Origin: Tardiphaga sp. P9-11
GTDB taxonomy: Bacteria > Pseudomonadota > Alphaproteobacteria > Rhizobiales > Xanthobacteraceae
Length of the DNA stretch: 64,000 nt
Direction of reading: 5' to 3'
Assembly (NCBI RefSeq): GCF_008329525.1
Contig: NZ_NPKQ01000001.1
Span: forward strand, 434,001 to 498,000
Numbering within the stretch: position 1 is the first letter of the stretch; each line of letters begins with the position of its first letter. Below are positions 1 through 64,000 of the stretch, piece after piece. The notes below the pieces were generated by a model, which was not told the DNA's origin, ran no database searches, and saw only the letters and a program-made list of their open reading frames with translations. The position numbers and the translations under genes are program-made.

Positions 1-411
1 CTGGGCAAGGGCGACGTGATCGGCGGCTTTGCCGGCGCCACTGCGGACGCCTTCACTCTGTTCGAGCGACTGGAAGCCAAACTGGAGCAGTATCCTGGCC
101 AATTGACCCGGGCCGCCGTCGAACTCGCCAAGGACTGGCGCACCGACCGGTATCTGCGCCGGCTGGAAGCCATGATGATCGTCGCCGACAAGGACGTCTC
201 GCTGGTGCTCACCGGCACCGGCGACGTGCTGGAGCCGGAAGCCGGAGTGATGGCCATTGGCTCGGGCGGCAATTACGCGCTGGCAGCGGCAAGGGCGCTG
301 GTCGATACCGATCAGGATGCCGAGACCATCGTGCGCAAGTCGCTCGATATCGCCGCCGACATCTGCGTCTACACCAACCGCAACGTGACGCTGGAAATGC
401 TGGAGGCATGA
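1..411 (+). CDS. hslV: ATP-dependent protease peptidase subunit HslV (5' end missing)
   Basis: The reading frame is open from base 1 and gives the last 136 residues of HslV, the threonine-protease ring of the HslUV (ClpQY) cytoplasmic protease. The visible part has the family segments [11 protein letters not shown], a central MAIGSGG(N)YA stretch and the ending DICVYTNRN. The N-terminal catalytic threonine lies outside the window. hslU, its unfoldase partner, follows after one small membrane-protein gene. The stop codon overlaps the next start (ATGA), so the two are probably translationally coupled. Confidence 0.95.
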
Positions 412-1019
412 CCGTCGCGGGTCACGATACCCGCGCGCCGTCCGTCACCGGTCTCACGGTCAAGCAGGGCGCCCTAATTGCGGTCGGCCTGCTCGCACTG
501 CAGGCCGCACTTCTTTACGCCATGGGCCGACTGCCTATCTGCGCTTGCGGCTATGTAAAGCTCTGGCATGGCGTGGTGCTGAGTTCGGAGAACTCGCAGC
601 ACCTCACCGACTGGTACACGTTCTCGCACATCATTCATGGCTTTCTGTTTTACGCCGCCACCTGGCTGCTGTTTCCACGTCTGTCCTGGATCGCACGCCT
701 GATCATTGCGATGCTCATCGAAGGCGGCTGGGAGCTGCTGGAAAATTCGAGCTGGATCATCGAGCGTTACCGCGCCGGAACGGTGTCGCTGGATTATTTC
801 GGCGACAGCATCGTCAACTCGCTGGCCGACACGCTGTCGATGATCGCCGGCTTCATTCTTGCCCGGAAGCTACCGGTCACTGCTACAGTCGCGATTGCGC
901 TTTTGTTCGAGGTTCTGGTCGGGCTGCACATTCGCGACAATCTCACTTTGAACGTGATCATGCTGATTCATCCATTTGAAGCGATCCGCACCTGGCAGGC
1001 CGGGCCATCCATTATCTGA
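408..1019 (+). CDS. DUF2585 (UPF0314) family membrane protein
   Basis: 203 residues with about five hydrophobic segments (near residues 20-40, 70-90, 95-110, 140-160 and 165-180). The motif region [17 protein letters not shown] and the [10 protein letters not shown] stretch are typical of the DUF2585/UPF0314 family of alphaproteobacterial inner-membrane proteins. The function is unknown. It starts on an ATGA overlap with hslV and sits 41 bp before hslU, so it appears to be part of the hslVU transcription unit. The family name is recalled from the conserved segments and was not checked by search. Confidence 0.75.
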
Positions 1020-1060
1020 TCCGCTTGTCCCAACGCCCTTCTCAACCTACGTAGAGTGAC

Positions 1061-2362
1061 ATGACTGACTTTTCTCCCCGCGAAATTGTAAGCGAACTCG
1101 ACCGGTTCATCGTCGGCCAGCACGATGCCAAACGCGCGGTCTCGATCGCGCTGCGCAATCGCTGGCGGCGCCTGCAGCTAACCGGGTCGCTGCGCGAGGA
1201 AGTATTACCGAAGAACATTCTGATGATCGGGCCCACCGGCGTCGGCAAGACCGAGATCGCACGCCGTCTGGCGAAGCTCGCCGGCGCGCCATTCATCAAG
1301 GTCGAGGCCACCAAGTTCACCGAGGTCGGCTATGTCGGCCGCGACGTCGAGCAGATCATCCGCGACCTCGTCGAGGTCGCGATCTCGCTGACCCGCGAGC
1401 GCAAGCGCAAGGATGTTCAGGCTCGGGCTCAGCTCGCCGCTGAGGATCGCGTGGTCGATGCGCTGGTCGGCGCCACCGCGAGCGCGGCTACGAAAGAGTC
1501 GTTCCGCAAAAAACTTCGTACCGGCGAACTCAACGACAAGGAAATCGAGATCGAGGTGCAGTCGTCCGGCGGCCCGTCGATGTTCGAAATCCCGGGGATG
1601 CCCGGCGCGCAGATGGGCACAATCTCGATTGGCGATATTTTCGGCAAGATGGGCAAGGGCACCAAGACCCGCCGCCTGCGCGTGGAAGATGCGCATGAAC
1701 CGCTGGTGAATGAGGAAGCCGACAAACTGCTCGACAGCGATGCGCTGGTGCAGGAGGCGATTTCGGTCGTCGAAAACAATGGCATCGTGTTTCTCGACGA
1801 GATCGACAAGATCTGCGTGCGCGACGGTCGCAGCGGCGGCGAAGTCTCGCGCGAAGGCGTTCAGCGCGATCTCTTGCCGCTGATCGAAGGGACGACAGTG
1901 TCCACCAAGCACGGCGCAGTGAAGACCGACCACATCCTGTTCATCGCCTCCGGTGCATTCCATATTGCCAAGCCGAGCGACCTCTTGCCGGAATTGCAGG
2001 GCCGTCTGCCGATCCGCGTCGAGCTCAATGCGCTGACCCGTGATGACATGCGCCGCATTCTCACCGAGCCGGAGGCGTCGCTGATCAAGCAGTATGTGGC
2101 GTTGCTGCAGACCGAAGGCGTTACGCTGGAATTCGCCGACGATGCCATCGATGCGCTGGCGGATGTTGCCGTCGCCGTGAACTCAACCGTCGAAAACATT
2201 GGCGCGCGGCGTCTGCAGACGGTGATGGAGCGCGTGCTCGACGAGATCTCCTTCGCGGCTCCGGATCGCAATGGCGAGACCATCCGCGTCGATGCGGCCT
2301 ATGTGCAGAAGCATGTTGGCGATCTCGCGAAGAATTCGGATCTGAGCCGGTTTATTTTGTAG
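1061..2362 (+). CDS. hslU: ATP-dependent protease ATPase subunit HslU
   Basis: 433 residues, the usual length for this AAA+ unfoldase, which feeds proteins to HslV. The Walker A motif GPTGVGKT lies at residues 57-64 and Walker B (VFLDEIDK) near 245. The intermediate I-domain lies between them and includes the [13 protein letters not shown] region. The C-terminus SRFIL is the tail that inserts into HslV to activate it in the family. A second-region-of-homology stretch with GRLPIRVEL is present. The gene follows hslV and the DUF2585 gene. Confidence 0.97.
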
Positions 2363-2371
2363 TTCGCCAAT

Positions 2372-2540
2372 CTCGTCGTTCCCCGCCACTCCGATTGGAG
2401 TGGCTGAGGGCGCGCTCTTGCGCGAACCCAGAACCTCGTGCGGCCCAATTACAGCGAGATTCTCCGCCACTCCAATTGGAGTAGCTGAGGTCTGCACTTC
2501 AGTCGGCTCCGCCGCCTTAGCTGCATCCCGGAATGACGAG
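2372..2540. repeat. Intergenic palindrome pair bounded by inverted ends (dispersed repeat, copies 1 and 2)
   Basis: Between hslU and the smr stop codon are two near-identical palindromes. GCCACTCCGATTGGAGTGGC at 2385-2404 has perfect 8-bp arms. GCCACTCCAATTGGAGTAGC at 2466-2485 has one arm mismatch. Both are followed by CTGAGG. The block is flanked by 11-bp inverted ends with one mismatch (CTCGTCGTTCC at 2372 and GGAATGACGAG at 2530). A third copy lies after rho (11976-11995), so this looks like a REP-like mobile intergenic repeat. There is no open frame that would suggest a gene. Confidence 0.7.
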
Positions 2541-2547
2541 TTTGTGG

Positions 2548-3144
2548 CTACCTTGCCCGCCTGATCCGCACATACAGCGCACCGGCCCCGCCATGCCCGA
2601 TATGCGCTTCCTCGAATCCCACCACCAAAGAACGAAACTCCGGCAGCCCTAGCCACAACGGCACCTGGCGACGGAGAATGCCGCGTTCTGCCTCAGGACC
2701 CACTGTGCGGCCCTTGCCGGTGATCACCAGAACGAAAGTCATGCCATCATGACTGGCCCGATGCAGAAAGGCAGACAGAGCACCGTGCGCGCGCGTCTGC
2801 GTCATCCCGTGCAGATCGATGCGGGCATCGATTTCTTTCCGACCGCGAGACAGTTGCGAGCGCTCGCGCCGGCCGATCGGCGCCAAAGGCGGCGCTGGTG
2901 GCGGAGATGGTTTTGATGTTTGAACAGGTATCGCGGACGCCAACGGCTTGCGCGACACTGGGGGCTTTGCTGCGACCGGCACGTCTTCCGTTACGGTTTG
3001 CACTTTCGCGACGCGCGGCTTCTTACGCAGCGGCTTGATCTGCTTGGCGACGCTGTCCCACAATGCATGCTCCTCCTCGCTCAGTACGCGGCGACGGCGT
3101 GGAGCAGGCGGATCGGGTAATTGCGGTGGACGTGAACGCTTCAT
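2548..3144 (-). CDS. Smr domain-containing protein
   Basis: 198 residues. The first ~100 are basic and proline-rich and probably disordered. The C-terminal half is a Smr (small MutS-related) domain, with the DLHGMT signature at 110-115, TGKG at 142-145 and a closing GAGALYVRI near 186-194. Free-standing Smr domains are nucleases or nucleic-acid binders; the substrate here is unknown. Its ATG overlaps the mltA stop (ATGA), so it is the last gene of the tim44-mltA-smr unit. Confidence 0.9.
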   Translation of the reverse strand: MKRSRPPQLPDPPAPRRRRVLSEEEHALWDSVAKQIKPLRKKPRVAKVQTVTEDVPVAAKPPVSRKPLASAIPVQTSKPSPPPAPPLAPIGRRERSQLSRGRKEIDARIDLHGMTQTRAHGALSAFLHRASHDGMTFVLVITGKGRTVGPEAERGILRRQVPLWLGLPEFRSLVVGFEEAHIGHGGAGALYVRIRRAR

Positions 3145-4856
3145 TGCCAGGGGAAACGGAAGAGTGACTGCGGCTGCTTCGGTGTACGACGGTACACGCG
3201 GTGCCGGGATTTGGCACGCTTCGCCTTCGCTTCAGTTTTTACCTCCGTCTTTACTTCACTTTTTACCTGGGGCTTTACCTCAGGCGCGACTGCAGGCCGC
3301 GCTTCCGGCAACGGCACTGTCGTTGCCGCTGGTCGAGGCATCGCCGGGGTGGGCACGACCGCAGCCGGTCTCGCGACCGGCAATGGCGCTGTCACGGCCG
3401 ACACCGTGGGCTTTACTGCCACGGCATCCGGCTTTGCTGCAGCCTTGTTATCTATCGCGGAAGTTTCGACCTTCGGTGCTTCGGCAGGCTTCGGCGCGGT
3501 CTGCGGAAATAGCTTTGCTATCTCGGCCGATGGCCGCGCGTCGGGGAGTGGCATGTGATGGCCACGCCTGGAGGGATCGAGACTCTTCGGCACCAGCATC
3601 ACGAAACGCGCGGCGTTTTTCATGCGGCCGGCAACTTTGCCTGCTTCGGCGCCGGCTCCGAAATACAGATCAGCACGTGCCGGACCGATGATGGCCGAGC
3701 CGGTGTCCTGCGCAACCATGAGGCGTCGAAACGGCGTCTTTGCCATGTCGGACTCGATCGGCAGATCGCCTTCGATGAAGAACGGCGTGCCATAGACATG
3801 CAGTGACTTGTCGACGGCGATGGAGCGGCCAGGCGTCAGCGGCACGCCTTGCGCACCGACGGCTTCGTCCTTGTCGGACAGCTGCACCTCACGGAAGAAC
3901 ACATAGGATCGATTCTGCCGACGCAGTTCGCTCGCAGCGTCCGGGTTCTCTTCCATATATTGCCGGATACGCTGCATCGACATCTGCTCACGCGGAATAA
4001 TGCCGCGATCGATCAGCACGCGGCCGACCGGCGTGTAGCGATAGCCATTATGGGCATCGTAATTGATCCGCACCGTGCCGCCGTCTTCGAGGCGCACGCG
4101 TGCCGAGCCCTGAATCTGCGTGAACAGCAGATCGGTCTGGCTCTTCAGCCAGACGATTTCGAGCCCGCGCCCGGCGATGGCGCCATCCTCGATCTGGCCG
4201 CGATCGTAATAGGGTACGAGCTTACGGCGGCCGATCTTGCGAAACACATCGCCGCCATTCGGCATGCTGGCGGATGACTGGCTATAGCCGCGCACGAACA
4301 GATTCGAGGGCCGACGATATACCGGAACGGTATAGACGTCGGTCTTCGTACGGGAGCCGTCAATCACCGGCTCGTAGTAACCGGTAACGAAACCTTCGGG
4401 TTCGCCGAGACGCGAGATTCGCAGCGGCAGGAAATGCTCTTCGAAGAAAGCGCGGGCCTTGGCGCCATCGGAAATATCGGCGCTCCTGGCTGCACGGCAG
4501 GGATCACGGAGCGTCGCGCCGAGCGCCTTCGAATCAGTTGGCGGATTGCGTTGAGCAACGATCGGCTTGCAGCTTGTACGAAACGCCTGGAAGGCGAGGA
4601 GGTGATCGTCCTCGCGCCAACCGGCAATATCGGCAAAGGCAACGGGTTCATACTGGCTGCCGGTGAATTCGAACGGCCATTCCCGCGGTGGATTATGCCG
4701 CGGGACATACACAAATTTTGCGGGATCGTTCTTGACGTGCTCGGCGTGACGCCGAAGTCGTGCGTCCGCTGAGACAGGAACCAACGCAGCAGCTATCACG
4801 CACAGCGCGGCAAGCCGGCCGAGCCTGGCAGCGTTACTGCACGCTGCCGGTGCCAA
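3141..4856 (-). CDS. mltA: Membrane-bound lytic murein transglycosylase A (MltA)
   Basis: Cleaves peptidoglycan glycan strands in the periplasm. The family signature TGYYEP and the 3D-domain stretch AQDTGSAIIGPARADLYFG, with its acidic residues, are both present. A long Pro/Ala/Lys-rich tail of about 120 residues ends in a basic segment. I chose a TTG start at 4856 (571 residues). It is preceded by GGAAG and gives a clean signal peptide (LAALCVIAAALVPVSADA) with only a short overlap with tim44. An ATG at 4937 would add 27 residues that bury the signal sequence and overlap tim44 by 104 bp. No lipobox is visible. Confidence 0.92.
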   Translation of the reverse strand: MAPAACSNAARLGRLAALCVIAAALVPVSADARLRRHAEHVKNDPAKFVYVPRHNPPREWPFEFTGSQYEPVAFADIAGWREDDHLLAFQAFRTSCKPIVAQRNPPTDSKALGATLRDPCRAARSADISDGAKARAFFEEHFLPLRISRLGEPEGFVTGYYEPVIDGSRTKTDVYTVPVYRRPSNLFVRGYSQSSASMPNGGDVFRKIGRRKLVPYYDRGQIEDGAIAGRGLEIVWLKSQTDLLFTQIQGSARVRLEDGGTVRINYDAHNGYRYTPVGRVLIDRGIIPREQMSMQRIRQYMEENPDAASELRRQNRSYVFFREVQLSDKDEAVGAQGVPLTPGRSIAVDKSLHVYGTPFFIEGDLPIESDMAKTPFRRLMVAQDTGSAIIGPARADLYFGAGAEAGKVAGRMKNAARFVMLVPKSLDPSRRGHHMPLPDARPSAEIAKLFPQTAPKPAEAPKVETSAIDNKAAAKPDAVAVKPTVSAVTAPLPVARPAAVVPTPAMPRPAATTVPLPEARPAVAPEVKPQVKSEVKTEVKTEAKAKRAKSRHRVYRRTPKQPQSLFRFPWQ

Positions 4857-5529
4857 CCAGCTTCCAGTTCGGATCGCGCGAGGTGATATCGCGAGCAAAG
4901 GTCCAGACGTCGGTGATGTCACTGACCTTATCGGCATTACCGTCGACCACCGCGCCGGTCTTGTCGCGCGTCACCGAGATCATCTGCGAGACGAAACGCA
5001 CAGTGAGCTGGGCCGCGCGATCGCGCACTTCGGCGCCGACCAGCTCGGCCTTGTCGATCGATACGAAACGGGTCTCGGTCTTCTGCTCGTTCTTCTCGCG
5101 GTCCTTGATGACCGCGTCGAAGCTGTCGAACACTTCAGACGACAACAGATCCTTCAGCGATCGGCGATCGCCATTGGCAAAGGCCAGCACGATCATCTCG
5201 TAGGCGCCCTTGGCGCCGGTGAGAAAATGACGCGGATCGAACGACGAATCCTGTTCCACGATGGCATCGAGACCGGTCGCGAGGGGCGTTCCCGGTTCGG
5301 TAATGCCCTTCCAGCGCTCGGCGGGAGAAACGTCCGCAGCGGGGGCCGGCGCTGCCTGGTCGACGGGACCACCGGGCATCGGCACGACGTTGCCTTCGGG
5401 CGGCAAAACATCACGCGCAGCATGGTCGAAGGGCGGACGCTCCCCGCCGGTGCGCTGTCCGAGCACGTTGCGCAGGCGGATGAAAATGAAGACCGCCAGT
5501 GCCAGGAAGATGATGGTGTAAATGTCCAC
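4834..5529 (-). CDS. Tim44-like domain protein (TimA type)
   Basis: 231 residues. One N-terminal membrane anchor (IYTIIFLALAVFIFIRL) is followed by a Pro-rich linker and a C-terminal Tim44-like domain (residues ~95-231, with GAKGAYEMIVLAFANGD and LLSSEVFDSF). The bacterial family is a membrane-anchored relative of the mitochondrial import factor Tim44. It lies next to secB and mltA, as in other alphaproteobacteria. The gene overlaps the chosen mltA start by 23 bp, so the two are probably co-translated. Confidence 0.9.
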   Translation of the reverse strand: MDIYTIIFLALAVFIFIRLRNVLGQRTGGERPPFDHAARDVLPPEGNVVPMPGGPVDQAAPAPAADVSPAERWKGITEPGTPLATGLDAIVEQDSSFDPRHFLTGAKGAYEMIVLAFANGDRRSLKDLLSSEVFDSFDAVIKDREKNEQKTETRFVSIDKAELVGAEVRDRAAQLTVRFVSQMISVTRDKTGAVVDGNADKVSDITDVWTFARDITSRDPNWKLVGTGSVQ

Positions 5530-5532
5530 GTC

Positions 5533-5796
5533 TTATTGCTTTCTGATCGGTGCCGGGCATGCCCGGCGGAAGACTATGCCGCCCATCGCGGTTCTGAAAT
5601 CGGCTCCCGCAAGGTCGGGAGATCGCGTCACGGGCCAGCCTGCCTCATGTAGACATGAAACTAAGCCCAGCCAATGGCGCGCCATCGTGTCGGGCTGCGG
5701 CAAAGCGGCCTTCGCGCCGGCAGCCTCGACCGCTTCTATAAATTCTAGCGTGTTTGTCCGACCGAGGAAATCGGATCCGGCGAGGAAAACCCGCAC
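5533..5796 (-). CDS. Hypothetical protein, doubtful
   Basis: A GTG-started frame of 87 residues upstream of tim44 on the same strand. The N-terminus (RVFLAGSDFLGRTNTLEF) reads like a folded protein, but I recognise no family. The last third covers a perfect 16-bp palindrome (GCCGGGCATGCCCGGC at 5552-5567), which argues against real coding there. In relatives I would expect fxsA here; this frame lacks the membrane segments of FxsA. It could be a fragment or chance frame. Confidence 0.25.
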   Translation of the reverse strand: MRVFLAGSDFLGRTNTLEFIEAVEAAGAKAALPQPDTMARHWLGLVSCLHEAGWPVTRSPDLAGADFRTAMGGIVFRRACPAPIRKQ

Positions 5797-6027
5797 TTTC
5801 AGTCATTTAACGCGAATTCGGGACGAATATGACCGGTTTTGCGCCTGCATGTCCAAGTGGTGGATCAAACCAGCGATTTTCTAGCGTCCAAGTTGTGGCG
5901 GGGCATCCTTGTGGAGTGCCGCAGGCCTATGATAGCCACTCGCCGCGATCACCTCATTCGACCGTTCGTGCGGAGGCCCGCGACGAACCGGTTCCACCCG
6001 CCCGGCAGCGCTTCAGGAGAACTTTCG

Positions 6028-6507
6028 ATGGCAAACGGCAACGGTACCCCTCCGGAGCAGTCCCCCCCCCAACTCAATGTACTGGCGCAGTACACCAAGG
6101 ATCTCTCCTTCGAGAATCCGAACGCGCCGGCCTCGCTGGCACCGCAGGCCCAGCAGCCAAACATCAACATCCAGATCAATGTCGGCGCCAACAATCTCTC
6201 CGAGAGCGAATATGAAGTGACGCTGTCGGTCGAGGGCAAGGCCGAGAACGCCGGCTCGGTGATGTTCTCGTTCGAGCTGGCCTATGCCGGCGTGTTCCGC
6301 ATCGTCAACGTGCCGCAGGAAAACCTGCACCCGCTGATCATGATCGAATGCCCGCGCCTACTGTTCCCGTTTGCGCGCGAGATCATCGCCACTGCAGTGC
6401 GCGATGGCGGCTTCCCGCCGCTGATGCTCGATCCGGTGGATTTCGTCGGTCTGTATCGCCAGAACATGGAACGCCAGGCTCAGGTCGAGGCTGGCAAGTC
6501 GAACTAA
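6028..6507 (+). CDS. secB: Protein-export chaperone SecB
   Basis: 159 residues. SecB is the cytosolic tetrameric chaperone that keeps precursors unfolded for SecA. The typical segments are [42 protein letters not shown] and the [15 protein letters not shown] block. An AGGAGA ribosome-binding site at 6015-6020 fixes this ATG over the longer frame from 5839. Codons near residue 12 contain a run of nine C (6062-6070). The gene is divergent from tim44 and convergent with dnaQ. Confidence 0.97.
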
Positions 6508-6537
6508 GTTCAGCGGTTTAACTAACCAGTTTACGTC

Positions 6538-6569
6538 ATGGCCGGGCTTGTCCCGGCCATTTTCGTTTT
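6538..6569 (+). terminator. Rho-independent terminator of secB
   Basis: A perfect 9-bp stem, ATGGCCGGG (6538-6546) and CCCGGCCAT (6552-6560) with a 5-base loop, is followed by TTTTCGTTTT. It lies 30 bp after secB and against the dnaQ stop. There is no T-run on the minus strand, so it acts best for secB. Confidence 0.75.
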
Positions 6570-7269
6570 ACGAAGCCGGTCCCAGAAATTCATTCCAGAT
6601 CGCCTTTTCGCCCATGGTCGCGACAAAGGCGCGGTGTTCGGTGCGATCAGCTTCGGTCACGCGCGGGGCAAGCGCGATCTCGCGCTGGCGGCGCGGGGCA
6701 TCATTGATGCTACCGGTGCGCTGCGCAGGCGCTTCATCGGCCAGGATCAGTTGCGACTGCCGGGCACCGATGAGGTCGATATAGACTTCCGCCAGCAATT
6801 CGGAGTCGAGCAGCGCGCCATGCTTGGTGCGTCGGGAATTATCGATCGCATAGCGGGCGCAGAGATCGTCGAGCTTGTTCGACACACCGGGATGCTTGCG
6901 GCGCGCCAGCAGCAGCGTATCGACAAGACGGTCGCGTGGCACTGGCGGGCGCTTGATGCGGTCGAGTTCGGCATTGATGAAGCCGAGATCGAACATGCCG
7001 TTATGAATGACCAGCGGTGAATCGCCGATAAAGGCCATGAAGTCGTCGACCACTTCGTGGAACAGCGGCTTGGTCGAGAGAAACTCGGCAGACAGACCGT
7101 GTACGTTGAACGCTTCCTGAGGCATGTCGCGCTCGGGATTCACGTAGACATGGAAGGTCTGGCCGGTCGGCATCCGGTTGAAGATTTCGAGGCAACCGAT
7201 TTCCACCAACCGATCGCCCCGGAGGGGATCGAGGCCGGTGGTTTCGGTATCCATGACGATTTCGCGCAT
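6568..7269 (-). CDS. dnaQ: DNA polymerase III subunit epsilon (proofreading 3'-5' exonuclease)
   Basis: 233 residues. The DEDDh exonuclease motifs are all visible: DTETTGLDP near residues 7-15, HNGMFDLGF near 94-102, and HGALLDSELLAEVY near 157-170 with the catalytic histidine and aspartate. It removes misinserted bases for the replicative polymerase. It is the fourth gene of the minus-strand run ppsR-maf-coaE-dnaQ, 34 bp after coaE. Confidence 0.96.
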   Translation of the reverse strand: MREIVMDTETTGLDPLRGDRLVEIGCLEIFNRMPTGQTFHVYVNPERDMPQEAFNVHGLSAEFLSTKPLFHEVVDDFMAFIGDSPLVIHNGMFDLGFINAELDRIKRPPVPRDRLVDTLLLARRKHPGVSNKLDDLCARYAIDNSRRTKHGALLDSELLAEVYIDLIGARQSQLILADEAPAQRTGSINDAPRRQREIALAPRVTEADRTEHRAFVATMGEKAIWNEFLGPAS

Positions 7270-7303
7270 CGTTGTCAGCCGGTTATCGAATCAAAGTGGG
7301 CGA

Positions 7304-7906
7304 TCAGGGCCGCCGTTGCGGCATCTTAACAGCCTCGGCGAGAATTTCACGGATCCGCTCCCGTACAGGGTCCAATCCGTTCGATGTATCCACCACGAAG
7401 TCGGCGCGCTTGCGCTTTTCGGCGTCAGGCAGTTGTCGCGCCAGAATGGCGTCAAGTTTTTCGGCCGTCATACCCTCGCGCGCCAGAATGCGCTCACGCT
7501 GCTGCTCGGGATTGGTCGATACCACGACCACCGCATCGACGCGTTTTTCGCCGCCAGTTTCATAGAGCAGGGGCACATCAACCACCGCCACCGGGACGCC
7601 GGATTTCTCGGCATCGTCCAGGAACTTCCTGTGATAGGCGCCCAGCAGGGGATGCACGATCTGCTCGAGCTTCTTCATCGCGGCCGCGTCGTGCACCACC
7701 AGCGGCGATAGCTTTGCGCGATCGACCTTGCCGTTCACGGTGGTTCCGGGAAACGCGGCCTCGATCAGCGGTGCAGCTTCGCCGTCATAAACCATGTGCA
7801 CGGTGGCATCGGCGTCATAGACCGGCACACCGGCTTCCATGAACAATTTCGCCGTGGTCGATTTCCCCATTCCGATCGAACCGGTCAACCCCAATACGCG
7901 CATCAA
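7304..7906 (-). CDS. coaE: Dephospho-CoA kinase
   Basis: 200 residues. Catalyses the last step of coenzyme A synthesis, phosphorylating dephospho-CoA with ATP. The P-loop [12 protein letters not shown] is at residues 6-17. The VYDADATVH segment and [12 protein letters not shown] are family hallmarks. It starts 13 bp after the maf stop. In relatives aroE usually lies between maf and coaE, but there is no room for it here. Confidence 0.96.
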
Positions 7907-7919
7907 GCCCTCGTCAAAA

Positions 7920-8528
7920 TCAGATCGCGATCATCTCTTCGCCGCGTAGGAAACTCAGCAGCGGCAGCAACGGCAGACCAAGAATGGTGAAGTGATCGCC
8001 TTCGATCAGCTCGAACAGATGCACGCCCAGTCCTTCGAGCTGATAGGCGCCGACACTTGCCGTCACCTTGTCGCCCGCAGCATCCAGATAGGCATTGATC
8101 GCCTGACCATCCAGCTTGCGCATGGTCATATGCGCCACGGAGACATTGGAAAACAACGTCGCGCCATCGCAAACGACGGCAAGCGCTGAATGCAATTCGT
8201 GAGTCCGGCCAGCAAGTGCGGCGAGTTGTTCGGCGGCCTGTTCGCGGCCGGCAGGTTTGCTGAACATCCGATCGCCCAGCGCCAGGGTTTGATCGGCACC
8301 AAGAACATAGCGGCCGGGATGACGCAGCGAAATAAAGGCGGCCTTGCGCTCAGCAAGCAAGGCTGCGATCTCGCCCGGCGCCGTCAAACTGGATTTCTGC
8401 TGGATGCCGCGCTCGTCTATATCTGCCGGCATCGCATCAAACGTAATGCCAGCATTCGCCAACAACTCACGACGCGCTAAACTCTGCGACGCCAGGATCA
8501 GCGGTTGCACGCCGCGCCAAATGGTCAT
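7920..8528 (-). CDS. Maf family nucleotide pyrophosphatase
   Basis: 202 residues. N-terminal [16 protein letters not shown] corresponds to the Maf SxSxRR signature, followed by VLGADQTL and the [11 protein letters not shown] segment. The family hydrolyses nucleoside triphosphates, including modified ones, to monophosphates. The exact substrate class (YhdE- or YceF-like) cannot be told from motifs alone. Its ATG overlaps the ppsR stop by 4 bp (ATGA). Confidence 0.92.
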
Positions 8529-9367
8529 TCGGACATCCTCTGACGCTGTCGATCAGCCAGCAGTTTCATGATGGCTGCCGCGGTTTCCTCGATGGAGCGA
8601 CGTGTCACTTCCAACAAAGCCCAGCCGTATTTGGCACTCAGCTTGCGCGCATAGGTCACTTCATCCGTGACCGACTGGCGATCGATATAATCGTCATTGG
8701 TCGTATCGCTACCAATACTCAGAAGCCGGTTCTGGCGGATCTGAATCAAGCGCTCCGGCGTCGCGTGCAGGCTGACCACCAGCGGATTTTTCAACGTCTC
8801 AAGCTGATGGGGAATGGGGATGCCGGGGACGAGCGGCACATTGGCCGTGCGCACACCGCGATTGGCAAGATAGATCGAGGTTGGCGTCTTCGATGTACGC
8901 GAGACGCCGACCAGAACCACGTCCGCTTCTTCGAGGCCTTCCACGTGCTGGCCGTCGTCATGCATCATCGAATAATTCAGCGCGTCGATACGCTTGAAAT
9001 ACTCGGCGTTGAGCGTGTGCTGTGCACCGACACGGCCGGTGGTGGACGCACCAAGATAGGCCTGAAACAGCTGCATCACTGGCCCGATGATCGACAGGCT
9101 CGGGCTGTTGATCTCCTGGCACTTGGCTTCCAACCGGCCGACCAGATCTTTTTCCAGCAGCGTGAAGAGAACGATGCCTGGCGCTTCCTCGATTTCGGAA
9201 AGCACGCGATCAAGCTGCTTCTGACTCCGCACGAGCGGATAGACATGTTCAACTGGCGTGACATTCGCGTATTGCGCCGCAACGGCGCGAGCCACCGTGA
9301 TCAGCGTCTCACCGGTCGAATCGGAGACCAGATGGAGATGAAAATAGCTGCCGGTGGTAGGCACCAT
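8525..9367 (-). CDS. ppsR: Pyruvate,phosphate dikinase / PEP synthase regulatory protein (DUF299)
   Basis: 280 residues. A bifunctional kinase/pyrophosphorylase family that switches PPDK or PEP synthase off and on. N-terminal [14 protein letters not shown] and the P-loop-like [15 protein letters not shown] (about residues 153-167) define the family. The C-terminal [10 protein letters not shown] stretch is also typical. It is the first gene on the left of the proposed origin. The DUF299 gene is the standard left neighbour of oriC in Caulobacter and Rickettsia. Confidence 0.93.
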
Positions 9368-9836
9368 GATCGTGTATGTCCTGTGAATCTCTGTGGAGCT
9401 TTTCCGGGATATCGACCATCGCCTCGGCGGGCCCGGGATAACTCGGTTTTTTCTTCACAGGGCTCATGAAGAGGAAAAGCTCTGAGGTTGCCTTGAATGA
9501 TAATGGGGTTATCCCGGTTTGTCTTGGGATAATCCAGTGCACGACAACGGTAAGCCCTTGCGCTGCATATTGAACTTGCATGCAGGCGACTTTGGGGAAA
9601 TCACGCGGTGATGTGCATAAGCGCGGGACAGTTCCGGGATTGTTTTGGGCGGCCACAATCCACTGTCACTTAGACTCAAACCTAAGATTCTATAAATATT
9701 ATTTAAGAGAAGGATGGCTTGCGGATAGTGCGGTGATCCGCTCTGTATCGGCGCATCCTGCAACGTGGCTTTCCGGTGAAATGTTCCGTTGTCAGCACGT
9801 ACGGTGTGATGCAGTGATGCTGGAAAGAACTTTCGA
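9368..9836. other. Proposed chromosomal replication origin (oriC)
   Basis: A 469-bp gap without a gene between divergent ppsR and hemJ. It holds four DnaA-box-like 9-mers: TTATCCCGG on the minus strand at 9433-9441, the same on the plus strand at 9509-9517, TTATCCCAA minus at 9524-9532, and an exact TTATGCACA minus at 9612-9620. An AT-rich tract follows at about 9662-9712 (CTATAAATATTATTTAAGA core), a candidate unwinding element. The nearest genes read away from it on both sides, and DUF299 flanks it as in other alphaproteobacteria. Function is inferred. Confidence 0.65.
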
Positions 9837-10259
9837 ATGTATGAATGGGCCAAGGCGCTGCATGTGATCGCCGTCATCTCCTGGATGGCAGGCATGCTCT
9901 ATCTGCCGCGACTGTTCGTCTATCACTGCGATGCGGAGATCGGCTCGAAGCAATCCGAAACCTTCAAGTTGATGGAGCGTCGCCTGCTCAAGGCGATCAT
10001 CAATCCAGCGATGATCGCCACCTGGATCCTTGGCTTGTATCTCGCCTGGGCAGGTCACTGGTTCAGTGCGGGCTGGTTTCACGCCAAACTGACGCTGGTG
10101 CTGCTGATGTCCGGCGTTCATGGCTTCCTAAGCGCCCGGGTGCGTGATTTTGCTCAGGACAAAAATACACGATCTTCAAAATTCTATCGCCTTATCAATG
10201 AGATACCGACGCTTTTGATGATCCTGATCGTGATTTTGGTGATCGTGAAGCCGTTCTAG
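9837..10259 (+). CDS. hemJ: Protoporphyrinogen oxidase HemJ
   Basis: 140 residues with four membrane spans, the normal size. HemJ oxidises protoporphyrinogen IX to protoporphyrin IX in the haem pathway. The family N-terminus KALHVIAVISWMAGMLYLPRLFVYH, with its conserved histidines, is intact, as are WHxK-type GWFHAKL and the RLINEIPT segment. A GGAAAGA site precedes the ATG. It usually accompanies hemE next to rho; hemE is absent here. Confidence 0.92.
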   Translation: MYEWAKALHVIAVISWMAGMLYLPRLFVYHCDAEIGSKQSETFKLMERRLLKAIINPAMIATWILGLYLAWAGHWFSAGWFHAKLTLVLLMSGVHGFLSARVRDFAQDKNTRSSKFYRLINEIPTLLMILIVILVIVKPF

Positions 10260-10380
10260 GCGAAATTTCTCATCACAACCGCCATTTCGGCTCCTTGCGC
10301 GACACCCTGCGATTTTCTATATTCGCGTCATCCCACCCCACGCAGGCGGATGTGGTTTGTACCGGTTTCGCTTTTTGAAC

Positions 10381-10533
10381 CGGCCACCGCATCAGGTTTG
10401 AAGCTCCTTCAGCACCTTCCTCGCTCAAGACTTCCTGGCCAGAGACCTGCGGACTTTCCTGATCTTTTCCAGCGTCCGCATCCGTCTTGGCTACCTCGCG
10501 CTCCCTCCCCGACTTTCCACAGGATCCCTCCCA
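10381..10533 (+). promoter_or_regulatory. C-rich, G-poor leader of rho (putative rut region)
   Basis: By hand count these 153 bases contain about 63 C against 29 G; the last 33 before the ATG have 18 C and 3 G. Long unstructured C-over-G stretches are what Rho loads on, and rho is known to be autoregulated by premature termination in its leader in other bacteria. The sequence shows the base bias; the regulatory role is inferred. Confidence 0.5.
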
Positions 10534-11799
<1,266 letters not shown>

Positions 11800-11841
11800 G
11801 TTTCAGGCTGTTCGTAGGAACAGCTTCAGGTTTGCAAGGAG

Positions 11842-11870
11842 CGCCGTTGCGAAAGCAGCGGCGTTTTTTT
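11842..11870 (+). terminator. Rho-independent terminator after rho
   Basis: Stem CGCCGTTGC / GCAGCGGCG with a GAAA tetraloop and one G-T pair, followed directly by seven T. It lies about 40 bp after the rho stop. The rest of the 307-bp gap up to mnmE holds the third copy of the dispersed palindrome. Confidence 0.85.
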
Positions 11871-11969
11871 GTTATGAGCTCATAAACCTTCATTCCGGGA
11901 TGTACGTCGGTCGGCGCAGCCAACCAGAGTGTGGACCCGGAATCCCGAGATGTTCAAAACAATTCAGGA

Positions 11970-12041
11970 TTCCCCGCCGCTCCAATTGGAGTGGCTAAGG
12001 TTCACTAGCAGTTATCGCTGCGCCCGCCCCGGAACGACCCG
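11970..12041. repeat. Dispersed intergenic palindrome, copy 3
   Basis: GCCGCTCCAATTGGAGTGGC at 11976-11995 matches the two palindromes after hslU except for one base. The flanks also match: TTCCCC before, GGCTAAGG after, and a distal CCCGGAACGACCCGTTT at about 12028-12044 comparable to CCCGGAATGACGAGTTT near 2528. This shared outer sequence shows a family of related elements rather than chance palindromes. Confidence 0.65.
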
Positions 12042-12106
12042 TTTGGCTTGGTAGGTGCGACGCAAGAATCTCATTGCGCCACCTGCAGCCCATCGGCAAA
12101 TAGGCG

Positions 12107-13441
12107 ATGCATCCACGCGACCAGACGATCTACGCACTGTCCTCCGGCCGTCCGCCAACGGCGATTGCCATTGTGCGCGTGTCGGGTCCGCAGGCCAGCC
12201 AGGCGCTGGAGCGTCTCGCTAAGAGGCCACTGACACCTCGAGTGGCGACCCATGTTCTTCTGTCGGACGAACAACTCGGCCCGATCGACGATGCGGTGGT
12301 GCTGTGGTTTCCGGGACCGGCCAGTGCAACCGGGGAAGATGTCGCCGAATTTCATATTCACGGCGGACGCGCAGTGCTGGCTTCCTTGTTTGAAGCACTG
12401 GCGGGGATCGACGGCTTGCGGCTGGCCGAGCCGGGCGAGTTTACCCGCCGCGCTTTCGAGAATGGCAAGCTCGACCTGACCGAGGCGGAAGGTCTCGACG
12501 ATCTCATCCATGCCGATACCGACCGGCAGCGCCGTCAGGCGCTGCGGCAATTGAAGGGATTGCTCGGCGACAAGGCACGCAACTGGCGCCAGCAGATCAT
12601 CGAAGCCCTGGCGCTGGTCGAGGTCGGCATCGATTTTTCCGACGAGGGCGATGTGTCCGCCGAATTGATGGCACCGGCTCTGGCAAAAGCATCGGCGCTC
12701 CATCGCGAGATCGAAGATGTGCTGGCGGCGCAGGGCCGAAGCGAGAGGTTGCGTGACGGGCTGGTAGTGGCCATCGCCGGCGAGCCAAATGTCGGGAAAT
12801 CGACGCTGATGAATCAGCTCGCCCGGCGAGACGTCGCGATCGTCTCGCCGCATGCGGGGACCACGCGGGATATCATCGAGATGCAGCTCGATCTGGACGG
12901 ATATCCGGTGACGATCATCGACACCGCCGGCATTCGTGAGACGGCTGATCCAGTGGAGGAGGAGGGCGTACGCCGGGCGCGGAGGCGGGCGGCCGAGGCG
13001 GATTTGGTCCTGTGGCTGGTCGACTCCAGCGCGGGAGCGTCAGATCCGGAGCAATGGCTGGCGGGATCTGAAACGCCGGTCTGGGTGGTCCGAAACAAGG
13101 TCGATCTGGTCCGGGATGCGTCGGCCGGGCCAGACCTGTTAATTGCAATCTCCGCAGAGCGCGGTGATGGCCTCGCGCAATTGTTGGCCCTGCTTGTCGA
13201 TTTCGCCGGTCGATATTTCGGGAGCGGAGAGGCCGGACTGATTACCCGGGAGCGGCAGCGTCTTTTGCTGCGCAGCACGTCGGGTTTGTTGCAGCATGCT
13301 GCAGCATCGGCTGAGCAAGGCGAAGAGTTCGTTGCCGAAGATATGCGTGCTGCAGCGCAGCAATTAGGGCGGTTGCTCGGGCGGGTGGATGTCGAGGATA
13401 TTCTCGATAGCATCTTTCGAGACTTTTGCATAGGTAAGTAA
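12107..13441 (+). CDS. mnmE: tRNA uridine-5-carboxymethylaminomethyl(34) synthesis GTPase MnmE
   Basis: 444 residues. With MnmG it modifies the wobble uridine of several tRNAs. N-terminal folate-binding domain ([42 protein letters not shown]), then the GTPase domain with GEPNVGKST near residues 225-233, DTAGIRET and NKVDL. The C-terminus [10 protein letters not shown]-like (residues [10 protein letters not shown]) carries the conserved Cys-x-GK end. The gene sits in the order rho-mnmE-mnmG-rsmG-parAB. Confidence 0.97.
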
Positions 13442-13610
13442 TATTTCTTTATTCATTTATATTTATTATGAATCATAATTCAGTTTAATAATCGCCAGTC
13501 CGCCATAGTTTTGAGCAAGGCGCAGCGCCCAAATAGTACACGCAAACTTGCAGAACGACCCAATAGCTTTGCCGCGAGACGCTTCTTGCAGTAGCGGTCG
13601 AAAGATCGAG

Positions 13611-13626
13611 TGTTTCACGTGAAACA
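13611..13626. other. parS centromere site 1
   Basis: TGTTTCACGTGAAACA, an exact 16-bp match to the canonical parS palindrome bound by ParB. It lies in the mnmE-mnmG gap, about 4 kb from parB. Confidence 0.93.
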
Positions 13627-13666
13627 CAAGCTTTGGCGAGCCGGAGTGAATATTCAGTTCTGACGT

Positions 13667-13682
13667 TGTTTCACGTGAAACA
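13667..13682. other. parS centromere site 2
   Basis: A second exact TGTTTCACGTGAAACA, 56 bp after the first (start to start) and just upstream of mnmG. The rest of the 295-bp gap between mnmE and mnmG shows no gene; its left part is AT-rich (TATTTCTTTATTCATTTATA from 13441). Confidence 0.93.
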
Positions 13683-13736
13683 GCTCCTGTGGATTTCTCT
13701 TCAATCCCGGCGTCACCCGCGCTAGAAGCTCCGCCC

Positions 13737-15608
13737 ATGCAGGACAAGTTCGACGTCATCGTCATCGGGGGAGGCCATGCTGGCTGCGAGGCTGCTGCGG
13801 CCGCTGCACGCCTAGGCGCACGCACCGCCCTGGTCACGCACCAATTCGCGACCCTTGGCGCCATGTCCTGCAACCCTGCCATCGGCGGTCTGGGTAAGGG
13901 CCATCTGGTCCGCGAGGTCGATGCGCTGGACGGGCTGATGGGGCGTGTCGCCGATGCCGGCGGCATCCAGTTCCGGATGCTCAACCGCAAAAAAGGCCCG
14001 GCCGTCCGCGGCCCGCGCACCCAAGCCGACCGCAAGCTTTACGCCGCAGCGATGCAGGCGGCGATCGTTGCCACCGACAATCTGAACGTGATCGAAGGCG
14101 AGGCCGACGATCTGCTCATGGTCAATGGCCGGGTCACCGGCATCCGTTTGGCCGATGGCCACGAACTTGCTGCCGGCTCCGTGGTCATTACCACCGGCAC
14201 CTTCCTGCGCGGGTTGATCCATCTCGGCGAGAAGAACTGGCCGGCTGGCCGGATCGATGAAGCCCCGGCGCTCGGCCTGTCCAAGGCGTTCGAGCGCGTC
14301 GGTTTTACCCTCGGACGGCTCAAGACAGGTACGCCACCGCGTCTCGATGGGACCACCATCGACTGGGCCGGGGTCGAGATGCAGTCCGCCGACGATCCCC
14401 CGGAGCCGTTTTCGGTGATGACCGACCGGATCACCAATCCGCAGATCCAGTGCGGCATCACGCGCACCACACCGGCCACCCATGAGGTGATCCGGGCCAA
14501 TGTGCATCGCTCGCCGATGTATTCCGGTCAGATCAGGAGTTCGGGGCCTCGTTACTGCCCGTCCATCGAGGACAAGATCGTCCGTTTTGGTGATCGCGAT
14601 GGCCACCAGATCTTCCTGGAGCCGGAAGGCCTCGATGACTCGACGGTCTATCCCAACGGCATCTCGACTTCACTGCCCGAGGAAGTTCAGGCTGCGATCC
14701 TGGCGTCGATCCCGGGTCTTGAGCGGGTCCGCATGGTCCGCCCGGGCTATGCGATCGAATATGACCATGTCGACCCCCGTGAACTCGATCCGACCCTGCA
14801 GACCAAGCGTATTCCCGGCCTGTTTCTGGCTGGGCAGATCAATGGCACCACCGGATACGAAGAAGCCGCCGCCCAGGGTCTGGTCGCCGGTTTGAATGCA
14901 GCCTTGGCTGCCAGCGGGGCGCAACTGACCGTATTCAATCGTGCGGACGGCTATCTCGGCGTGATGATCGACGATCTGGTCACCCGCGGGATCACTGAGC
15001 CCTATCGGATGTTCACTTCGCGGGCTGAATACCGTCTCACGCTGCGAGCTGACAATGCTGATCAGCGTCTGACCGATAAGGGCATCGCACTCGGATGTGT
15101 CGGCAGCGTCCGCGCTACCCGGCATGTCGCCAAGATGGAGGCGCTTGCGGCCGGAAAGGTGCTGAGCCAGGCACTTTCGATCACACCGAATGGGGCAGCG
15201 AAGCATGGTTTGACGCTTAATCACGATGGCCAGCGACGCTCCGCATTCGATCTCCTATCCTATCCGGAGACCGAATGGGCCACCGTGACGCGGATCTGGC
15301 CTGAACTGTCGGCCATTGACCCAGCGATCGGCACCCATATCGAGATCGACGCCAAATATGATGTCTATCTAAAACGTCAGACCGCAGATGTGGAGGCTTT
15401 TCGCCGCGACGAGGGTCTCTTGCTGGTGGATATCGACTATGATGCGGTCCCCGGACTGTCCAACGAGGCCCGGGCGAAGCTCAAGGCAGCGCTCCCGCAC
15501 ACTGTGGGGCAGGCGGGACGTCTCGATGGCATGACCCCGGCTGCACTGGCAATCCTCGCTTCCTATTTGCGCCGTGAGGCACGTAGGCCAAAGGTCGCTT
15601 TGGCCTGA
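13737..15608 (+). CDS. mnmG: tRNA uridine-5-carboxymethylaminomethyl(34) synthesis enzyme MnmG
   Basis: 623 residues from the ATG at 13737. FAD-dependent partner of MnmE (formerly GidA). The FAD-binding [14 protein letters not shown] starts at about residue 8. The family blocks [41 protein letters not shown] and [16 protein letters not shown] are intact, as is the C-terminal helical domain. A GTG at 13689 would add 16 residues, but that stretch runs into the second parS and does not resemble the family. Confidence 0.96.
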
Positions 15609-15613
15609 TTGGT

Positions 15614-15629
15614 TGTTTCACGTGAAACA
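15614..15629. other. parS centromere site 3
   Basis: An exact TGTTTCACGTGAAACA six bases after the mnmG stop, extended by one base pair on each side (TTGTTTCACGTGAAACAA). Confidence 0.93.
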
Positions 15630-15647
15630 ACCCGGCTGCGCCGGAGA

Positions 15648-15836
15648 CTACTCCGTTGGAGTCGGCTTACTCCGTCCGCGAGGCCAGAAAGCCAGCACCC
15701 CAACGAGGCTCGCGAACAAGATCACCGCGACAATCATTTGCACGACGCTAAAGTTGATCGCGTCACGCGTGACTAACAAGGCGGTGATGGGGGCCGCGAG
15801 CACCAGGAAAAGCTGTGCAATCCAACCCATGGTCAT
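15648..15836 (-). CDS. Small membrane protein of unknown function
   Basis: 62 residues with two hydrophobic segments (IAQLFLVLAAPITALLV and VVQMIVAVILFASLVGVLAFWP) and a short charged tail (RGRSKPTPTE). A strong GGAGGA site precedes the start. It is spaced better for the second ATG at 15830 than for the one at 15836, so the protein may be 60 residues. I do not recognise the family. It lies alone and antisense to its neighbours between mnmG and rsmG. Confidence 0.55.
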   Translation of the reverse strand: MTMGWIAQLFLVLAAPITALLVTRDAINFSVVQMIVAVILFASLVGVLAFWPRGRSKPTPTE

Positions 15837-15996
15837 AGTCCTCCAACGATCAATCGATTGGAGGACGGGCCTGCTTACCCTGCATTGATGCCGGTCAATC
15901 AGCCGCCGGCGTTTCTCTCTTCCGCAGCACGAAACCTTTTGCGGTGAGCAGGCAGCCAAACTCCCATCATCCCATCAGAAGCGTCGACCAGATCGC

Positions 15997-16447
15997 TCAT
16001 ACCGGATCGAGCCCGTGCTCAATGCGACGGCGAAAGCGGGTTCGGTCTTCGCTCCCTTTGCTCGAAGCATCATGATTTACGTCTGGAAAGCCTGGTCCGC
16101 CCAAGCCTAGAAGCCTCCGCTCGGCTGCGAAGCGCTGCCAGCCAAGCTGGTGTCGCATAGGATCAGCGTCGATGAAGATCTCGAATGGGTTAGCCTAAGC
16201 TTCGAACCTAGCGACGACAGGTCGGCCGCTGGCCGACCGTTGATAGATCGCGGCGCCATTGGCTTCGCGAAAGTGCCCCCGGAGCAGGGTGGCGACGGAA
16301 GATCATCCGTGGTGCTGCAGACGATATCGATGTCACGGCCTGGCCAAGCCAACCGGACTGTGCCGACAATGAGCGGATCGAATGGCGCCAGGAGCCCAAG
16401 CGCATCCGTAGGCCCTCGGACCTCCCGTAATCTTGTCGCTCGATCAT
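15997..16447 (-). pseudogene. DUF4269 family protein, broken by frameshifts and a stop
   Basis: Joined across frames, the minus strand reads as a DUF4269 protein. The start MIERQDY is in one frame (16447). LGLLAPFDPLIVGTVRL and DIDIVC are in a second. A third frame gives GRPVVARFEA, an in-frame TAG, then PFEIFIDADP, LGWQRFAAERRLLGLGG and a TGA at 15997-15999. At least two frame changes (near 16410-16430 and 16280-16300) and one nonsense codon are needed. The family has a nucleotidyltransferase-like GSD/D-x-D pattern. No intact single frame covers this 700-bp region, so the copy looks dead. Confidence 0.65.
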
Positions 16448-16550
16448 CGGGTGTTTTTTGTCCGGATTCGTCGCCGCTGCCGCGCAATTCGATAGCCGGA
16501 AAAATGGACTCAGAGTATGGATGGGTCCCAATAGCTTTTCAGACAATCCA

Positions 16551-17261
16551 ATGGCGCAACGATCCCAGCAAGCTGCTCCCGCACCCCGGCTCGATGCCGA
16601 CAAGGCTGCGGCCCTGCGGCTGACACCTGTTTCACGTGAAACGGAGGACCGACTTGATCGCTACGTCGATCTGTTGCTGCAGTGGCAGGCCAAGACCAAT
16701 CTGATTTCGCCGGCGACGCTTCCAAATCTCTGGACGCGCCATATCTCGGATTCGTTGCAGCTTCTGAACCTCGCGCCGGGCGCAAAGACCTGGCTCGACT
16801 TCGGCAGCGGCGGCGGCTTTCCCGGTGTGGTGCTTGCTTGCGCCATGGGTGATCTTGCCGGCGGACATGTTCATCTCGTCGAGCGCAACGCCAAGAAGGC
16901 AGCGTTCCTGCGCGAAGCGCTACGTTTGACGCAAGCCCCGGGTACAGTTCACCTCGCTGACATCGGGGATAATGTGGATAGATTTCCCGCGCATGTCGAT
17001 TGCATCACCGCTCGTGCGGTTGCCTCGTTACATATCGTCATCGGTTTCGCCGAACCCTTCATGAAGGCGGGCACAAAAGCCTTATTCCTCAAGGGTCAAG
17101 ATGTAGAATCGGAATTGACCGAAGCTACTAGATATTGGAAACTAAACCCGCGCCTGCATGCCAGCCTGACCGGTGGACAAGGCTGGATCGTCGAACTCGA
17201 CCGGATCGAGCGACTGCCCCCGTCCGCAAACCAAAATGGCTACGCCAATGACCGTAATTGA
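16551..17261 (+). CDS. rsmG: 16S rRNA (guanine(527)-N(7))-methyltransferase RsmG
   Basis: About 236 residues from the ATG at 16551. It methylates G527 of 16S rRNA (formerly GidB). The SAM-binding DFGSGGGFPGVVLA and VERNAKKAAFLRE are present, and CITARAVASL marks the family. An ATG at 16521 is also possible and no clear ribosome-binding site decides. Codons for PVSRETE contain a parS-like palindrome. The end overlaps parA by 26 bp. Confidence 0.95.
   Translation: MAQRSQQAAPAPRLDADKAAALRLTPVSRETEDRLDRYVDLLLQWQAKTNLISPATLPNLWTRHISDSLQLLNLAPGAKTWLDFGSGGGFPGVVLACAMGDLAGGHVHLVERNAKKAAFLREALRLTQAPGTVHLADIGDNVDRFPAHVDCITARAVASLHIVIGFAEPFMKAGTKALFLKGQDVESELTEATRYWKLNPRLHASLTGGQGWIVELDRIERLPPSANQNGYANDRN
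16628..16643. other. parS-like site 4 inside rsmG
   Basis: TGTTTCACGTGAAACG, one base off the canonical parS at the last position, within the rsmG coding sequence (residues Val-Ser-Arg-Glu-Thr). The core TTTCACGTGAAA is intact, so ParB binding is expected. Confidence 0.8.
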
Positions 17262-18102
17262 TCAGGAATATCAAGAGCATACGTCAAGTACGGTGCCTGG
17301 ACATCCGCGCATTCTGGCGCTGGCGAATCAGAAGGGCGGCGTCGGAAAGACCACCACCGCGATCAATCTCGGTACGGCACTCGCTGCTATCGGCGAGCGC
17401 GTGCTGATCGTCGATCTCGATCCACAGGGCAATGCGTCCACCGGTCTCGGCATCGATCGCCGTAATCGTAACTGCTCGACCTATGACGTGCTGATCGGCG
17501 AAGCCCCGCTGCGCGATGCAGTCGTCGTCACGGCGGTGCCGCGTCTGCATATCGCGGCATCGACCATGGATCTTTCGGGCCTCGAGCTCGAACTCGGCTC
17601 GGCCCGCGATCGCGCCTTCCGGCTGCGCGATGCGATTGGCGAATTGAACAATAATGTCTCGCCGGGCTCCGACTACACCTATGTGCTGATCGATTGCCCG
17701 CCATCGCTCAATCTTCTGACGGTCAATGCGATGGCCGCCTCAGATGCGATTCTCGTTCCGTTGCAGTGTGAGTTCTTCGCGCTCGAAGGTCTGTCGCAAT
17801 TGCTGCAGACCGTGGAGCAGGTGCGCTCGACGCTGAACCCGAATCTCTCGATCCATGGCATCGTGATGACGATGTTCGATGCGCGCAACAACCTGTCGAA
17901 CCAGGTCGTTGCCGACGTCCGTGAATTCATGGGCAGCAAGGTCTATGAGACCATGATCCCGCGCAACGTCCGCATCTCGGAAGCGCCGTCCTACGGCAAG
18001 CCGGTGCTGGTCTATGATCTGAAGTGCTCGGGCTCTGAAGCCTATCTGCGGCTCGCGACCGAAGTGATCCAGCGCGAGCGCGATCTGCGCACCGCTCACT
18101 GA
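17236..18102 (+). CDS. parA: Chromosome partitioning ATPase ParA
   Basis: 288 residues. Deviant Walker A ANQKGGVGKTT at 30-40 (with the extra lysine), DLDPQGNASTGLG, DCPPSLNLLTVNA and IPRNVRISEAPSYGKPV are all ParA/Soj features. It forms the DNA-bound gradient that pulls ParB-parS complexes apart. The ATG at 17236 overlaps rsmG by 26 bp; a second ATG at 17248 is possible. parB follows after 80 bp, a gap containing a GGGTGGGC / GCCCACCC inverted repeat. Confidence 0.97.
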   Translation: MATPMTVIDQEYQEHTSSTVPGHPRILALANQKGGVGKTTTAINLGTALAAIGERVLIVDLDPQGNASTGLGIDRRNRNCSTYDVLIGEAPLRDAVVVTAVPRLHIAASTMDLSGLELELGSARDRAFRLRDAIGELNNNVSPGSDYTYVLIDCPPSLNLLTVNAMAASDAILVPLQCEFFALEGLSQLLQTVEQVRSTLNPNLSIHGIVMTMFDARNNLSNQVVADVREFMGSKVYETMIPRNVRISEAPSYGKPVLVYDLKCSGSEAYLRLATEVIQRERDLRTAH

Positions 18103-18182
18103 GCAAGTGGGGTGGGCCTGACGTAAGCGCGCCTTTGCCCACCCGACCACCGAATTTCTAGTTTGAGTACGGAGTAACCCGG

Positions 18183-19094
18183 ATGAGTTCGAAGGGATTG
18201 GCGATGGCTGATGAAGCGCGTTCGCGACTGGGCCGCGGCCTTGCAAGTCTGATCGGCGATGTCGGGGGTGAGGCCGCACATGTCGAGCGTCCTTCACGCA
18301 ATCAGCGCAAGGTGCCGATCGAATTCCTCAAGGCCAATCCGCGCAACCCGCGTCGGGCTTTTGCCGATGCTGAGCTCGCCGAACTCGCATCGTCGATCAA
18401 GCAGCATGGCGTGATCCAGCCGATCGTCGTACGTCCGGTGAAGGGCTCGAACGATCGCTTCGAGATCATTGCCGGCGAGCGCCGCTGGCGCGCGTCGCAG
18501 ATCGCAGGTCTGCATGAAGTGCCGATCGTGCCGCTCGACGTCACGGATTCGGCCGCGATGGAAATCGCGATTATCGAGAACGTGCAGCGCGAAGATCTCA
18601 ATGCGATGGAAGAGGCGCAGGGCTATCACGCGCTCGCCGAGACCTACAAGCATAGCCAGGAAGACATCGCGAAAATCGTCGGCAAGAGCCGCAGCCATGT
18701 CGCCAATATGATGCGCCTCACCAAGCTGCCAGTCGACGTGCAGGATCTGATCGCATCGGGTCAGCTCTCCAACGGTCACGCCCGCGCGCTGATCAATCTG
18801 CCGGATGCGTCGAGTGCCGCGAAGCGGATCATTGCTGAGGGACTGAACGTTCGTCAGACCGAAGCACTCGCGCATGAAGAGGGCGTGCCGGAACGCGCAC
18901 CGCAAAAGCCACGCACCTCGTCTCCCAAGGCGGCGAAGGATGCTGACACGATCGCACTGGAAAAGCGGGTGAGCGATGTGCTTGGGCTGAAGGTGTCGGT
19001 CGATCACCGCGATCCCGGCGGCACCGTGATCATCAAGTATCGTGATCTGGATCAGCTCGACGAAATTCTGAAGCGGCTGGATTCTGAGAACTAA
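18183..19094 (+). CDS. parB: Chromosome partitioning protein ParB
   Basis: 303 residues. N-terminal RLGRGLASLIGD (ParA-contact segment), the CTPase/N-terminal domain with GERRWRAS near residue 99, the helix-turn-helix IAKIVGKSRSHVANMMRL near 162-180 and a C-terminal dimerisation part (VDHRDPGGTVIIKYRDLDQLDEIL). A GGAG site 8-9 bp upstream supports this ATG. The stop overlaps the holA stop on the other strand. The four nearby parS palindromes are its expected targets. Confidence 0.97.
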   Translation: MSSKGLAMADEARSRLGRGLASLIGDVGGEAAHVERPSRNQRKVPIEFLKANPRNPRRAFADAELAELASSIKQHGVIQPIVVRPVKGSNDRFEIIAGERRWRASQIAGLHEVPIVPLDVTDSAAMEIAIIENVQREDLNAMEEAQGYHALAETYKHSQEDIAKIVGKSRSHVANMMRLTKLPVDVQDLIASGQLSNGHARALINLPDASSAAKRIIAEGLNVRQTEALAHEEGVPERAPQKPRTSSPKAAKDADTIALEKRVSDVLGLKVSVDHRDPGGTVIIKYRDLDQLDEILKRLDSEN

Positions 19095-20119
19095 CCGCGC
19101 CGCCTTGCATTCACGGCAATCGACATCAACGCCCTCTGTGCGATCACCGCACCGAGGGCGTTTTGTTTGCGCACGTCGAGCGCGGCGACGGCGAGCTGAT
19201 CGATGATATTTACCAGCCGCTGTGCCGAGAAATTTCGCAGCGCTGCTTCCACCGTTCCCTTGCGGGAAAAATGTAGCCGCGGAAATCCGCTCTCGACGGC
19301 AGATGACGCTGAGCTGCCTGCTTCGACCAACAGGCTGGCTTTGTGCAGCAATGCGGCCTGGCGCTGTGCTGCCATCATGATCATGCCAGGATAAGTCCCC
19401 GCGACCATCGCCTTGTTGAACTCAACTTCGACCGCCGTCGGGTTTCCAGCAAAGGCGCCGTCGACAATCGGATCGATCTTCAATTCGGACGCATCAGCAA
19501 CGACAGCCATCACGTCGTCGAGTGTGACTTCGCCGGTGCCATGCGCATAGAGGGTCAGCTTGCGGAGTTCGTTACGCGACGCCTGCCGGTCGCCGCCGAG
19601 CAGGGACATCAGCGTGGCGCGTGCATCGGGCGCCATGCGGAGATTGGACACGCGAAGTTCGTCATCGATGAGCTTGGCGAGATCGCGTTCGGTGTCGGGG
19701 TAGCAGGCGATGGCCACCGCGGTCTTGGCCTTCTCGCAAACCTTCCGCAAGGGCGATTCCGGCCTGAGTTCGCCGGCTTCAATGACGATACGGCAATCCT
19801 TGATATTGGAATCCGCGAGCGTGTCGACACCGCTGGAAAAATTCTTCGAGCCGGCGCGCACGCGGATGGCGCGGCGGCCGCCGAACAGCGGCACCGTCAT
19901 GGCTTCCTCAACGAGGCGCGATGGCTCGGCAGCGAGATCGTCGCCGTCCATGCGGACCAGCGAGAATGGATCGTTGGGATCGTCGACGGCGGATTTCATC
20001 AGCGCGTCGGCGCGTTCGCGGACAAGACCGGCATCAGCGCCGTAGAGCAGGATGATCGGCCGGCCGGCATCTGGCCTGGCCAGAAACGCGTCGATCTCTT
20101 TTCCGCGAAGCGCGACCAC
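19091..20119 (-). CDS. holA: DNA polymerase III subunit delta
   Basis: 342 residues, the clamp-loader subunit that opens the beta ring. The N-terminus (VALRGKEIDAFLARPD..IILLYGADAGLVRERAD) and the later LLGGDRQASRNELRKLTLYA segment fit alphaproteobacterial HolA. It lies 9 bp after lptE, in the run leuS-lptE-holA, the common arrangement in Gram-negative bacteria. Confidence 0.94.
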   Translation of the reverse strand: MVALRGKEIDAFLARPDAGRPIILLYGADAGLVRERADALMKSAVDDPNDPFSLVRMDGDDLAAEPSRLVEEAMTVPLFGGRRAIRVRAGSKNFSSGVDTLADSNIKDCRIVIEAGELRPESPLRKVCEKAKTAVAIACYPDTERDLAKLIDDELRVSNLRMAPDARATLMSLLGGDRQASRNELRKLTLYAHGTGEVTLDDVMAVVADASELKIDPIVDGAFAGNPTAVEVEFNKAMVAGTYPGMIMMAAQRQAALLHKASLLVEAGSSASSAVESGFPRLHFSRKGTVEAALRNFSAQRLVNIIDQLAVAALDVRKQNALGAVIAQRALMSIAVNARRRG

Positions 20120-20128
20120 GCGGCGTGC

Positions 20129-20680
20129 TTAGGTGCCGGCGTAGAAGAACGACGCCAGACGGGTATTAATATTGTCGGCGATCTCACCCGCCGCGCGGTC
20201 CTCGGCATCGCGATAGGCGCGTGCTCTGGCGAAGCGCTGAAGCTGGCCGGGGATGTCGTAGGTGACGCGGGAGAACGTGCTGCCGGTCAGGACTTGCTTG
20301 CCGGTGGCGATCTCGATCAGGCCATAGGTCGCGTCGATACCGTAGTTTTCGCTGGTCGGCAGCGCGGTGTTCGGGTCGACGATCAGCGAGGTCCGGCTCG
20401 GGTTGAAACGGATCTTTAGCTGATAGGTCGGTGGCAGGCCGGTGGCGCTGCCATACATCTTGAACATCAGCGCATTGCGGATGTTCACGCCGACGCGGGC
20501 TTGCGGCGACGCATTGGGATAGTCCAGCGGCGGAACTTCGACGCCTAGCAGCTTCTCGCGCAAGCCGGGTTTGCCGTCGCCACGGTCGGCATACATCGGC
20601 TGGAAGCAGCCGGCCGTCAGCGCCGCCAGGGTGGCGACGACCATGAGCCGGGCGGCGATGCGAGATTTAGCCGACAACAT
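20129..20680 (-). CDS. lptE: LPS assembly lipoprotein LptE
   Basis: 183 residues. The lipobox LTAGC puts the lipidated cysteine at residue 25. FQPMYAD follows directly, as in alphaproteobacterial LptE. The protein plugs LptD in the outer membrane and helps insert lipopolysaccharide. It overlaps the leuS stop by 14 bp and is followed by holA, the usual order. Confidence 0.9.
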
Positions 20681-23276
20681 TCACGATCCTCTGGGCGACG
20701 ACGATGATCTTCTTGACGGGCTTGCCGTCGAGAGCCTGTTTTACAGCATCGAGCGCCAGAGCGGCAGCCTCAATTTCCGGGTTCGTCGCTTCCCGGGCCA
20801 CTGTGACTTCTCCGCGCTTCTTGCCATTGACCTGCACGGGCAGGGTTATGGTGTCTTCAACCAGCAGATTGGGCTCGATTTGCGGCCAACGGGCTTCCGA
20901 GATCATGCCCGGTTGCCCGAGCACGCCCCAGCATTCCTCGGCCAGATGCGGCATCATCGGCGCAAACAGTTGAACAAGGATGACCGAGGCCTCGTGGAGC
21001 GCCCAGCAGACATCCGGGGCCGGGGTTCCCGGACGCGCCAAGGCTTCGCCCAACACGTTGGAAAATTCGCGGATATGGGCCAGGCAGACATTGAAGTGCA
21101 GCTTTTCGATCTCGGTCGAGACCTTGCTGAGCGCGCCATGGGCGGCCTTGCGGATCGCCAGGGCATCGGGGCCGAATTCGGCGGGACGGGCTGCCGGTGC
21201 CGATTTGCCGTGCGCGGCTGATTCGTTGATCTGCCGCCACAGGCGCTGCACGAAACGCGAGGCGCCCTTGACGCCTTCTTCGCTCCAGATGACGTCGCGG
21301 TCCGGCGGCGAATCCGACAGCATGAACCAACGGGCGGTATCGGCGCCGTAGGTGCCCATGATGTCGTCGGGGTCGACCGTGTTGCGCTTCGACTTCGACA
21401 TCTTTTCGATCGGGCCGATGGTGATGTCTTCGCCAGTAGCGATCAGCGTAGCGCGTTGGCCGTTACCGCCGATCTCGATGTTGATCTCGGCCGGTGAGGC
21501 GAAGGTGCCGTCCTGCTTCTTGTAGGTCTCGTGAACCACCATGCCCTGCGTGAACATGCCGGCAAACGGCTCGTCGAAATTAACGTGACCGGTTGCCTTC
21601 ATGGCGCGGGTGAAGAAGCGGCTGTAGAGCAGATGCAGGATCGCGTGTTCGACACCGCCGATATACTGATCCACCGGCATCATGCGATTGGCGACAGACG
21701 TCGTCGTCGGCGCCGTCGTATTCCACGGATCGGTGAAGCGCGTGAAGTACCAGGACGAGTCCACGAAGGTGTCCATGGTATCGGTTTCGCGCCGCGCATC
21801 CGCGCCGCAATTCGGGCACTTCACATGCTTCCAGGTCGGATGATGATCAAGCGCATTGCCCGGCTTGTCGAAGGAGACATCCTCCGGCAGCACGACCGGC
21901 AGGTCCTTGTCTGGCACCGGTACGATATCGCAGCTCGGGCAGTGGATGATCGGAATCGGGCAGCCCCAATAGCGCTGCCGTGAGATACCCCAGTCGCGCA
22001 GGCGGAAATTGATCTCGCGCTTGCCCCAGCCGTCCTTCTCGAAGATTTCGAGCGACCGCTTCATGGCTTCTTCGCAGGTCATCACGTCGGGTTCGCCAAC
22101 CCAGCGGATATATTGCACCGAGTCGGTCTTCGCCGGAACGAAAGCAATATCCTGCACGCGTTCGTCGCTGCCGACCGGCACGAACACGTCGAGCACGGGC
22201 AGATCATACTTGCGTGCGAAATCCAGGTCGCGCTGGTCATGGGCCGGGCAGCCGATGATGGCGCCGGTGCCGTAATCCATCAGCACGAAGTTCGCGATAT
22301 AAAGCGGCAGCGTCCATGACGCGTCGGCTGGATGCGTGACCTTAATACCGGTGTCGAAGCCGAGCTTTTCGGCGGTGTCGATTTCGGCCTGCGAGGTGCC
22401 CATGCGATGGCATTCCTCGATGAAGGCGGCGACTTTCGGATCCTTCTCCGCCAGCGCTTTCGCCAGCGGATGATCCGGCGAGATGGCCGAGAAGGTCGGG
22501 CCATACATCGTGTCCGCGCGCGTGGTGAACACGGGCAGCGTATCGAAACCGGCGGGCGCGCCGATCAGTCCGAACTGGAAGTGTAGGCCTTCCGACTTGC
22601 CGATCCAGTTGCGCTGCATCAGGCGCACCTTGTCGGGCCAACGGTCCAGCGTATCCAGCGCAGACAACAGCTCGTCGGAATATTTGCTGATCTTGAAGAA
22701 CCACTGGGTCAGCTCGCGCTGTTCAACAAGCGCGCCGGAGCGCCAGCCGCGGCCGTCGATCACCTGCTCGTTGGCCAGCACGGTGTGATCGACCGGATCC
22801 CAGTTCACCTTGGATTTCTTGCGTTCGGCCAGACCTGCCCGCATGAAATCGAGAAACATCTTCTGCTGATGTTTGTAGTAGGTGGGGTCGCATGTCGCGA
22901 ATTCGCGCGACCAGTCGAGCGACAGACCCATGGTCTGCAGCTGCTTTTTCATCGATGCGATGTTCTCGTAGGTCCAGGCCTTCGGGGCGACCTTGCGCTC
23001 GATGGCGGCGTTCTCGGCGGGCAGGCCGAACGCATCCCAGCCCATCGGATGCAAGACGTTCTTGCCCTGCGCGCGCTGAAAACGCGCGACCACGTCGCCC
23101 ATGGTGTAGTTGCGGACATGGCCCATATGGATGCGCCCCGACGGATAGGGGAACATCTCGAGCACGTAATACTTCTCGCGCGGATCGTCGTTCTTGGTGG
23201 CGAAGATCGCCTTGTCGTCCCAGACGCGCTGCCAGCGCGGTTCGGTCTCGCGGGCGTTGTAACGTTCGTTGCTCAT
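20667..23276 (-). CDS. leuS: Leucine--tRNA ligase
   Basis: 869 residues, a class I synthetase. The HIGH-equivalent is [15 protein letters not shown] near 42-56, the KMSKS loop is [16 protein letters not shown] near 620, and the connective editing domain ([12 protein letters not shown] region) lies in between. The zinc-ribbon-like [17 protein letters not shown] and [18 protein letters not shown] segments are present. First gene of leuS-lptE-holA. Confidence 0.97.
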
Positions 23277-23457
23277 GGTGCTTTTGAAATCCGCCGGCCG
23301 GTTCGAGCGCTTCTCAGATCATGGACGCGCGAACGAGGTCGCAAACCGGTGCTTGCTCGGGCTGAATTCGCGCTTGAGGCGGGGGACTAGGCCATAAAAG
23401 GCCGCGTTAGGTCAATGGTTTAAGACAAGAAACGAGCCAGGGGCGGGTCCCGCCGTC

Positions 23458-25155
23458 TCACCCCGCCAGCGACACGGCGGTGCCGTAGGCCCGGACAAAG
23501 CCGTGCTCAACCACGGTGTTGCGGCCGCGTCGTTTAGCGGCGTAGAGCGAGGCATCGGCTGCCTCGATCAAATCGTTTGCCGTCTCCAGCGCCGCCGGCG
23601 TTGCCGAGGCCACGCCTACACTGACCGTGACCCGCTGATGTGCGCTGGTCGCGTGAGAGACCGACAGGTTCCAGATTGCCGCGCGGACCATTTCGCCGAT
23701 CTGGATGCCGCGGGCGACCTCAGTGCCCGGCAGCAGCAGGCAGAATTCCTCGCCGCCATAGCGTCCGGCAAAGCCCGAGCTGCGATCGGCCAGGCTGGAG
23801 AGAGCTTCGCCGACGCGCGCCAGGCAAGCATCGCCTTCGGGATGGCCATAGGTGTCGTTGAAGAGCTTGAAGTGATCGACGTCGATCATCAGCAGCGTCA
23901 GATGGTCGCCGGACTGTTGGGCCCTCAGCCATTCGAAATCGAGACGGCTCTGGAACCCGCGTCGATTCGCCAGGCCGGACAGCATGTCGATGGAGGCAAG
24001 TACCGTGAGCTGCTCATTACTGGCCCGCAACTCACGTTCGCGACCGCGCAGTTGCGCCGCCATGCCGTAAAAAGCGCGCGCCAGGGGCACGAATTCCGCC
24101 GGCAGCGTGTTACGTGCGACCCGTGCCGACCAGTCGCCGCGGCCGAAGCGCTTCGCCATGGTCTCCATCATCTGGATCGGTTTGATGATCAATCGCTCTG
24201 CAACCACGAGCGCGCCGAGCAGCACGAACAGGCAGACGAAGGCGAGTTGCAGATAGGCGTTGCGAATCTCATGATTGGCAACGGCCGAGACCCGGGCCTC
24301 GTCGATACTGACGATCAGTTGTGCGCCCGTGCCGGGAATGGTGGCGAACGACACGGCGCGCTGCGAACCATCGCTGGCGTTGAATGACAGTGAACCGGTT
24401 TGTTTATCCGTATTACGCAAATGCGCTTCGATCATTGGCAGTAAAGCGAGGTCTTCCATCGGCCGGCCGATCGCGCTGGCATCGGAGGGCGGTGCTGCGA
24501 GCACGGTGCCGGCATGATCGACGAGCAATGCACTCACGCCAGGGCGATCGCCAAGATTGCCGATGATCTTCGACATCCAGTCGAGATTCACCGCTGCCAG
24601 AACCACGGCATCGTCGTCCTTTGTCAGTCCGGGCGCGAGGTAGGCGGCCATGATCGTCGGCTGATTCGTGAGACGACTGAAGAGGTAGTCGCTGACGACG
24701 AATTCGCCTGTCTCAACGGCCTTCTTGAAATAGGGGCGATCGCTGAAATCGAATCTCTGCTCGATGACTTCCGGCCAGGTCGAGCACTTGGCGATGCCAT
24801 CCGCACCGGCCACCGTCAGGCTGCGCAGCCACGGCATGTCTCCGCGCAGGCTTGCCCGCATGATAGCGCAGCTCCGATTCACCTGAGCGGCCGACGTATA
24901 GATGTAGGCAGACGATTTCAGCACGGCTTCGATGGAGGCAAAGACTTCGCGCTGTGCATCGGCGCTGTGCTGGGCAATGCCAGCAAAATCACGCGCGGCC
25001 ATCGCAATCTGGTGAGTACGCGTTGCATCGAGCGAACGGATACGCTCAGCCATCAATGGCCCGACCAGAATGAGGGCCAGCAAGACCAGTCGAGCGCGAA
25101 TACCGAGAGCTCCCCTGAGCCTCGCTTTATTGCGGTTGATACCGATGCGTGACAT
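23458..25155 (-). CDS. Membrane-bound diguanylate cyclase (sensor domain, HAMP-like, GGDEF)
   Basis: 565 residues. The N-terminal membrane segment (ARLVLLALILVGPLMAE), a periplasmic sensor region of about 250 residues with a Cache-like layout, a second membrane segment (LQLAFVCLFVLLGALVVAE), a HAMP-like linker and a C-terminal GGDEF domain. The active site is RYGGEEF near residues 463-469, so c-di-GMP synthesis is expected. The RxxD inhibitory site five residues upstream is RSSG here, so product inhibition at that site is probably lost. Ligand unknown. Divergent from the yggS-type gene. Confidence 0.92.
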   Translation of the reverse strand: MSRIGINRNKARLRGALGIRARLVLLALILVGPLMAERIRSLDATRTHQIAMAARDFAGIAQHSADAQREVFASIEAVLKSSAYIYTSAAQVNRSCAIMRASLRGDMPWLRSLTVAGADGIAKCSTWPEVIEQRFDFSDRPYFKKAVETGEFVVSDYLFSRLTNQPTIMAAYLAPGLTKDDDAVVLAAVNLDWMSKIIGNLGDRPGVSALLVDHAGTVLAAPPSDASAIGRPMEDLALLPMIEAHLRNTDKQTGSLSFNASDGSQRAVSFATIPGTGAQLIVSIDEARVSAVANHEIRNAYLQLAFVCLFVLLGALVVAERLIIKPIQMMETMAKRFGRGDWSARVARNTLPAEFVPLARAFYGMAAQLRGRERELRASNEQLTVLASIDMLSGLANRRGFQSRLDFEWLRAQQSGDHLTLLMIDVDHFKLFNDTYGHPEGDACLARVGEALSSLADRSSGFAGRYGGEEFCLLLPGTEVARGIQIGEMVRAAIWNLSVSHATSAHQRVTVSVGVASATPAALETANDLIEAADASLYAAKRRGRNTVVEHGFVRAYGTAVSLAG

Positions 25156-25230
25156 CTTCGATCCCTAAGCCCCGCGGACATAGGTACTCCAAAGCCTTCA
25201 AAAAGCCTTTCCCGGATTCGTTAAACTGCA

Positions 25231-25959
25231 ATGGATCTCAAGAAAGTTCGCGTCTTGGTTGAAAATAAATCAGTGCAAGAGTCATCAGGCGTAACGCCTT
25301 CTTTACCAACCGACGGACTCGCTTCGGTCGAGTATGATATTTTCCGCGCGTGTAACGAAGCGCGGCGGGATCGCGGTTCTGTGACATTGATCGCCGTGTC
25401 GAAGACCTTCGAGGCTGACGCAATTGCGCCCGTGATCCAGTCGGGACAGCGGGTGTTTGGCGAAAACCGCGTTCAGGAAGCCAAATCCAAGTGGCCGGCG
25501 CTGATAGCCACTCAACCCGCGATTGCGTTACATTTGATCGGGCCTTTGCAGTCCAACAAGGCCAAGGAAGCGGTCGCCTTGTTCGATGCGATTCACTCGA
25601 TTGATCGTCCAAGCATTTGCGAAGCGTTAAGCAAGGAGATGAAGGCGCAGCAGCGGACGCCGCAACTGTTCGTACAGCTCAACACCGGTGAGGAGCCGCA
25701 AAAGGCCGGCATTGCGCCGGGCGAGGCCGATGATTTCCTGGCCCGCTGTCGTGACACTTTTGGGCTGACGATTTCCGGACTGATGTGCATTCCGCCGGTT
25801 GACGATGCGCCGGCGCCGCATTTCGCACTGACAGCGAAGATCGCCGCACGTAACGGATTGACGGAGTTGTCGATGGGCATGAGTGCCGATTTCGCCATCG
25901 CGATTCAATTCGGTGCCACTCATATCCGCGTCGGCTCGGCGATTTTCGGGAAGCGGTAG
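25231..25959 (+). CDS. YggS family pyridoxal phosphate homeostasis protein
   Basis: 242 residues. A PLP-binding protein that controls vitamin B6 and amino-acid balance, without a known catalytic role. The PLP lysine is in LIAVSKT; GENRVQEAKSKW, HLIGPLQSNKAKEAV and LSMGMSADFAIAIQFGATHIRVGSAIFG are the family blocks. The first ~30 residues are extra compared with the core domain, so a later start is possible. It is 75 bp from the diverging cyclase gene. Confidence 0.93.
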   Translation: MDLKKVRVLVENKSVQESSGVTPSLPTDGLASVEYDIFRACNEARRDRGSVTLIAVSKTFEADAIAPVIQSGQRVFGENRVQEAKSKWPALIATQPAIALHLIGPLQSNKAKEAVALFDAIHSIDRPSICEALSKEMKAQQRTPQLFVQLNTGEEPQKAGIAPGEADDFLARCRDTFGLTISGLMCIPPVDDAPAPHFALTAKIAARNGLTELSMGMSADFAIAIQFGATHIRVGSAIFGKR

Positions 25960-26110
25960 TTCTTCGTCTCACTTCCCGGTAAAGGCCGTTCGCGCTTTGC
26001 CCGAACTGGGAAGTTTCGGGTTGGGCGCCTGAGCATGCGCCATAATGTCGCACCATTCCGTCTCGACTGTATCCGGACGTGGGAACCCCGCTCCCGCGAG
26101 AGGGACAGAC

Positions 26111-27220
26111 ATGCGAGACTTTCGCTCCGTTACCCGGCTTTTGGCCACGCTGGCTGTGTTGACCATGCCGGTCGTTGCTGTGGCGCAGATCATCAGCATC
26201 ACGATTGCTCCGCCGGAACTGCCGGTCTACGAGCAGCCCGCCATTCCCGCGCCCGGCTATATCTGGACGCCCGGCTTCTGGGCCTATGGTCCGGACGGTT
26301 ACTACTGGGTGCCCGGCACCTGGGTTGAACCGCCCCAGGTCGGCCTGTTGTGGACGCCGGGTTATTGGGGCTGGCGTGATGGCTATTACGGTTGGAATGC
26401 GGGCTATTGGGGAACCCAAGTCGGCTTCTATGGCGGCGTCGATTACGGCTACGGCTATAGCGGTGTCGGTTATGCTGGCGGCCGCTGGAATAACGGCGTG
26501 TTCGCCTACAATCGGACCGTCAACAATTTCGGCGGCGTCGCGGTGACGAATGTCTACAACCAGACCATCGTCAACAATACGACCAACATCACACGAATCA
26601 GTTTCAACGGCGGCACTGGCGGCACAACCGCGCGGCCCACGCCGCAGGAGCAGGCCGTCGTGCATCAACCGCATATCGCGGCGACGGCCGTACAGACCCA
26701 GCACGAACATATCGCGAGCACCAACCGAGCGCTGCTCGTGTCCGAAAATCATGGCCATCCGGCGATTGCAGCAACGTCCAAGCCTGGTGAGTTCACCGGC
26801 AAGGGCGTCGTGGCAGCGCGGGAAGTTGGACCGGCTGCCGCGCGGCCGGCGGCGACGTCCGTGCCCGCGGCACTTCCTGCGGCCGGCGCCAAACCGCCTG
26901 CAAACAGGCCGGTTGCGAGCGCAACGCCTGAGAACAAGGGGCCACCGGCGGTCGTCGCACGTGCGATGACCAATGGCGCAGTCCCGCCGAAACCGCTGAA
27001 CACGGCAGCCAGGCCGGTTGCGATCAGGCCGCCTGTCGCCCCGCACCCGGCGGCTCCCAGGATGGCCGCTGTCGCGAAACCGCCGGCCCCGCCGCATGTT
27101 GCCGGCGCGCGGCCAGCGCCACATCCGGTCGCAGCTCGTCCGGCACCCCGGCTGGCTCCTCATCCTCCGGCGAGGCCGAAGGCGCCGCCGCATAACGATC
27201 CGCACAGGAAGCCGGAGTAG
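26111..27220 (+). CDS. YXWGXW repeat-containing secreted protein
   Basis: 369 residues from the ATG at 26111, which has a GAGAGGGA site. Signal peptide (LLATLAVLTMPVVAVAQ), then a stretch (residues ~40-125) of aromatic repeats such as PGYIWTPGFWAYG, WVPGTWV, WTPGYWGWRDGYYGW. It is followed by an Asn/Thr-rich part and a low-complexity Pro/Ala/His tail of about 150 residues ending in KPE. The repeat family is known in surface or periplasmic proteins of Proteobacteria; the role is unknown. The frame is also open upstream to 26045, but that part does not look like protein. Confidence 0.85.
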   Translation: MRDFRSVTRLLATLAVLTMPVVAVAQIISITIAPPELPVYEQPAIPAPGYIWTPGFWAYGPDGYYWVPGTWVEPPQVGLLWTPGYWGWRDGYYGWNAGYWGTQVGFYGGVDYGYGYSGVGYAGGRWNNGVFAYNRTVNNFGGVAVTNVYNQTIVNNTTNITRISFNGGTGGTTARPTPQEQAVVHQPHIAATAVQTQHEHIASTNRALLVSENHGHPAIAATSKPGEFTGKGVVAAREVGPAAARPAATSVPAALPAAGAKPPANRPVASATPENKGPPAVVARAMTNGAVPPKPLNTAARPVAIRPPVAPHPAAPRMAAVAKPPAPPHVAGARPAPHPVAARPAPRLAPHPPARPKAPPHNDPHRKPE

Positions 27221-27304
27221 CCGATCGGTCTGGCCGGGTCATTCAAGCCCCGGTCAGATCTTCACGCTTCTTCTAAAAGTCTGACGGCTGAGCCTGCATC
27301 AGCT

Positions 27305-27874
27305 TCAGCCGATGACGATGCGCGTTTGCGGTCCGATCCGGGCCAACAGCCGCAGCATGGCCGGCTTGGTCATCGCCACACAGCCCGCGGTCGGCGCGAA
27401 TTTCGGGCGGGCCAGATGCAGGAAAACCGCGCTTCCCCGTCCGGCGATCCGCGGCCGGGTGTTCTGGTCGATCTCAATAATGAAATCGTAGAGATGATCC
27501 TCGCGGGCCAGTCGGTCGCCGTCATTTCCACGATCAAGCCGGACAGGCCGATTGTAGTGACGGTCTGATGGATCTTCGCACCAGCCATCCGCGGGGGTGA
27601 TCGGGCGGATCGGCAGAAAGCTACGCGGACGTGGATTGCGGTCGGCTCGCCACCACAGCCGGATAGGGCGAAACGTCCCACGCGGCGTTCCGCCATCGCC
27701 TTCGCGTTTGTTCGCCTTGATTCCGCCGCGGCCGAGCGCGACGGGTATGGTTGCGTGATCGGTCGTCAGCCATCCACGGAGTCTGTCTCCGGCTGACGCG
27801 CGAATGTGAACCATAGTTAGCGGTCGATCACGCAAGCTTGTTCGATAAGTGTCTGAAATAACGAGACTTCCCAT
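27305..27874 (-). CDS. L,D-transpeptidase (YkuD) fold family protein
   Basis: 189 residues. The C-terminal active-site region reads FLHLARPKF..TAGCVAM, with the histidine at 153 and the nucleophilic cysteine at 165. This is the HxxxTxGC variant of the YkuD site, as in the bacterial family that cross-links or edits peptidoglycan. It starts without a signal peptide, so location is unclear. An alternative ATG at 27814 would drop 20 residues. It diverges from the response-regulator gene across 189 bp. Confidence 0.8.
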   Translation of the reverse strand: MGSLVISDTYRTSLRDRPLTMVHIRASAGDRLRGWLTTDHATIPVALGRGGIKANKREGDGGTPRGTFRPIRLWWRADRNPRPRSFLPIRPITPADGWCEDPSDRHYNRPVRLDRGNDGDRLAREDHLYDFIIEIDQNTRPRIAGRGSAVFLHLARPKFAPTAGCVAMTKPAMLRLLARIGPQTRIVIG

Positions 27875-28063
27875 CCGAATCGCGAACTCCGCCTTGCTAT
27901 TTACCGCAAATGTTCTATTTCGCGCTGCAGCAGTACATTCACCGGGAATGTCGCTGATTTTGCGCTAGAATATGCGCTAACGGCGAAGCCTGTCACGATT
28001 TCTGGCCCACTGTTTCAGCGCGGCGAACAACGCTCCGCCGCAGCCGTTCAAAGGATTGTCGCA

Positions 28064-28750
28064 ATGCCCAATGCCCGCAAGATCTTGATCGTGGATGACG
28101 ATACTGATTTGCGCGAGGCGCTGGTCGAGCAGCTGTCCCTGCATGAAGAGTTCGAGGCCTCAGCCGTCGACACCGGCGCCAAGGGCGCCACTGCAGCCAA
28201 AGCCAATTCTCCCGATCTGGTGCTGATGGATGTCGGCTTGCCCGACACGGATGGTCGCGAAGTCGTGCGCAGCCTGCGCAAGGGCGGCTTCAAGGCGCCG
28301 ATCATCATGCTGACCGGCCACGACACCGATAGCGACACCATTCTCGGTCTCGAATCCGGCGCCAATGATTATGTCGCCAAGCCGTTCCGCTTCGCCGTAC
28401 TGCTGGCGCGTATCCGCGCCCAGCTCCGCCAGCACGAAGCCAGCGAAGACGCTGTTTTCACCGTCGGTCCCTATAGTTTCCGGCCTGGCTCCAAGATGCT
28501 CACGGGCGCCAATGCCAAGAAGGTCCGCCTGACCGAGAAGGAAACCGCGATCCTGCGCTTCCTGTATCGCGCCGGCCAGTTGCCGGTCTCGCGTGAGACG
28601 CTGCTGCAGGAAGTCTGGGGCTACAATTCCGGTGTCACCACACACACGCTGGAAACGCATATCTATCGGCTGCGCCAGAAGATCGAGAAGGACGCCGCCA
28701 ACCCCGAAATCCTGGTGACGGAAGCCGGTGGCTACAAGTTGGTGCCGTGA
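28064..28750 (+). CDS. OmpR/PhoB-type response regulator
   Basis: 228 residues. Receiver domain with the acidic pair DDD at 11-13, phosphoacceptor Asp56 (LMDVGLPD), Thr84 and Lys106, then a winged-helix DNA-binding domain (KVRLTEKETAILRFLYRA, THTLETHIYRLRQKIE, EAGGYKLVP). No histidine kinase is next to it. The gene downstream codes for a cyclic-nucleotide-binding domain 72 bp away on the same strand. The signal it answers to is unknown. Confidence 0.93.
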   Translation: MPNARKILIVDDDTDLREALVEQLSLHEEFEASAVDTGAKGATAAKANSPDLVLMDVGLPDTDGREVVRSLRKGGFKAPIIMLTGHDTDSDTILGLESGANDYVAKPFRFAVLLARIRAQLRQHEASEDAVFTVGPYSFRPGSKMLTGANAKKVRLTEKETAILRFLYRAGQLPVSRETLLQEVWGYNSGVTTHTLETHIYRLRQKIEKDAANPEILVTEAGGYKLVP

Positions 28751-28822
28751 TACGATTCGGGAGCCGATTCGCCATTAGCTGTTCGGTGTCCTCCTTCGCG
28801 CGTCCCGATCACACGGTTCTGC

Positions 28823-29272
28823 ATGTCGATCGATGATGATGTAGCCCTGCTTGAGCGCGTCCCGACATTGCGCCTGTTGGGTATCGCCGCCTTGCGCGTG
28901 ATCGCGATCGGTTCCGAGCAGCAGGAATTCTCGCGGGGGTCCGTGTTGTTTCGGCAGGGCGACGATGCCGATTGCGGCTATGTCGTCCAGAACGGCGCAT
29001 TCCGCATCAGTCTCGACGACGGCAGCGATCATGAAGTGATCGCAGGCCCCGGCACATTGATGGGTGAACTCGCACTACTGGTGGCGATGCAGCGGCCATC
29101 GACGGCGGTTGCCACGGAATATTCCAGCACGATCCGCATCACACGCAGCCTGTTTCAGCGCGTGCTCGAGAGTGATCCTGCGGCAGCGCGCCGGCTGCGT
29201 GACGACATGGCCACCCGCGTCAGTCAGCTCGCCAGCGACGTGACATTGGTCGGCGCCAAGCTCAGCCAGTAA
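28823..29272 (+). CDS. Cyclic nucleotide-binding domain protein without DNA-binding domain
   Basis: 149 residues, essentially one cNMP-binding beta-roll (FSRGSVLFRQGDDADCGYVVQNGAFRI and the phosphate-binding PGTLMGELALLVAMQRPSTAVATE). The PBC arginine-alanine pair (RPSTA) is present. There is no Crp-type helix-turn-helix, so it is not a Crp/Fnr regulator by itself. It sits behind the response regulator and may act with it, but that is inference. Confidence 0.85.
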   Translation: MSIDDDVALLERVPTLRLLGIAALRVIAIGSEQQEFSRGSVLFRQGDDADCGYVVQNGAFRISLDDGSDHEVIAGPGTLMGELALLVAMQRPSTAVATEYSSTIRITRSLFQRVLESDPAAARRLRDDMATRVSQLASDVTLVGAKLSQ

Positions 29273-29278
29273 CTGATC

Positions 29279-30094
29279 TCAGAGCTCCAGAACGGTTGTA
29301 ACCGGTACGTGGTCCGACGGCCGTTCCCAGCCGCGTGCATCGGACGTGACGGTGTAGTCGCGGATCGAATCCTTCAGCGCGGACGAGACCCAGATGTGGT
29401 CGAGCCTACGGCCGCGATTGGACGCGGCCCAATCGGCGGCGCGGTAGCTCCACCACGTATAGATTTTCTCTGACAGCGGAATGCGTTCGCGCGCAACGTC
29501 GATCCAGTTGCCTTCGCTCTGCACGGCCAGCAGCTTTTCGCATTCGATCGGCGTGTGCGATACGATCTTCAACATCTGCTTGTGCGACCACACGTCGTTC
29601 TCATGGGGCGCGACGTTGAGATCGCCGACCAGGATGTGACGCGCGTCGCCGCGCGGATGCAACGGCTCGCAGGTTTTCATCTCGTCGAGGAACGAGAGCT
29701 TGTGCGCAAACTTCACATTCACGTCCGGGTCCGGAACGTCGCCGCCGGCAGGCACGTAGAAATCATGCACGACCAGCGGTGTGGCCATGCCGGCCTTTTC
29801 GCCAAACGACACCGAGATGTGGCGCGAGTCCAGATTGTTGCAGAACACGCGGATGTCACTGCTCTCGAATGGAAGCTTCGAGACGATGGCGACGCCGTGA
29901 TAGCCCTTCTGCCCGTTTAGCACGACGTGATCGTAGCCGAGCTGTTTGAAGCGCTTCAGCGGAAATGCGTCATCCGGGCACTTGGTTTCCTGCAGGCACA
30001 GCACATCCGGCTGCATCTCTTCCAGAAACTTGGCGACGAGGTCGATGCGCAATCGCACCGAATTGATATTCCAGGTGGTCAAGGAAAAACGCAT
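29279..30094 (-). CDS. xthA: Exodeoxyribonuclease III
   Basis: 271 residues of the exonuclease/endonuclease/phosphatase fold: TWNINSVRLR at the start, LCLQETKCPD with the metal-binding glutamate, VGDLNVAPHENDVW, and the ending RRLDHIWVS..WERPSDHVPV with the catalytic Asp-His. It acts as AP endonuclease and 3'-exonuclease in base excision repair. It lies 66 bp after lolA on the same strand. Confidence 0.93.
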   Translation of the reverse strand: MRFSLTTWNINSVRLRIDLVAKFLEEMQPDVLCLQETKCPDDAFPLKRFKQLGYDHVVLNGQKGYHGVAIVSKLPFESSDIRVFCNNLDSRHISVSFGEKAGMATPLVVHDFYVPAGGDVPDPDVNVKFAHKLSFLDEMKTCEPLHPRGDARHILVGDLNVAPHENDVWSHKQMLKIVSHTPIECEKLLAVQSEGNWIDVARERIPLSEKIYTWWSYRAADWAASNRGRRLDHIWVSSALKDSIRDYTVTSDARGWERPSDHVPVTTVLEL

Positions 30095-30160
30095 GGAGAT
30101 CCGATGATGAGACGGCGCAAGCGCGCCTGCTCACCATGAGGGCATCGCCTGTTGCGAAAT

Positions 30161-31015
30161 CTAATTCGCGCCGCTGGTGGGATACTTGGTGAAGTCGATC
30201 TTGAACAGCCCTGGATCGGGCTTTTTCGCCGTATCGAGATTGTAGATCGCCACCGTGGTGTCATAGCCCTGCGGGTCGGTGACGGTCCATTGCTTGAGCT
30301 GGCCGTCCTTGGTGCCGACCATCAGCATCAGGCGCGAGGTGCCGACCAGCGCATTCTTCTCCTCGATGGTCACCGACGTATAGAGATCGTCCGCGGTAAC
30401 GGCGACCACGTTGGTGTCTTTCATCAGGTCGATGCGGTCGGACAGCAGATAGCGCAGCGGCGTCTGCGACAGCGGGTAGATGTCCTGGGTCGCCAGTTTG
30501 GAATCGCGAACGGCGAGCGACTGGCCATCGGAGACCATCGCGATGGTGGTCGGCGCATCGTATTCAAAGCGGACCTTGCCAGGCTTCTGGATGAAGAAGT
30601 CGCCGGTAGTGCGGCTGCCATCGGGACCGACCTGAACGAAATTACCGCTCAGATTGCTGAGCGATGACAGATAGCTGCTGACCTTGCTTGCCTGGGCCTT
30701 CTGATTGGCGTCGAAGCTCATGAAAATACTGGCGGGAACATTGCGGCGCGGATCCGGAATGATCGGATTCGGCGGCGTGGATGTTGTCGCCGATGTCTTG
30801 GGGCCAATTGCAACCGGCGGCCGAACGGCTTGCGGCTCGGAGGCTGCCATCTGGAGGCTGGCATTGCCGCGTGCCTGTGGCGCAGGTCGCGGCAGTGGGA
30901 TTGTCTGGGCAAAGGCCGAAGGCGCCAGAATGGTGGTGACAAGCGTCGCAGCAAGGCCGGCTGCGCCGACGCGCAGGAAAGACCGGTCTGCGGCGTGATT
31001 GGTCGGGCGTCTCAT
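30161..31015 (-). CDS. lolA: Outer membrane lipoprotein carrier protein LolA
   Basis: 284 residues from the ATG at 31015, which directly precedes a signal peptide (GAAGLAATLVTTILAPSAFAQ). A Pro/Thr-rich linker follows, then the LolA beta-barrel (YLSSLSNLSGNFVQVGPDG, GDFFIQKPGKVRFEYDAP, LMLMVGTKDGQLKQWTVTDPQG). It shuttles lipoproteins across the periplasm. The frame stays open 63 codons further upstream, to 31204; that would place the signal peptide internally, so I reject it. Behind ftsK, ahead of xthA. Confidence 0.9.
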   Translation of the reverse strand: MRRPTNHAADRSFLRVGAAGLAATLVTTILAPSAFAQTIPLPRPAPQARGNASLQMAASEPQAVRPPVAIGPKTSATTSTPPNPIIPDPRRNVPASIFMSFDANQKAQASKVSSYLSSLSNLSGNFVQVGPDGSRTTGDFFIQKPGKVRFEYDAPTTIAMVSDGQSLAVRDSKLATQDIYPLSQTPLRYLLSDRIDLMKDTNVVAVTADDLYTSVTIEEKNALVGTSRLMLMVGTKDGQLKQWTVTDPQGYDTTVAIYNLDTAKKPDPGLFKIDFTKYPTSGAN

Positions 31016-31208
31016 CAAGGCGTCGTCCTGCTCGGCGAATTCGGCGCATTTTACCGCGCTTTGCGTCAGAATGGGTACCGGTTTTGCGCTCTGGCCGGTG
31101 GTCTCTTGCGCCTCCGTCGCGGCTGGCGCCGCCAGCGCAGGCGCTAACCCCTCGCTGTGGCGATTTCGCGACTCGAAAGCGGGATTGTCCATCGGCAGGG
31201 TCAAAATC

Positions 31209-33692
31209 TCAGAACCCGCTTTCTTCTTCTTCGATCAGAATCTCGCGTTTACCGGCATGGTTGGGCTGACCGACGATGCCTTCATTCTCCATCCGCTCTA
31301 TCAACGACGCTGCGCGATTGTAACCGATCTGCAGCCGGCGCTGGATGTAGCTGGTCGACGCCTTGCGGTCGCGTTTCACGATGGCAACGGCTTGCTGGAA
31401 CAGATCGCCACCACCGCCATCGGCACCCATGCCGGTGGAATCGAATACCGCGCCGTCCTCGCCTTCTTCCGGTTCTTCGGCGGTGACCGCCTCGAGATAT
31501 TCCGGCTCGCCCTGCGTCTTGAGATGGCGAACGACCTTCTCGACTTCCTCGTCCGACACGAAAGGTCCGTGCACGCGCGAGATGCGTCCGCCGCCCGCCA
31601 TATAGAGCATGTCGCCGCGGCCGAGCAGCTGCTCGGCGCCCATCTCGCCGAGAATAGTGCGGCTGTCGATCTTCGACGTCACCTGGAAGGAGATGCGCGT
31701 CGGGAAGTTGGCCTTGATCGTGCCGGTGATGACGTCCACCGACGGACGCTGCGTCGCGAGGACGACGTGGAGACCGGCGGCGCGTGCCATCTGCGCGAGG
31801 CGCTGCACCAGGCCTTCGATGTCCTTGCCGGCGACCATCATCAGGTCGGCCATTTCGTCGACAATGATGACGATGTAGGGCAGCGGCGCGAGATCGAGCT
31901 TCTCTTCCTCGTAGATCGCCTTGCCGGTTTCCTTGTCAAAGCCGGTGTGAACGGTACGCGAGAGCTCCTCGCCCTTGGCCTTGGCCTCGACGAGGCGCTG
32001 ATTGTAGCCATCGATGTTGCGGACGCCGAGCTTGGCCATGCGCTTGTAGCGCTCTTCCATCTCGCGCACCGCCCATTTCAGAGCGACGACGGCCTTCTTT
32101 GGGTCGGTGACGACGGGCGTCAGCAGATGCGGAATGCCATCATAGACCGAAAGTTCGAGCATCTTCGGATCGACCATGATGAGGCGGCACTGATCCGGCC
32201 TCAACCGGTAGACCAGGCTGAGGATCATGGTGTTGATGGCGACCGACTTGCCCGAACCGGTGGTACCGGCGATCAGCATATGCGGTGTGCGCGCAAGATC
32301 GATAATGATCGATTCGCCGCCGATATTCTTGCCGAGGCAGAGCGGAAGCTTGATGCCCTCGTTGTTGTCCTGCACGGTCAGCAGCTCGCGCAGGTAGACG
32401 TTCTCGCGATGTGCGTTCGGCAATTCGATGCCGATGGCATTGCGGCCCGGCACCACGGCGACGCGCGCGGACAGTGCGCTCATGGAGCGTGCGATGTCGT
32501 CGGCGAGGCCGATCACGCGCGACGACTTGATGCCCGGTGCGGGCTCGAGTTCGTACAGCGTGACGACGGGGCCGGGATTGGCTTTGACGATCTCGCCGCG
32601 GACGCCGAAATCCTGCAGCACGCCTTCCAGCGCGCGCGAATTGGCTTCGAGCTCGGCCTTGCTGAGCGGCTTGCGATCTGCGGCTTTCGGCGCGGTGAGC
32701 ATGCCGACGGAGGGCAGTTCGAACTTGCCATTCGATTTGCGGGCCGGCTCCTTGCCGGCAGATTTCTTGCGGGGGGCGCGCGCGACCGGCTCCTCTTCCT
32801 CCTCTTCCTCGTAGTCGTGCTCTTCGTCCTCGTCGTGACCGCTGTTGTCGTCATCATGCGGCGCGATGGAGGGACTGTTGCGGCGACCGCCGAGATTGGG
32901 TTCCTGGCGCTCGAAGGACGCCGCGCGCGCCTTGGGCTCGCTTGCAACCATCTTGCCATAGACCAACGAGAGGAGACGGCCGAGACGCGCCTTCGCGCTC
33001 ATCACGGCATGGGCGGCCCAGCCCAGCGAAACCGCGATCGAGCCGCGATCGCGGGTCTCATCTTCCTCGAATGGCTCGTCGTCTTCCTCGATGTCGATCT
33101 CGGCAAACTCCTCCTTTGCCTGCGCGCCATAACCGCAGGCGATGAAGAAGGTCACGATCATCGCCGCGCAGAGAAGAAAGCCGAGAACGAAGCGATAGAT
33201 AAAGCCGACGGGACCGAAGATCACCGCGGGGGCGCGAAACAGCGCGTCACCGACCACGCCGCCGACGCCGGTTGGCAATGGCCATGAGCCACCATGCTGC
33301 CAGCAGCTCGCAAAGCCTGATGCGATGATGGTGCAGAGAATCCAGCAACCGATGCGCAGCGCTTCGCGATCGAAATGCCGATGCGTCATCATCCGCCAGC
33401 CCCAGACGGCGACGGTGAGAATCATCATGATCGCGCCAAGGCCGAGGATCTGCATCAGCAGATCGGCGCCGATCGCGCCGGGATAACCGGCGACATTGCG
33501 GATCGCACGCGAGGTGGCATGGCTCAGGCTCGGGTCCTGCACGGACCAGGTCATCATCGCCGCCGCCGCGACACCTGCGGCGCAGACCAGGCCAAAGCCC
33601 GCCAGTTCACGCAGCCGTCGTCCCAGCATCTCGCGAATTGACGCGGGCAGGTGGCCGACGAGAGGAATGACGCGTTCGATCGTGGTGCTCAT
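31209..33692 (-). CDS. ftsK: DNA translocase FtsK
   Basis: 827 residues. An N-terminal membrane part with about four spans (residues ~25-185), then an acidic and low-complexity linker (including EEEEEEEP), then the motor domain with Walker [13 protein letters not shown] near residue 475 and Walker [15 protein letters not shown], and the C-terminal gamma winged helix ([27 protein letters not shown]) that reads KOPS. It moves DNA at the septum and triggers dimer resolution. It starts 38 bp after the aminotransferase gene. Confidence 0.96.
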
Positions 33693-33730
33693 ACGGTCGT
33701 GCTCATGCGCCCTGCATTAATCCAGGATCT

Positions 33731-34960
33731 CTAATTCAAAATCTTCACCAGCCGATGCAAGGCCTCGGCTGTCGTTTCACTGTCCTGCACCATGGCCAAA
33801 CGAATATAGCCGGCGCCGGGATTACTGCCGTCGGCCTGCGGGCGCGCCAGATAACTTCCGGGCACCACGCGCACGCCGCCATCGCGATACAGTCTCACGG
33901 TTGCCTCTTCGTCGCCGCCATATGCCGAGACATCGAGCCACAGACAGAAGCCGCCGGCCGGTCGCTTGTAGCCGTAGCGATTGCCGAGGATCTGATCCGC
34001 GAGATCGAACTTCAAGCGGTAGAGCCTGCGATTCTCTTCCACATGTGTTTCGTCGCTATAGGCGGCAACCGCGACCTGCTGCAGTGGCACCGGGACCTGC
34101 GGTGCGGCCACATTGCGCAGTTCGTGAAACGCGCTCAGGAATTTCTTGTCGCCGGCGACGAAGCCGACGCGCATGCCGGGCAGGTTCGAGCGCTTGGACA
34201 GCGACTGGAACGCAACGACATTGGCATAGTCGGGTCCGGCTGACGCCAGCATGCTGCCAGGCGCGGCCTGCGTATAGATTTCCGAATAGCATTCGTCCGA
34301 CAGCACGATGAAGCCGTAGCGTAGCGCGAGGTCGTGCAATTTCTTGAAGTAAGCGGGTGTCGCGACAGCGCCTTGCGGATTGGCGGGTGACGCGACGTAC
34401 ATCGCCACCGTGCGCGCCAGCGTCGCTTCATCGAGCGCGTCGAGATCGGGAAGGAAGCCGTTGGCCACTGTGGTCGGCATGAAAATCGGCTCGCAACCCG
34501 CCGCGCGCGCGCCGGCGCCATAGGCCGGATAGAACGGATTCGGCAGCAGGATCGCCGGCGTGCCTTTGCGTGGGCCGACAAAGCGCGCGGCCGTGATTGC
34601 AGCAAAGAACAGGCCTTCACGGCTGCCGTTCAGCACCAGCACTTCGGTTTCGGGATCGAGGGCGCGCGGGAGATCGAAGCGCGTACCCATCCAGGTGGCG
34701 GCGGCGCGCCGGAACGGTTCGATGCCCTTGGCGATCGGGTAGCGACCGAAATCTGTAATGTGCTTGGCGAGGACCGGCCCGACGAAATCCGGCACCGGGT
34801 GCTGCGGCTCGCCCAGTGACAGTGTGATCAGCGGTTGGCCGGGCTGATACGGCGCCAGCAATTCCGTCAGCCGCGCAAACGGCGAACGCTCGCCATCGGG
34901 CCCAGCCGAGGTCCGGCTGCCGGCGCCTTGCGCCGCGGAAGGAGGAGCGGAGAGTGCCAT
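33731..34960 (-). CDS. Class I/II pyridoxal phosphate-dependent aminotransferase (DapC-like)
   Basis: 409 residues. The fold-type I signature is SLSKRSNLPGMRVGF, with the PLP lysine; ASPANPQG and SDECYSEIY are also conserved. It resembles succinyldiaminopimelate-type aminotransferases (DapC) that make lysine/peptidoglycan precursor. The substrate is not certain from sequence alone. It heads a minus-strand run with ftsK and lolA. 294 bp without a gene separate it from amtB. Confidence 0.8.
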   Translation of the reverse strand: MALSAPPSAAQGAGSRTSAGPDGERSPFARLTELLAPYQPGQPLITLSLGEPQHPVPDFVGPVLAKHITDFGRYPIAKGIEPFRRAAATWMGTRFDLPRALDPETEVLVLNGSREGLFFAAITAARFVGPRKGTPAILLPNPFYPAYGAGARAAGCEPIFMPTTVANGFLPDLDALDEATLARTVAMYVASPANPQGAVATPAYFKKLHDLALRYGFIVLSDECYSEIYTQAAPGSMLASAGPDYANVVAFQSLSKRSNLPGMRVGFVAGDKKFLSAFHELRNVAAPQVPVPLQQVAVAAYSDETHVEENRRLYRLKFDLADQILGNRYGYKRPAGGFCLWLDVSAYGGDEEATVRLYRDGGVRVVPGSYLARPQADGSNPGAGYIRLAMVQDSETTAEALHRLVKILN

Positions 34961-35130
34961 CAGGAAAACGCCAGTACTTTCAAGGCAGCCGATCGCCCCA
35001 TGAGATCGGCTGAAACGGGATCAAACCACCATAGATACGGCGAGGTTAAGACGCGATTAACCATCGAGGTATGCGCCTTGCGATCGTACATTCAGCGGCC
35101 GTCCAAGCGGGCGCGCAAACAGGATGTCAC

Positions 35131-35170
35131 CCCAAAAAGTGAAGGGCCCCAGCTTGCGCTGGAGCCCTTC
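35131..35170 (-). terminator. Terminator of the glnK-amtB unit
   Basis: On the minus strand GAAGGGCTCCAGC and GCTGGGGCCCTTC form a 13-bp stem (one mismatch) around a four-base loop, followed by ACTTTTTGG. It lies 85 bp beyond the amtB stop. There is no T-run on the plus strand. The remaining bases up to the aminotransferase gene show nothing else. Confidence 0.75.
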
Positions 35171-35254
35171 GACGGATGGAGCATTGCCGGGTATGTGCCC
35201 CAACCGATCTCTTGAAACGCTCCGGGCGATCACTCGTCCGAAGCGTTTTGGCGC

Positions 35255-36694
35255 TTACATGTTGTAGGCGCGTTCGGTGTGCTCGGTGACGTCGAGGCCT
35301 TCGCGCTCGACTTCAACATTGACGCGGAGACCGACGATCACGTCGACGACCTTGAACAGGATCGCCGAACCGACGCCCGACCACACCAGCGTGGTCGCGA
35401 CAGCCTTACACTGCGCGATCATCTGGGTGACCATGTCGTAGTCACCGATCTTGCCGGCGACGTAGTCCATGACGCCCGTGCCGCCGAGGGCCGGGTTGAC
35501 CAGGATGCCGGTGCCGAGCGCGCCGATGATGCCGCCGACGCAGTGGACGCCGAACACATCGAGCGAGTCGTCATAGCCGAGCGAGTTCTTCACGACGGTG
35601 CAGAAGAACAGGCAGACGACGCCAGCGACCAGACCGAGGACCATCGCGCCCATCGGACCCGAGAAGCCGCAAGCCGGGGTGACGGCGACGAGGCCGGCAA
35701 CCGCGCCCGATGCTGCGCCGAGCAGCGACGGGTGACCTTTGGTCATCCATTCCGCGAACATCCAGGCCATCGCCGCAACCGCAGTTGCGAGGAAGGTGTT
35801 GGTCATCGCGAGAGCGGCAGTGCCCGAGGCTTCGAGGTTCGAACCGACGTTGAAGCCGAACCAGCCAACCCACAGCAAGGATGCGCCGATCATGGTCATG
35901 GTCAGCGAGTGCGGAGCCATCAGCTCCTTGCCGTAGCCGGTGCGTTTGCCGATGATCAGGCAGCCCACGAGGCCAGCAATGCCGGCGTTGATGTGAACGA
36001 CGGTGCCGCCGGCGAAGTCGAGAGCGCCCCACAGGAACACCTGGCCGGCATCGGCCATGACTTCATCAAGCTTGGCCTGAGCCGCAGCCTTCGCATCGGG
36101 AGCTGCTGCAGCAACAGCCTTGGCAGCTGCGACAATGGCGTCCGGACCAGCCCAGTACCAGACCATGTGCGCGATCGGGAAGTAGATCAACGTCACCCAG
36201 AGCGGGATGAACAGTGCAATCGCGGCGAACTTGGTGCGTTCTGCGAAAGCGCCGACGATCAGGCCGGGGGTAATGGCGGCAAAGGTCATCTGGAAGCAGA
36301 AGTAGACGAGCTCCGAGATGTTGGCGTCTGCGGTGAACGTAGCAGCCATCGAATCAGGGGTCACGCCGGCGAGGAACGCCTTCGAGAAACCACCGATATA
36401 GGCCGAACCGCCAGTGAAGGTGATGCTGTAGCCGTAGAGAGCCCAGATCACCATCACAATGCAGGCCGTGTAGAGAACCTGCATCAACACCGAGAGCATG
36501 TTCTTGGAACGGACGAGGCCGCCATAGAACAATGCGAGACCGGGGACTGTCATCAACAGCACCAGCACCGTCGAGGTCATCATCCAGGCGTTATCGCCCT
36601 TGTTGACCGTCGGATCGGCGTAGGCCGCAGTTGCGGCGAACAGGCCGACGGCAAGTGCCGCCAATCCCGCGCCAGAGGGACGCTTAAACGTCAT
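35255..36694 (-). CDS. amtB: Ammonium transporter AmtB
   Basis: 479 residues with a signal peptide (ALAVGLFAATAAYA) and eleven predicted spans. Family blocks: LALFYGGLVRSKNML, ELVYFCFQMTFAAITPGLIVGAFAERTKF, DFAGGTVVHINAGIAGLVG and SLDVFGVHCVGGIIGALGTG with the pore histidines. There is an Ala-rich insertion near residues 185-200. It is 54 bp downstream of glnK, its PII partner, and should be expressed with it under nitrogen limitation. Confidence 0.96.
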   Translation of the reverse strand: MTFKRPSGAGLAALAVGLFAATAAYADPTVNKGDNAWMMTSTVLVLLMTVPGLALFYGGLVRSKNMLSVLMQVLYTACIVMVIWALYGYSITFTGGSAYIGGFSKAFLAGVTPDSMAATFTADANISELVYFCFQMTFAAITPGLIVGAFAERTKFAAIALFIPLWVTLIYFPIAHMVWYWAGPDAIVAAAKAVAAAAPDAKAAAQAKLDEVMADAGQVFLWGALDFAGGTVVHINAGIAGLVGCLIIGKRTGYGKELMAPHSLTMTMIGASLLWVGWFGFNVGSNLEASGTAALAMTNTFLATAVAAMAWMFAEWMTKGHPSLLGAASGAVAGLVAVTPACGFSGPMGAMVLGLVAGVVCLFFCTVVKNSLGYDDSLDVFGVHCVGGIIGALGTGILVNPALGGTGVMDYVAGKIGDYDMVTQMIAQCKAVATTLVWSGVGSAILFKVVDVIVGLRVNVEVEREGLDVTEHTERAYNM

Positions 36695-36748
36695 TGTGTT
36701 TGACTCCTGATTGAATAATGGGTGAGCGCGAAATCCGAGGAATTCGAC

Positions 36749-37144
<396 letters not shown>

Positions 37145-37192
37145 TCACCACGCGGAGAAGTTCACTACGCGGGCACAGCCAGACCAGATAGA

Positions 37193-37208
37193 ATCAAATG
37201 CCGTGCCA
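37193..37208 (-). promoter_or_regulatory. Sigma-54-like promoter upstream of glnK
   Basis: On the minus strand TGGCACGGCATTTGAT resembles the -24/-12 consensus TGGCAC-N5-TTGC(A/T). The -24 half is exact; the -12 half has GA where GC is expected. It is about 105 bp before the glnK start, a plausible distance, and NtrC-activated sigma-54 control is usual for glnK-amtB. The rest of the 468-bp gap to the next PII gene shows no gene. Confidence 0.4.
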
Positions 37209-37555
37209 GATCGGTGGAATTCTCTAACGGTTTATGAATCCCCAGCTTTTCGCGTTTCTCACGCATTGAGACAGAGTGCGCTATTCGGTCGCGCCCAAAC
37301 TCTAGTCAATTATGCCCAAAATGGAAGCATGACAGGCTCTCGACATATTCCTGCTCAGGCCGCGGGCAGCTCGGAGGTGTCCAACTACGTCAATTCGAGG
37401 CAAAAAACTCGAGATTGTCTAATCTGCAGGCCTTCCAACTGGCGCGCGCAGAATTGACATGGCTCAACCGAGCAAAGCCGTAGAGGCTCTTCGGGCCTAT
37501 GCGAGGGGACTGAGAGCAGCTCTGGCTGAAAGCCCGGGAGGCGATGGCTTGCTGC

Positions 37556-37894
37556 TTAAAGCGCGTCGCTGTCGGTCTCGCCGGTGCGGATACGCAGGGC
37601 GTGGTCGATCGGGGTCACGAAGATCTTGCCGTCGCCGATCTGGCCGGTCCGGGCTCCGGTGGAGATGACCTCGACCGCCTTGGCCGCGAGGTCGGATGCC
37701 ACAGCGATTTCGAGGCGCAGCTTGGGCAGGAAGTTCACGATATATTCGGCACCGCGATACATCTCGGTATGGCCTTTCTGCCGGCCATAGCCTTTCACCT
37801 CGGTCACCGTCATGCCGTGGACGCCAATGGCCGTCAGAGCCTGACGCACTTCATCGAGCTTGAAGGGTTTGATGATCGCGACCACGAGCTTCAT
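37556..37894 (-). CDS. Second PII nitrogen regulatory protein
   Basis: 112 residues from the ATG at 37894 ([16 protein letters not shown]); the longer frame to 37936 has no family match. Same T-loop ([11 protein letters not shown]) and [11 protein letters not shown] signature as GlnK, about 75% identical to it by hand alignment. It is transcribed towards glnK and is separated from it by 468 bp. It could be a second GlnK left from a duplicated glnK-amtB pair, or act as GlnB; no glnA is next to it, which favours the first. Confidence 0.9.
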
Positions 37895-38060
37895 GCAGGC
37901 TTCCTCTTCGGGGCGGTGACGACCCTGCTTACGCAATCATGCGGCTTTATGCCATCCCTGTTGGCATCGCGCGTGGAAATTGGGCGGCCACGCTGCCTTC
38001 GGGGTGGGCCGGTTGCTCGCCAAGGCGGCGAAGCGGTAGCGGGGACTGGAAGCGGAGAGC

Positions 38061-38936
38061 CTAACTCGTCGGCTTCTCGCGTCGCTCCCGCACCGAGCCC
38101 TCCTGCGCCACGGTAGCCACCAGCGTGCCGTCGGGCTTGAAGATCAGGCCGCGCGCGAGGCCGCGGCCATTCTGGGCGCTTGGCGAATCCTGACTGTAAA
38201 GCAGCCATTCGTCGGCGCGGAATGGACGGTGAAACCACATAGCGTGGTCGAGGCTGGCTGCCATCGCCTGCCCATCGAACAGCGTGCGGCCGTAGCGGGC
38301 CATGATGGAATCGAGCAGCGAGAAATCCGACGCATAGGCCAGCGCGCACATGTGGAGCGCCGGATCATCCGGCAGCTTCGCGGCAGTGCGAATCCAGAAA
38401 TTGATACGGCCCTCCGGAATCTTCTCGCCGGCATAGCGCTGGAATTCCACCGGGCGCAGCTCGATCGGGCGGTCGGACTCGTAGTAGCGGCGGATGAAGT
38501 CGGGCATTTTCTCGATGATCGGGTGTTTCGAGAGTTCTTCCGCAGTGAGTTTGTCCGGTGGCGGCACGTCCGGCATCGGATCCTGGTGGTTGAACGAGTC
38601 CTCTTCCTCGGCGTGGAACGACACCATCATCGAGAAGATCGCGTGACCGTGCTGGATCGCGGTGACCCGCCGGGTCGAATAGCTCTTGCCGTCGCGCAAC
38701 CGTTCGACCTCGTAGACGATCGGAATCTGCGGGTCGCCGGGCAGGATGAAATAGCAATGCAGCGAATGCGGCATGCGGCCTTCGACGGTGCGGCACGAGG
38801 CCACCATGGCCTGACCGATCACCTGGCCGCCGAACACTCGCTGCCAGCGCGTTTTCGGGCTGCGGCCGCGAAACATGTTCACCTCGATGGTCTCGAGATC
38901 GAGGATATCGATCAGATCGATCAGGCTCTTGGACAT
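38061..38936 (-). CDS. tesB: Acyl-CoA thioesterase II (TesB)
   Basis: 291 residues, two hotdog domains. The N-terminus (LIDLIDILDLETIEVNMFRGRSP..RVFGGQVIGQAM) and the C-terminal MAASLDHAMWFHRPFRADEWLLY, including the conserved aspartate and the GLARGLIF segment, identify it. It hydrolyses medium and long acyl-CoA. Transcribed away from the ubiH-type gene, 142 bp between the starts. Confidence 0.93.
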   Translation of the reverse strand: MSKSLIDLIDILDLETIEVNMFRGRSPKTRWQRVFGGQVIGQAMVASCRTVEGRMPHSLHCYFILPGDPQIPIVYEVERLRDGKSYSTRRVTAIQHGHAIFSMMVSFHAEEEDSFNHQDPMPDVPPPDKLTAEELSKHPIIEKMPDFIRRYYESDRPIELRPVEFQRYAGEKIPEGRINFWIRTAAKLPDDPALHMCALAYASDFSLLDSIMARYGRTLFDGQAMAASLDHAMWFHRPFRADEWLLYSQDSPSAQNGRGLARGLIFKPDGTLVATVAQEGSVRERREKPTS

Positions 38937-39078
38937 GTCGGCATCTTTCGGTCGGCGGCAATATTAAGGGAGGTTTACCAAGACCTTGGCCATGCAGGCC
39001 CCGGTCGCGTTGCCGCCCTTGTTTCGCGTTCCTGTTTCGCCCAGCTATAAGCGCGTGGCAACAGCGAGAACGGATATC

Positions 39079-40299
39079 ATGGCGGCACAGCGAGGCATTG
39101 TCATCGGCGGCGGAGCGTTTGCCGGGCTGGCTCTGGCTTTGGCGTTGCGCCAGGGGCTTGGCCCCGATCTGCCGATTATTGTCGCCGATCCCGCGCTGGC
39201 GGTCAGGCCGAGCCGCGATCCGCGCGCCACGGCCATCGTCGCTGCCTGCCGGCGGCTGTTCGATGCGCTGGGTGTCTGGGACACCGTAGCCGCCGAAAGT
39301 CAGCCGATCCTCGACATGATCGTCACCGACTCCAAGCTGGAAGACGCTACCCGTCCGACCTTCCTGACCTTCGGGGGGCATGTGGAGCCGGGCGAACCGT
39401 TCGCCCATATGGTCGAGAATCGCCGGCTGATCGACGAGCTCGTGATTCGCGCCGAAGCGGCGGGCGTCGACCTGCGTGCGACTGCGGTGACGACATTCGA
39501 TTCACGGGCCGACGGTGTCAGCGTCACGCTCGGGGACGGCAGTGTAATCGAGGCTGGCCTGTTGGTCGCCGCCGATGGCGCGCGCTCGAAGCTGCGCGAG
39601 CGTGCAGGCATCGCGACCCATGGCTGGGACTACGACCAGTCCGGCATCGTTGTCACTGTCGGTCATGAGCGCGATCATGAAGGGCGTGCTGAAGAACACT
39701 TCCTGCCCGCCGGGCCGTTTGCAATTCTGCCTCTAACCGGCAAGCGCTCGTCGCTGGTGTGGACCGAGAAGCGCGCGGAAGCCGCGCGCATCGTCGCTTT
39801 GCCGGATGACGAATTCCATGCGGAGCTCGAACAGCGTTTCGGTCTGCATCTCGGCGAGATCAAAGCGCTCGACAAGCCGCGCGCCTTTCCGCTCGGCTAC
39901 TTCGTCGCGCGCTCCTTCATCGGCGAGCGGCTGGCGCTGATCGGCGACGCCGCGCACGTGATCCATCCGATTGCGGGGCAAGGACTCAATATGGGTCTCA
40001 AGGATGTCGCGGCATTGGCCGAGACCATCGTCGACGCCGCTCGGCTCGGCATGGATTTTGGCCAGAGCGATGTCTTGGAGCGCTACCAGCGCTGGCGCCG
40101 CTTCGACACCATGACGATGGGTGTCGCCACCAATGTGCTGAACGTCCTGTTCTCGAACGACCTGCCCTTCGTGCGCAGCATCCGCGATATCGGTCTCGGC
40201 ATTGTCGATCGCCTGCCGCCGCTGAAGGGTGCGTTCATCAAGCAGGCTGCGGGATTGTCGGGCGAAGTGCCGCGGCTGTTGAAGGGCGAGGCGCTATAA
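39079..40299 (+). CDS. UbiH/UbiF/VisC-type FAD-dependent hydroxylase (ubiquinone synthesis)
   Basis: 406 residues from the ATG at 39079. FAD motifs: GGGAFAGLALALAL near the N-terminus, DGARSKLRE in the middle, and LIGDAAHVIHPIAGQGLNMGLKD near residue 290, characteristic of the UbiH/COQ6 group. It hydroxylates a ring position of the ubiquinone precursor; which position cannot be told by sequence alone. Convergent with the Trm112 gene 12 bp away. Confidence 0.88.
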   Translation: MAAQRGIVIGGGAFAGLALALALRQGLGPDLPIIVADPALAVRPSRDPRATAIVAACRRLFDALGVWDTVAAESQPILDMIVTDSKLEDATRPTFLTFGGHVEPGEPFAHMVENRRLIDELVIRAEAAGVDLRATAVTTFDSRADGVSVTLGDGSVIEAGLLVAADGARSKLRERAGIATHGWDYDQSGIVVTVGHERDHEGRAEEHFLPAGPFAILPLTGKRSSLVWTEKRAEAARIVALPDDEFHAELEQRFGLHLGEIKALDKPRAFPLGYFVARSFIGERLALIGDAAHVIHPIAGQGLNMGLKDVAALAETIVDAARLGMDFGQSDVLERYQRWRRFDTMTMGVATNVLNVLFSNDLPFVRSIRDIGLGIVDRLPPLKGAFIKQAAGLSGEVPRLLKGEAL

Positions 40300-40311
40300 G
40301 CGCCGTTTCCC

Positions 40312-40512
40312 TCAATCGATCTTCCGCGCTTCTTCCGGCAGCATGATCGGAATGCCGTCCCGGATCGGATAAGCAAGCTTGGCCTGGCGCGAGATCAGCT
40401 CCTGGCGGCCGGCATCGAATTCGAGTTGCCCCTTGGTCAGCGGGCACACCAGAATCTCAAGCAGCTTGGCGTCGACGGTGCCTTCGGCGCGCTCGATTGG
40501 CGGTGTGGTCAT
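40312..40512 (-). CDS. Trm112 family protein
   Basis: 66 residues. [17 protein letters not shown] and [18 protein letters not shown] are the family pattern (YcaR/Trm112). The single cysteine shows a partial zinc-knuckle, as usual in this bacterial group. In eukaryotes the family activates methyltransferases; bacterial partners are not settled. Last gene of the cnoX-LON-Trm112 run. Confidence 0.88.
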
Positions 40513-40559
40513 GACTGCGCTCCGGTGATGTGGTCGTTGATCATAGCCGATTGTCAGAA

Positions 40560-41234
40560 TTACTGCAGCGGTGGGTCGCCACTGGTACGCTTTTTGGCCA
40601 GATCCATTTCGGTAACGGCGATCAGGATCTCGGCGCGTGTCTTGAGGTCGGGAGCTTCCAGCATCGCCTGCTTCTCTGGTGGGCCATAGGGCGACATCAT
40701 CGCCAGCGCATTCACCAGTGCTTCGTTAGGCGCTTTGTCGATGCCTTCCCAATCCACTTTCAGGTTGTTGGCCTTGAGGAAGTCGGTGAGCACCGCGAGC
40801 AGCGCGGCCCGGTCGACATCGTCTTCGCCCTTGCGTGCCGTGAAATCGTCGATGAAGGGGAAGTAGTCGACCTTGCATTGCCGATAGGCCGTCTTGACCG
40901 AGAGCTCCTGCACCACTTCGAAACGGGAAACGCCGGTCAGTTCGAGGATGTAGCGGCCATCCCCGGATTCCGCGAGCTGGGTGATGCGTCCGACGCAGCC
41001 AACCTTGAACAGTTTCGGCTTGTTCTCGTCGGGCGAGTGCGCAGCATCGGGCTGGATCATGCCGATCAGCCGATGCCCGTCGCGCAGCGAATCATCGATC
41101 ATCGCCAGATAGCGCTGCTCGAAGATGTTCAGTGGCATCTGGCCGCGCGGCAACAGCAGTGCGCCCGGCAATGGAAACACCGGGATCACCTCGGGAAGTT
41201 CGGCAGGCCCGCGATAGTCAGCATTGATGGGCAT
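40560..41234 (-). CDS. LON peptidase substrate-binding domain protein
   Basis: 224 residues with a LON N-terminal domain only ([63 protein letters not shown]) and no ATPase or protease part. Stand-alone LON domains are widespread; the role is unproven. It lies 30 bp after the thioredoxin-TPR gene. Confidence 0.9.
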
Positions 41235-41264
41235 GTCCGGTTCCGATTCGTCACGTGAGGAGAA

Positions 41265-42221
41265 TTACGAGAACAGGATAGTCGATAACCGCCTGCGACC
41301 GTCAACGGTGGCCTCGTCCGCCGGTCCCCAGGCGTCGAAGAACTGGATCAGCTGCTTGCGGGCGCCGTCGTCATCCCATTTGCGGTCACGCTTTACGATT
41401 TCGAGCAGATGACCCGTCGCCTCACTGCGCTGGTTAGCGGCATTGAGTGCGATCGCAAGGTCGAAGCGCGCCTGATGGTCGAGCGGATTCGCGGCGACCT
41501 TCTGTTCCAGTTCGGTGACCGGACCGAGCGCACTGGCCTGTTCGACCAGGTCTATCTTGGCCTGCACCGCCTTGACCGCGGCGTCCTCACGCTTGGCAGC
41601 GGGGACGAGTTCCAGGGTCTGCTTGGCCTGTTCGATGGCGCCGGTCTCGACGTAACAGCGGGCGAGGCCTGCGATGGCCGCGATGTTGCTTGCGTCGGCG
41701 GCAATCACCTCGCCGTAGATCGAAGCGGCGGCGGCCGGATCGCCTTCTGCGAGAATGGCTTCGGCTTCATCAAGTAATTCGGCAGCCGTCGGCTCGGCGC
41801 CGGGCATGCCGGCTGTCAGCTTGTCGATGAATGCGTTGACCTGGCTCTCCGGAACCGCACCCATGAAGCCGTCGGCCGGCTGGCCGTTCACGAAGGCGAT
41901 GACGGCCGGAATCGACTGGATGCCCATCTGGCCGGGAATCTCCGGATTCTCGTCGATGTTCATCTTGACCAGCTTGACCCTGCCCTTGGCGGCGGTCACG
42001 GCCTTCTCGATCACAGGGGTGAGCTGGCGGCACGGGCCGCACCAGGGCGCCCAGAAGTCGATCAGGACCGGCTGGCGCTTGGATTCCTCGATGACGTCCT
42101 GCACGAAGGTGCGAGTGGTCGTGTCCTTAATGAGAGCGGTTGCTGCCTGCGGCGTCGAACCCGCCTGCGGCGACAAATCTGCCTGCGGCGCCCCGGCGCC
42201 GCCCTGATCCATAATGGTCAC
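41265..42221 (-). CDS. Thioredoxin-TPR chaperedoxin (CnoX/YbbN-like)
   Basis: 318 residues. Thioredoxin domain with a full WCGPC active site at residues 60-64, followed by about 180 residues of TPR-like helices (AELLDEAEAILAEGDPAAAASIYGEVIAA repeats). E. coli CnoX lacks the redox cysteines, but alphaproteobacterial members keep them, as here. Holdase that hands clients to GroEL in known members. GTG start with GCGAGG 5 bases upstream; an ATG at 42212 is possible. Confidence 0.9.
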   Translation of the reverse strand: MTIMDQGGAGAPQADLSPQAGSTPQAATALIKDTTTRTFVQDVIEESKRQPVLIDFWAPWCGPCRQLTPVIEKAVTAAKGRVKLVKMNIDENPEIPGQMGIQSIPAVIAFVNGQPADGFMGAVPESQVNAFIDKLTAGMPGAEPTAAELLDEAEAILAEGDPAAAASIYGEVIAADASNIAAIAGLARCYVETGAIEQAKQTLELVPAAKREDAAVKAVQAKIDLVEQASALGPVTELEQKVAANPLDHQARFDLAIALNAANQRSEATGHLLEIVKRDRKWDDDGARKQLIQFFDAWGPADEATVDGRRRLSTILFS

Positions 42222-42518
42222 GTGAACCTCGCTCGATGTCTGAAAATTTGGCCGCTTCTAGCATGGCCTGAGCGATTAAATGGCGTTCGTGACAGTAATT
42301 TGCAATCCGGCGAAATAAGCTTGGCAGGGACCGATTCGTCTCTGGAGGCGACATTTGGCGGTTTTGGCCCATTTTCCGAGCGAAATCGGGTTCAAACGGC
42401 CGTAAATACCGGTTAACCCAGCGTGATCTGAGATGCAGTCTAACTGTTGCATTCGCCACCGGCATTTGGCATAGGTCTGCGCGTCGGCGGCGAGCAATCG
42501 CCGCCTGTCTTCTCGGAT

Positions 42519-42593
<75 letters not shown>

Positions 42594-42755
42594 GAATATC
42601 TCCTGGTACTTTTTGGCATACTCGAACGACCACAGGCCGCCGCAAGGCGGCTTTGTCGTTTCAGAGATGGCGTTCACCGGGCCATGCATCCGGATCGCTT
42701 GAAATCGATCGGGGTTGGGCAGACAATCGCGGACGCAGCGGGTACGAGAGTGACG

Positions 42756-43205
42756 ATGCCGTCGACTACGGATTCCAACCTGGAAATTGCCAAGCGCGCC
42801 AATGACGAGGCGCGGGCGGATTTCGCGACCTGGCTGATGATGGCCAAATTGAAAAGTCTCGACGCGCTGCCGCAGGAAGCCCAGACATTCTATGCAGGCT
42901 ATCTCGCGCTGCTCGCGCGTGGCAAGCAATCCGAACCAGCCGCGGCCGAAGCCACCATCCAGATTGTCTACCGCAGCTACTATTCCCGCATGGGCGGCAC
43001 CGGCACCCCGCCCATCATCAAGATGGCTTCGAGATCAAGACCAATGCCCGACGACAACAATAACAACGTCACGCCTTTCCGCCGGATCAAGCCCAACACG
43101 CCGCCACCCCCGCGCGAGAAAAAGAAATTGCCGGTGGCGCTGATCTTCATCGGGTTGATCGTGCTGGCTGTGGCCTGGCGCTATCTCAGCAAGGGCGGCC
43201 TTTAA
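42756..43205 (+). CDS. Hypothetical protein with C-terminal membrane anchor
   Basis: 149 residues from the ATG at 42756; the frame is open to the left, so 42684 is possible too. The first half is helical and charged (EIAKRANDEARADFATW..LALLARGKQ), then a polar stretch with DDNNNN and a Pro-rich linker, ending in one span (LPVALIFIGLIVLAVAWRYL) and a short tail. No family recognised. The layout suggests a tail-anchored inner-membrane protein. Directly downstream of tRNA-Gly. Confidence 0.5.
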   Translation: MPSTTDSNLEIAKRANDEARADFATWLMMAKLKSLDALPQEAQTFYAGYLALLARGKQSEPAAAEATIQIVYRSYYSRMGGTGTPPIIKMASRSRPMPDDNNNNVTPFRRIKPNTPPPPREKKKLPVALIFIGLIVLAVAWRYLSKGGL

Positions 43206-43293
43206 AAAGCGTAGCAGTGATAGCACCATGATGCGGTGCGATGCGCCAACCGCATCAGGCCGCTGGAACTAACTTTCAAAGTAACTTTTTCAG

Positions 43294-43319
43294 GATGTCG
43301 TCGTGATGGCGACGTCTTT
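43294..43319 (+). terminator. Possible terminator in the gap before the sorbosone dehydrogenase gene
   Basis: GATGTCGTC and GGCGACGTC form a 9-bp stem with two G-T pairs and a five-base loop, followed by TTTC. A second perfect 9-bp hairpin (TGATGCGGT / ACCGCATCA at 43229-43257) lies just upstream but has no T-run. Confidence 0.4.
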
Positions 43320-43464
43320 CGTTTGCGCGAGCGTTAGTTGCGCTTTTCACCCGCGGCATTTGTGCTAGCATCTCACTGTCTGAGAAAATCACAGACCAAT
43401 AAAGTTCATCTCGAACGTTCAATAAGACATAGCAGCCGCAATAAGCTGCACAGGGAGTGACGCG

Positions 43465-44733
43465 ATGAAATCGATGACTGGTCGATCCGTTGTTGCGTGC
43501 GCCGCCATCCTCGCCACGGCGATCGGCATGGCTTCGCTCAATCAAGCGAACGCGCAGCAGAAGCTCAAGAGCTACAAATCCGATACCAAGGAATTCTGGA
43601 CCAACCCACCGGACGACTGGTTCCTCGGCGACGAGACCGAGGCGCAGAAGGGCCTGGCGCCGCCGTCGGGTCCACCGACCGGTGCATCCGATGCCGAACT
43701 CGCAGCCATGATGAAGAAGATCAAGCTGCCTGCCGGGTTCAAGATCGAGGTCTATGCATCCGGCGTGCTGGCGGCGCGGCAGATGGCCTGGGGCGACAAG
43801 GGCACGCTCTTTGTCGGCTCGTTCGGCCTCGGCAACGTCTATGCGATCACTGACAAGGGCGGGAAGAAAGAGGTCAAGACCGTCATCAAGGGCATGAAGA
43901 TGCCGACGGGCATCGCCTTCCAGGACGGCGCGCTCTATGTGATCGATATCAACAAGCTGATCAAATACGAGAACGCCGAGGCGAACCTCGACAAGCTCGG
44001 TGACGGCAAGGTGGTCTATGACGACATGCCGTCATTCGCGGCGCATGGCTGGAAGTATCTTGCGCCGGATAAAGACGGTTGGTTCTACGTTCCGTTCGGA
44101 CCCCCCTTCAATATAGGCATTCCGCCGACCAGTCTCTCGCAGATCCGCCGTGTCGATCCCAAGACCGGCAATGCCGAAATCGTTGCACTCGGTGTGCGCA
44201 ATTCGGTGGGCGGTGACGTTGATCCACGCACCGGCAAATACTGGTTCACCGAAAATGCGCGCGACTGGATCAGCGACGACATGCCGAGCGACAAGCTCAA
44301 CATGATCTCGAAACTCGGTGAGCATTTCGGCTATCCGCATTGCCATCAAGGCAACATGCCGGATCCGAAATTCGCCATGGGTCACAAGTGCTCGGAATTC
44401 ACGCCACCGGTGTTGAATCTCGGTGCCCATGTCGCGCCCCTGGGGATGAAATTCTATACCGGCAGCATGTTCCCCGCCGAGTACAAGAACAACATTTTCA
44501 TTGCTGAACACGGCTCCTGGAATCGGCACAAGTATCAGGGCGCACGGATCAAGCGCGTGATCGCTGGGCCGGACGGCAAGAACGCCAAGCAGGAGATCTT
44601 CGCCTCGGGCTGGATCGAGGGTGACCAGGGGTATCTCGGCCGTCCTGCCGATATCGTTCTGGCCAAGGATGGATCGTTGTTGATTGCCGATGATTGGGCA
44701 GGCGCGATCTATCGCATCAGCTACGCCAAGTAA
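43465..44733 (+). CDS. Secreted sorbosone dehydrogenase-like (PQQ-type) beta-propeller protein
   Basis: 422 residues with a signal peptide ending ANAQQ. The body is a beta-propeller of the glucose/sorbosone dehydrogenase superfamily: LPAGFKIEVYASGVLAARQMAW, VGSFGLGNVYAI, GLRNSVGGDVDPRTGKYWFTENARDWI, GYPHCHQGNMPDPKF, IAEHGSWNRHKYQGARI and GRPADIVLAKDGSLLIADDWAGAIYRI. It should oxidise a sugar or related compound in the periplasm and pass electrons on. The next gene codes for a c-type cytochrome, a natural electron acceptor. Confidence 0.87.
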   Translation: MKSMTGRSVVACAAILATAIGMASLNQANAQQKLKSYKSDTKEFWTNPPDDWFLGDETEAQKGLAPPSGPPTGASDAELAAMMKKIKLPAGFKIEVYASGVLAARQMAWGDKGTLFVGSFGLGNVYAITDKGGKKEVKTVIKGMKMPTGIAFQDGALYVIDINKLIKYENAEANLDKLGDGKVVYDDMPSFAAHGWKYLAPDKDGWFYVPFGPPFNIGIPPTSLSQIRRVDPKTGNAEIVALGVRNSVGGDVDPRTGKYWFTENARDWISDDMPSDKLNMISKLGEHFGYPHCHQGNMPDPKFAMGHKCSEFTPPVLNLGAHVAPLGMKFYTGSMFPAEYKNNIFIAEHGSWNRHKYQGARIKRVIAGPDGKNAKQEIFASGWIEGDQGYLGRPADIVLAKDGSLLIADDWAGAIYRISYAK

Positions 44734-44746
44734 GTCACGCGTCACG

Positions 44747-44783
44747 CGAGGCTGGAGTCGCTTCATGAGCGGCTCCAGCCTCG
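44747..44783 (+). terminator. Intercistronic hairpin between dehydrogenase and cytochrome genes
   Basis: CGAGGCTGGAG at 44747-44757 pairs perfectly with CTCCAGCCTCG at 44773-44783 (11 bp, 15-base loop). No T-run follows. It could be a Rho-dependent or mRNA-protecting hairpin that lowers expression of the second gene relative to the first. Confidence 0.45.
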
Positions 44784-44809
44784 TGCATTCTGGAATGGGA
44801 ATGTGACTC

Positions 44810-45400
44810 ATGCATCGTTCTGCAATCGCGGCTGTTCTTGTCTTTCTATCTCTTGGTTCTGGGTCCAGTCCGGCTGATGCCGCCGATATCGGCGCGGGCA
44901 AGGAGAAGGCCGAGCTCTGCAGCGGCTGTCACGGCGAAAACGGCATTTCGCAAATGGAAAACATCCCTTCGCTCGCCGCACAGCCGGATCTGTTCATCCA
45001 GTGGCAGCTGGTGTTCTTCCGCTCGGGCACACGCAAGAACGAGCAGATGCAGCCGATCCTGGAGCAGATCGACAACAACGACATCCGCAATCTCGGGGCC
45101 TATTTCGCTTCGCTGAAGCCGCCGGAGGGCAAGAAGCCCGATGACAATCCGGATCTGTCGGCCAAGGGCGCGCAGGCCGCCGCCGGCCGGCGCTGTGCAT
45201 CGTGTCACACGGAGAGTTATGCCGGTACCAAGGCGGTGTCACGCATCGCTGGACAGCGCGAAGACTATCTCGTCAAGGCGCTGCGCGACTACAAGTCCGG
45301 CGTCCGCGCTGGCGGCGGCATGGCCGCGATGGCCGAGGTTGCCTATTCGCTCAGCGAGGAAGAGATCGCCGCGCTGGCGCATTACCTGTCGCACTTGTGA
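44810..45400 (+). CDS. Di-heme cytochrome c
   Basis: 196 residues. Signal peptide ending ADAA, then two haem-binding sites CSGCH and CASCH in two similar domains, as in cytochrome c4/c-553 type carriers. Candidate Met ligands are in QMQP and in GGMAAMAEVAY. It sits in the periplasm. The position 76 bp after the sorbosone dehydrogenase-like gene suggests the cytochrome takes its electrons. Confidence 0.9.
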   Translation: MHRSAIAAVLVFLSLGSGSSPADAADIGAGKEKAELCSGCHGENGISQMENIPSLAAQPDLFIQWQLVFFRSGTRKNEQMQPILEQIDNNDIRNLGAYFASLKPPEGKKPDDNPDLSAKGAQAAAGRRCASCHTESYAGTKAVSRIAGQREDYLVKALRDYKSGVRAGGGMAAMAEVAYSLSEEEIAALAHYLSHL

Positions 45401-45408
45401 GGGTGTAA

Positions 45409-45435
45409 CCCGGACTAGGCTTTACTCCGTCCGGG
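45409..45435. terminator. Hairpin between convergent cytochrome and panE-type genes
   Basis: CCCGGAC (45409-45415) and GTCCGGG (45429-45435) pair perfectly around a 13-base loop, in a 47-bp convergent gap. No clear T-run on either strand. Confidence 0.35.
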
Positions 45436-45447
45436 CCACAAAACGTC

Positions 45448-46371
45448 TTACGCTACCCGCTGATGCTCATACGCCTTGAGATGCGTGTAGATCATTCGCA
45501 GCCGTGGCACAGGGACCTTGGCGGCATCGGCGCGGGCGATGACATCGCCGACGATCTGGTCGGCTTCAATCTGCGCCTTGTTGAGGATGTCGCGATACAT
45601 CGAAGCGGTCATCTTCGAACCTTCTGCCGTCAACATGCCCTCGGTGCGTTCCAGGAACGCTGCACGCGGTGCGAAGCCGTTGGCCTTGGCGACGGCGCTC
45701 ATCTCATCGCGCACGCCGAGGATGAAGTCCCGGCCGCCCGGTGCGGCGACGATGTCGCCGACAGCGCCGCGCATCGCGCTGGTGGAGCCGGCAATTGTCG
45801 CCAGGAACACCCACTTCTCCCACATGTCCTGCATGATGTTGTCGGAGGCCGACCCGCCGAAGTTGCCGGTCGCCATGATCGCGGCAATCGCCTTGGCGCG
45901 GTCGGAGCTGCCGCCCTTGCGCTCACCGAAGCTCAGCAACTGCATCGGCGCCATCTGGACGACCTCACGCGCTTCGTTGAGCGTCGCTGCGATCTGGCAC
46001 TGGCCGCCCATCACGCTCTCGGCGCCGAACTTCTCCTCCAGCACGTCGAGATGCTTCATGCCGTTGAGCAGCGGAATGATGGCCGTGTTCGGTCCGACGG
46101 CCGGTGCGAAGGAGGCGATGGCATCGTCCAGATCGAACGCCTTGCAGCTCAGGAGCACGACATCGAATGTCTCCTTGATCGCGTCGGCCTGCACGGTGGG
46201 TGGATTCTTCAACGTGACGTCGCCATGCGGGCTCTTGATGATGAGGCCGGCCGTGGCGAGCTCACCAGCGCGCTTTGGGCGGACGAGAAAAGTGATGTCA
46301 TTGCCGGCCTGCAATAACCTGCCGCCGAAATAACCGCCGATGGCGCCGGCGCCGACCACGAGAATACGCAT
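45448..46371 (-). CDS. Ketopantoate reductase family protein (PanE-type)
   Basis: 307 residues. NAD(P)-binding VVGAGAIGGYFGGRLLQAGNDITFLVRP at the N-terminus, PLLNGMKHLDVLEEKFG with the catalytic-lysine region, and the C-terminal MTASMYRDILNKAQIEADQIVGD. The true PanE reduces ketopantoate to pantoate for CoA synthesis, but many paralogues act on other 2-oxo acids. No other pantothenate gene is near, so the substrate stays open. Confidence 0.85.
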   Translation of the reverse strand: MRILVVGAGAIGGYFGGRLLQAGNDITFLVRPKRAGELATAGLIIKSPHGDVTLKNPPTVQADAIKETFDVVLLSCKAFDLDDAIASFAPAVGPNTAIIPLLNGMKHLDVLEEKFGAESVMGGQCQIAATLNEAREVVQMAPMQLLSFGERKGGSSDRAKAIAAIMATGNFGGSASDNIMQDMWEKWVFLATIAGSTSAMRGAVGDIVAAPGGRDFILGVRDEMSAVAKANGFAPRAAFLERTEGMLTAEGSKMTASMYRDILNKAQIEADQIVGDVIARADAAKVPVPRLRMIYTHLKAYEHQRVA

Positions 46372-46517
46372 TGATGAGATCCGTTTGGTGTGAGGCTTGA
46401 TCGAATGGAACCGTAGCCGCGAATGCGCATGAAACGAAGCAGTCCAGGGCTTCGATCACGCAGGGCTGTATTGCTTCGCCGCAAGAGCTGTGGGCCATGA
46501 CGGCTGCGAGTAGAGCG

Positions 46518-47255
46518 CTACCACTTCTCCCCGAACGGGCGAATTTCCAGCTCAAACGTCCAGGCGCTACGCGGCTGCTGATAGAGCTGCCAGTATGACT
46601 GAGCCACCGACGCCGGTGGCATCAACAAATCGGGATTGTCGAGCGCATCCTTGCCCCATAGCTGCTCGCGGCGCTCGCGTACCCAAGCGGTATCGACGCC
46701 GCTGTCGATGATCAGATGGGCGACATGGATGTTCTTCGGGCCGAGTTCGCGGGCCATCGCCTGGGCCACGGCGCGCAATCCGAACTTGGCCGATGCGAAC
46801 GCGGCAAAGCCATTGCCGCCACGCAGGCTTGCGGTGGCGCCGGTGAAGAAGATGTTGCCCTGACCACGCGGCATCATCAGCCGTGCCGCCTCCCGGCCAG
46901 CCAGGAAGCCGGAATAGCACGCCATCTCCCAGACCTTGCGAAACACCCGCTCGGTGGTCTCCAGGATCGGGAAATTGACGTTGGCGCCGATATTGAAAAT
47001 GCAGACTTCCAACGGCGCATGGGCATCGGCGTCATTCAGAAAAGCGGCGATCTCGTCTTCCTTGCGGGCATCGAGTGAGCGCGCCACGACCGTGCCGTCC
47101 ATCGCCTCGATCTCAGCCACCAGCGGCGCCAGCTTGTCGCCGTTACGACGACCGGCGAACACCGTGAAACCCTCAGCGGCGAATTTCTTGGCGATCTCCG
47201 AGCCGATAAAATCACCGGCGCCGATGACTGCGACAGTCGCGTTACGCTTCTGCAT
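46518..47255 (-). CDS. SDR family oxidoreductase with altered active site
   Basis: 245 residues of Rossmann fold: VIGAGDFIGSEIAKKFAAEGF and IFNIGANV are the cofactor segments. The catalytic YxxxK is FASAK here (Phe153 to Lys157), so the usual tyrosine is missing, and the serine region is also shifted. This could be a non-canonical SDR. It starts 13 bp before the isomerase-like gene stop... that is, it follows that gene in the same unit. Confidence 0.8.
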   Translation of the reverse strand: MQKRNATVAVIGAGDFIGSEIAKKFAAEGFTVFAGRRNGDKLAPLVAEIEAMDGTVVARSLDARKEDEIAAFLNDADAHAPLEVCIFNIGANVNFPILETTERVFRKVWEMACYSGFLAGREAARLMMPRGQGNIFFTGATASLRGGNGFAAFASAKFGLRAVAQAMARELGPKNIHVAHLIIDSGVDTAWVRERREQLWGKDALDNPDLLMPPASVAQSYWQLYQQPRSAWTFELEIRPFGEKW

Positions 47256-47268
47256 GATGTGCTCTCCG

Positions 47269-47883
47269 CTATTTACCGGTACCGGAAATCAATTCCTCGA
47301 CTTCACGCAACTGTTCCTTGCCGAAGAATATCTCGTTGCCGACAAAGAAGGTCGGCGAGCCGAAAGCACCGCGCTCGACCGCGGTCTGTGTGTTCGCCAC
47401 TAGCACCGCCTTCACCTCTGGCTCCTGACCGCGCGCGAAAAGTCTTGCGCCGTTGAGGCCGGAGTCGGTGAGCGCCTTGATGGCCACTTCGGGGTCATCC
47501 ATCTTCTTTGGCTCATCCCACATATGATGGAATGCCGCCTCGACATATTTCTCGAACACGCCGTCGAGCTGTGCTGCGATGGCGACGCGCATCAGGTTCA
47601 GTGTGTTGACCGGAAAGAATGGATTCATCGTGTAGGGCTTCACATTGAAGCGTTTCACGAACCGCTCGGTCTCGAGCTGATGAAACTCACGCTTGTTCTT
47701 GACGCCGGCATAGGTTTCGGCCGGCGAGCGATTGTTGGTGGCCTTGAAGATGCCGCCGAGCAGCACCGGGATGTATTCGAACTTCGCGCCGGCGCGCGCT
47801 TCGATCGCCGGAATCGCCAGATGGCTGAGATAGGCGTTGGGGCTGCCGAAATCGAACAGGAATTGTGGCGGTGTCTTGGTCAA
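47269..47883 (-). CDS. 2-Hydroxychromene-2-carboxylate isomerase-like (DsbA superfamily, kappa-GST)
   Basis: 204 residues. The N-terminus FLFDFGSPNAYLSHLAIP matches the HCCA isomerase/kappa-GST group, where serine in SPN replaces the first redox cysteine. RGAFGSPTFFVGNEIFFGKEQL is the C-terminal signature. The type enzyme acts in aromatic degradation. Co-transcribed with the SDR gene. Confidence 0.87.
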   Translation of the reverse strand: MTKTPPQFLFDFGSPNAYLSHLAIPAIEARAGAKFEYIPVLLGGIFKATNNRSPAETYAGVKNKREFHQLETERFVKRFNVKPYTMNPFFPVNTLNLMRVAIAAQLDGVFEKYVEAAFHHMWDEPKKMDDPEVAIKALTDSGLNGARLFARGQEPEVKAVLVANTQTAVERGAFGSPTFFVGNEIFFGKEQLREVEELISGTGK

Positions 47884-47984
47884 GGCGGCCTCCCGGATTT
47901 TTTATGCTTTATTGTGGCGCGTCGCGTGCGATGCGTCCACCATTTTATGATGACCGTAATATTCGTCTCTGCGAGCGTGCGGTG

Positions 47985-49340
47985 TCAGATCAGACGCCGC
48001 ACGCTCCGCTTGCGCCACACCAGCATGTAATAGCTCATCTGCAGAAGGAACATGGCGCAGAAGGTGATGGGGTAGGCGGCCCAGACGCCATCGAGACCGA
48101 TGGTGCGGCTAAGGATGACAGCCGACGGCACTTCGATGGCGACGATGGCGAAGACCAGCAGTGCCAATGGTGCGAACACCGTTCCACTGGCGCGCATCAT
48201 TCCGGAGAAGGTGGTGGCCATGCCGAATAGAACCGAACTCCACAGCACGATGTGAAGGGATCGTTGTGCGAGTTCGAGCACCGCGGGATCGATGATGAAC
48301 AGATTCATCAGGCTGCGGGAGAACAGGTAGGCGATCGTCACCAGCCCGCCGGTCAGGACGAGGTTCATCAGTAATCCGGTGCGGACCATGGCGCCGAGCC
48401 GGTCGGTATGGCCTCGGCCGATGGCCTGCGCGCCGAAGATCGAGACTGTGATCGAGATGGAGATGGCGGGAAACTGCACATAGCTCAAGACCTGGTTGAC
48501 CGCGCCATAGGCGGCTGTGGCGTTGGAGCCAAAGCCGTTGACGAGGCCGAGCAGTACCAGTTCGGCCAGCGACATCACGGCCATGCCGACTGCGGAGGGA
48601 ATGCCGATCCGCAGTACCTTGCGCAGCAGCGCGCCGTCCAGCCGGATGCTGCGCAGGAATTCCGCGTCCGGCGCGAGTGCGTGATGTTTGCGGCGCAGAT
48701 ACATGGCAAGCCAAAGCAGCGTGACTACGCCCGATACCGCCGAGGCGCAGGCGGCGCTGGCGACGCCAAGCCGCGGCAGGCCGAGCCAGCCCTGGATCAG
48801 TGCCGGCGTGACGGTGAGGCCGATGACCGTGGACATTGCGAGCGCCCATAGCGGCGTCACCGTGTCGCCGACGCCGCGCATCATCGATGTCATCAGAATG
48901 AAGATGAAGGTCGCCGGCATGGCCAGCATCATGATGCGGGCATAGGCGGTGGCTTGGTCGAGAACGTCCGGCGGCGTCGCGAGTGCGATCATCAAGGGCC
49001 GGCTGAACACTCCGCCGAACACGGCGATGATCACGGCGAGCAGAATGGCAACGGCGAGGGTCGTGCCCGCCACGGCCTTTACCTTGTGGCGCTCGCCGGC
49101 GCCCCAGGCCTGGCCGATCAGCACCGATGCGCCCGAGCCCAGCCCGACAACGAATGAGACAAAGAGGAACATCATCGGAAAGAATACCGATGCCGCGGCG
49201 AGCGCATTGGTGCCGATCATCTGGCCGACATAGATGCTGTTGATGGTGCCGAACAGCGATTGCAGAATATTGCTCAGCATCATCGGTGCGAGGAAGGCGA
49301 GAAAGCTCTTCCAGAGGGGCGGAGTGTTCGACACAGGCAT
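47985..49340 (-). CDS. MATE family efflux transporter
   Basis: 451 residues with about 12 spans (starting LAFLAPMMLSNILQSLFGTINSIYVGQMIG). The two homologous halves of a MATE/NorM-type sodium- or proton-drug antiporter are visible. I chose the ATG at 49340 with an AAGGAA site; the frame is open further but the added part is basic and overlaps the DUF2239 gene. Downstream of the DUF2239 gene by 26 bp, so the two share a transcript. Confidence 0.92.
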   Translation of the reverse strand: MPVSNTPPLWKSFLAFLAPMMLSNILQSLFGTINSIYVGQMIGTNALAAASVFFPMMFLFVSFVVGLGSGASVLIGQAWGAGERHKVKAVAGTTLAVAILLAVIIAVFGGVFSRPLMIALATPPDVLDQATAYARIMMLAMPATFIFILMTSMMRGVGDTVTPLWALAMSTVIGLTVTPALIQGWLGLPRLGVASAACASAVSGVVTLLWLAMYLRRKHHALAPDAEFLRSIRLDGALLRKVLRIGIPSAVGMAVMSLAELVLLGLVNGFGSNATAAYGAVNQVLSYVQFPAISISITVSIFGAQAIGRGHTDRLGAMVRTGLLMNLVLTGGLVTIAYLFSRSLMNLFIIDPAVLELAQRSLHIVLWSSVLFGMATTFSGMMRASGTVFAPLALLVFAIVAIEVPSAVILSRTIGLDGVWAAYPITFCAMFLLQMSYYMLVWRKRSVRRLI

Positions 49341-49366
49341 TTCCTTGGGATGGACGTAACGGTCGA

Positions 49367-49972
49367 TCACGCCGAGGTCGATTCTGCGCGATCGCTGAAG
49401 GCGAGCTTGATGATGTGATCGCGAATATCTTCGGGCCATGTGGCGATCAGGCCGGCAAAGCGCCGGCGATCGTCGGCGAACAAAGCGCGCGAGGCTTCCT
49501 CGAAGTTCGGCAGATTGCCGGCCATCGTCGACATGAAGTGATAGGCGGCATCGCGTGCTGCGCGCTGGCGGTCGCGGTCGCCATTGGCGCGGCGCGCGTC
49601 TTCCACAAGTTTGCGCAGCGCCACCGAGGCACCGCCGGGTCGGGCGCCGAGCCAATCCCAATGGCGCGGCAACAGCGTCACCTCGCGGGCAACCACGCCG
49701 AGTTTCGGCCGGCCGCGGCCGCGGGGCTCGGTGGGTGCCTCGGTATCCGGTTCGGTTGTCGGTGGCTGGGGCAGGCGGGCGATGATCTCGCGATGGCTGC
49801 CGCGCAAATCGAGATCCAGGGACCTGCCAGTGGCATTGTCGAAAATGATGATCGGGTCGGCGATTGCTCCAGTCGCGATCTTGATTGCGATGGCCACCTC
49901 GGCCAATGGCCCAGAAGCCAGCAGCTTCGGACCAGCAAAAGCGCTAAACGGAGGAACGGTCATTTCAGTCAT
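49367..49972 (-). CDS. DUF2239 family protein
   Basis: 201 residues. Known blocks: FDNATGRSLDLDLRGS, the Pro/Glu-rich linker with GRGRPKLGVVAREVTLLPRHWDWL, and LRKLVEDARR..RDAAYHFMSTMAGNLPNFEEASRALFADDRRRF. The GRGRPKLGVVARE segment and the VTLLPRHWDWL stretch suggest DNA or ribbon-helix-helix-like binding, though the family function is not known. It heads a unit with the MATE gene and diverges from the GST gene. Confidence 0.85.
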   Translation of the reverse strand: MTEMTVPPFSAFAGPKLLASGPLAEVAIAIKIATGAIADPIIIFDNATGRSLDLDLRGSHREIIARLPQPPTTEPDTEAPTEPRGRGRPKLGVVAREVTLLPRHWDWLGARPGGASVALRKLVEDARRANGDRDRQRAARDAAYHFMSTMAGNLPNFEEASRALFADDRRRFAGLIATWPEDIRDHIIKLAFSDRAESTSA

Positions 49973-50007
49973 GGGAATCAGCCCGTCTCATCATCAAGAT
50001 CGACGCT

Positions 50008-50052
50008 AATTATACCCGGATAATATATCTGTCAATATTACCCGGGTGATAT
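50008..50052. promoter_or_regulatory. Twin palindromic operator between DUF2239 and GST genes
   Basis: Two related palindromes, ATTATACCCGGATAAT-type at 50008-50025 and ATATTACCCGGGTGATAT at 50035-50052, have their centres 26 bp apart in the divergent gap of 110 bp. The local AT-richness contrasts with the surrounding genes. They look like dimer-binding sites controlling both directions. Regulator identity unknown. Confidence 0.6.
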
Positions 50053-50082
50053 TTCTGCACGCCAGACCCCCAGAGGACCGCC

Positions 50083-50748
50083 ATGCTCACCGTCCATCAC
50101 CTCAATAATTCGCGCTCCCAGCGCGTGCTGTGGCTGCTCGAAGAGCTCGGCGTTCCCTATGAGATCATCAGATACAATCGGCAGCCCAACATGCTCGCGC
50201 CGCCGGAGCTGCGGGCGATCCATCCGCTCGGCAAGTCGCCTGTGATCACCGACAATGGCAACACGATCGCCGAGTCCGGTGCGATCGTCGAATATCTCGT
50301 CAAGACCTATGGTAATGGCCGGCTGGTCCCGCCCGATAATACGCCGGAGCGTCTGCGCTTCACCTATTGGCTGCATTATGCCGAGGGGTCGGCGATGCCG
50401 CCGCTGCTGTTGAAGCTGATCTTCATGATGCTGCCGAAGCGCGCGCCACTGTTGATGCGGCCGGTGGTCAATGCCATCGCGGCGAAAGCGCTGAACACAC
50501 TGGTCGATCCGCAGCTTAAACAGCATATGGCGTTCTGGGAGGGCGAACTGTCGAAGAGCGATTGGTTCGCCGGTAACGAGTTCACCGCGGCCGACATCCA
50601 GATGAGCTTCCCGCTCGAGGCTGCCTCGGCGCGCGCGGGGCTGGAGCAAGGCCATCCGAAGGCGATGGCCTGGCTGACAAAGATCCACGCGCGGCCCGCC
50701 TATCAACGCGCGCTGCAGAAAGGCGGGCCGTACTCGGTGGGACGCTAG
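50083..50748 (+). CDS. Glutathione S-transferase family protein
   Basis: 221 residues. N-terminal thioredoxin-like domain (TVHHLNNSRSQRVLWLLEELGVPYEI, HPLGKSPVITDNGNTIAESGAIVEYL) and a C-terminal helical domain with FTAADIQMSFPLEAA. The active-site serine or asparagine region is NNSRSQR. Paired with an efflux pump across the operator, a detoxification role is plausible. Its stop overlaps the amidohydrolase stop on the other strand. Confidence 0.92.
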   Translation: MLTVHHLNNSRSQRVLWLLEELGVPYEIIRYNRQPNMLAPPELRAIHPLGKSPVITDNGNTIAESGAIVEYLVKTYGNGRLVPPDNTPERLRFTYWLHYAEGSAMPPLLLKLIFMMLPKRAPLLMRPVVNAIAAKALNTLVDPQLKQHMAFWEGELSKSDWFAGNEFTAADIQMSFPLEAASARAGLEQGHPKAMAWLTKIHARPAYQRALQKGGPYSVGR

Positions 50749-51644
50749 ACCGTGGGAAAGCCGAACAGCTTCTGCGGATTGTAGGTGAGGATCCGATTGC
50801 GCACCGCCTCATCCGGCACCCAGTCCGCGAGCAGGTCGAGCAGATCGCTGACGCCCATCATCACATCCCAGTTCGCCACATGTGGCCAGTCGGAGCCCCA
50901 GATGCAACGATCCTGATTGGCGGCGATCAGCTTCTGCGCGAACGGAATCGTATCGCTATAGGGCGGGCCGCCCTGGACGCTGGTGCGATAAGCGCCGGAC
51001 AAACGCACCCATGCGCCGTCGCGAACGAGTCCGACCAGGGCATCGAAGCCCGGATCGTCGATGCCACGTGATGTTGGGAAATGTCCCATGTGATCGACAA
51101 GGAACGGCACCGGCAGTTTCGCAAAGCGTGACGCCAGCGCCGGAATATCTTTGGCATCGATCAGGAACTGCAGATGCCAGCCCATTTCGCGGCAGAGCGA
51201 GGCGTAGTTCTCAAGCTGCGTGAAACCCATCCCGCCGCCATAAAGCACATTGAGGCGAAGACCGACGACGCCGGCTTCCTTCAACGCGGCCTTTTCCTTC
51301 TCCGGGCAATCCAGCCCGATCACTGCGATGCCGCGCAGCCGCTGACGATTGGCAGTGAGCGCATCTACCAGCAGGCGGTTGTCGGTACCGTGCACGCTGA
51401 CTTGCGTCAGCACGCCGTAAGTCATGCCGGTCGCATCGAGCATCGATAGATAAGATGCAGCTGTGGCTTCCGGTGGTGTGTAGCTGCGGCCGGCGACGAA
51501 CGGATAGTCTGGTGGCAGACCGATCACATGGGCGTGGGTATCGACGGCGCCACGCGGCACGGTGAACCGTGTCGCGCTGCGCTGGGTCGGTTGCGGCCCC
51601 GGGCAAGCCCGAGGTTCGCTGGAGGATGAATCAGGCGTCTGCAT
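50745..51644 (-). CDS. Amidohydrolase 2 family protein (2-pyrone-4,6-dicarboxylate lactonase-like)
   Basis: 299 residues from the ATG at 51644. TIM-barrel amidohydrolase: GAVDTHAHVIG at the start with the two metal histidines, VGLRLNVLYGGG, VDHMGHFP and WGSDWPHVANWD near the C-terminus. The layout matches 2-pyrone-4,6-dicarboxylate lactonase relatives from aromatic-acid degradation. It overlaps the upstream MFS gene by 14 bp. Confidence 0.85.
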   Translation of the reverse strand: MQTPDSSSSEPRACPGPQPTQRSATRFTVPRGAVDTHAHVIGLPPDYPFVAGRSYTPPEATAASYLSMLDATGMTYGVLTQVSVHGTDNRLLVDALTANRQRLRGIAVIGLDCPEKEKAALKEAGVVGLRLNVLYGGGMGFTQLENYASLCREMGWHLQFLIDAKDIPALASRFAKLPVPFLVDHMGHFPTSRGIDDPGFDALVGLVRDGAWVRLSGAYRTSVQGGPPYSDTIPFAQKLIAANQDRCIWGSDWPHVANWDVMMGVSDLLDLLADWVPDEAVRNRILTYNPQKLFGFPTV

Positions 51645-52935
51645 AGAGAATACGTCCGCGGGTTTCAGGCAGCGCGAAGGCTGCGAGGAAGAACAGGCCG
51701 TAAGCCAGCACCGCGAAGATCGCGATGGCATTGCCGAGGCTGGTGGTGTTGGACAGCGCGCCGACCAGGAACGGGAACAGCGCGCCGATGCCACGGCCGA
51801 AATTGTAGCAGAAGCCCTGCCCCGATCCGCGCAGACGCGTTGGATAGAGCTCCGTGAGGAACGCGCCCATGCCGGAGAAGTAGCCCGACGCAAAGAAGCC
51901 GAGCGGGAAGCCGAGGATCCACAGCACTTCATTGGTCAGCGTCACTTGCGTGTAGACCAGAATGACCGCGATGGCGCCGAGCGAGAATGTCAGGAACAGG
52001 TTGCGGCGGCCGATACGGTCAGCAAGCCAGGCGCCGACAAGATAGCCGATAAAGGAGCCGATAATCAGCGCCGAGAGATAGCCCGTTGACGAGACGATCG
52101 ACAGCTTGCGCTCGGTGGTGAGGAAGCGCGGTACCCAGAAGGTGATGGCGTAGTAGCCGCCCTGGCAACCGGTCGCAGCGAGCGAGGCGAGAATCGTGGT
52201 CTTCAGCATCGGCCCGGCAAAGATCTCGCTGAGCTTCGGCCGGTCGCCACTGGCGTTCTGCTTGGCACGCGTTTCGACGGCGATGGCCGGTTCCTCGACA
52301 TAGCGACGCAGATACAGCACCAGCAAAGCCGGGAGTGCGCCGATGGCAAACATCCAGCGCCATGCGGTTTCTGGCGGCATGTACGAGAACAGGATTGCCT
52401 GCGACAGCACGGCGAGACCCCAGCCGATTGCCCAGCCGGATTGCACCGAGCCGACGGCGCGGCCGCGATATTGCGGGCGGATCGCTTCGCCCATCAGCAC
52501 CGCGCCGGCGGCCCATTCACCGCCGAAGCCGAGGCCGAGCAGCGCACGCGCTACCAGCAGCTGATCGAAATTCTGCACGAAGGCGCAGACCAATGAGAAG
52601 AACGAGAACCACAGGATGGTGAGCTGCAGCGTGCGCACGCGGCCGATACGGTCGGCGAGATATCCACCGAGCCAGCCGCCGATGGCGGATGCGAGAAGTG
52701 TGACGGTGCCGGCGAGACCAGCGGTGCCGGGATCGACCTTCCACATCAGGATGATGGTGCCGATCACCAACGGATAGATCATGAAATCCATGCCATCGAG
52801 CGCCCAGCCAGTGGCGCAGGCCCAGAACGTGCGACGCTCCGGCGGATTCATGTCGCGATAGAAAGCCAGAAGGCTGGTGTCTTCAATCTCCGCGCGCTCG
52901 ATGGCGCCGGGATCGGCTGGTCTGTTGCTGCTCAA
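51631..52935 (-). CDS. MFS transporter (aromatic/organic acid type)
   Basis: 434 residues, about 12 spans, with the loop 2-3 motif GGYLADRIGRVRTL and its second-half counterpart VGAWLADRIGRRNLFL. Motifs such as WALDGMDFMIYPLVIGTI are typical of the SHS/AAHS group that imports acids. I chose the TTG at 52935 after a GGGGGG stretch; a GTG at 52998 would add residues without family match. It is translationally coupled to the lactonase-like gene, so it may import that enzyme's substrate. Confidence 0.87.
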   Translation of the reverse strand: MSSNRPADPGAIERAEIEDTSLLAFYRDMNPPERRTFWACATGWALDGMDFMIYPLVIGTIILMWKVDPGTAGLAGTVTLLASAIGGWLGGYLADRIGRVRTLQLTILWFSFFSLVCAFVQNFDQLLVARALLGLGFGGEWAAGAVLMGEAIRPQYRGRAVGSVQSGWAIGWGLAVLSQAILFSYMPPETAWRWMFAIGALPALLVLYLRRYVEEPAIAVETRAKQNASGDRPKLSEIFAGPMLKTTILASLAATGCQGGYYAITFWVPRFLTTERKLSIVSSTGYLSALIIGSFIGYLVGAWLADRIGRRNLFLTFSLGAIAVILVYTQVTLTNEVLWILGFPLGFFASGYFSGMGAFLTELYPTRLRGSGQGFCYNFGRGIGALFPFLVGALSNTTSLGNAIAIFAVLAYGLFFLAAFALPETRGRILYADA

Positions 52936-53016
52936 GATCGTTCCCCCCCTGTTGTGGTCTTGGTTCGGGGGCGCCCATCCGTACCCCCTTGGGAGCACCG
53001 GATATGTCTTCGGACG

Positions 53017-54762
53017 TTAGTATCCAGATGCCTCAGCGCCACGCGTACGCGGATCAGGAGCACCAAGCAAGCCGTCCGGCGTCACCAGAATAGAATTGGC
53101 CGAAGTCTGTCCCATGGGCTCGATCACCTTATGGCCCATCGCACGCAGTGCATTGAGAGCTTCCTCGCTGAAGCCGCGTTCGATGCGGACTTCATCGGGC
53201 AGCCACTGGTGGTGAAGGCGCGGTGCGGCCACGGCTGACATCACGTCCATTTTGTAGTCGATCACATTGACGATCACCTGCAGCACCGTCGAGATGATGC
53301 GGCTGCCGCCGGGGGACCCCGTGACGAGCACCGGCTTGCCGTCCTTCAGTACGATGGTCGGCGACATCGATGACAACGGTCGCTTGCCCGGGCCGGGCAG
53401 GTTGGCTTCGAAGCCGACCAGACCGAAGGCATTCGAGGCGCCGGGTGCCGCGGTGAAATCGTCGAGTTCGTTATTCATCAACACGCCCGTGCCATCGGCG
53501 ACGAGGCCGACGCCGTAGGGAAAGTTGAGCGTATAGGTATTGCTCACAACATTGCCGGCCGCATCGACCACGGAATAGTGGGTTGTATTCTGCCCTTCGC
53601 GCGGCGGCACCGCAGAAAGCGCATCGGTCCATGGCGTCGCTTTGTCGGAATCGATCGAGGCACGCTGTTTGGCGGCGTAGTCTTTCGATGTCAGTATCGC
53701 AATCGGCGCGTTAACGAATGCGGGATCGCCAAGATAGCGCGCGCGATCGGCATAAGCGCGTTTCATCGCCTCGATCAGCAGATGCAGTGACGGCGCCGAA
53801 CCTTGCCGCAAGGTTGCCACTGGAAAGCCCTCGAGGATGTTGAGTGTTTCCAACAGCACCGTGCCGCCGGACGACGGCAGCGGCATCGAGACGATGTCGT
53901 AGCCCCGATAGCTGCCGCGCACCGGCTGGCGGATCACCGGTTGATAGGTCTTGAGGTCTTCGATCGCGAAAATGCCGCCAGCCTTGTTGATGCCATCGAC
54001 CAGCCTCTGCGCCACCGGGCCTTCATAGAATCCGCGTGGTCCTTGCGCCGCGATCGCCGTCAATGTCGCAGCAAGGTCGCTCTGGATCAGCGTATCGCCC
54101 GGCTGCAGCGCTGTGCCATCGGTGCGTGAGAAGATCTTGACCGATGACGGCCAGCGCGCGGTGCGTCGCTGCAGGTCAGGCAGCGTGGCGGCGATATCGT
54201 CCGCCACGACGAAGCCGTCGCGCGCCAGCGCAATCGCGGGCTGCAACAGATCCGCCAGGGTGAACTTGCCGGAGCCGTATTTTTCCAGCGCCAGCGCAAG
54301 TCCTGCCACCGTGCCGGGGACGCCGATGCCCAATGCGGAGTCGCGCGATTTCGCGATATCCGGCTGGCGGTCGCTGCCGAGAAACATGTCACGGGTGGTG
54401 GCGGCCGGCGCAGTCTCGCGGTAGTCGATGGTGATGTCCTCGCCGGCAGCCGTATGGATCACCATGAAACCGCCGCCGCCGATATTGCCGGCGCGCGGAT
54501 AGGTGACGGCCATGGCGAAACCGCTCGCAACAGCTGCATCGATCGCATTGCCACCCCGCGCCATGACATCCGCTCCGACCTTGGCGGAGATCTTCTCCTG
54601 GGCGACGACCATGCCGTGTTTGGCAGTGACGGGCTTGAGTGTGCCCGCCGGTGCAGGAGTATAGATGTCACGCGTCTGTTGCGCGTTTGTCGATGCTGGG
54701 AGGATGAGTATAAACGCGAGTGCTGCGACGCACGTACAACGCAGAAAATCAAACGGTGCCAT
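53017..54762 (-). CDS. ggt: Gamma-glutamyltransferase
   Basis: 581 residues. Signal peptide (CVAALAFILILPASTNAQ), large-subunit blocks (GGNAIDAAVASGFAMAVTYPRAGNIGGGGFMV, DYRETAP), then the self-cleavage site with the nucleophilic threonine in NTTHYSVVD near residue 393 and the small subunit (TVSPGGS-type LVTGSPGGSRI). It breaks down glutathione in the periplasm. 81 bp upstream of the MFS start. Confidence 0.94.
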   Translation of the reverse strand: MAPFDFLRCTCVAALAFILILPASTNAQQTRDIYTPAPAGTLKPVTAKHGMVVAQEKISAKVGADVMARGGNAIDAAVASGFAMAVTYPRAGNIGGGGFMVIHTAAGEDITIDYRETAPAATTRDMFLGSDRQPDIAKSRDSALGIGVPGTVAGLALALEKYGSGKFTLADLLQPAIALARDGFVVADDIAATLPDLQRRTARWPSSVKIFSRTDGTALQPGDTLIQSDLAATLTAIAAQGPRGFYEGPVAQRLVDGINKAGGIFAIEDLKTYQPVIRQPVRGSYRGYDIVSMPLPSSGGTVLLETLNILEGFPVATLRQGSAPSLHLLIEAMKRAYADRARYLGDPAFVNAPIAILTSKDYAAKQRASIDSDKATPWTDALSAVPPREGQNTTHYSVVDAAGNVVSNTYTLNFPYGVGLVADGTGVLMNNELDDFTAAPGASNAFGLVGFEANLPGPGKRPLSSMSPTIVLKDGKPVLVTGSPGGSRIISTVLQVIVNVIDYKMDVMSAVAAPRLHHQWLPDEVRIERGFSEEALNALRAMGHKVIEPMGQTSANSILVTPDGLLGAPDPRTRGAEASGY

Positions 54763-54868
54763 CGATCACTCCGGCTGACAGCGAACATGATCGCATCGCC
54801 GTCTCGAATGCTATATGGCTTGTGAAACGTACGAGACAACACTCTGTGATTCGCGGGGGATACCACGC

Positions 54869-56260
54869 ATGGCGGTCGCCGCCGCTTCATCAGCCTCTGT
54901 GACAGCCGTGCCAAAAACCTATCCACCGCGCTCCGCGGTGATCAGCTGGATGTTTTTCGACTGGGCAGCCCAGCCTTACTTCAGTCTCATCACAACCTTT
55001 GTCTTCGCGCCTTATTTTGCCACGCGCGTGGCATCCGACGCCGCCACCGGGCAATCGCTGTGGGGCTTCGCGACCGCCGCCGCCGGACTGATCATCGCGC
55101 TGGCATCGCCGATGCTCGGCGCGATCGCTGATGCAAGCGGTCGCCGCAAGCCGTGGATCGCAGGCTTCGGCGCGATCTTTGTGATCGGGGCCTGTATCAT
55201 GTGGATAGGCAAACCCGGCGATCCCGCTATCATCCTGCCGCTCCTGATCGCCTATGGCCTCGCGACCATCGGCGTGGAATTCGCCACTGTCTTCAACAAT
55301 GCGATGATGCCGACGCTGGTGCCGCTGGATAAAATCGGTCGCCTGTCCGGCTCCGGCTGGGCGCTCGGTTATGTCGGCGGCATTCTCAGCCTCATCATCG
55401 TGCTCGGCTTCATGGCCGCCAACCCCACCACGGGACGCACGCTATTCGGATTGGTCCCGATCCTCGGTCTCGACCCCACGACATTCCAGGGCGATCGTAT
55501 TTCGGCACCTCTGTCGGGATTGTGGTTCGTCGTCTTCGTGCTGCCGATGTTTCTGCTGACGCCCGACTTTCCCGCGAAGGTTTCTGCGCGGAGCGCTGTG
55601 CGGGAGGGTCTCGCCGATCTCAAGCACACGCTCGCTGAATTGCCGAAGCATCGCTCAATGATGGCGTTCCTGCTTGCCAACATGATCTACACCGACGGGC
55701 TGGTGTCGCTGTTTGCGTTCGGCGGCATCTACGCGGCCGGCACCTTCGGCTGGAATACGATTCAGATTGGCACTTTCGGTATCGTTCTTGCTATCGCCGG
55801 CACCTTCGGCGCCTTCATGGGCGGCAAGCTCGACGATGCATTGGGACCGAAGCGCGTGATCACCGGCAGCATCCTGCTGCTGCTGATCTCGATCATCGCT
55901 ATTCTGCTGATCGATAGCGAGACGATCTTCTTCATCAAGGTCAGGCCGCCAGTGCCTGGTGGCGGTTTGTTCGCGGCGCCTGCAGAGAAGGCCTATCTCG
56001 TTTTAGGTTGCCTGATCGGCATGGCGGGCGGCCCGCTGCAGGCGGCGTCGCGCACGCTGCTGATCCGGCTGGCGCCGCAGGATCGCATTGCGCAGTTCTT
56101 CGGTCTGTTCGCGCTGACCGGGAAGGTGACATCCTTCATAGGACCGTTGCTGATCGGCCTCGTGACCGCGGTAACCGCCAGCCAGAAGGCCGGCATGGCG
56201 GTGCTGGTGCTGTTCTTCGTCGCAGGCCTCGGCCTGCTCGCGCGCGTTCGGGAAGACTAG
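54869..56260 (+). CDS. UMF1-type MFS transporter (Atg22-like)
   Basis: 463 residues from the ATG at 54869 with a GGGGGAT site. About 12 spans. The N-terminal ISWMFFDWAAQPYFSLITTFVFAPYFA matches UMF1/Atg22-like proteins, whose yeast member exports vacuolar amino acids; bacterial substrates are unknown. Divergent from ggt (106 bp), convergent with the LysR gene. Confidence 0.87.
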   Translation: MAVAAASSASVTAVPKTYPPRSAVISWMFFDWAAQPYFSLITTFVFAPYFATRVASDAATGQSLWGFATAAAGLIIALASPMLGAIADASGRRKPWIAGFGAIFVIGACIMWIGKPGDPAIILPLLIAYGLATIGVEFATVFNNAMMPTLVPLDKIGRLSGSGWALGYVGGILSLIIVLGFMAANPTTGRTLFGLVPILGLDPTTFQGDRISAPLSGLWFVVFVLPMFLLTPDFPAKVSARSAVREGLADLKHTLAELPKHRSMMAFLLANMIYTDGLVSLFAFGGIYAAGTFGWNTIQIGTFGIVLAIAGTFGAFMGGKLDDALGPKRVITGSILLLLISIIAILLIDSETIFFIKVRPPVPGGGLFAAPAEKAYLVLGCLIGMAGGPLQAASRTLLIRLAPQDRIAQFFGLFALTGKVTSFIGPLLIGLVTAVTASQKAGMAVLVLFFVAGLGLLARVRED

Positions 56261-56292
56261 GGTGCGCGTGCCGGATATCTGCACGCGATTCC

Positions 56293-57177
56293 TTATTTTC
56301 GCTCAGCGGCCATGAGCATTTCAACAAAGGCGGTCACCTTGCGCGGCCGGAATTGTGCCGCAGGGTAGACTGTGTAGATACCGCCGGACGGCAGCTGCCA
56401 TTCCGGGAGGACGTGGCTCAGACGCCCCGAGGCCAGATCTTCGGCCACCAAGAAATCCGGCAAAACGGAAAGCCCGCCACCGGCTTTGACTGCCGCGAGT
56501 ACTCCTGGGGTCGTGTCGATGGCAATGCTTGCCTGCATGCGCACCGTCCGTCGTTCGAGGTCGCCGCGCGAGAACTGACAGAGTAGTGGTTCGCGCAGCG
56601 CCATGTTGGCAATGAACGGCATAGCGGCGAGATCCTTTGGATCGTGGGTGGCCGCGATCCGATCCGCGATGGCAGGAGCACTGACCAGCAATTGTTGGAA
56701 GGATCCGATCTTGCGAGCCTGCAGGCTGGAATCTGCGAGCCAGCCGACCCGGATCGCCATGTCGATCTTGCCGGAGGTGAGATCCATTGTCTGGTCGCTT
56801 AGCGTCTGCTCTACGCGGCAGCGGGGATAGCGTGCCGTGAAAGCCGTGACGACCGGAACGACCACTGCGATGCCGTAGTCATTGGGTGCGGTGATGCGCA
56901 GGGTGCCGGTCGGTTCGGCAGCCGCCTGGGCGAGTTCGTTGAAGGCATCCTCCGCTTCCCGCAAGATCATGACGCAACGTGCGTGAAACATGCGGCCGGC
57001 CTCGGTCGGATGGACGCGCCGCGTGGTACGGACGAGAAGGCTGGTCCGCAACTCCTGTTCGAGTTGCGTCACCTGCTGGCTCACCACGGCCTTGGTGATG
57101 CCGAGCCGCTCTGCCGCGCGCGTAAATGAGCCCGTATCAACGACCGCGGCGAAATAAGCCAACCGGTTCAGGTTCAT
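56293..57177 (-). CDS. LysR family transcriptional regulator
   Basis: 294 residues. N-terminal winged helix (LAYFAAVVDTGSFTRAAERLGITKAVVSQQVTQLE) and a substrate-binding domain (GTLRITAPNDYGIAVVVPVVTAF..YPRCRVEQTLSDQ). It probably controls the divergent DsbA-like gene; the 115-bp gap has an ACAGA / TCTGT inverted pair at 57199-57229 as a weak candidate site. Effector unknown. Confidence 0.93.
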   Translation of the reverse strand: MNLNRLAYFAAVVDTGSFTRAAERLGITKAVVSQQVTQLEQELRTSLLVRTTRRVHPTEAGRMFHARCVMILREAEDAFNELAQAAAEPTGTLRITAPNDYGIAVVVPVVTAFTARYPRCRVEQTLSDQTMDLTSGKIDMAIRVGWLADSSLQARKIGSFQQLLVSAPAIADRIAATHDPKDLAAMPFIANMALREPLLCQFSRGDLERRTVRMQASIAIDTTPGVLAAVKAGGGLSVLPDFLVAEDLASGRLSHVLPEWQLPSGGIYTVYPAAQFRPRKVTAFVEMLMAAERK

Positions 57178-57292
57178 CGTGATGACCGTGAGGAATGGAC
57201 AGATTGTAAGTCAATAGCATACATTCTGTCAGGTTTGTTGGCCTTATTCGATCATTCGGCGCGTGCCATACATCGCGTCCAAGGAGACCGAT

Positions 57293-57937
57293 ATGGCCGC
57301 TACCACGCAGATCACCTATCTCTTCGATCCGCTCTGCGGCTGGTGCTACGGCGCTTCCGCGATTCTCGAAAAGCTTGCCGCTCTGCCGGACTTCACCATA
57401 GCGCTAGCTCCAACCGGCCTTTTTGCCGGGTCTGGTGCCAGGCCGATGGACGACAGTTTTGCCGCCTATGCCTGGGCCAATGACCAGCGCATTTCCCGCC
57501 TGAGCGGACAGCCCTTCAGCGAAGCCTATCGCCGCAATGTCCCTGGGGATCACACGCGGCTGTTCGATTCCGGCCCGGCGACGCTCGCGATCACCGCTGT
57601 CGCCCTCACTGCCCCGGACCGGGAGTTCGATGCTCTCAGGGCCATCCAGAATGCACGCTATGTCGAGGGCCGTGACAACACGGACATCTCGGTTCTCTCG
57701 GATGTGCTGCGCGCGTTGCAGTTGCCGGAGATTGCCGATCGCCTGGCTGTTCCTGACGAGGCGTTGCTCGCTGCTAACCGCACGCGCCTCGATGCAGCAC
57801 GTGCCGAGATGCGCCGATTTGGCGCCGATGGTGTCCCAGCCCTCATTGCGAGCAACGGGGACAGCCGACGTCTTCTCAGCACGAATAGTCTGTTCGGCAG
57901 CATCGAGATGCTCGTCGACGAACTGAAGGCAGCCTGA
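57293..57937 (+). CDS. DsbA family oxidoreductase (FrnE-like)
   Basis: 214 residues from the ATG at 57293, with AAGGAGA five bases upstream. The thioredoxin-fold active site is LCGWCYGAS near residue 15 and the cis-Pro region GVPALI. No signal peptide, so it is likely cytoplasmic, as in the FrnE-like group. First gene of a set with the MBL-fold and SnoaL genes, divergent from LysR. Confidence 0.87.
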   Translation: MAATTQITYLFDPLCGWCYGASAILEKLAALPDFTIALAPTGLFAGSGARPMDDSFAAYAWANDQRISRLSGQPFSEAYRRNVPGDHTRLFDSGPATLAITAVALTAPDREFDALRAIQNARYVEGRDNTDISVLSDVLRALQLPEIADRLAVPDEALLAANRTRLDAARAEMRRFGADGVPALIASNGDSRRLLSTNSLFGSIEMLVDELKAA

Positions 57938-58007
57938 GTTCTGGCGATCAATAACGACAGGCGGGCCACGCCTGAATTTTCATGACCCACTCGCACAGGA
58001 GATATCC

Positions 58008-58904
58008 ATGTTCACCAGGAGAATCATCGTGAAAGCAACTCTGGCCGCCGGCGCAGCCGCTGTGTTCGCTCCGGAGGGAACGGGCAACGCGGCCGGTGGG
58101 CTTTCGTGGAAGCACTTCCCCGCCGGACCAAAAGGTTTCTTTCGCGCCCCCGTGCTCATTACCGGCGCGTCCGAGGCTGTTCTGATCGATGGCGGCTTTA
58201 CCTATTCAGACGGCCGGGCCGTAGCCGACGCAATCAAGGCGACGGGCAAGAAGCTCACCAGCATCTATGTCAGCCAAGCCGACCCGGATTACTACTTCGG
58301 TCTCAAGCCGATCAAGGAAGCTTTCCCCGACGCGCGGGTGATTGCAGCATCCGATACGGTGGCCGCCATCAACGGCAATGTGGAAAAGAAACTCGCCGCC
58401 TGGGGGCCGCAACTCAAGGAAAACGGCCCGCAGACGCTTGCCGATGTCGTCATTCCCAAGGCTTTCGACGACAAGAAACTCAGCGTCGATGGCGAGACCA
58501 TCGAGATCGTCGATGCTGAAGGGCTGGCCAGCCGGCGCTATCTCTTCGTGCCGTCGCTGAACGGGGTGTTTGGCGGGGTCATGATCTTTGCGGGTGTGTA
58601 TGTCTGGACCGCGGATTCACCGACCAAGGAACAGCGCGTTGCATGGGTGGCCAATCTCGACAAGATTGCCGCTCGCAAGCCGGCCATCGTCGTGCCCGGT
58701 CACATGACGCCGGACGCCGCCACTGACCTCTCGGGCGTTGCGCACACCAAGGCTTACCTTATCGCCTTCGAGGAAGAACTGGCCAAGGCCAAAAGCTCGG
58801 CCACGCTGAAGAGCGCCATGGAAGCCCGCTTCCCAGGCCTCGGCATGGGTGTTGCCCTCGACATCGGCTCCAAGGTCGCCACCGGCGAGATGAAGTGGGG
58901 CTGA
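58008..58904 (+). CDS. MBL-fold protein with degenerate metal site
   Basis: 298 residues. N-terminal Tat-like/Sec signal (FTRRIIVKATLAAGAAAVFAP) for export. The metallo-beta-lactamase fold is seen in VLITGASEAVLIDGGF and VVPGHMTP, but the HxHxDH motif is SQADPDYYFG (residues 89-98), lacking all but the aspartates. Such variants are known in this superfamily, yet full zinc binding is doubtful. Same strand as the DsbA-like gene, 70 bp after it. Confidence 0.83.
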   Translation: MFTRRIIVKATLAAGAAAVFAPEGTGNAAGGLSWKHFPAGPKGFFRAPVLITGASEAVLIDGGFTYSDGRAVADAIKATGKKLTSIYVSQADPDYYFGLKPIKEAFPDARVIAASDTVAAINGNVEKKLAAWGPQLKENGPQTLADVVIPKAFDDKKLSVDGETIEIVDAEGLASRRYLFVPSLNGVFGGVMIFAGVYVWTADSPTKEQRVAWVANLDKIAARKPAIVVPGHMTPDAATDLSGVAHTKAYLIAFEEELAKAKSSATLKSAMEARFPGLGMGVALDIGSKVATGEMKWG

Positions 58905-58905
58905 G

Positions 58906-59297
58906 ATGGGTGCCAATCTCGATCTGATCCGGGCTACCTATGAGGGATCATCGTCGGAAGAGAACGGCCGCAATCTGCTGGCCGCTCTCGCCCCTGATGC
59001 CGCGTGGACCGAAGCCGAGGGCTTCCCTTACGCAGGAACCTGGGACCGGAGGCGATTGTGGCGGGCGTGTTCCAGCGCCTTGCCACTGAGTGGATAGGCT
59101 ACCGCGCCGACGTTCACGAATATCTTGAAGACGGCGACCGTGTCGCCGCCTTTGGCATTTACTCCGGGACCTACAAGGCGACAGGCAAGTCTATGCGGGC
59201 CGCCTTCGCACACCTCTATCGGGTAAGGAGTGGCAAGATCGCGCGCATGACGCAATATGTCGATACGCTCATGGTCCAGCAGGCCTTGGCTCCGTAG
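58906..59297 (+). pseudogene. SnoaL-like protein, frameshifted
   Basis: The frame from the ATG at 58906 (2 bp after the MBL gene) gives LDLIRATYEGSSSEENGRNLLAALAPDAAWTEAEGFPYAGTW and then goes wrong near 59040. The next frame continues GPEAIVAGVFQRLATEWIGYRADVHEYLEDGDRVAAFGIYSGTYKATGKSMRAAFAHLYRV to 59297. The joined protein is a normal ~130-residue SnoaL/NTF2-like domain. A single indel, real or a sequencing error, explains it. Confidence 0.75.
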
Positions 59298-59352
59298 CCT
59301 GATTGCGTCGCTCGATGCGACGATCAAGCGCCTTCGTGTATCGGTCGGCTGG

Positions 59353-59380
59353 GGAGCCGCTGGCTTCGCAGCCGGGCTCC
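59353..59380. terminator. Hairpin between convergent SnoaL and purH
   Basis: GGAGCC with GGCTCC, closed by GCTG / CAGC around a six-base loop, in the 95-bp convergent gap. No T-run on either strand. Confidence 0.35.
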
Positions 59381-59392
59381 TCAGGACCGCAA

Positions 59393-60985
59393 CTAGTGCT
59401 TGAAGTGGCGAACGCCGGTGAACACCATGGCGATGCCGGCATCGTCGGCCGCCTTGATCACTTCATCGTCGCGGACCGAACCGCCGGGCTGGATAACCGC
59501 AGTGGCTCCGGCCTCGATGGCAACGAGCAAGCCATCGGCGAACGGGAAGAATGCGTCTGAGGCGACCACCGATCCCTTGGTCATCGGCTGTGCAAGCTTC
59601 ATCTCGATGGCCGCATCCTGCGCCTTGCGGGCTGCGATGCGCGCGGAATCGATGCGGCTCATCTGGCCGGCGCCGATGCCGACGGTAGCGAGGTCCTTGG
59701 CATAGACAATGGTGTTCGACTTGATGTGCTTGGCCACGCGAAACGCAAATTTGAGATCGCGCAGTTCGGCGTCGGTCGGCTGACGCTTGGTCACGGCCTT
59801 CAGCACCATGTCGTCGACAACCGCATTGTCACGGCTCTGGATCAACATGCCGCCAGCGACAGTCTTCGCCGTGAAGCCCGGTGCGCGCGGATCCGGCAAT
59901 GCGCCAGCCAGCAGCAGGCGCAAGGTCTTCTTGGCGGCGACTATGGCGATGGCTTCCTCGGTGGCGTCAGGCGCGACGATCACTTCGGTGAAGATCTCCG
60001 TGATCACGCGCGCGGTATCTGCATCCAGCGTCTTGTTCAGCGCGACGATTCCGCCGAATGCCGAGGTGGAATCGCAAGCCAGTGCCTTGCGATAGGCCTC
60101 AACCAAGCTGCTGCCTTCAGCGACGCCGCAGGGGTTGGCGTGCTTGACGATGACGCAGGCCGCGGTGCGCTTGGGATCGAACTCGGCGATGCATTCATAG
60201 GCCGCATCGGTGTCGTTGATATTGTTGTAGGACAGTTGCTTGCCCTGCACCTGCCGCGCCGAGGACACGCCGGGACGCAGTTCGGGCGTGCGATAGAACG
60301 CGGCGGTCTGGTGCGGGTTCTCGCCGTAACGCAACGCTTCGACGAGCTTGCCGCCGACGGCCCGGAAATCCGGCGCGGTGATTTTCAACTGATCGGCAAA
60401 CCAGTTCGAGATCGCGGCGTCATAGGCGGCAGTGCGGGCATAGGCCTTGGCTGCCAGACGGCGGCGCAGCGTCAGCGTGGTCGCGCCCTTGTTGGTCGCG
60501 AGTTCATCGAGCACCGACTGATAATCGGAGGGCTCGACGACGACGGTGACGTCGTCATGGTTCTTGGAGGCTGCGCGGATCATGGCCGGGCCGCCGATGT
60601 CGATATTCTCGATACAATCCTCATAGGAGGCGTTCTTCGCGACAGTCTCCTCGAACGGGTAGAGGTTCACGACGAGCAGATCGATCTGCGAAATTCCGTG
60701 ATCCTTCATTGCCTTGGCGTGTTCGGCATTGTCGCGGATCGCGAGCAGGCCGCCATGAACCTTGGGATGCAGCGTCTTGACCCGGCCATCCATCATTTCC
60801 GGGAAGCCGGTGAGATCGGACACATCGGAGACCTTCAGGCCCGCCGCAGCGATCGCCTTGGCGGTACCGCCGGTGGAGACCAGGTCGATGCCGTGGGCGG
60901 ACAGCGCGCGTGCAAATTCGATCAGCCCGGACTTATCGGAAACGGACAATAGAGCGCGAGTAACCTTGCGCGGATGGTCGGTCAT
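59393..60985 (-). CDS. purH: Bifunctional AICAR transformylase / IMP cyclohydrolase
   Basis: 530 residues from the ATG at 60985. The last two steps of IMP synthesis. The N-terminal IMP cyclohydrolase ([39 protein letters not shown]) and the C-terminal transformylase ([33 protein letters not shown]) are complete. The longer frame to 61162 is only basic filler. It lies 100 bp after the heparinase gene. Confidence 0.96.
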
Positions 60986-61085
60986 GATGCGTATCCCGTG
61001 GGAGAAGACCGCCGCGTAGCATGGTTTCGCGGTGCAAGAAACCGCAAGGGCTTGCATGCCAGCAATTTCGTCGTGAGGGCCTGAT

Positions 61086-62837
61086 TTACAACGGCAATTC
61101 CGGCTCGCGGCGGGCGTTGCGTCGGGCCGTGGTCTGCGACGGCGAGGAGGCCGAGCGGGCAAAACTCCAGCGGATGCTGGAGGTCTGCTGGGCGTTCTGG
61201 TGGATCACGATCTGGGCGGTCCGGCGCGGCCCGTCATTGCCGGCCAGGAATACGCTGTCCTCCAGCTCGACCTTGTCGTCGAGCGCCTCGAAGGTCCAGA
61301 CGTCGCGGTTCGGCAATACCAGCATGACGCCGCGGGCGTCGCTGAGCCGGCTGGCCTTTACTGAGGGATGCAGGTGGAAGCGCAGCGCGTAGTCGGTGTT
61401 ACTGCCTTTGAGTCGTGCACCGGGCGCTGCCGCAACGATGTCCTCGCCTTCGAGCTTCGAGCCGTCCTCGGAGATCATCAGCACGCGCCGATGTGTGATG
61501 CCGAAGCGCGGCTGGTAGCCGTCATGCGAGGTGGTCAGTATGGTGCCGTTCGAGTTGATCTCGCGATAGCTCTCCACCACATGCGGGCCGTTGACGATCG
61601 GCGCGCCCTGCAGAAACTTCTTCATCGCGCTGCGTTCGATGAACTGGCACGACGAGGTGTTGTGATAGGTCATCGTCGAATGCGCGGGCGTGCCGCGCGC
61701 GAAAGCGCGCCAGTTGTCGCGTCCGGTGGATGGCATGCCGCAATTGATGACAATGCGACTCGGGCCAGACGAGAGTTCGAATGACAGCGTGCCAGCATGC
61801 GCGTCATGGCTAACGCTCGGCGGCGGCGGCGGACCAGTGTCGATGATCACCGTCATCTGGCCCGCTTCGAGGCGCTGAAATCCGGTATGCGGCATATGTG
61901 CCATCGGCACGCCGTGGGTATCGTCATAGGCCAGCAGCGTTGCCAGCAGATGTGACGGCGCATTGCTCATGCCGTTGAATAGCGCGAACGATCCATCGCC
62001 GTGGCGGAAGAATCGCAGCATCGGCATCATCCGATCGATGGCATTCAGCAACGCGGGTGGCGGCGCTATATTACGTGCAGCAAAGGTCTGCCGCAGTGGC
62101 AGCAGATCGATCAGCAGCTCGATCAGTGCACCGGGATTGCGCGAGATGTGTCCGCCATCGGGGAGGATCTGACGCTGCAATTCGTCGGAGAGTTTGCGCG
62201 TCGCGGTGCGGATCTGGCGCGCCTGGTTGGCAAGGCAGAGCGAGGCGTAACACAGCGCAATGAGCACCTGCAGCTTCGGCACGCCATCGGGGGCGTGCGA
62301 CAGCGCGTAGCGAAGCGAGCGGATCTCGCGGCTGAGCGAGCGCAGATAGCGGCGATAGAATTTGCCGTCGGTGTCGCCGAGCACCAGCGGCGCCTGCGAC
62401 AGCAGCGAAATCACGCGGCGGGCGATGACATCGGCACGGCGGCCGATGGGGCGCTTGCGCGACGGATTCGACATCCAGTCATCGATCAGCGAACGCGCAT
62501 TGGCGCGCGTGATGGCGGTGTCGGCGGCGCGCAGATGGCGCAGCCAGCCGAAGCCGAGTAGTGAGACTTCCCAGTCTTCCGACGGCGGCTCCAAATCGAA
62601 GATCGAGCGGCCGTGACAGGTAACGATCTTGCCGGCGAAGACGAAGCGCCCGGCGTAGATCTCGGCTGCACGAGTGGCGTCGGTGGTGCGCAGATCATGC
62701 GGCGCGATGATTAGGCGATCGGTACGTCCGGGCCACAGCCTCGCCAGCGCTGCCGATCCTCCAGACGCGCGCGACATCGCGCTCCGCGCGAAGCGGCCGA
62801 GGATTAGCCCCGAGATACGTCTGCGATGAGCGACCAC
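61086..62837 (-). CDS. Heparinase II/III family protein
   Basis: About 583 residues. An alpha-helical N-terminal part ([38 protein letters not shown]) and the beta-sheet C-terminal domain ([39 protein letters not shown]). Family members cleave uronic-acid polysaccharides. The start is uncertain; GTG 62837 gives the best N-terminal fit, with ATG 62777 and GTG 62903 as alternatives. Between rsmB and purH, a common order in Rhizobiales. Confidence 0.85.
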
Positions 62838-62959
62838 GCGCGCCTTGAACTGGAGAGAAAGGGTTATTGCGAATCCTTTTAGCCGGAAACGCGGTCCGCA
62901 CACAGTACAAGGAGGCCCCCTGTGGAAGCCTCGCGAATCGGGAGATTACTCTGTGAATA

Positions 62960-64000
62960 TCAGGATTTAATCAGTCGCGCCGCATAGAAGCCGTCGAGCC
63001 CGCCGAGCCGGGGGTCGGCATGGGGCATATGGCTCGGCAAAGTGCGCAGATCGCCCTCGGGGGTGACGATCTCGGCCAAGCCTGCCACTTCGCTGGCGTC
63101 GGCCGGGGCGCGGCGCATGCTGGAGTCCTTGGCCAGCAGGTCAGCGATGGCCTGTTCGCCTTCTTCGGGCTCCAGCGAACAGGTGCAATAGACTAGGGTT
63201 CCGCCGGGCCTCAGGATGGAGGCGGCCTTCTGCAGCAGCCGCCGTTGCAGCGCAGTCAGCATGACGATGTCGGAGTCCTGTTTCAGCCAGGCGACGTCCG
63301 GATGCCGCCGGATGGTGCCGGTCGAGGAGCAGGGCGCGTCCAGCAACACCGCGTCGAAGCCCTCGCCGGGAAATTCAGCGCCATCGACGACGACGGTCTC
63401 GGCTTCCAGCGACAGCCGCGCCAGATTTTCGCGCAGCCGCGCCACCCGGTTCGGCGAGCGGTCAACGGCAGTGACCTGCGCGCCGCCCTGGACCAATTGT
63501 GCAGTCTTGCCACCCGGTGCGGCGCAGAGATCGACGATGCGTTTGCCCTTGAGGTCGCCGAACAGCCGAGCTGGGAGTGCCGCCGCTGCGTCCTGCACCC
63601 ACCATTGGCCGTCATCGAAGCCGGGCAGCATGGTCACCGACCCCTGCAGCAAGGTTCGGACGGAACCCGTTGGAAGCACTTCGCCGTGCAGGCGTGTAGC
63701 CCAGGCATCGGCTTCGGATTTCACGGTGAGGTCGAGACATGGCTCATGGCTCAGTGCCACGGCCATTTCCTTCGCGGCCGTCTCGCCGTAATGCGCCGTC
63801 CAGCGCGCCATCAGCCATGGCGGGATGTCGAGAGTCTGGGCGGCCACTTCGTCGATCAGCGGCTGCCCTTCACGCGCACAGCGCCGCAATACGGCATTGA
63901 CCAGTCCGGCATATTTCGCGGCACGGCGATCGGACTGTACCATGCGGACCGACAGATCGACGGCGGCATGATCCGGCACATCCATCCAGAGGATCTGGGC
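62960..64000 (-). CDS. rsmB: 16S rRNA (cytosine(967)-C(5))-methyltransferase RsmB family (N-terminus cut off)
   Basis: The frame is open at the right edge, giving 346 residues. An N-terminal NusB-like part (NAVLRRCAREG) is followed by the SAM-dependent domain with DLCAAPGGKTAQL, LDAPCSSTGTIRRHPD and VYCTCSLEPEEGE, which carry the two catalytic-site cysteines. The start lies beyond the window. It is followed by the heparinase and purH genes. Confidence 0.93.
   Translation of the reverse strand, partial: AQILWMDVPDHAAVDLSVRMVQSDRRAAKYAGLVNAVLRRCAREGQPLIDEVAAQTLDIPPWLMARWTAHYGETAAKEMAVALSHEPCLDLTVKSEADAWATRLHGEVLPTGSVRTLLQGSVTMLPGFDDGQWWVQDAAAALPARLFGDLKGKRIVDLCAAPGGKTAQLVQGGAQVTAVDRSPNRVARLRENLARLSLEAETVVVDGAEFPGEGFDAVLLDAPCSSTGTIRRHPDVAWLKQDSDIVMLTALQRRLLQKAASILRPGGTLVYCTCSLEPEEGEQAIADLLAKDSSMRRAPADASEVAGLAEIVTPEGDLRTLPSHMPHADPRLGGLDGFYAARLIKS

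Follow-up and report, generated by a model that had tools for sequence, protein, structure and literature searches.

Our computational analysis places the chromosomal origin of replication of Tardiphaga sp. P9-11 in the 469-bp intergenic gap between ppsR and hemJ (9368..9836), within a window of 64,000 nucleotides (the whole stretch of DNA analysed, positions 434001-498000 of a 1.36-Mb contig; the host genome comprises 6.16 Mb in 30 contigs). We hold the reading of this gap as a DnaA-dependent oriC to be about 95% probable. Its computed basis is the location of the GC-skew switch within a few kilobases, conservation, a cluster of DnaA boxes, an AT-rich tract, and a boundary gene known from hemE/DUF299-type origins. 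A candidate oriC at this place had been put forward in the original prediction, and the skew minimum and conservation in relatives now support it, DnaA binding being predicted. In the available text of a published account, the Caulobacter origin lies between the DUF299/COG1806 gene and hemE, and that of Rickettsia prowazekii is placed there too (PMC1914354); the ppsR–hemJ gap is with high probability a real origin, at the site to be expected in an alphaproteobacterium.

The boundary genes and the neighboring partition genes are as follows.

8525..9367, minus strand, ppsR (DUF299 / COG1806, Kinase-PPPase), left boundary (PF03618, 6.3e-88; NF003742)
9837..10259, plus strand, hemJ, right boundary (TIGR00701, 1.8e-50; PF03653)
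17173..19094, plus strand, parA-parB (parB: TIGR00180, 2.6e-56, above cut-off)

By NCBIfam, parA encodes a ParA/MinD-like ATPase, with scores below the cut-offs of those models. Genes read away from the gap on both sides, dnaQ, coaE, maf and ppsR on the minus strand to its left and hemJ, rho, mnmE, mnmG, rsmG, parA and parB on the plus strand to its right. This part of the predicted strand flip stands, while its proposed beginning at secB does not: secB (5839-6507) is a plus-strand gene transcribed towards the gap, so that the divergence starts at dnaQ–coaE–maf–ppsR. Two open reading frames overlap the gap, 9509-9895 on the minus strand and 8765-9469 on the plus strand; neither has a Pfam match above cut-off, and the former has no NCBIfam match either, in agreement with the earlier description of the gap as gene-free. 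The likeness to the origin surroundings of Caulobacter and Rickettsia, also claimed earlier, holds for the DUF299 gene on the left and not for the right boundary, which is hemJ rather than hemE both here and in every one of the 79 scorable named relatives; hemE was confirmed there in one order member tested (L057). We take hemJ in place of hemE as a change of boundary, the origin type being set by the position beside DUF299. The dnaA gene lies at 641.7-643.2 kb of the same contig, 198 kb from the gap.

The GC skew changes sign close to the gap. When the 400 kb centred on it are divided into 10-kb bins, 18 of the 20 bins to the left have negative skew and 19 of the 20 to the right have positive skew; the cumulative minimum falls at contig position 446159 (window position 12159), 2.3 kb from the gap. 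The sign change that the original prediction had named as a check also appears in samples from the rest of the contig (negative in 6/6 to the left, positive in 13/14 to the right) and in a second genome of the genus, G066. On a 6.26-Mb contig of the latter, whose homologous gap lies at 3.629 Mb, 10 of 11 samples of 20 kb taken between 0.42 and 3.54 Mb have negative skew and 7 of 8 taken between 3.74 and 5.90 Mb have positive skew; at 0.10 Mb the sign is positive once more. The switch is thus resolved to a few kilobases from the gap on its own contig and bracketed to 0.2 Mb in G066. The minimum falls in the stretch that separates this gap from the parS cluster described below, and skew alone cannot separate places 4 kb apart. 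The KOPS-like motif GGGNAGGG of E. coli leans as expected over 400 kb, with small counts (2 plus and 9 minus to the left, 8 plus and 4 minus to the right).

How well is the gap preserved among relatives? The nearest named relatives by ppsR are Tardiphaga robiniae and the like, and not Bradyrhizobium in the narrow sense, which had been suggested for the comparison. From 80 named relatives one (L077) was dropped, hemJ being absent on its short locus, and the order ppsR–gap–hemJ is kept in 79 of the 79 that could be scored. Their gaps, 411-603 bp long, form together with the one studied here the 80 aligned gaps, or rows, on which the counts below are based. Conservation in relatives, which the original prediction had named as a check, is seen in this alignment for the gap and for most of its box positions. 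Among the first 30 loci of the DNA search, L049 and L050 are second matches in genomes that another locus already represents, a boundary gene is missing from L030 and L044, and the first alignment excludes L045 and L046, whose gaps measure 1.4 kb. The wider samples comprise 60 of 123 matches in the order, hand-picked down the ranking (one, L067, belongs to the window's own family), 40 of 89 matches in the class, hand-picked in the same manner, and 20 of 118 matches in the family, one per genus, from 20 genera unmatched by the DNA search. In L045 and L046, which come from two family genomes (G068 and G043), the ppsR–hemJ spacing is 1.4 kb compared with about 0.47 kb elsewhere, possibly reflecting a retained hemE or an insertion.

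The following positions in the gap resemble DnaA boxes; mismatches are counted against TTATCCACA and fractions refer to the 80 rows.

9382..9390, minus strand, DnaA-box-like AGATTCACA: CACA end in 71/80, at most 2 mismatches in 14/80
9392..9400, minus strand, DnaA-box-like AGCTCCACA: CACA end in 70/80, at most 2 mismatches in 9/80
9433..9441, minus strand, DnaA-box-like TTATCCCGG: TTATCC start in 63/80 with variable last bases, at most 2 mismatches in 17/80
9451..9459, plus strand, predicted DnaA box TTCTTCACA, missed by the original prediction: at most 2 mismatches in 77/80, CACA end in 80/80
9509..9517, plus strand, box position with TTATCCCGG in this genome: 1/80 rows (this one)
9512..9520, minus strand, AAATCCACA-like box on the reverse strand: at most 2 mismatches in 45/80 rows, not in this genome
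9524..9532, minus strand, DnaA-box-like TTATCCCAA: at most 2 mismatches in 47/80, TTATCC in 17/80
9612..9620, minus strand, predicted DnaA box TTATGCACA (TTGTTCACA in 44/80): at most 2 mismatches in 66/80, CACA in 77/80
9656..9664, plus strand, weak box-like CAATCCACT, adjoining the AT-rich tract and pointing into it: 3 mismatches

At five positions a majority of the 80 rows have at most two mismatches to TTATCCACA, and three further positions (9382, 9392 and 9433) retain part of the box in most rows. By this alignment the box positions are old, though their letters change. In this gap a perfect TTATCCACA is absent, and four sites lie within two mismatches of it (9451 on the plus strand; 9524, 9612 and 9720 on the minus strand), a number also reached by 0.18% of distant 469-bp windows. 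The three TTATCCCRR words reported earlier are indeed present, at 9433 (minus), 9509 (plus) and 9524 (minus). A fourth in the window lies at 33478; shuffles of the window average 0.79 copies, and 0 of 100 reached four. Of the 96 copies in the genome, three within 100 bp occur only in the ppsR–hemJ gap, and the shorter TTATCC, found three times in the gap, reaches at most two in distant 469-bp stretches within 400 kb. The exact TTATGCACA was likewise found as predicted, in one copy at 9612 (minus), which is unremarkable alone because 33 of 100 shuffles hold at least one. As a side observation, the 96 genomic copies of TTATCCCRR compare with 41 for the same pattern reversed.

The original prediction singled out TTATCCCGG as a special box type. 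This view did not survive the comparison: the copy at 9509 is private to this genome, the copy at 9433 is conserved, and the reading helix of DnaA is of the standard kind. The helix-turn-helix keeps GGRDHTTV as in PDB chain 8btg_A, which we take to be Bacillus subtilis DnaA, and domain IV is likewise standard. Retention of GGRDHTTV makes a new specificity unlikely, and we rejected TTATCCCGG as the mark of one, given the standard helix and only one conserved beside one private site. A family-specific change in DnaA behind the odd tract described below was also rejected: comparing 31 group rows (among which this genome appears both as the query and as L254) with 20 others, five of them from other genera of the same family, we found 15 group-specific positions, none of which falls in the GGRDHTTV helix. 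A second DnaA-like frame, 46% identical and with two internal TGA stops, was seen in another genome (G022:C13:11515-12984).

The basal unwinding system (BUS) rule, as given in excerpts of PMC8287927, calls for a DnaA box with at most two mismatches, a spacer of 0-16 nucleotides, and at least three NAN trios. The trio test yields three candidate places in the gap on both strands, all of which are reported here: the weak box at 9656 listed above and two units that appear below with the tract.

9465..9479, plus strand, five NAN trios (CAT GAA GAG GAA AAG), 5 nt past the 9451 box and outside the AT-rich tract
9662..9712, AT-rich tract, predicted DNA unwinding element (DUE): 73% AT, holding the top conserved 15-mer
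9696..9728, minus strand, BUS-like unit: box CTATCCGCA at 9720-9728, 15-nt spacer, trios AAA-TAA-TAT at 9696-9704; box with at most 2 mismatches in 62/80

The tract, at the place where the original prediction had put it, contains a best 51-mer that 0.03% of the 51-mers in 400 kb match in AT content, and the best conserved 15-mer of the gap, GACTCAAACCTAAGA (9673-9687), has a mean of 0.97 in the 80-row alignment. By the published rule, the formally best unit is 9451-9479, away from the tract, with five trios in 4/80 gaps (this one and L073-L075) and at least three in 41/80. The unit at 9720 has at least three trios, the rule minimum, in 58/80 related rows including this one, a run of three that 22.5% of shuffles also reach. 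The plus-strand unit at 9656 fails the rule here, its box having three mismatches and its best run one trio; across the 80 rows this site has two mismatches in 4, three in 38, and four or five in 38, and a run of at least three trios follows in 14. What stands after the spacer is a near-invariant sequence, ACT-TAG-ACT-CAA-ACC-TAA-GAT, with a middle A in trios 2, 4, 6 and 7 and a middle C in trios 1, 3 and 5, each in 69-79 of 80 rows.

Upstream of ppsR on the plus strand, BUS-like arrays of at least five trios occur in 15/60 order genomes (0.7% of shuffles) and in 6/40 class genomes (0.5% of shuffles), compared with 2/60 and 1/40, respectively, on the minus strand. The 15 order units begin at a distance of 334-414 bp from where the ppsR match starts, eight with a TAATCCAC box and eight with a 3-nt spacer. 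The 9656 sequence CAATCCACT resembles these TAATCCAC boxes and, followed by GTC, is separated by 289 bp from the start of ppsR, which makes its place similar, though not identical, to that of the order units. The 19-mer core of the tract was rejected as a signature for the order as a whole: at up to two mismatches it occurs in this genome alone among 150 order genomes, by a pattern that allows no insertions, and in the same-family genomes G024, G064 and G086 of that sample the core is present but interrupted by an inserted T. As in the B. subtilis oriC, a box, a spacer and 5-8 NAN trios are found in a share of the order and class relatives, and candidate units are present here (five-trio 9451-9479, plus; three-trio 9696-9728, minus); unlike in that system, the invariant plus-strand core CACTTAGACTCAAACCTAAGA beside the tract lacks a NAN-trio run at the allowed distance.

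It could be argued that the gap is a mere promoter region of ppsR and hemJ, with transcription-factor sites as its conserved blocks. The gap does divide divergent genes, and blocks conserved in the alignment near 9375-9400 adjoin the ppsR start, yet the conserved AT-rich core sits about 150 bp away from hemJ, and promoters would leave unaccounted for a skew switch near the gap in two genomes and three TTATCC in 469 bp, unmatched in 400 kb. Members of the order moreover share a similar layout upstream of ppsR (box, trios or GANTC, AT-rich tract), and one such member tested has hemE, not hemJ, there. We give a promoter-only reading next to no weight and retain oriC as the very probable function of the gap.

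What distinguishes the tract, apart from its AT content, is the placement of two GANTC sites, the motif of the CcrM methylase.

9673..9677, GANTC (CcrM) site GACTC in the DUE: at this place in 75/80 aligned gaps
9686..9690, GANTC (CcrM) site GATTC in the DUE: at this place (GATTC/GAATC) in 78/80 aligned gaps

Two GANTC lie within the unwinding tract in 79/80 aligned gaps, at 35 per kb inside compared with 6 elsewhere in the gap. The 80 rows are related, and the wider samples therefore weigh more. A GANTC pair no more than 60 bp apart, at 250-460 bp from where the ppsR match begins, is found in 18/20 other family genera, 37/60 order genomes and 15/40 class genomes; the maxima for seven control palindromes of the same letters are 7, 6 and 4, respectively, the 7 belonging to AGNCT, which is able to overlap GACTC. 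Densities per kb in the tract and in the rest of the gap are 20.0 and 6.2 in the other family genera, 12.1 and 4.9 in the order, and 6.8 and 6.4 in the class; since the class density is hardly higher at the tract, the placement claim is valid for the order, not for the class. With three sites, the GANTC density of this gap is ordinary (8% of far windows have as many), and only placement and conservation are unusual. What the counts establish is placement within the predicted unwinding element. The genome encodes a CcrM-like methylase (N6_N4_Mtase and RAMA domains; the best NCBIfam model is CcrM, below its cut-off). For the Caulobacter origin, GANTC motifs have been described before in the accessible text of PMC3973325, and, according to excerpts of PMC11514494, ori1 of Agrobacterium is essentially unchanged under CcrM depletion or overexpression. 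The conserved pair makes CcrM action at the origin itself addressable by a two-site mutation.

To the right of the gap lie four matches to the motif TGTTTCACGTGAAACA.

13611..13626, plus strand, parS, exact TGTTTCACGTGAAACA (motif match)
13667..13682, plus strand, parS, exact TGTTTCACGTGAAACA (motif match)
15614..15629, plus strand, parS, exact TGTTTCACGTGAAACA (motif match)
16628..16643, plus strand, parS with one mismatch (motif match)

These sites, 3.8-6.8 kb right of the ppsR–hemJ gap, are the only four places in the genome within two mismatches of TGTTTCACGTGAAACA, all inside 3.1 kb near parAB. They bear on an earlier proposal for the origin in the same neighborhood. In the passages available of the Ori-Finder paper of 2008, TGTTTCACG is given as the DnaA box of the Bradyrhizobiaceae, and the predicted origins adjoin gidA (mnmG) and contain TGTTTCACGTGAAACA (PMC2275245). 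Transferred to this genome, the proposal would put the origin about 4 kb off, in the mnmE–mnmG gap, which lies equally near the skew minimum, opens with the 51-mer that has the highest AT content in the window (13442-13492, 88% AT), and carries at its right edge AAATCCACA (13688-13696, minus), within two mismatches of TTATCCACA. The AT content of that 51-mer weighs against placing oriC between ppsR and hemJ. Inside 13442-13688, however, no site comes within two mismatches of TTATCCACA, and TGTTTCACG itself differs from it at four positions (six as the reverse complement), and the DnaA reading helix is standard. The palindrome TGTTTCACGTGAAACA matches the sequence that a ParB review, in its excerpted text, describes for chromosomal parS, "mainly TGTTNCACGTGAAACA" (PMC7022226). 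In a scoring of the best first-look candidates, the mnmE–mnmG gap, which holds two of the parS sites, has a counterpart in 0/4 other genomes of the genus and matches over only 22-35 bp in five other family genomes; the ppsR gap, by contrast, aligns at 92-94% in those 4/4 same-genus genomes. Firing from beside gidA would also leave hemJ, rho and mnmE opposing the fork. An origin at gidA is in our judgement very improbable, and the comparison indicates that the family's "species-specific DnaA box" TGTTTCACG is the ParB centromere parS.

Among the literature matches listed, we noticed no correction of the TGTTTCACG assignment. If it is parS, origins and box statistics based on it would be some kilobases off and credited to the wrong protein. 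Two later papers, as far as their excerpts go, searched origins with this motif: the Oligotropha carboxidovorans genome paper gives four "DnaA box motifs (tgtttcacg)" via Ori-Finder (PMC3091675), and a study of Rhodobacteraceae includes it among the three motifs with which origins were sought (PMC6699656). In a separate observation on the former, the tgtttcacg words printed there are by sequence parS half sites (PMC3091675).

Taking the ppsR–hemJ gap as oriC, we infer DnaA binding, the site and strand of melting, helicase loading and ParB binding in the following model. DnaA would fill the boxes from 9382 to 9664 plus the box at 9720, and the complex would open the AT-rich tract at 9662-9712, whereupon helicase would be loaded and two forks would depart in opposite directions. 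ParB on the four parS, 3.8-6.8 kb to the right, would separate the new origins. The two GANTC in the tract would be exposed to CcrM methylation, and the tract would consequently be hemimethylated after firing. A more far-reaching reading, which we regard as unlikely, is that GANTC is selected in the oriC tract of the order and that its methylation or hemimethylation directly tunes opening; in the Tardiphaga–Bradyrhizobium group, GACTC would then lie in the single-strand-binding track, the trio array would have been replaced, and unwinding would perhaps proceed from the hemJ-side box. In E. coli, oriC carries Dam GATC sites and is subject to sequestration by SeqA. The gap studied here resembles E. 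coli oriC in having methylase sites within the unwinding tract and differs in the pair involved, GATC/Dam there and GANTC/CcrM here. The analysis provides a base-level origin map for the group of Tardiphaga, Bradyrhizobium, Rhodopseudomonas, Afipia and Nitrobacter. Two points are worth following: the correction to the DnaA box assumed for the family, and the presence of methylation sites within the unwinding tract.

Caulobacter crescentus Cori is one of the closest known systems, and Caulobacter origins were reportedly compared by Shaheen et al. in 2009. Both origins have a DUF299 boundary gene, DnaA boxes and an AT-rich tract, as well as GANTC motifs (for Cori, the excerpted PMC3973325); they differ in the other boundary gene, hemE there and hemJ here, and in that Cori has five CtrA sites (text available of PMC1914354) and this gap is without the full CtrA consensus. 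Features of the hemE/DUF299 type found here are the skew minimum (within a few kilobases), the ppsR boundary, the box cluster and the AT-rich region; the hemE boundary and the CtrA site TTAA-N7-TTAA are absent. Control by CtrA through the full consensus was rejected on the count of zero sites in the gap, which holds one TTAA, at 9703, and excerpts of PMC1914354 mention several putative alphaproteobacterial origins with no or few CtrA sites. The sole TTAA-N7-TTAA of the window lies at 35046-35060, about 75 bp from the BjrC68 sRNA gene (35134-35215).
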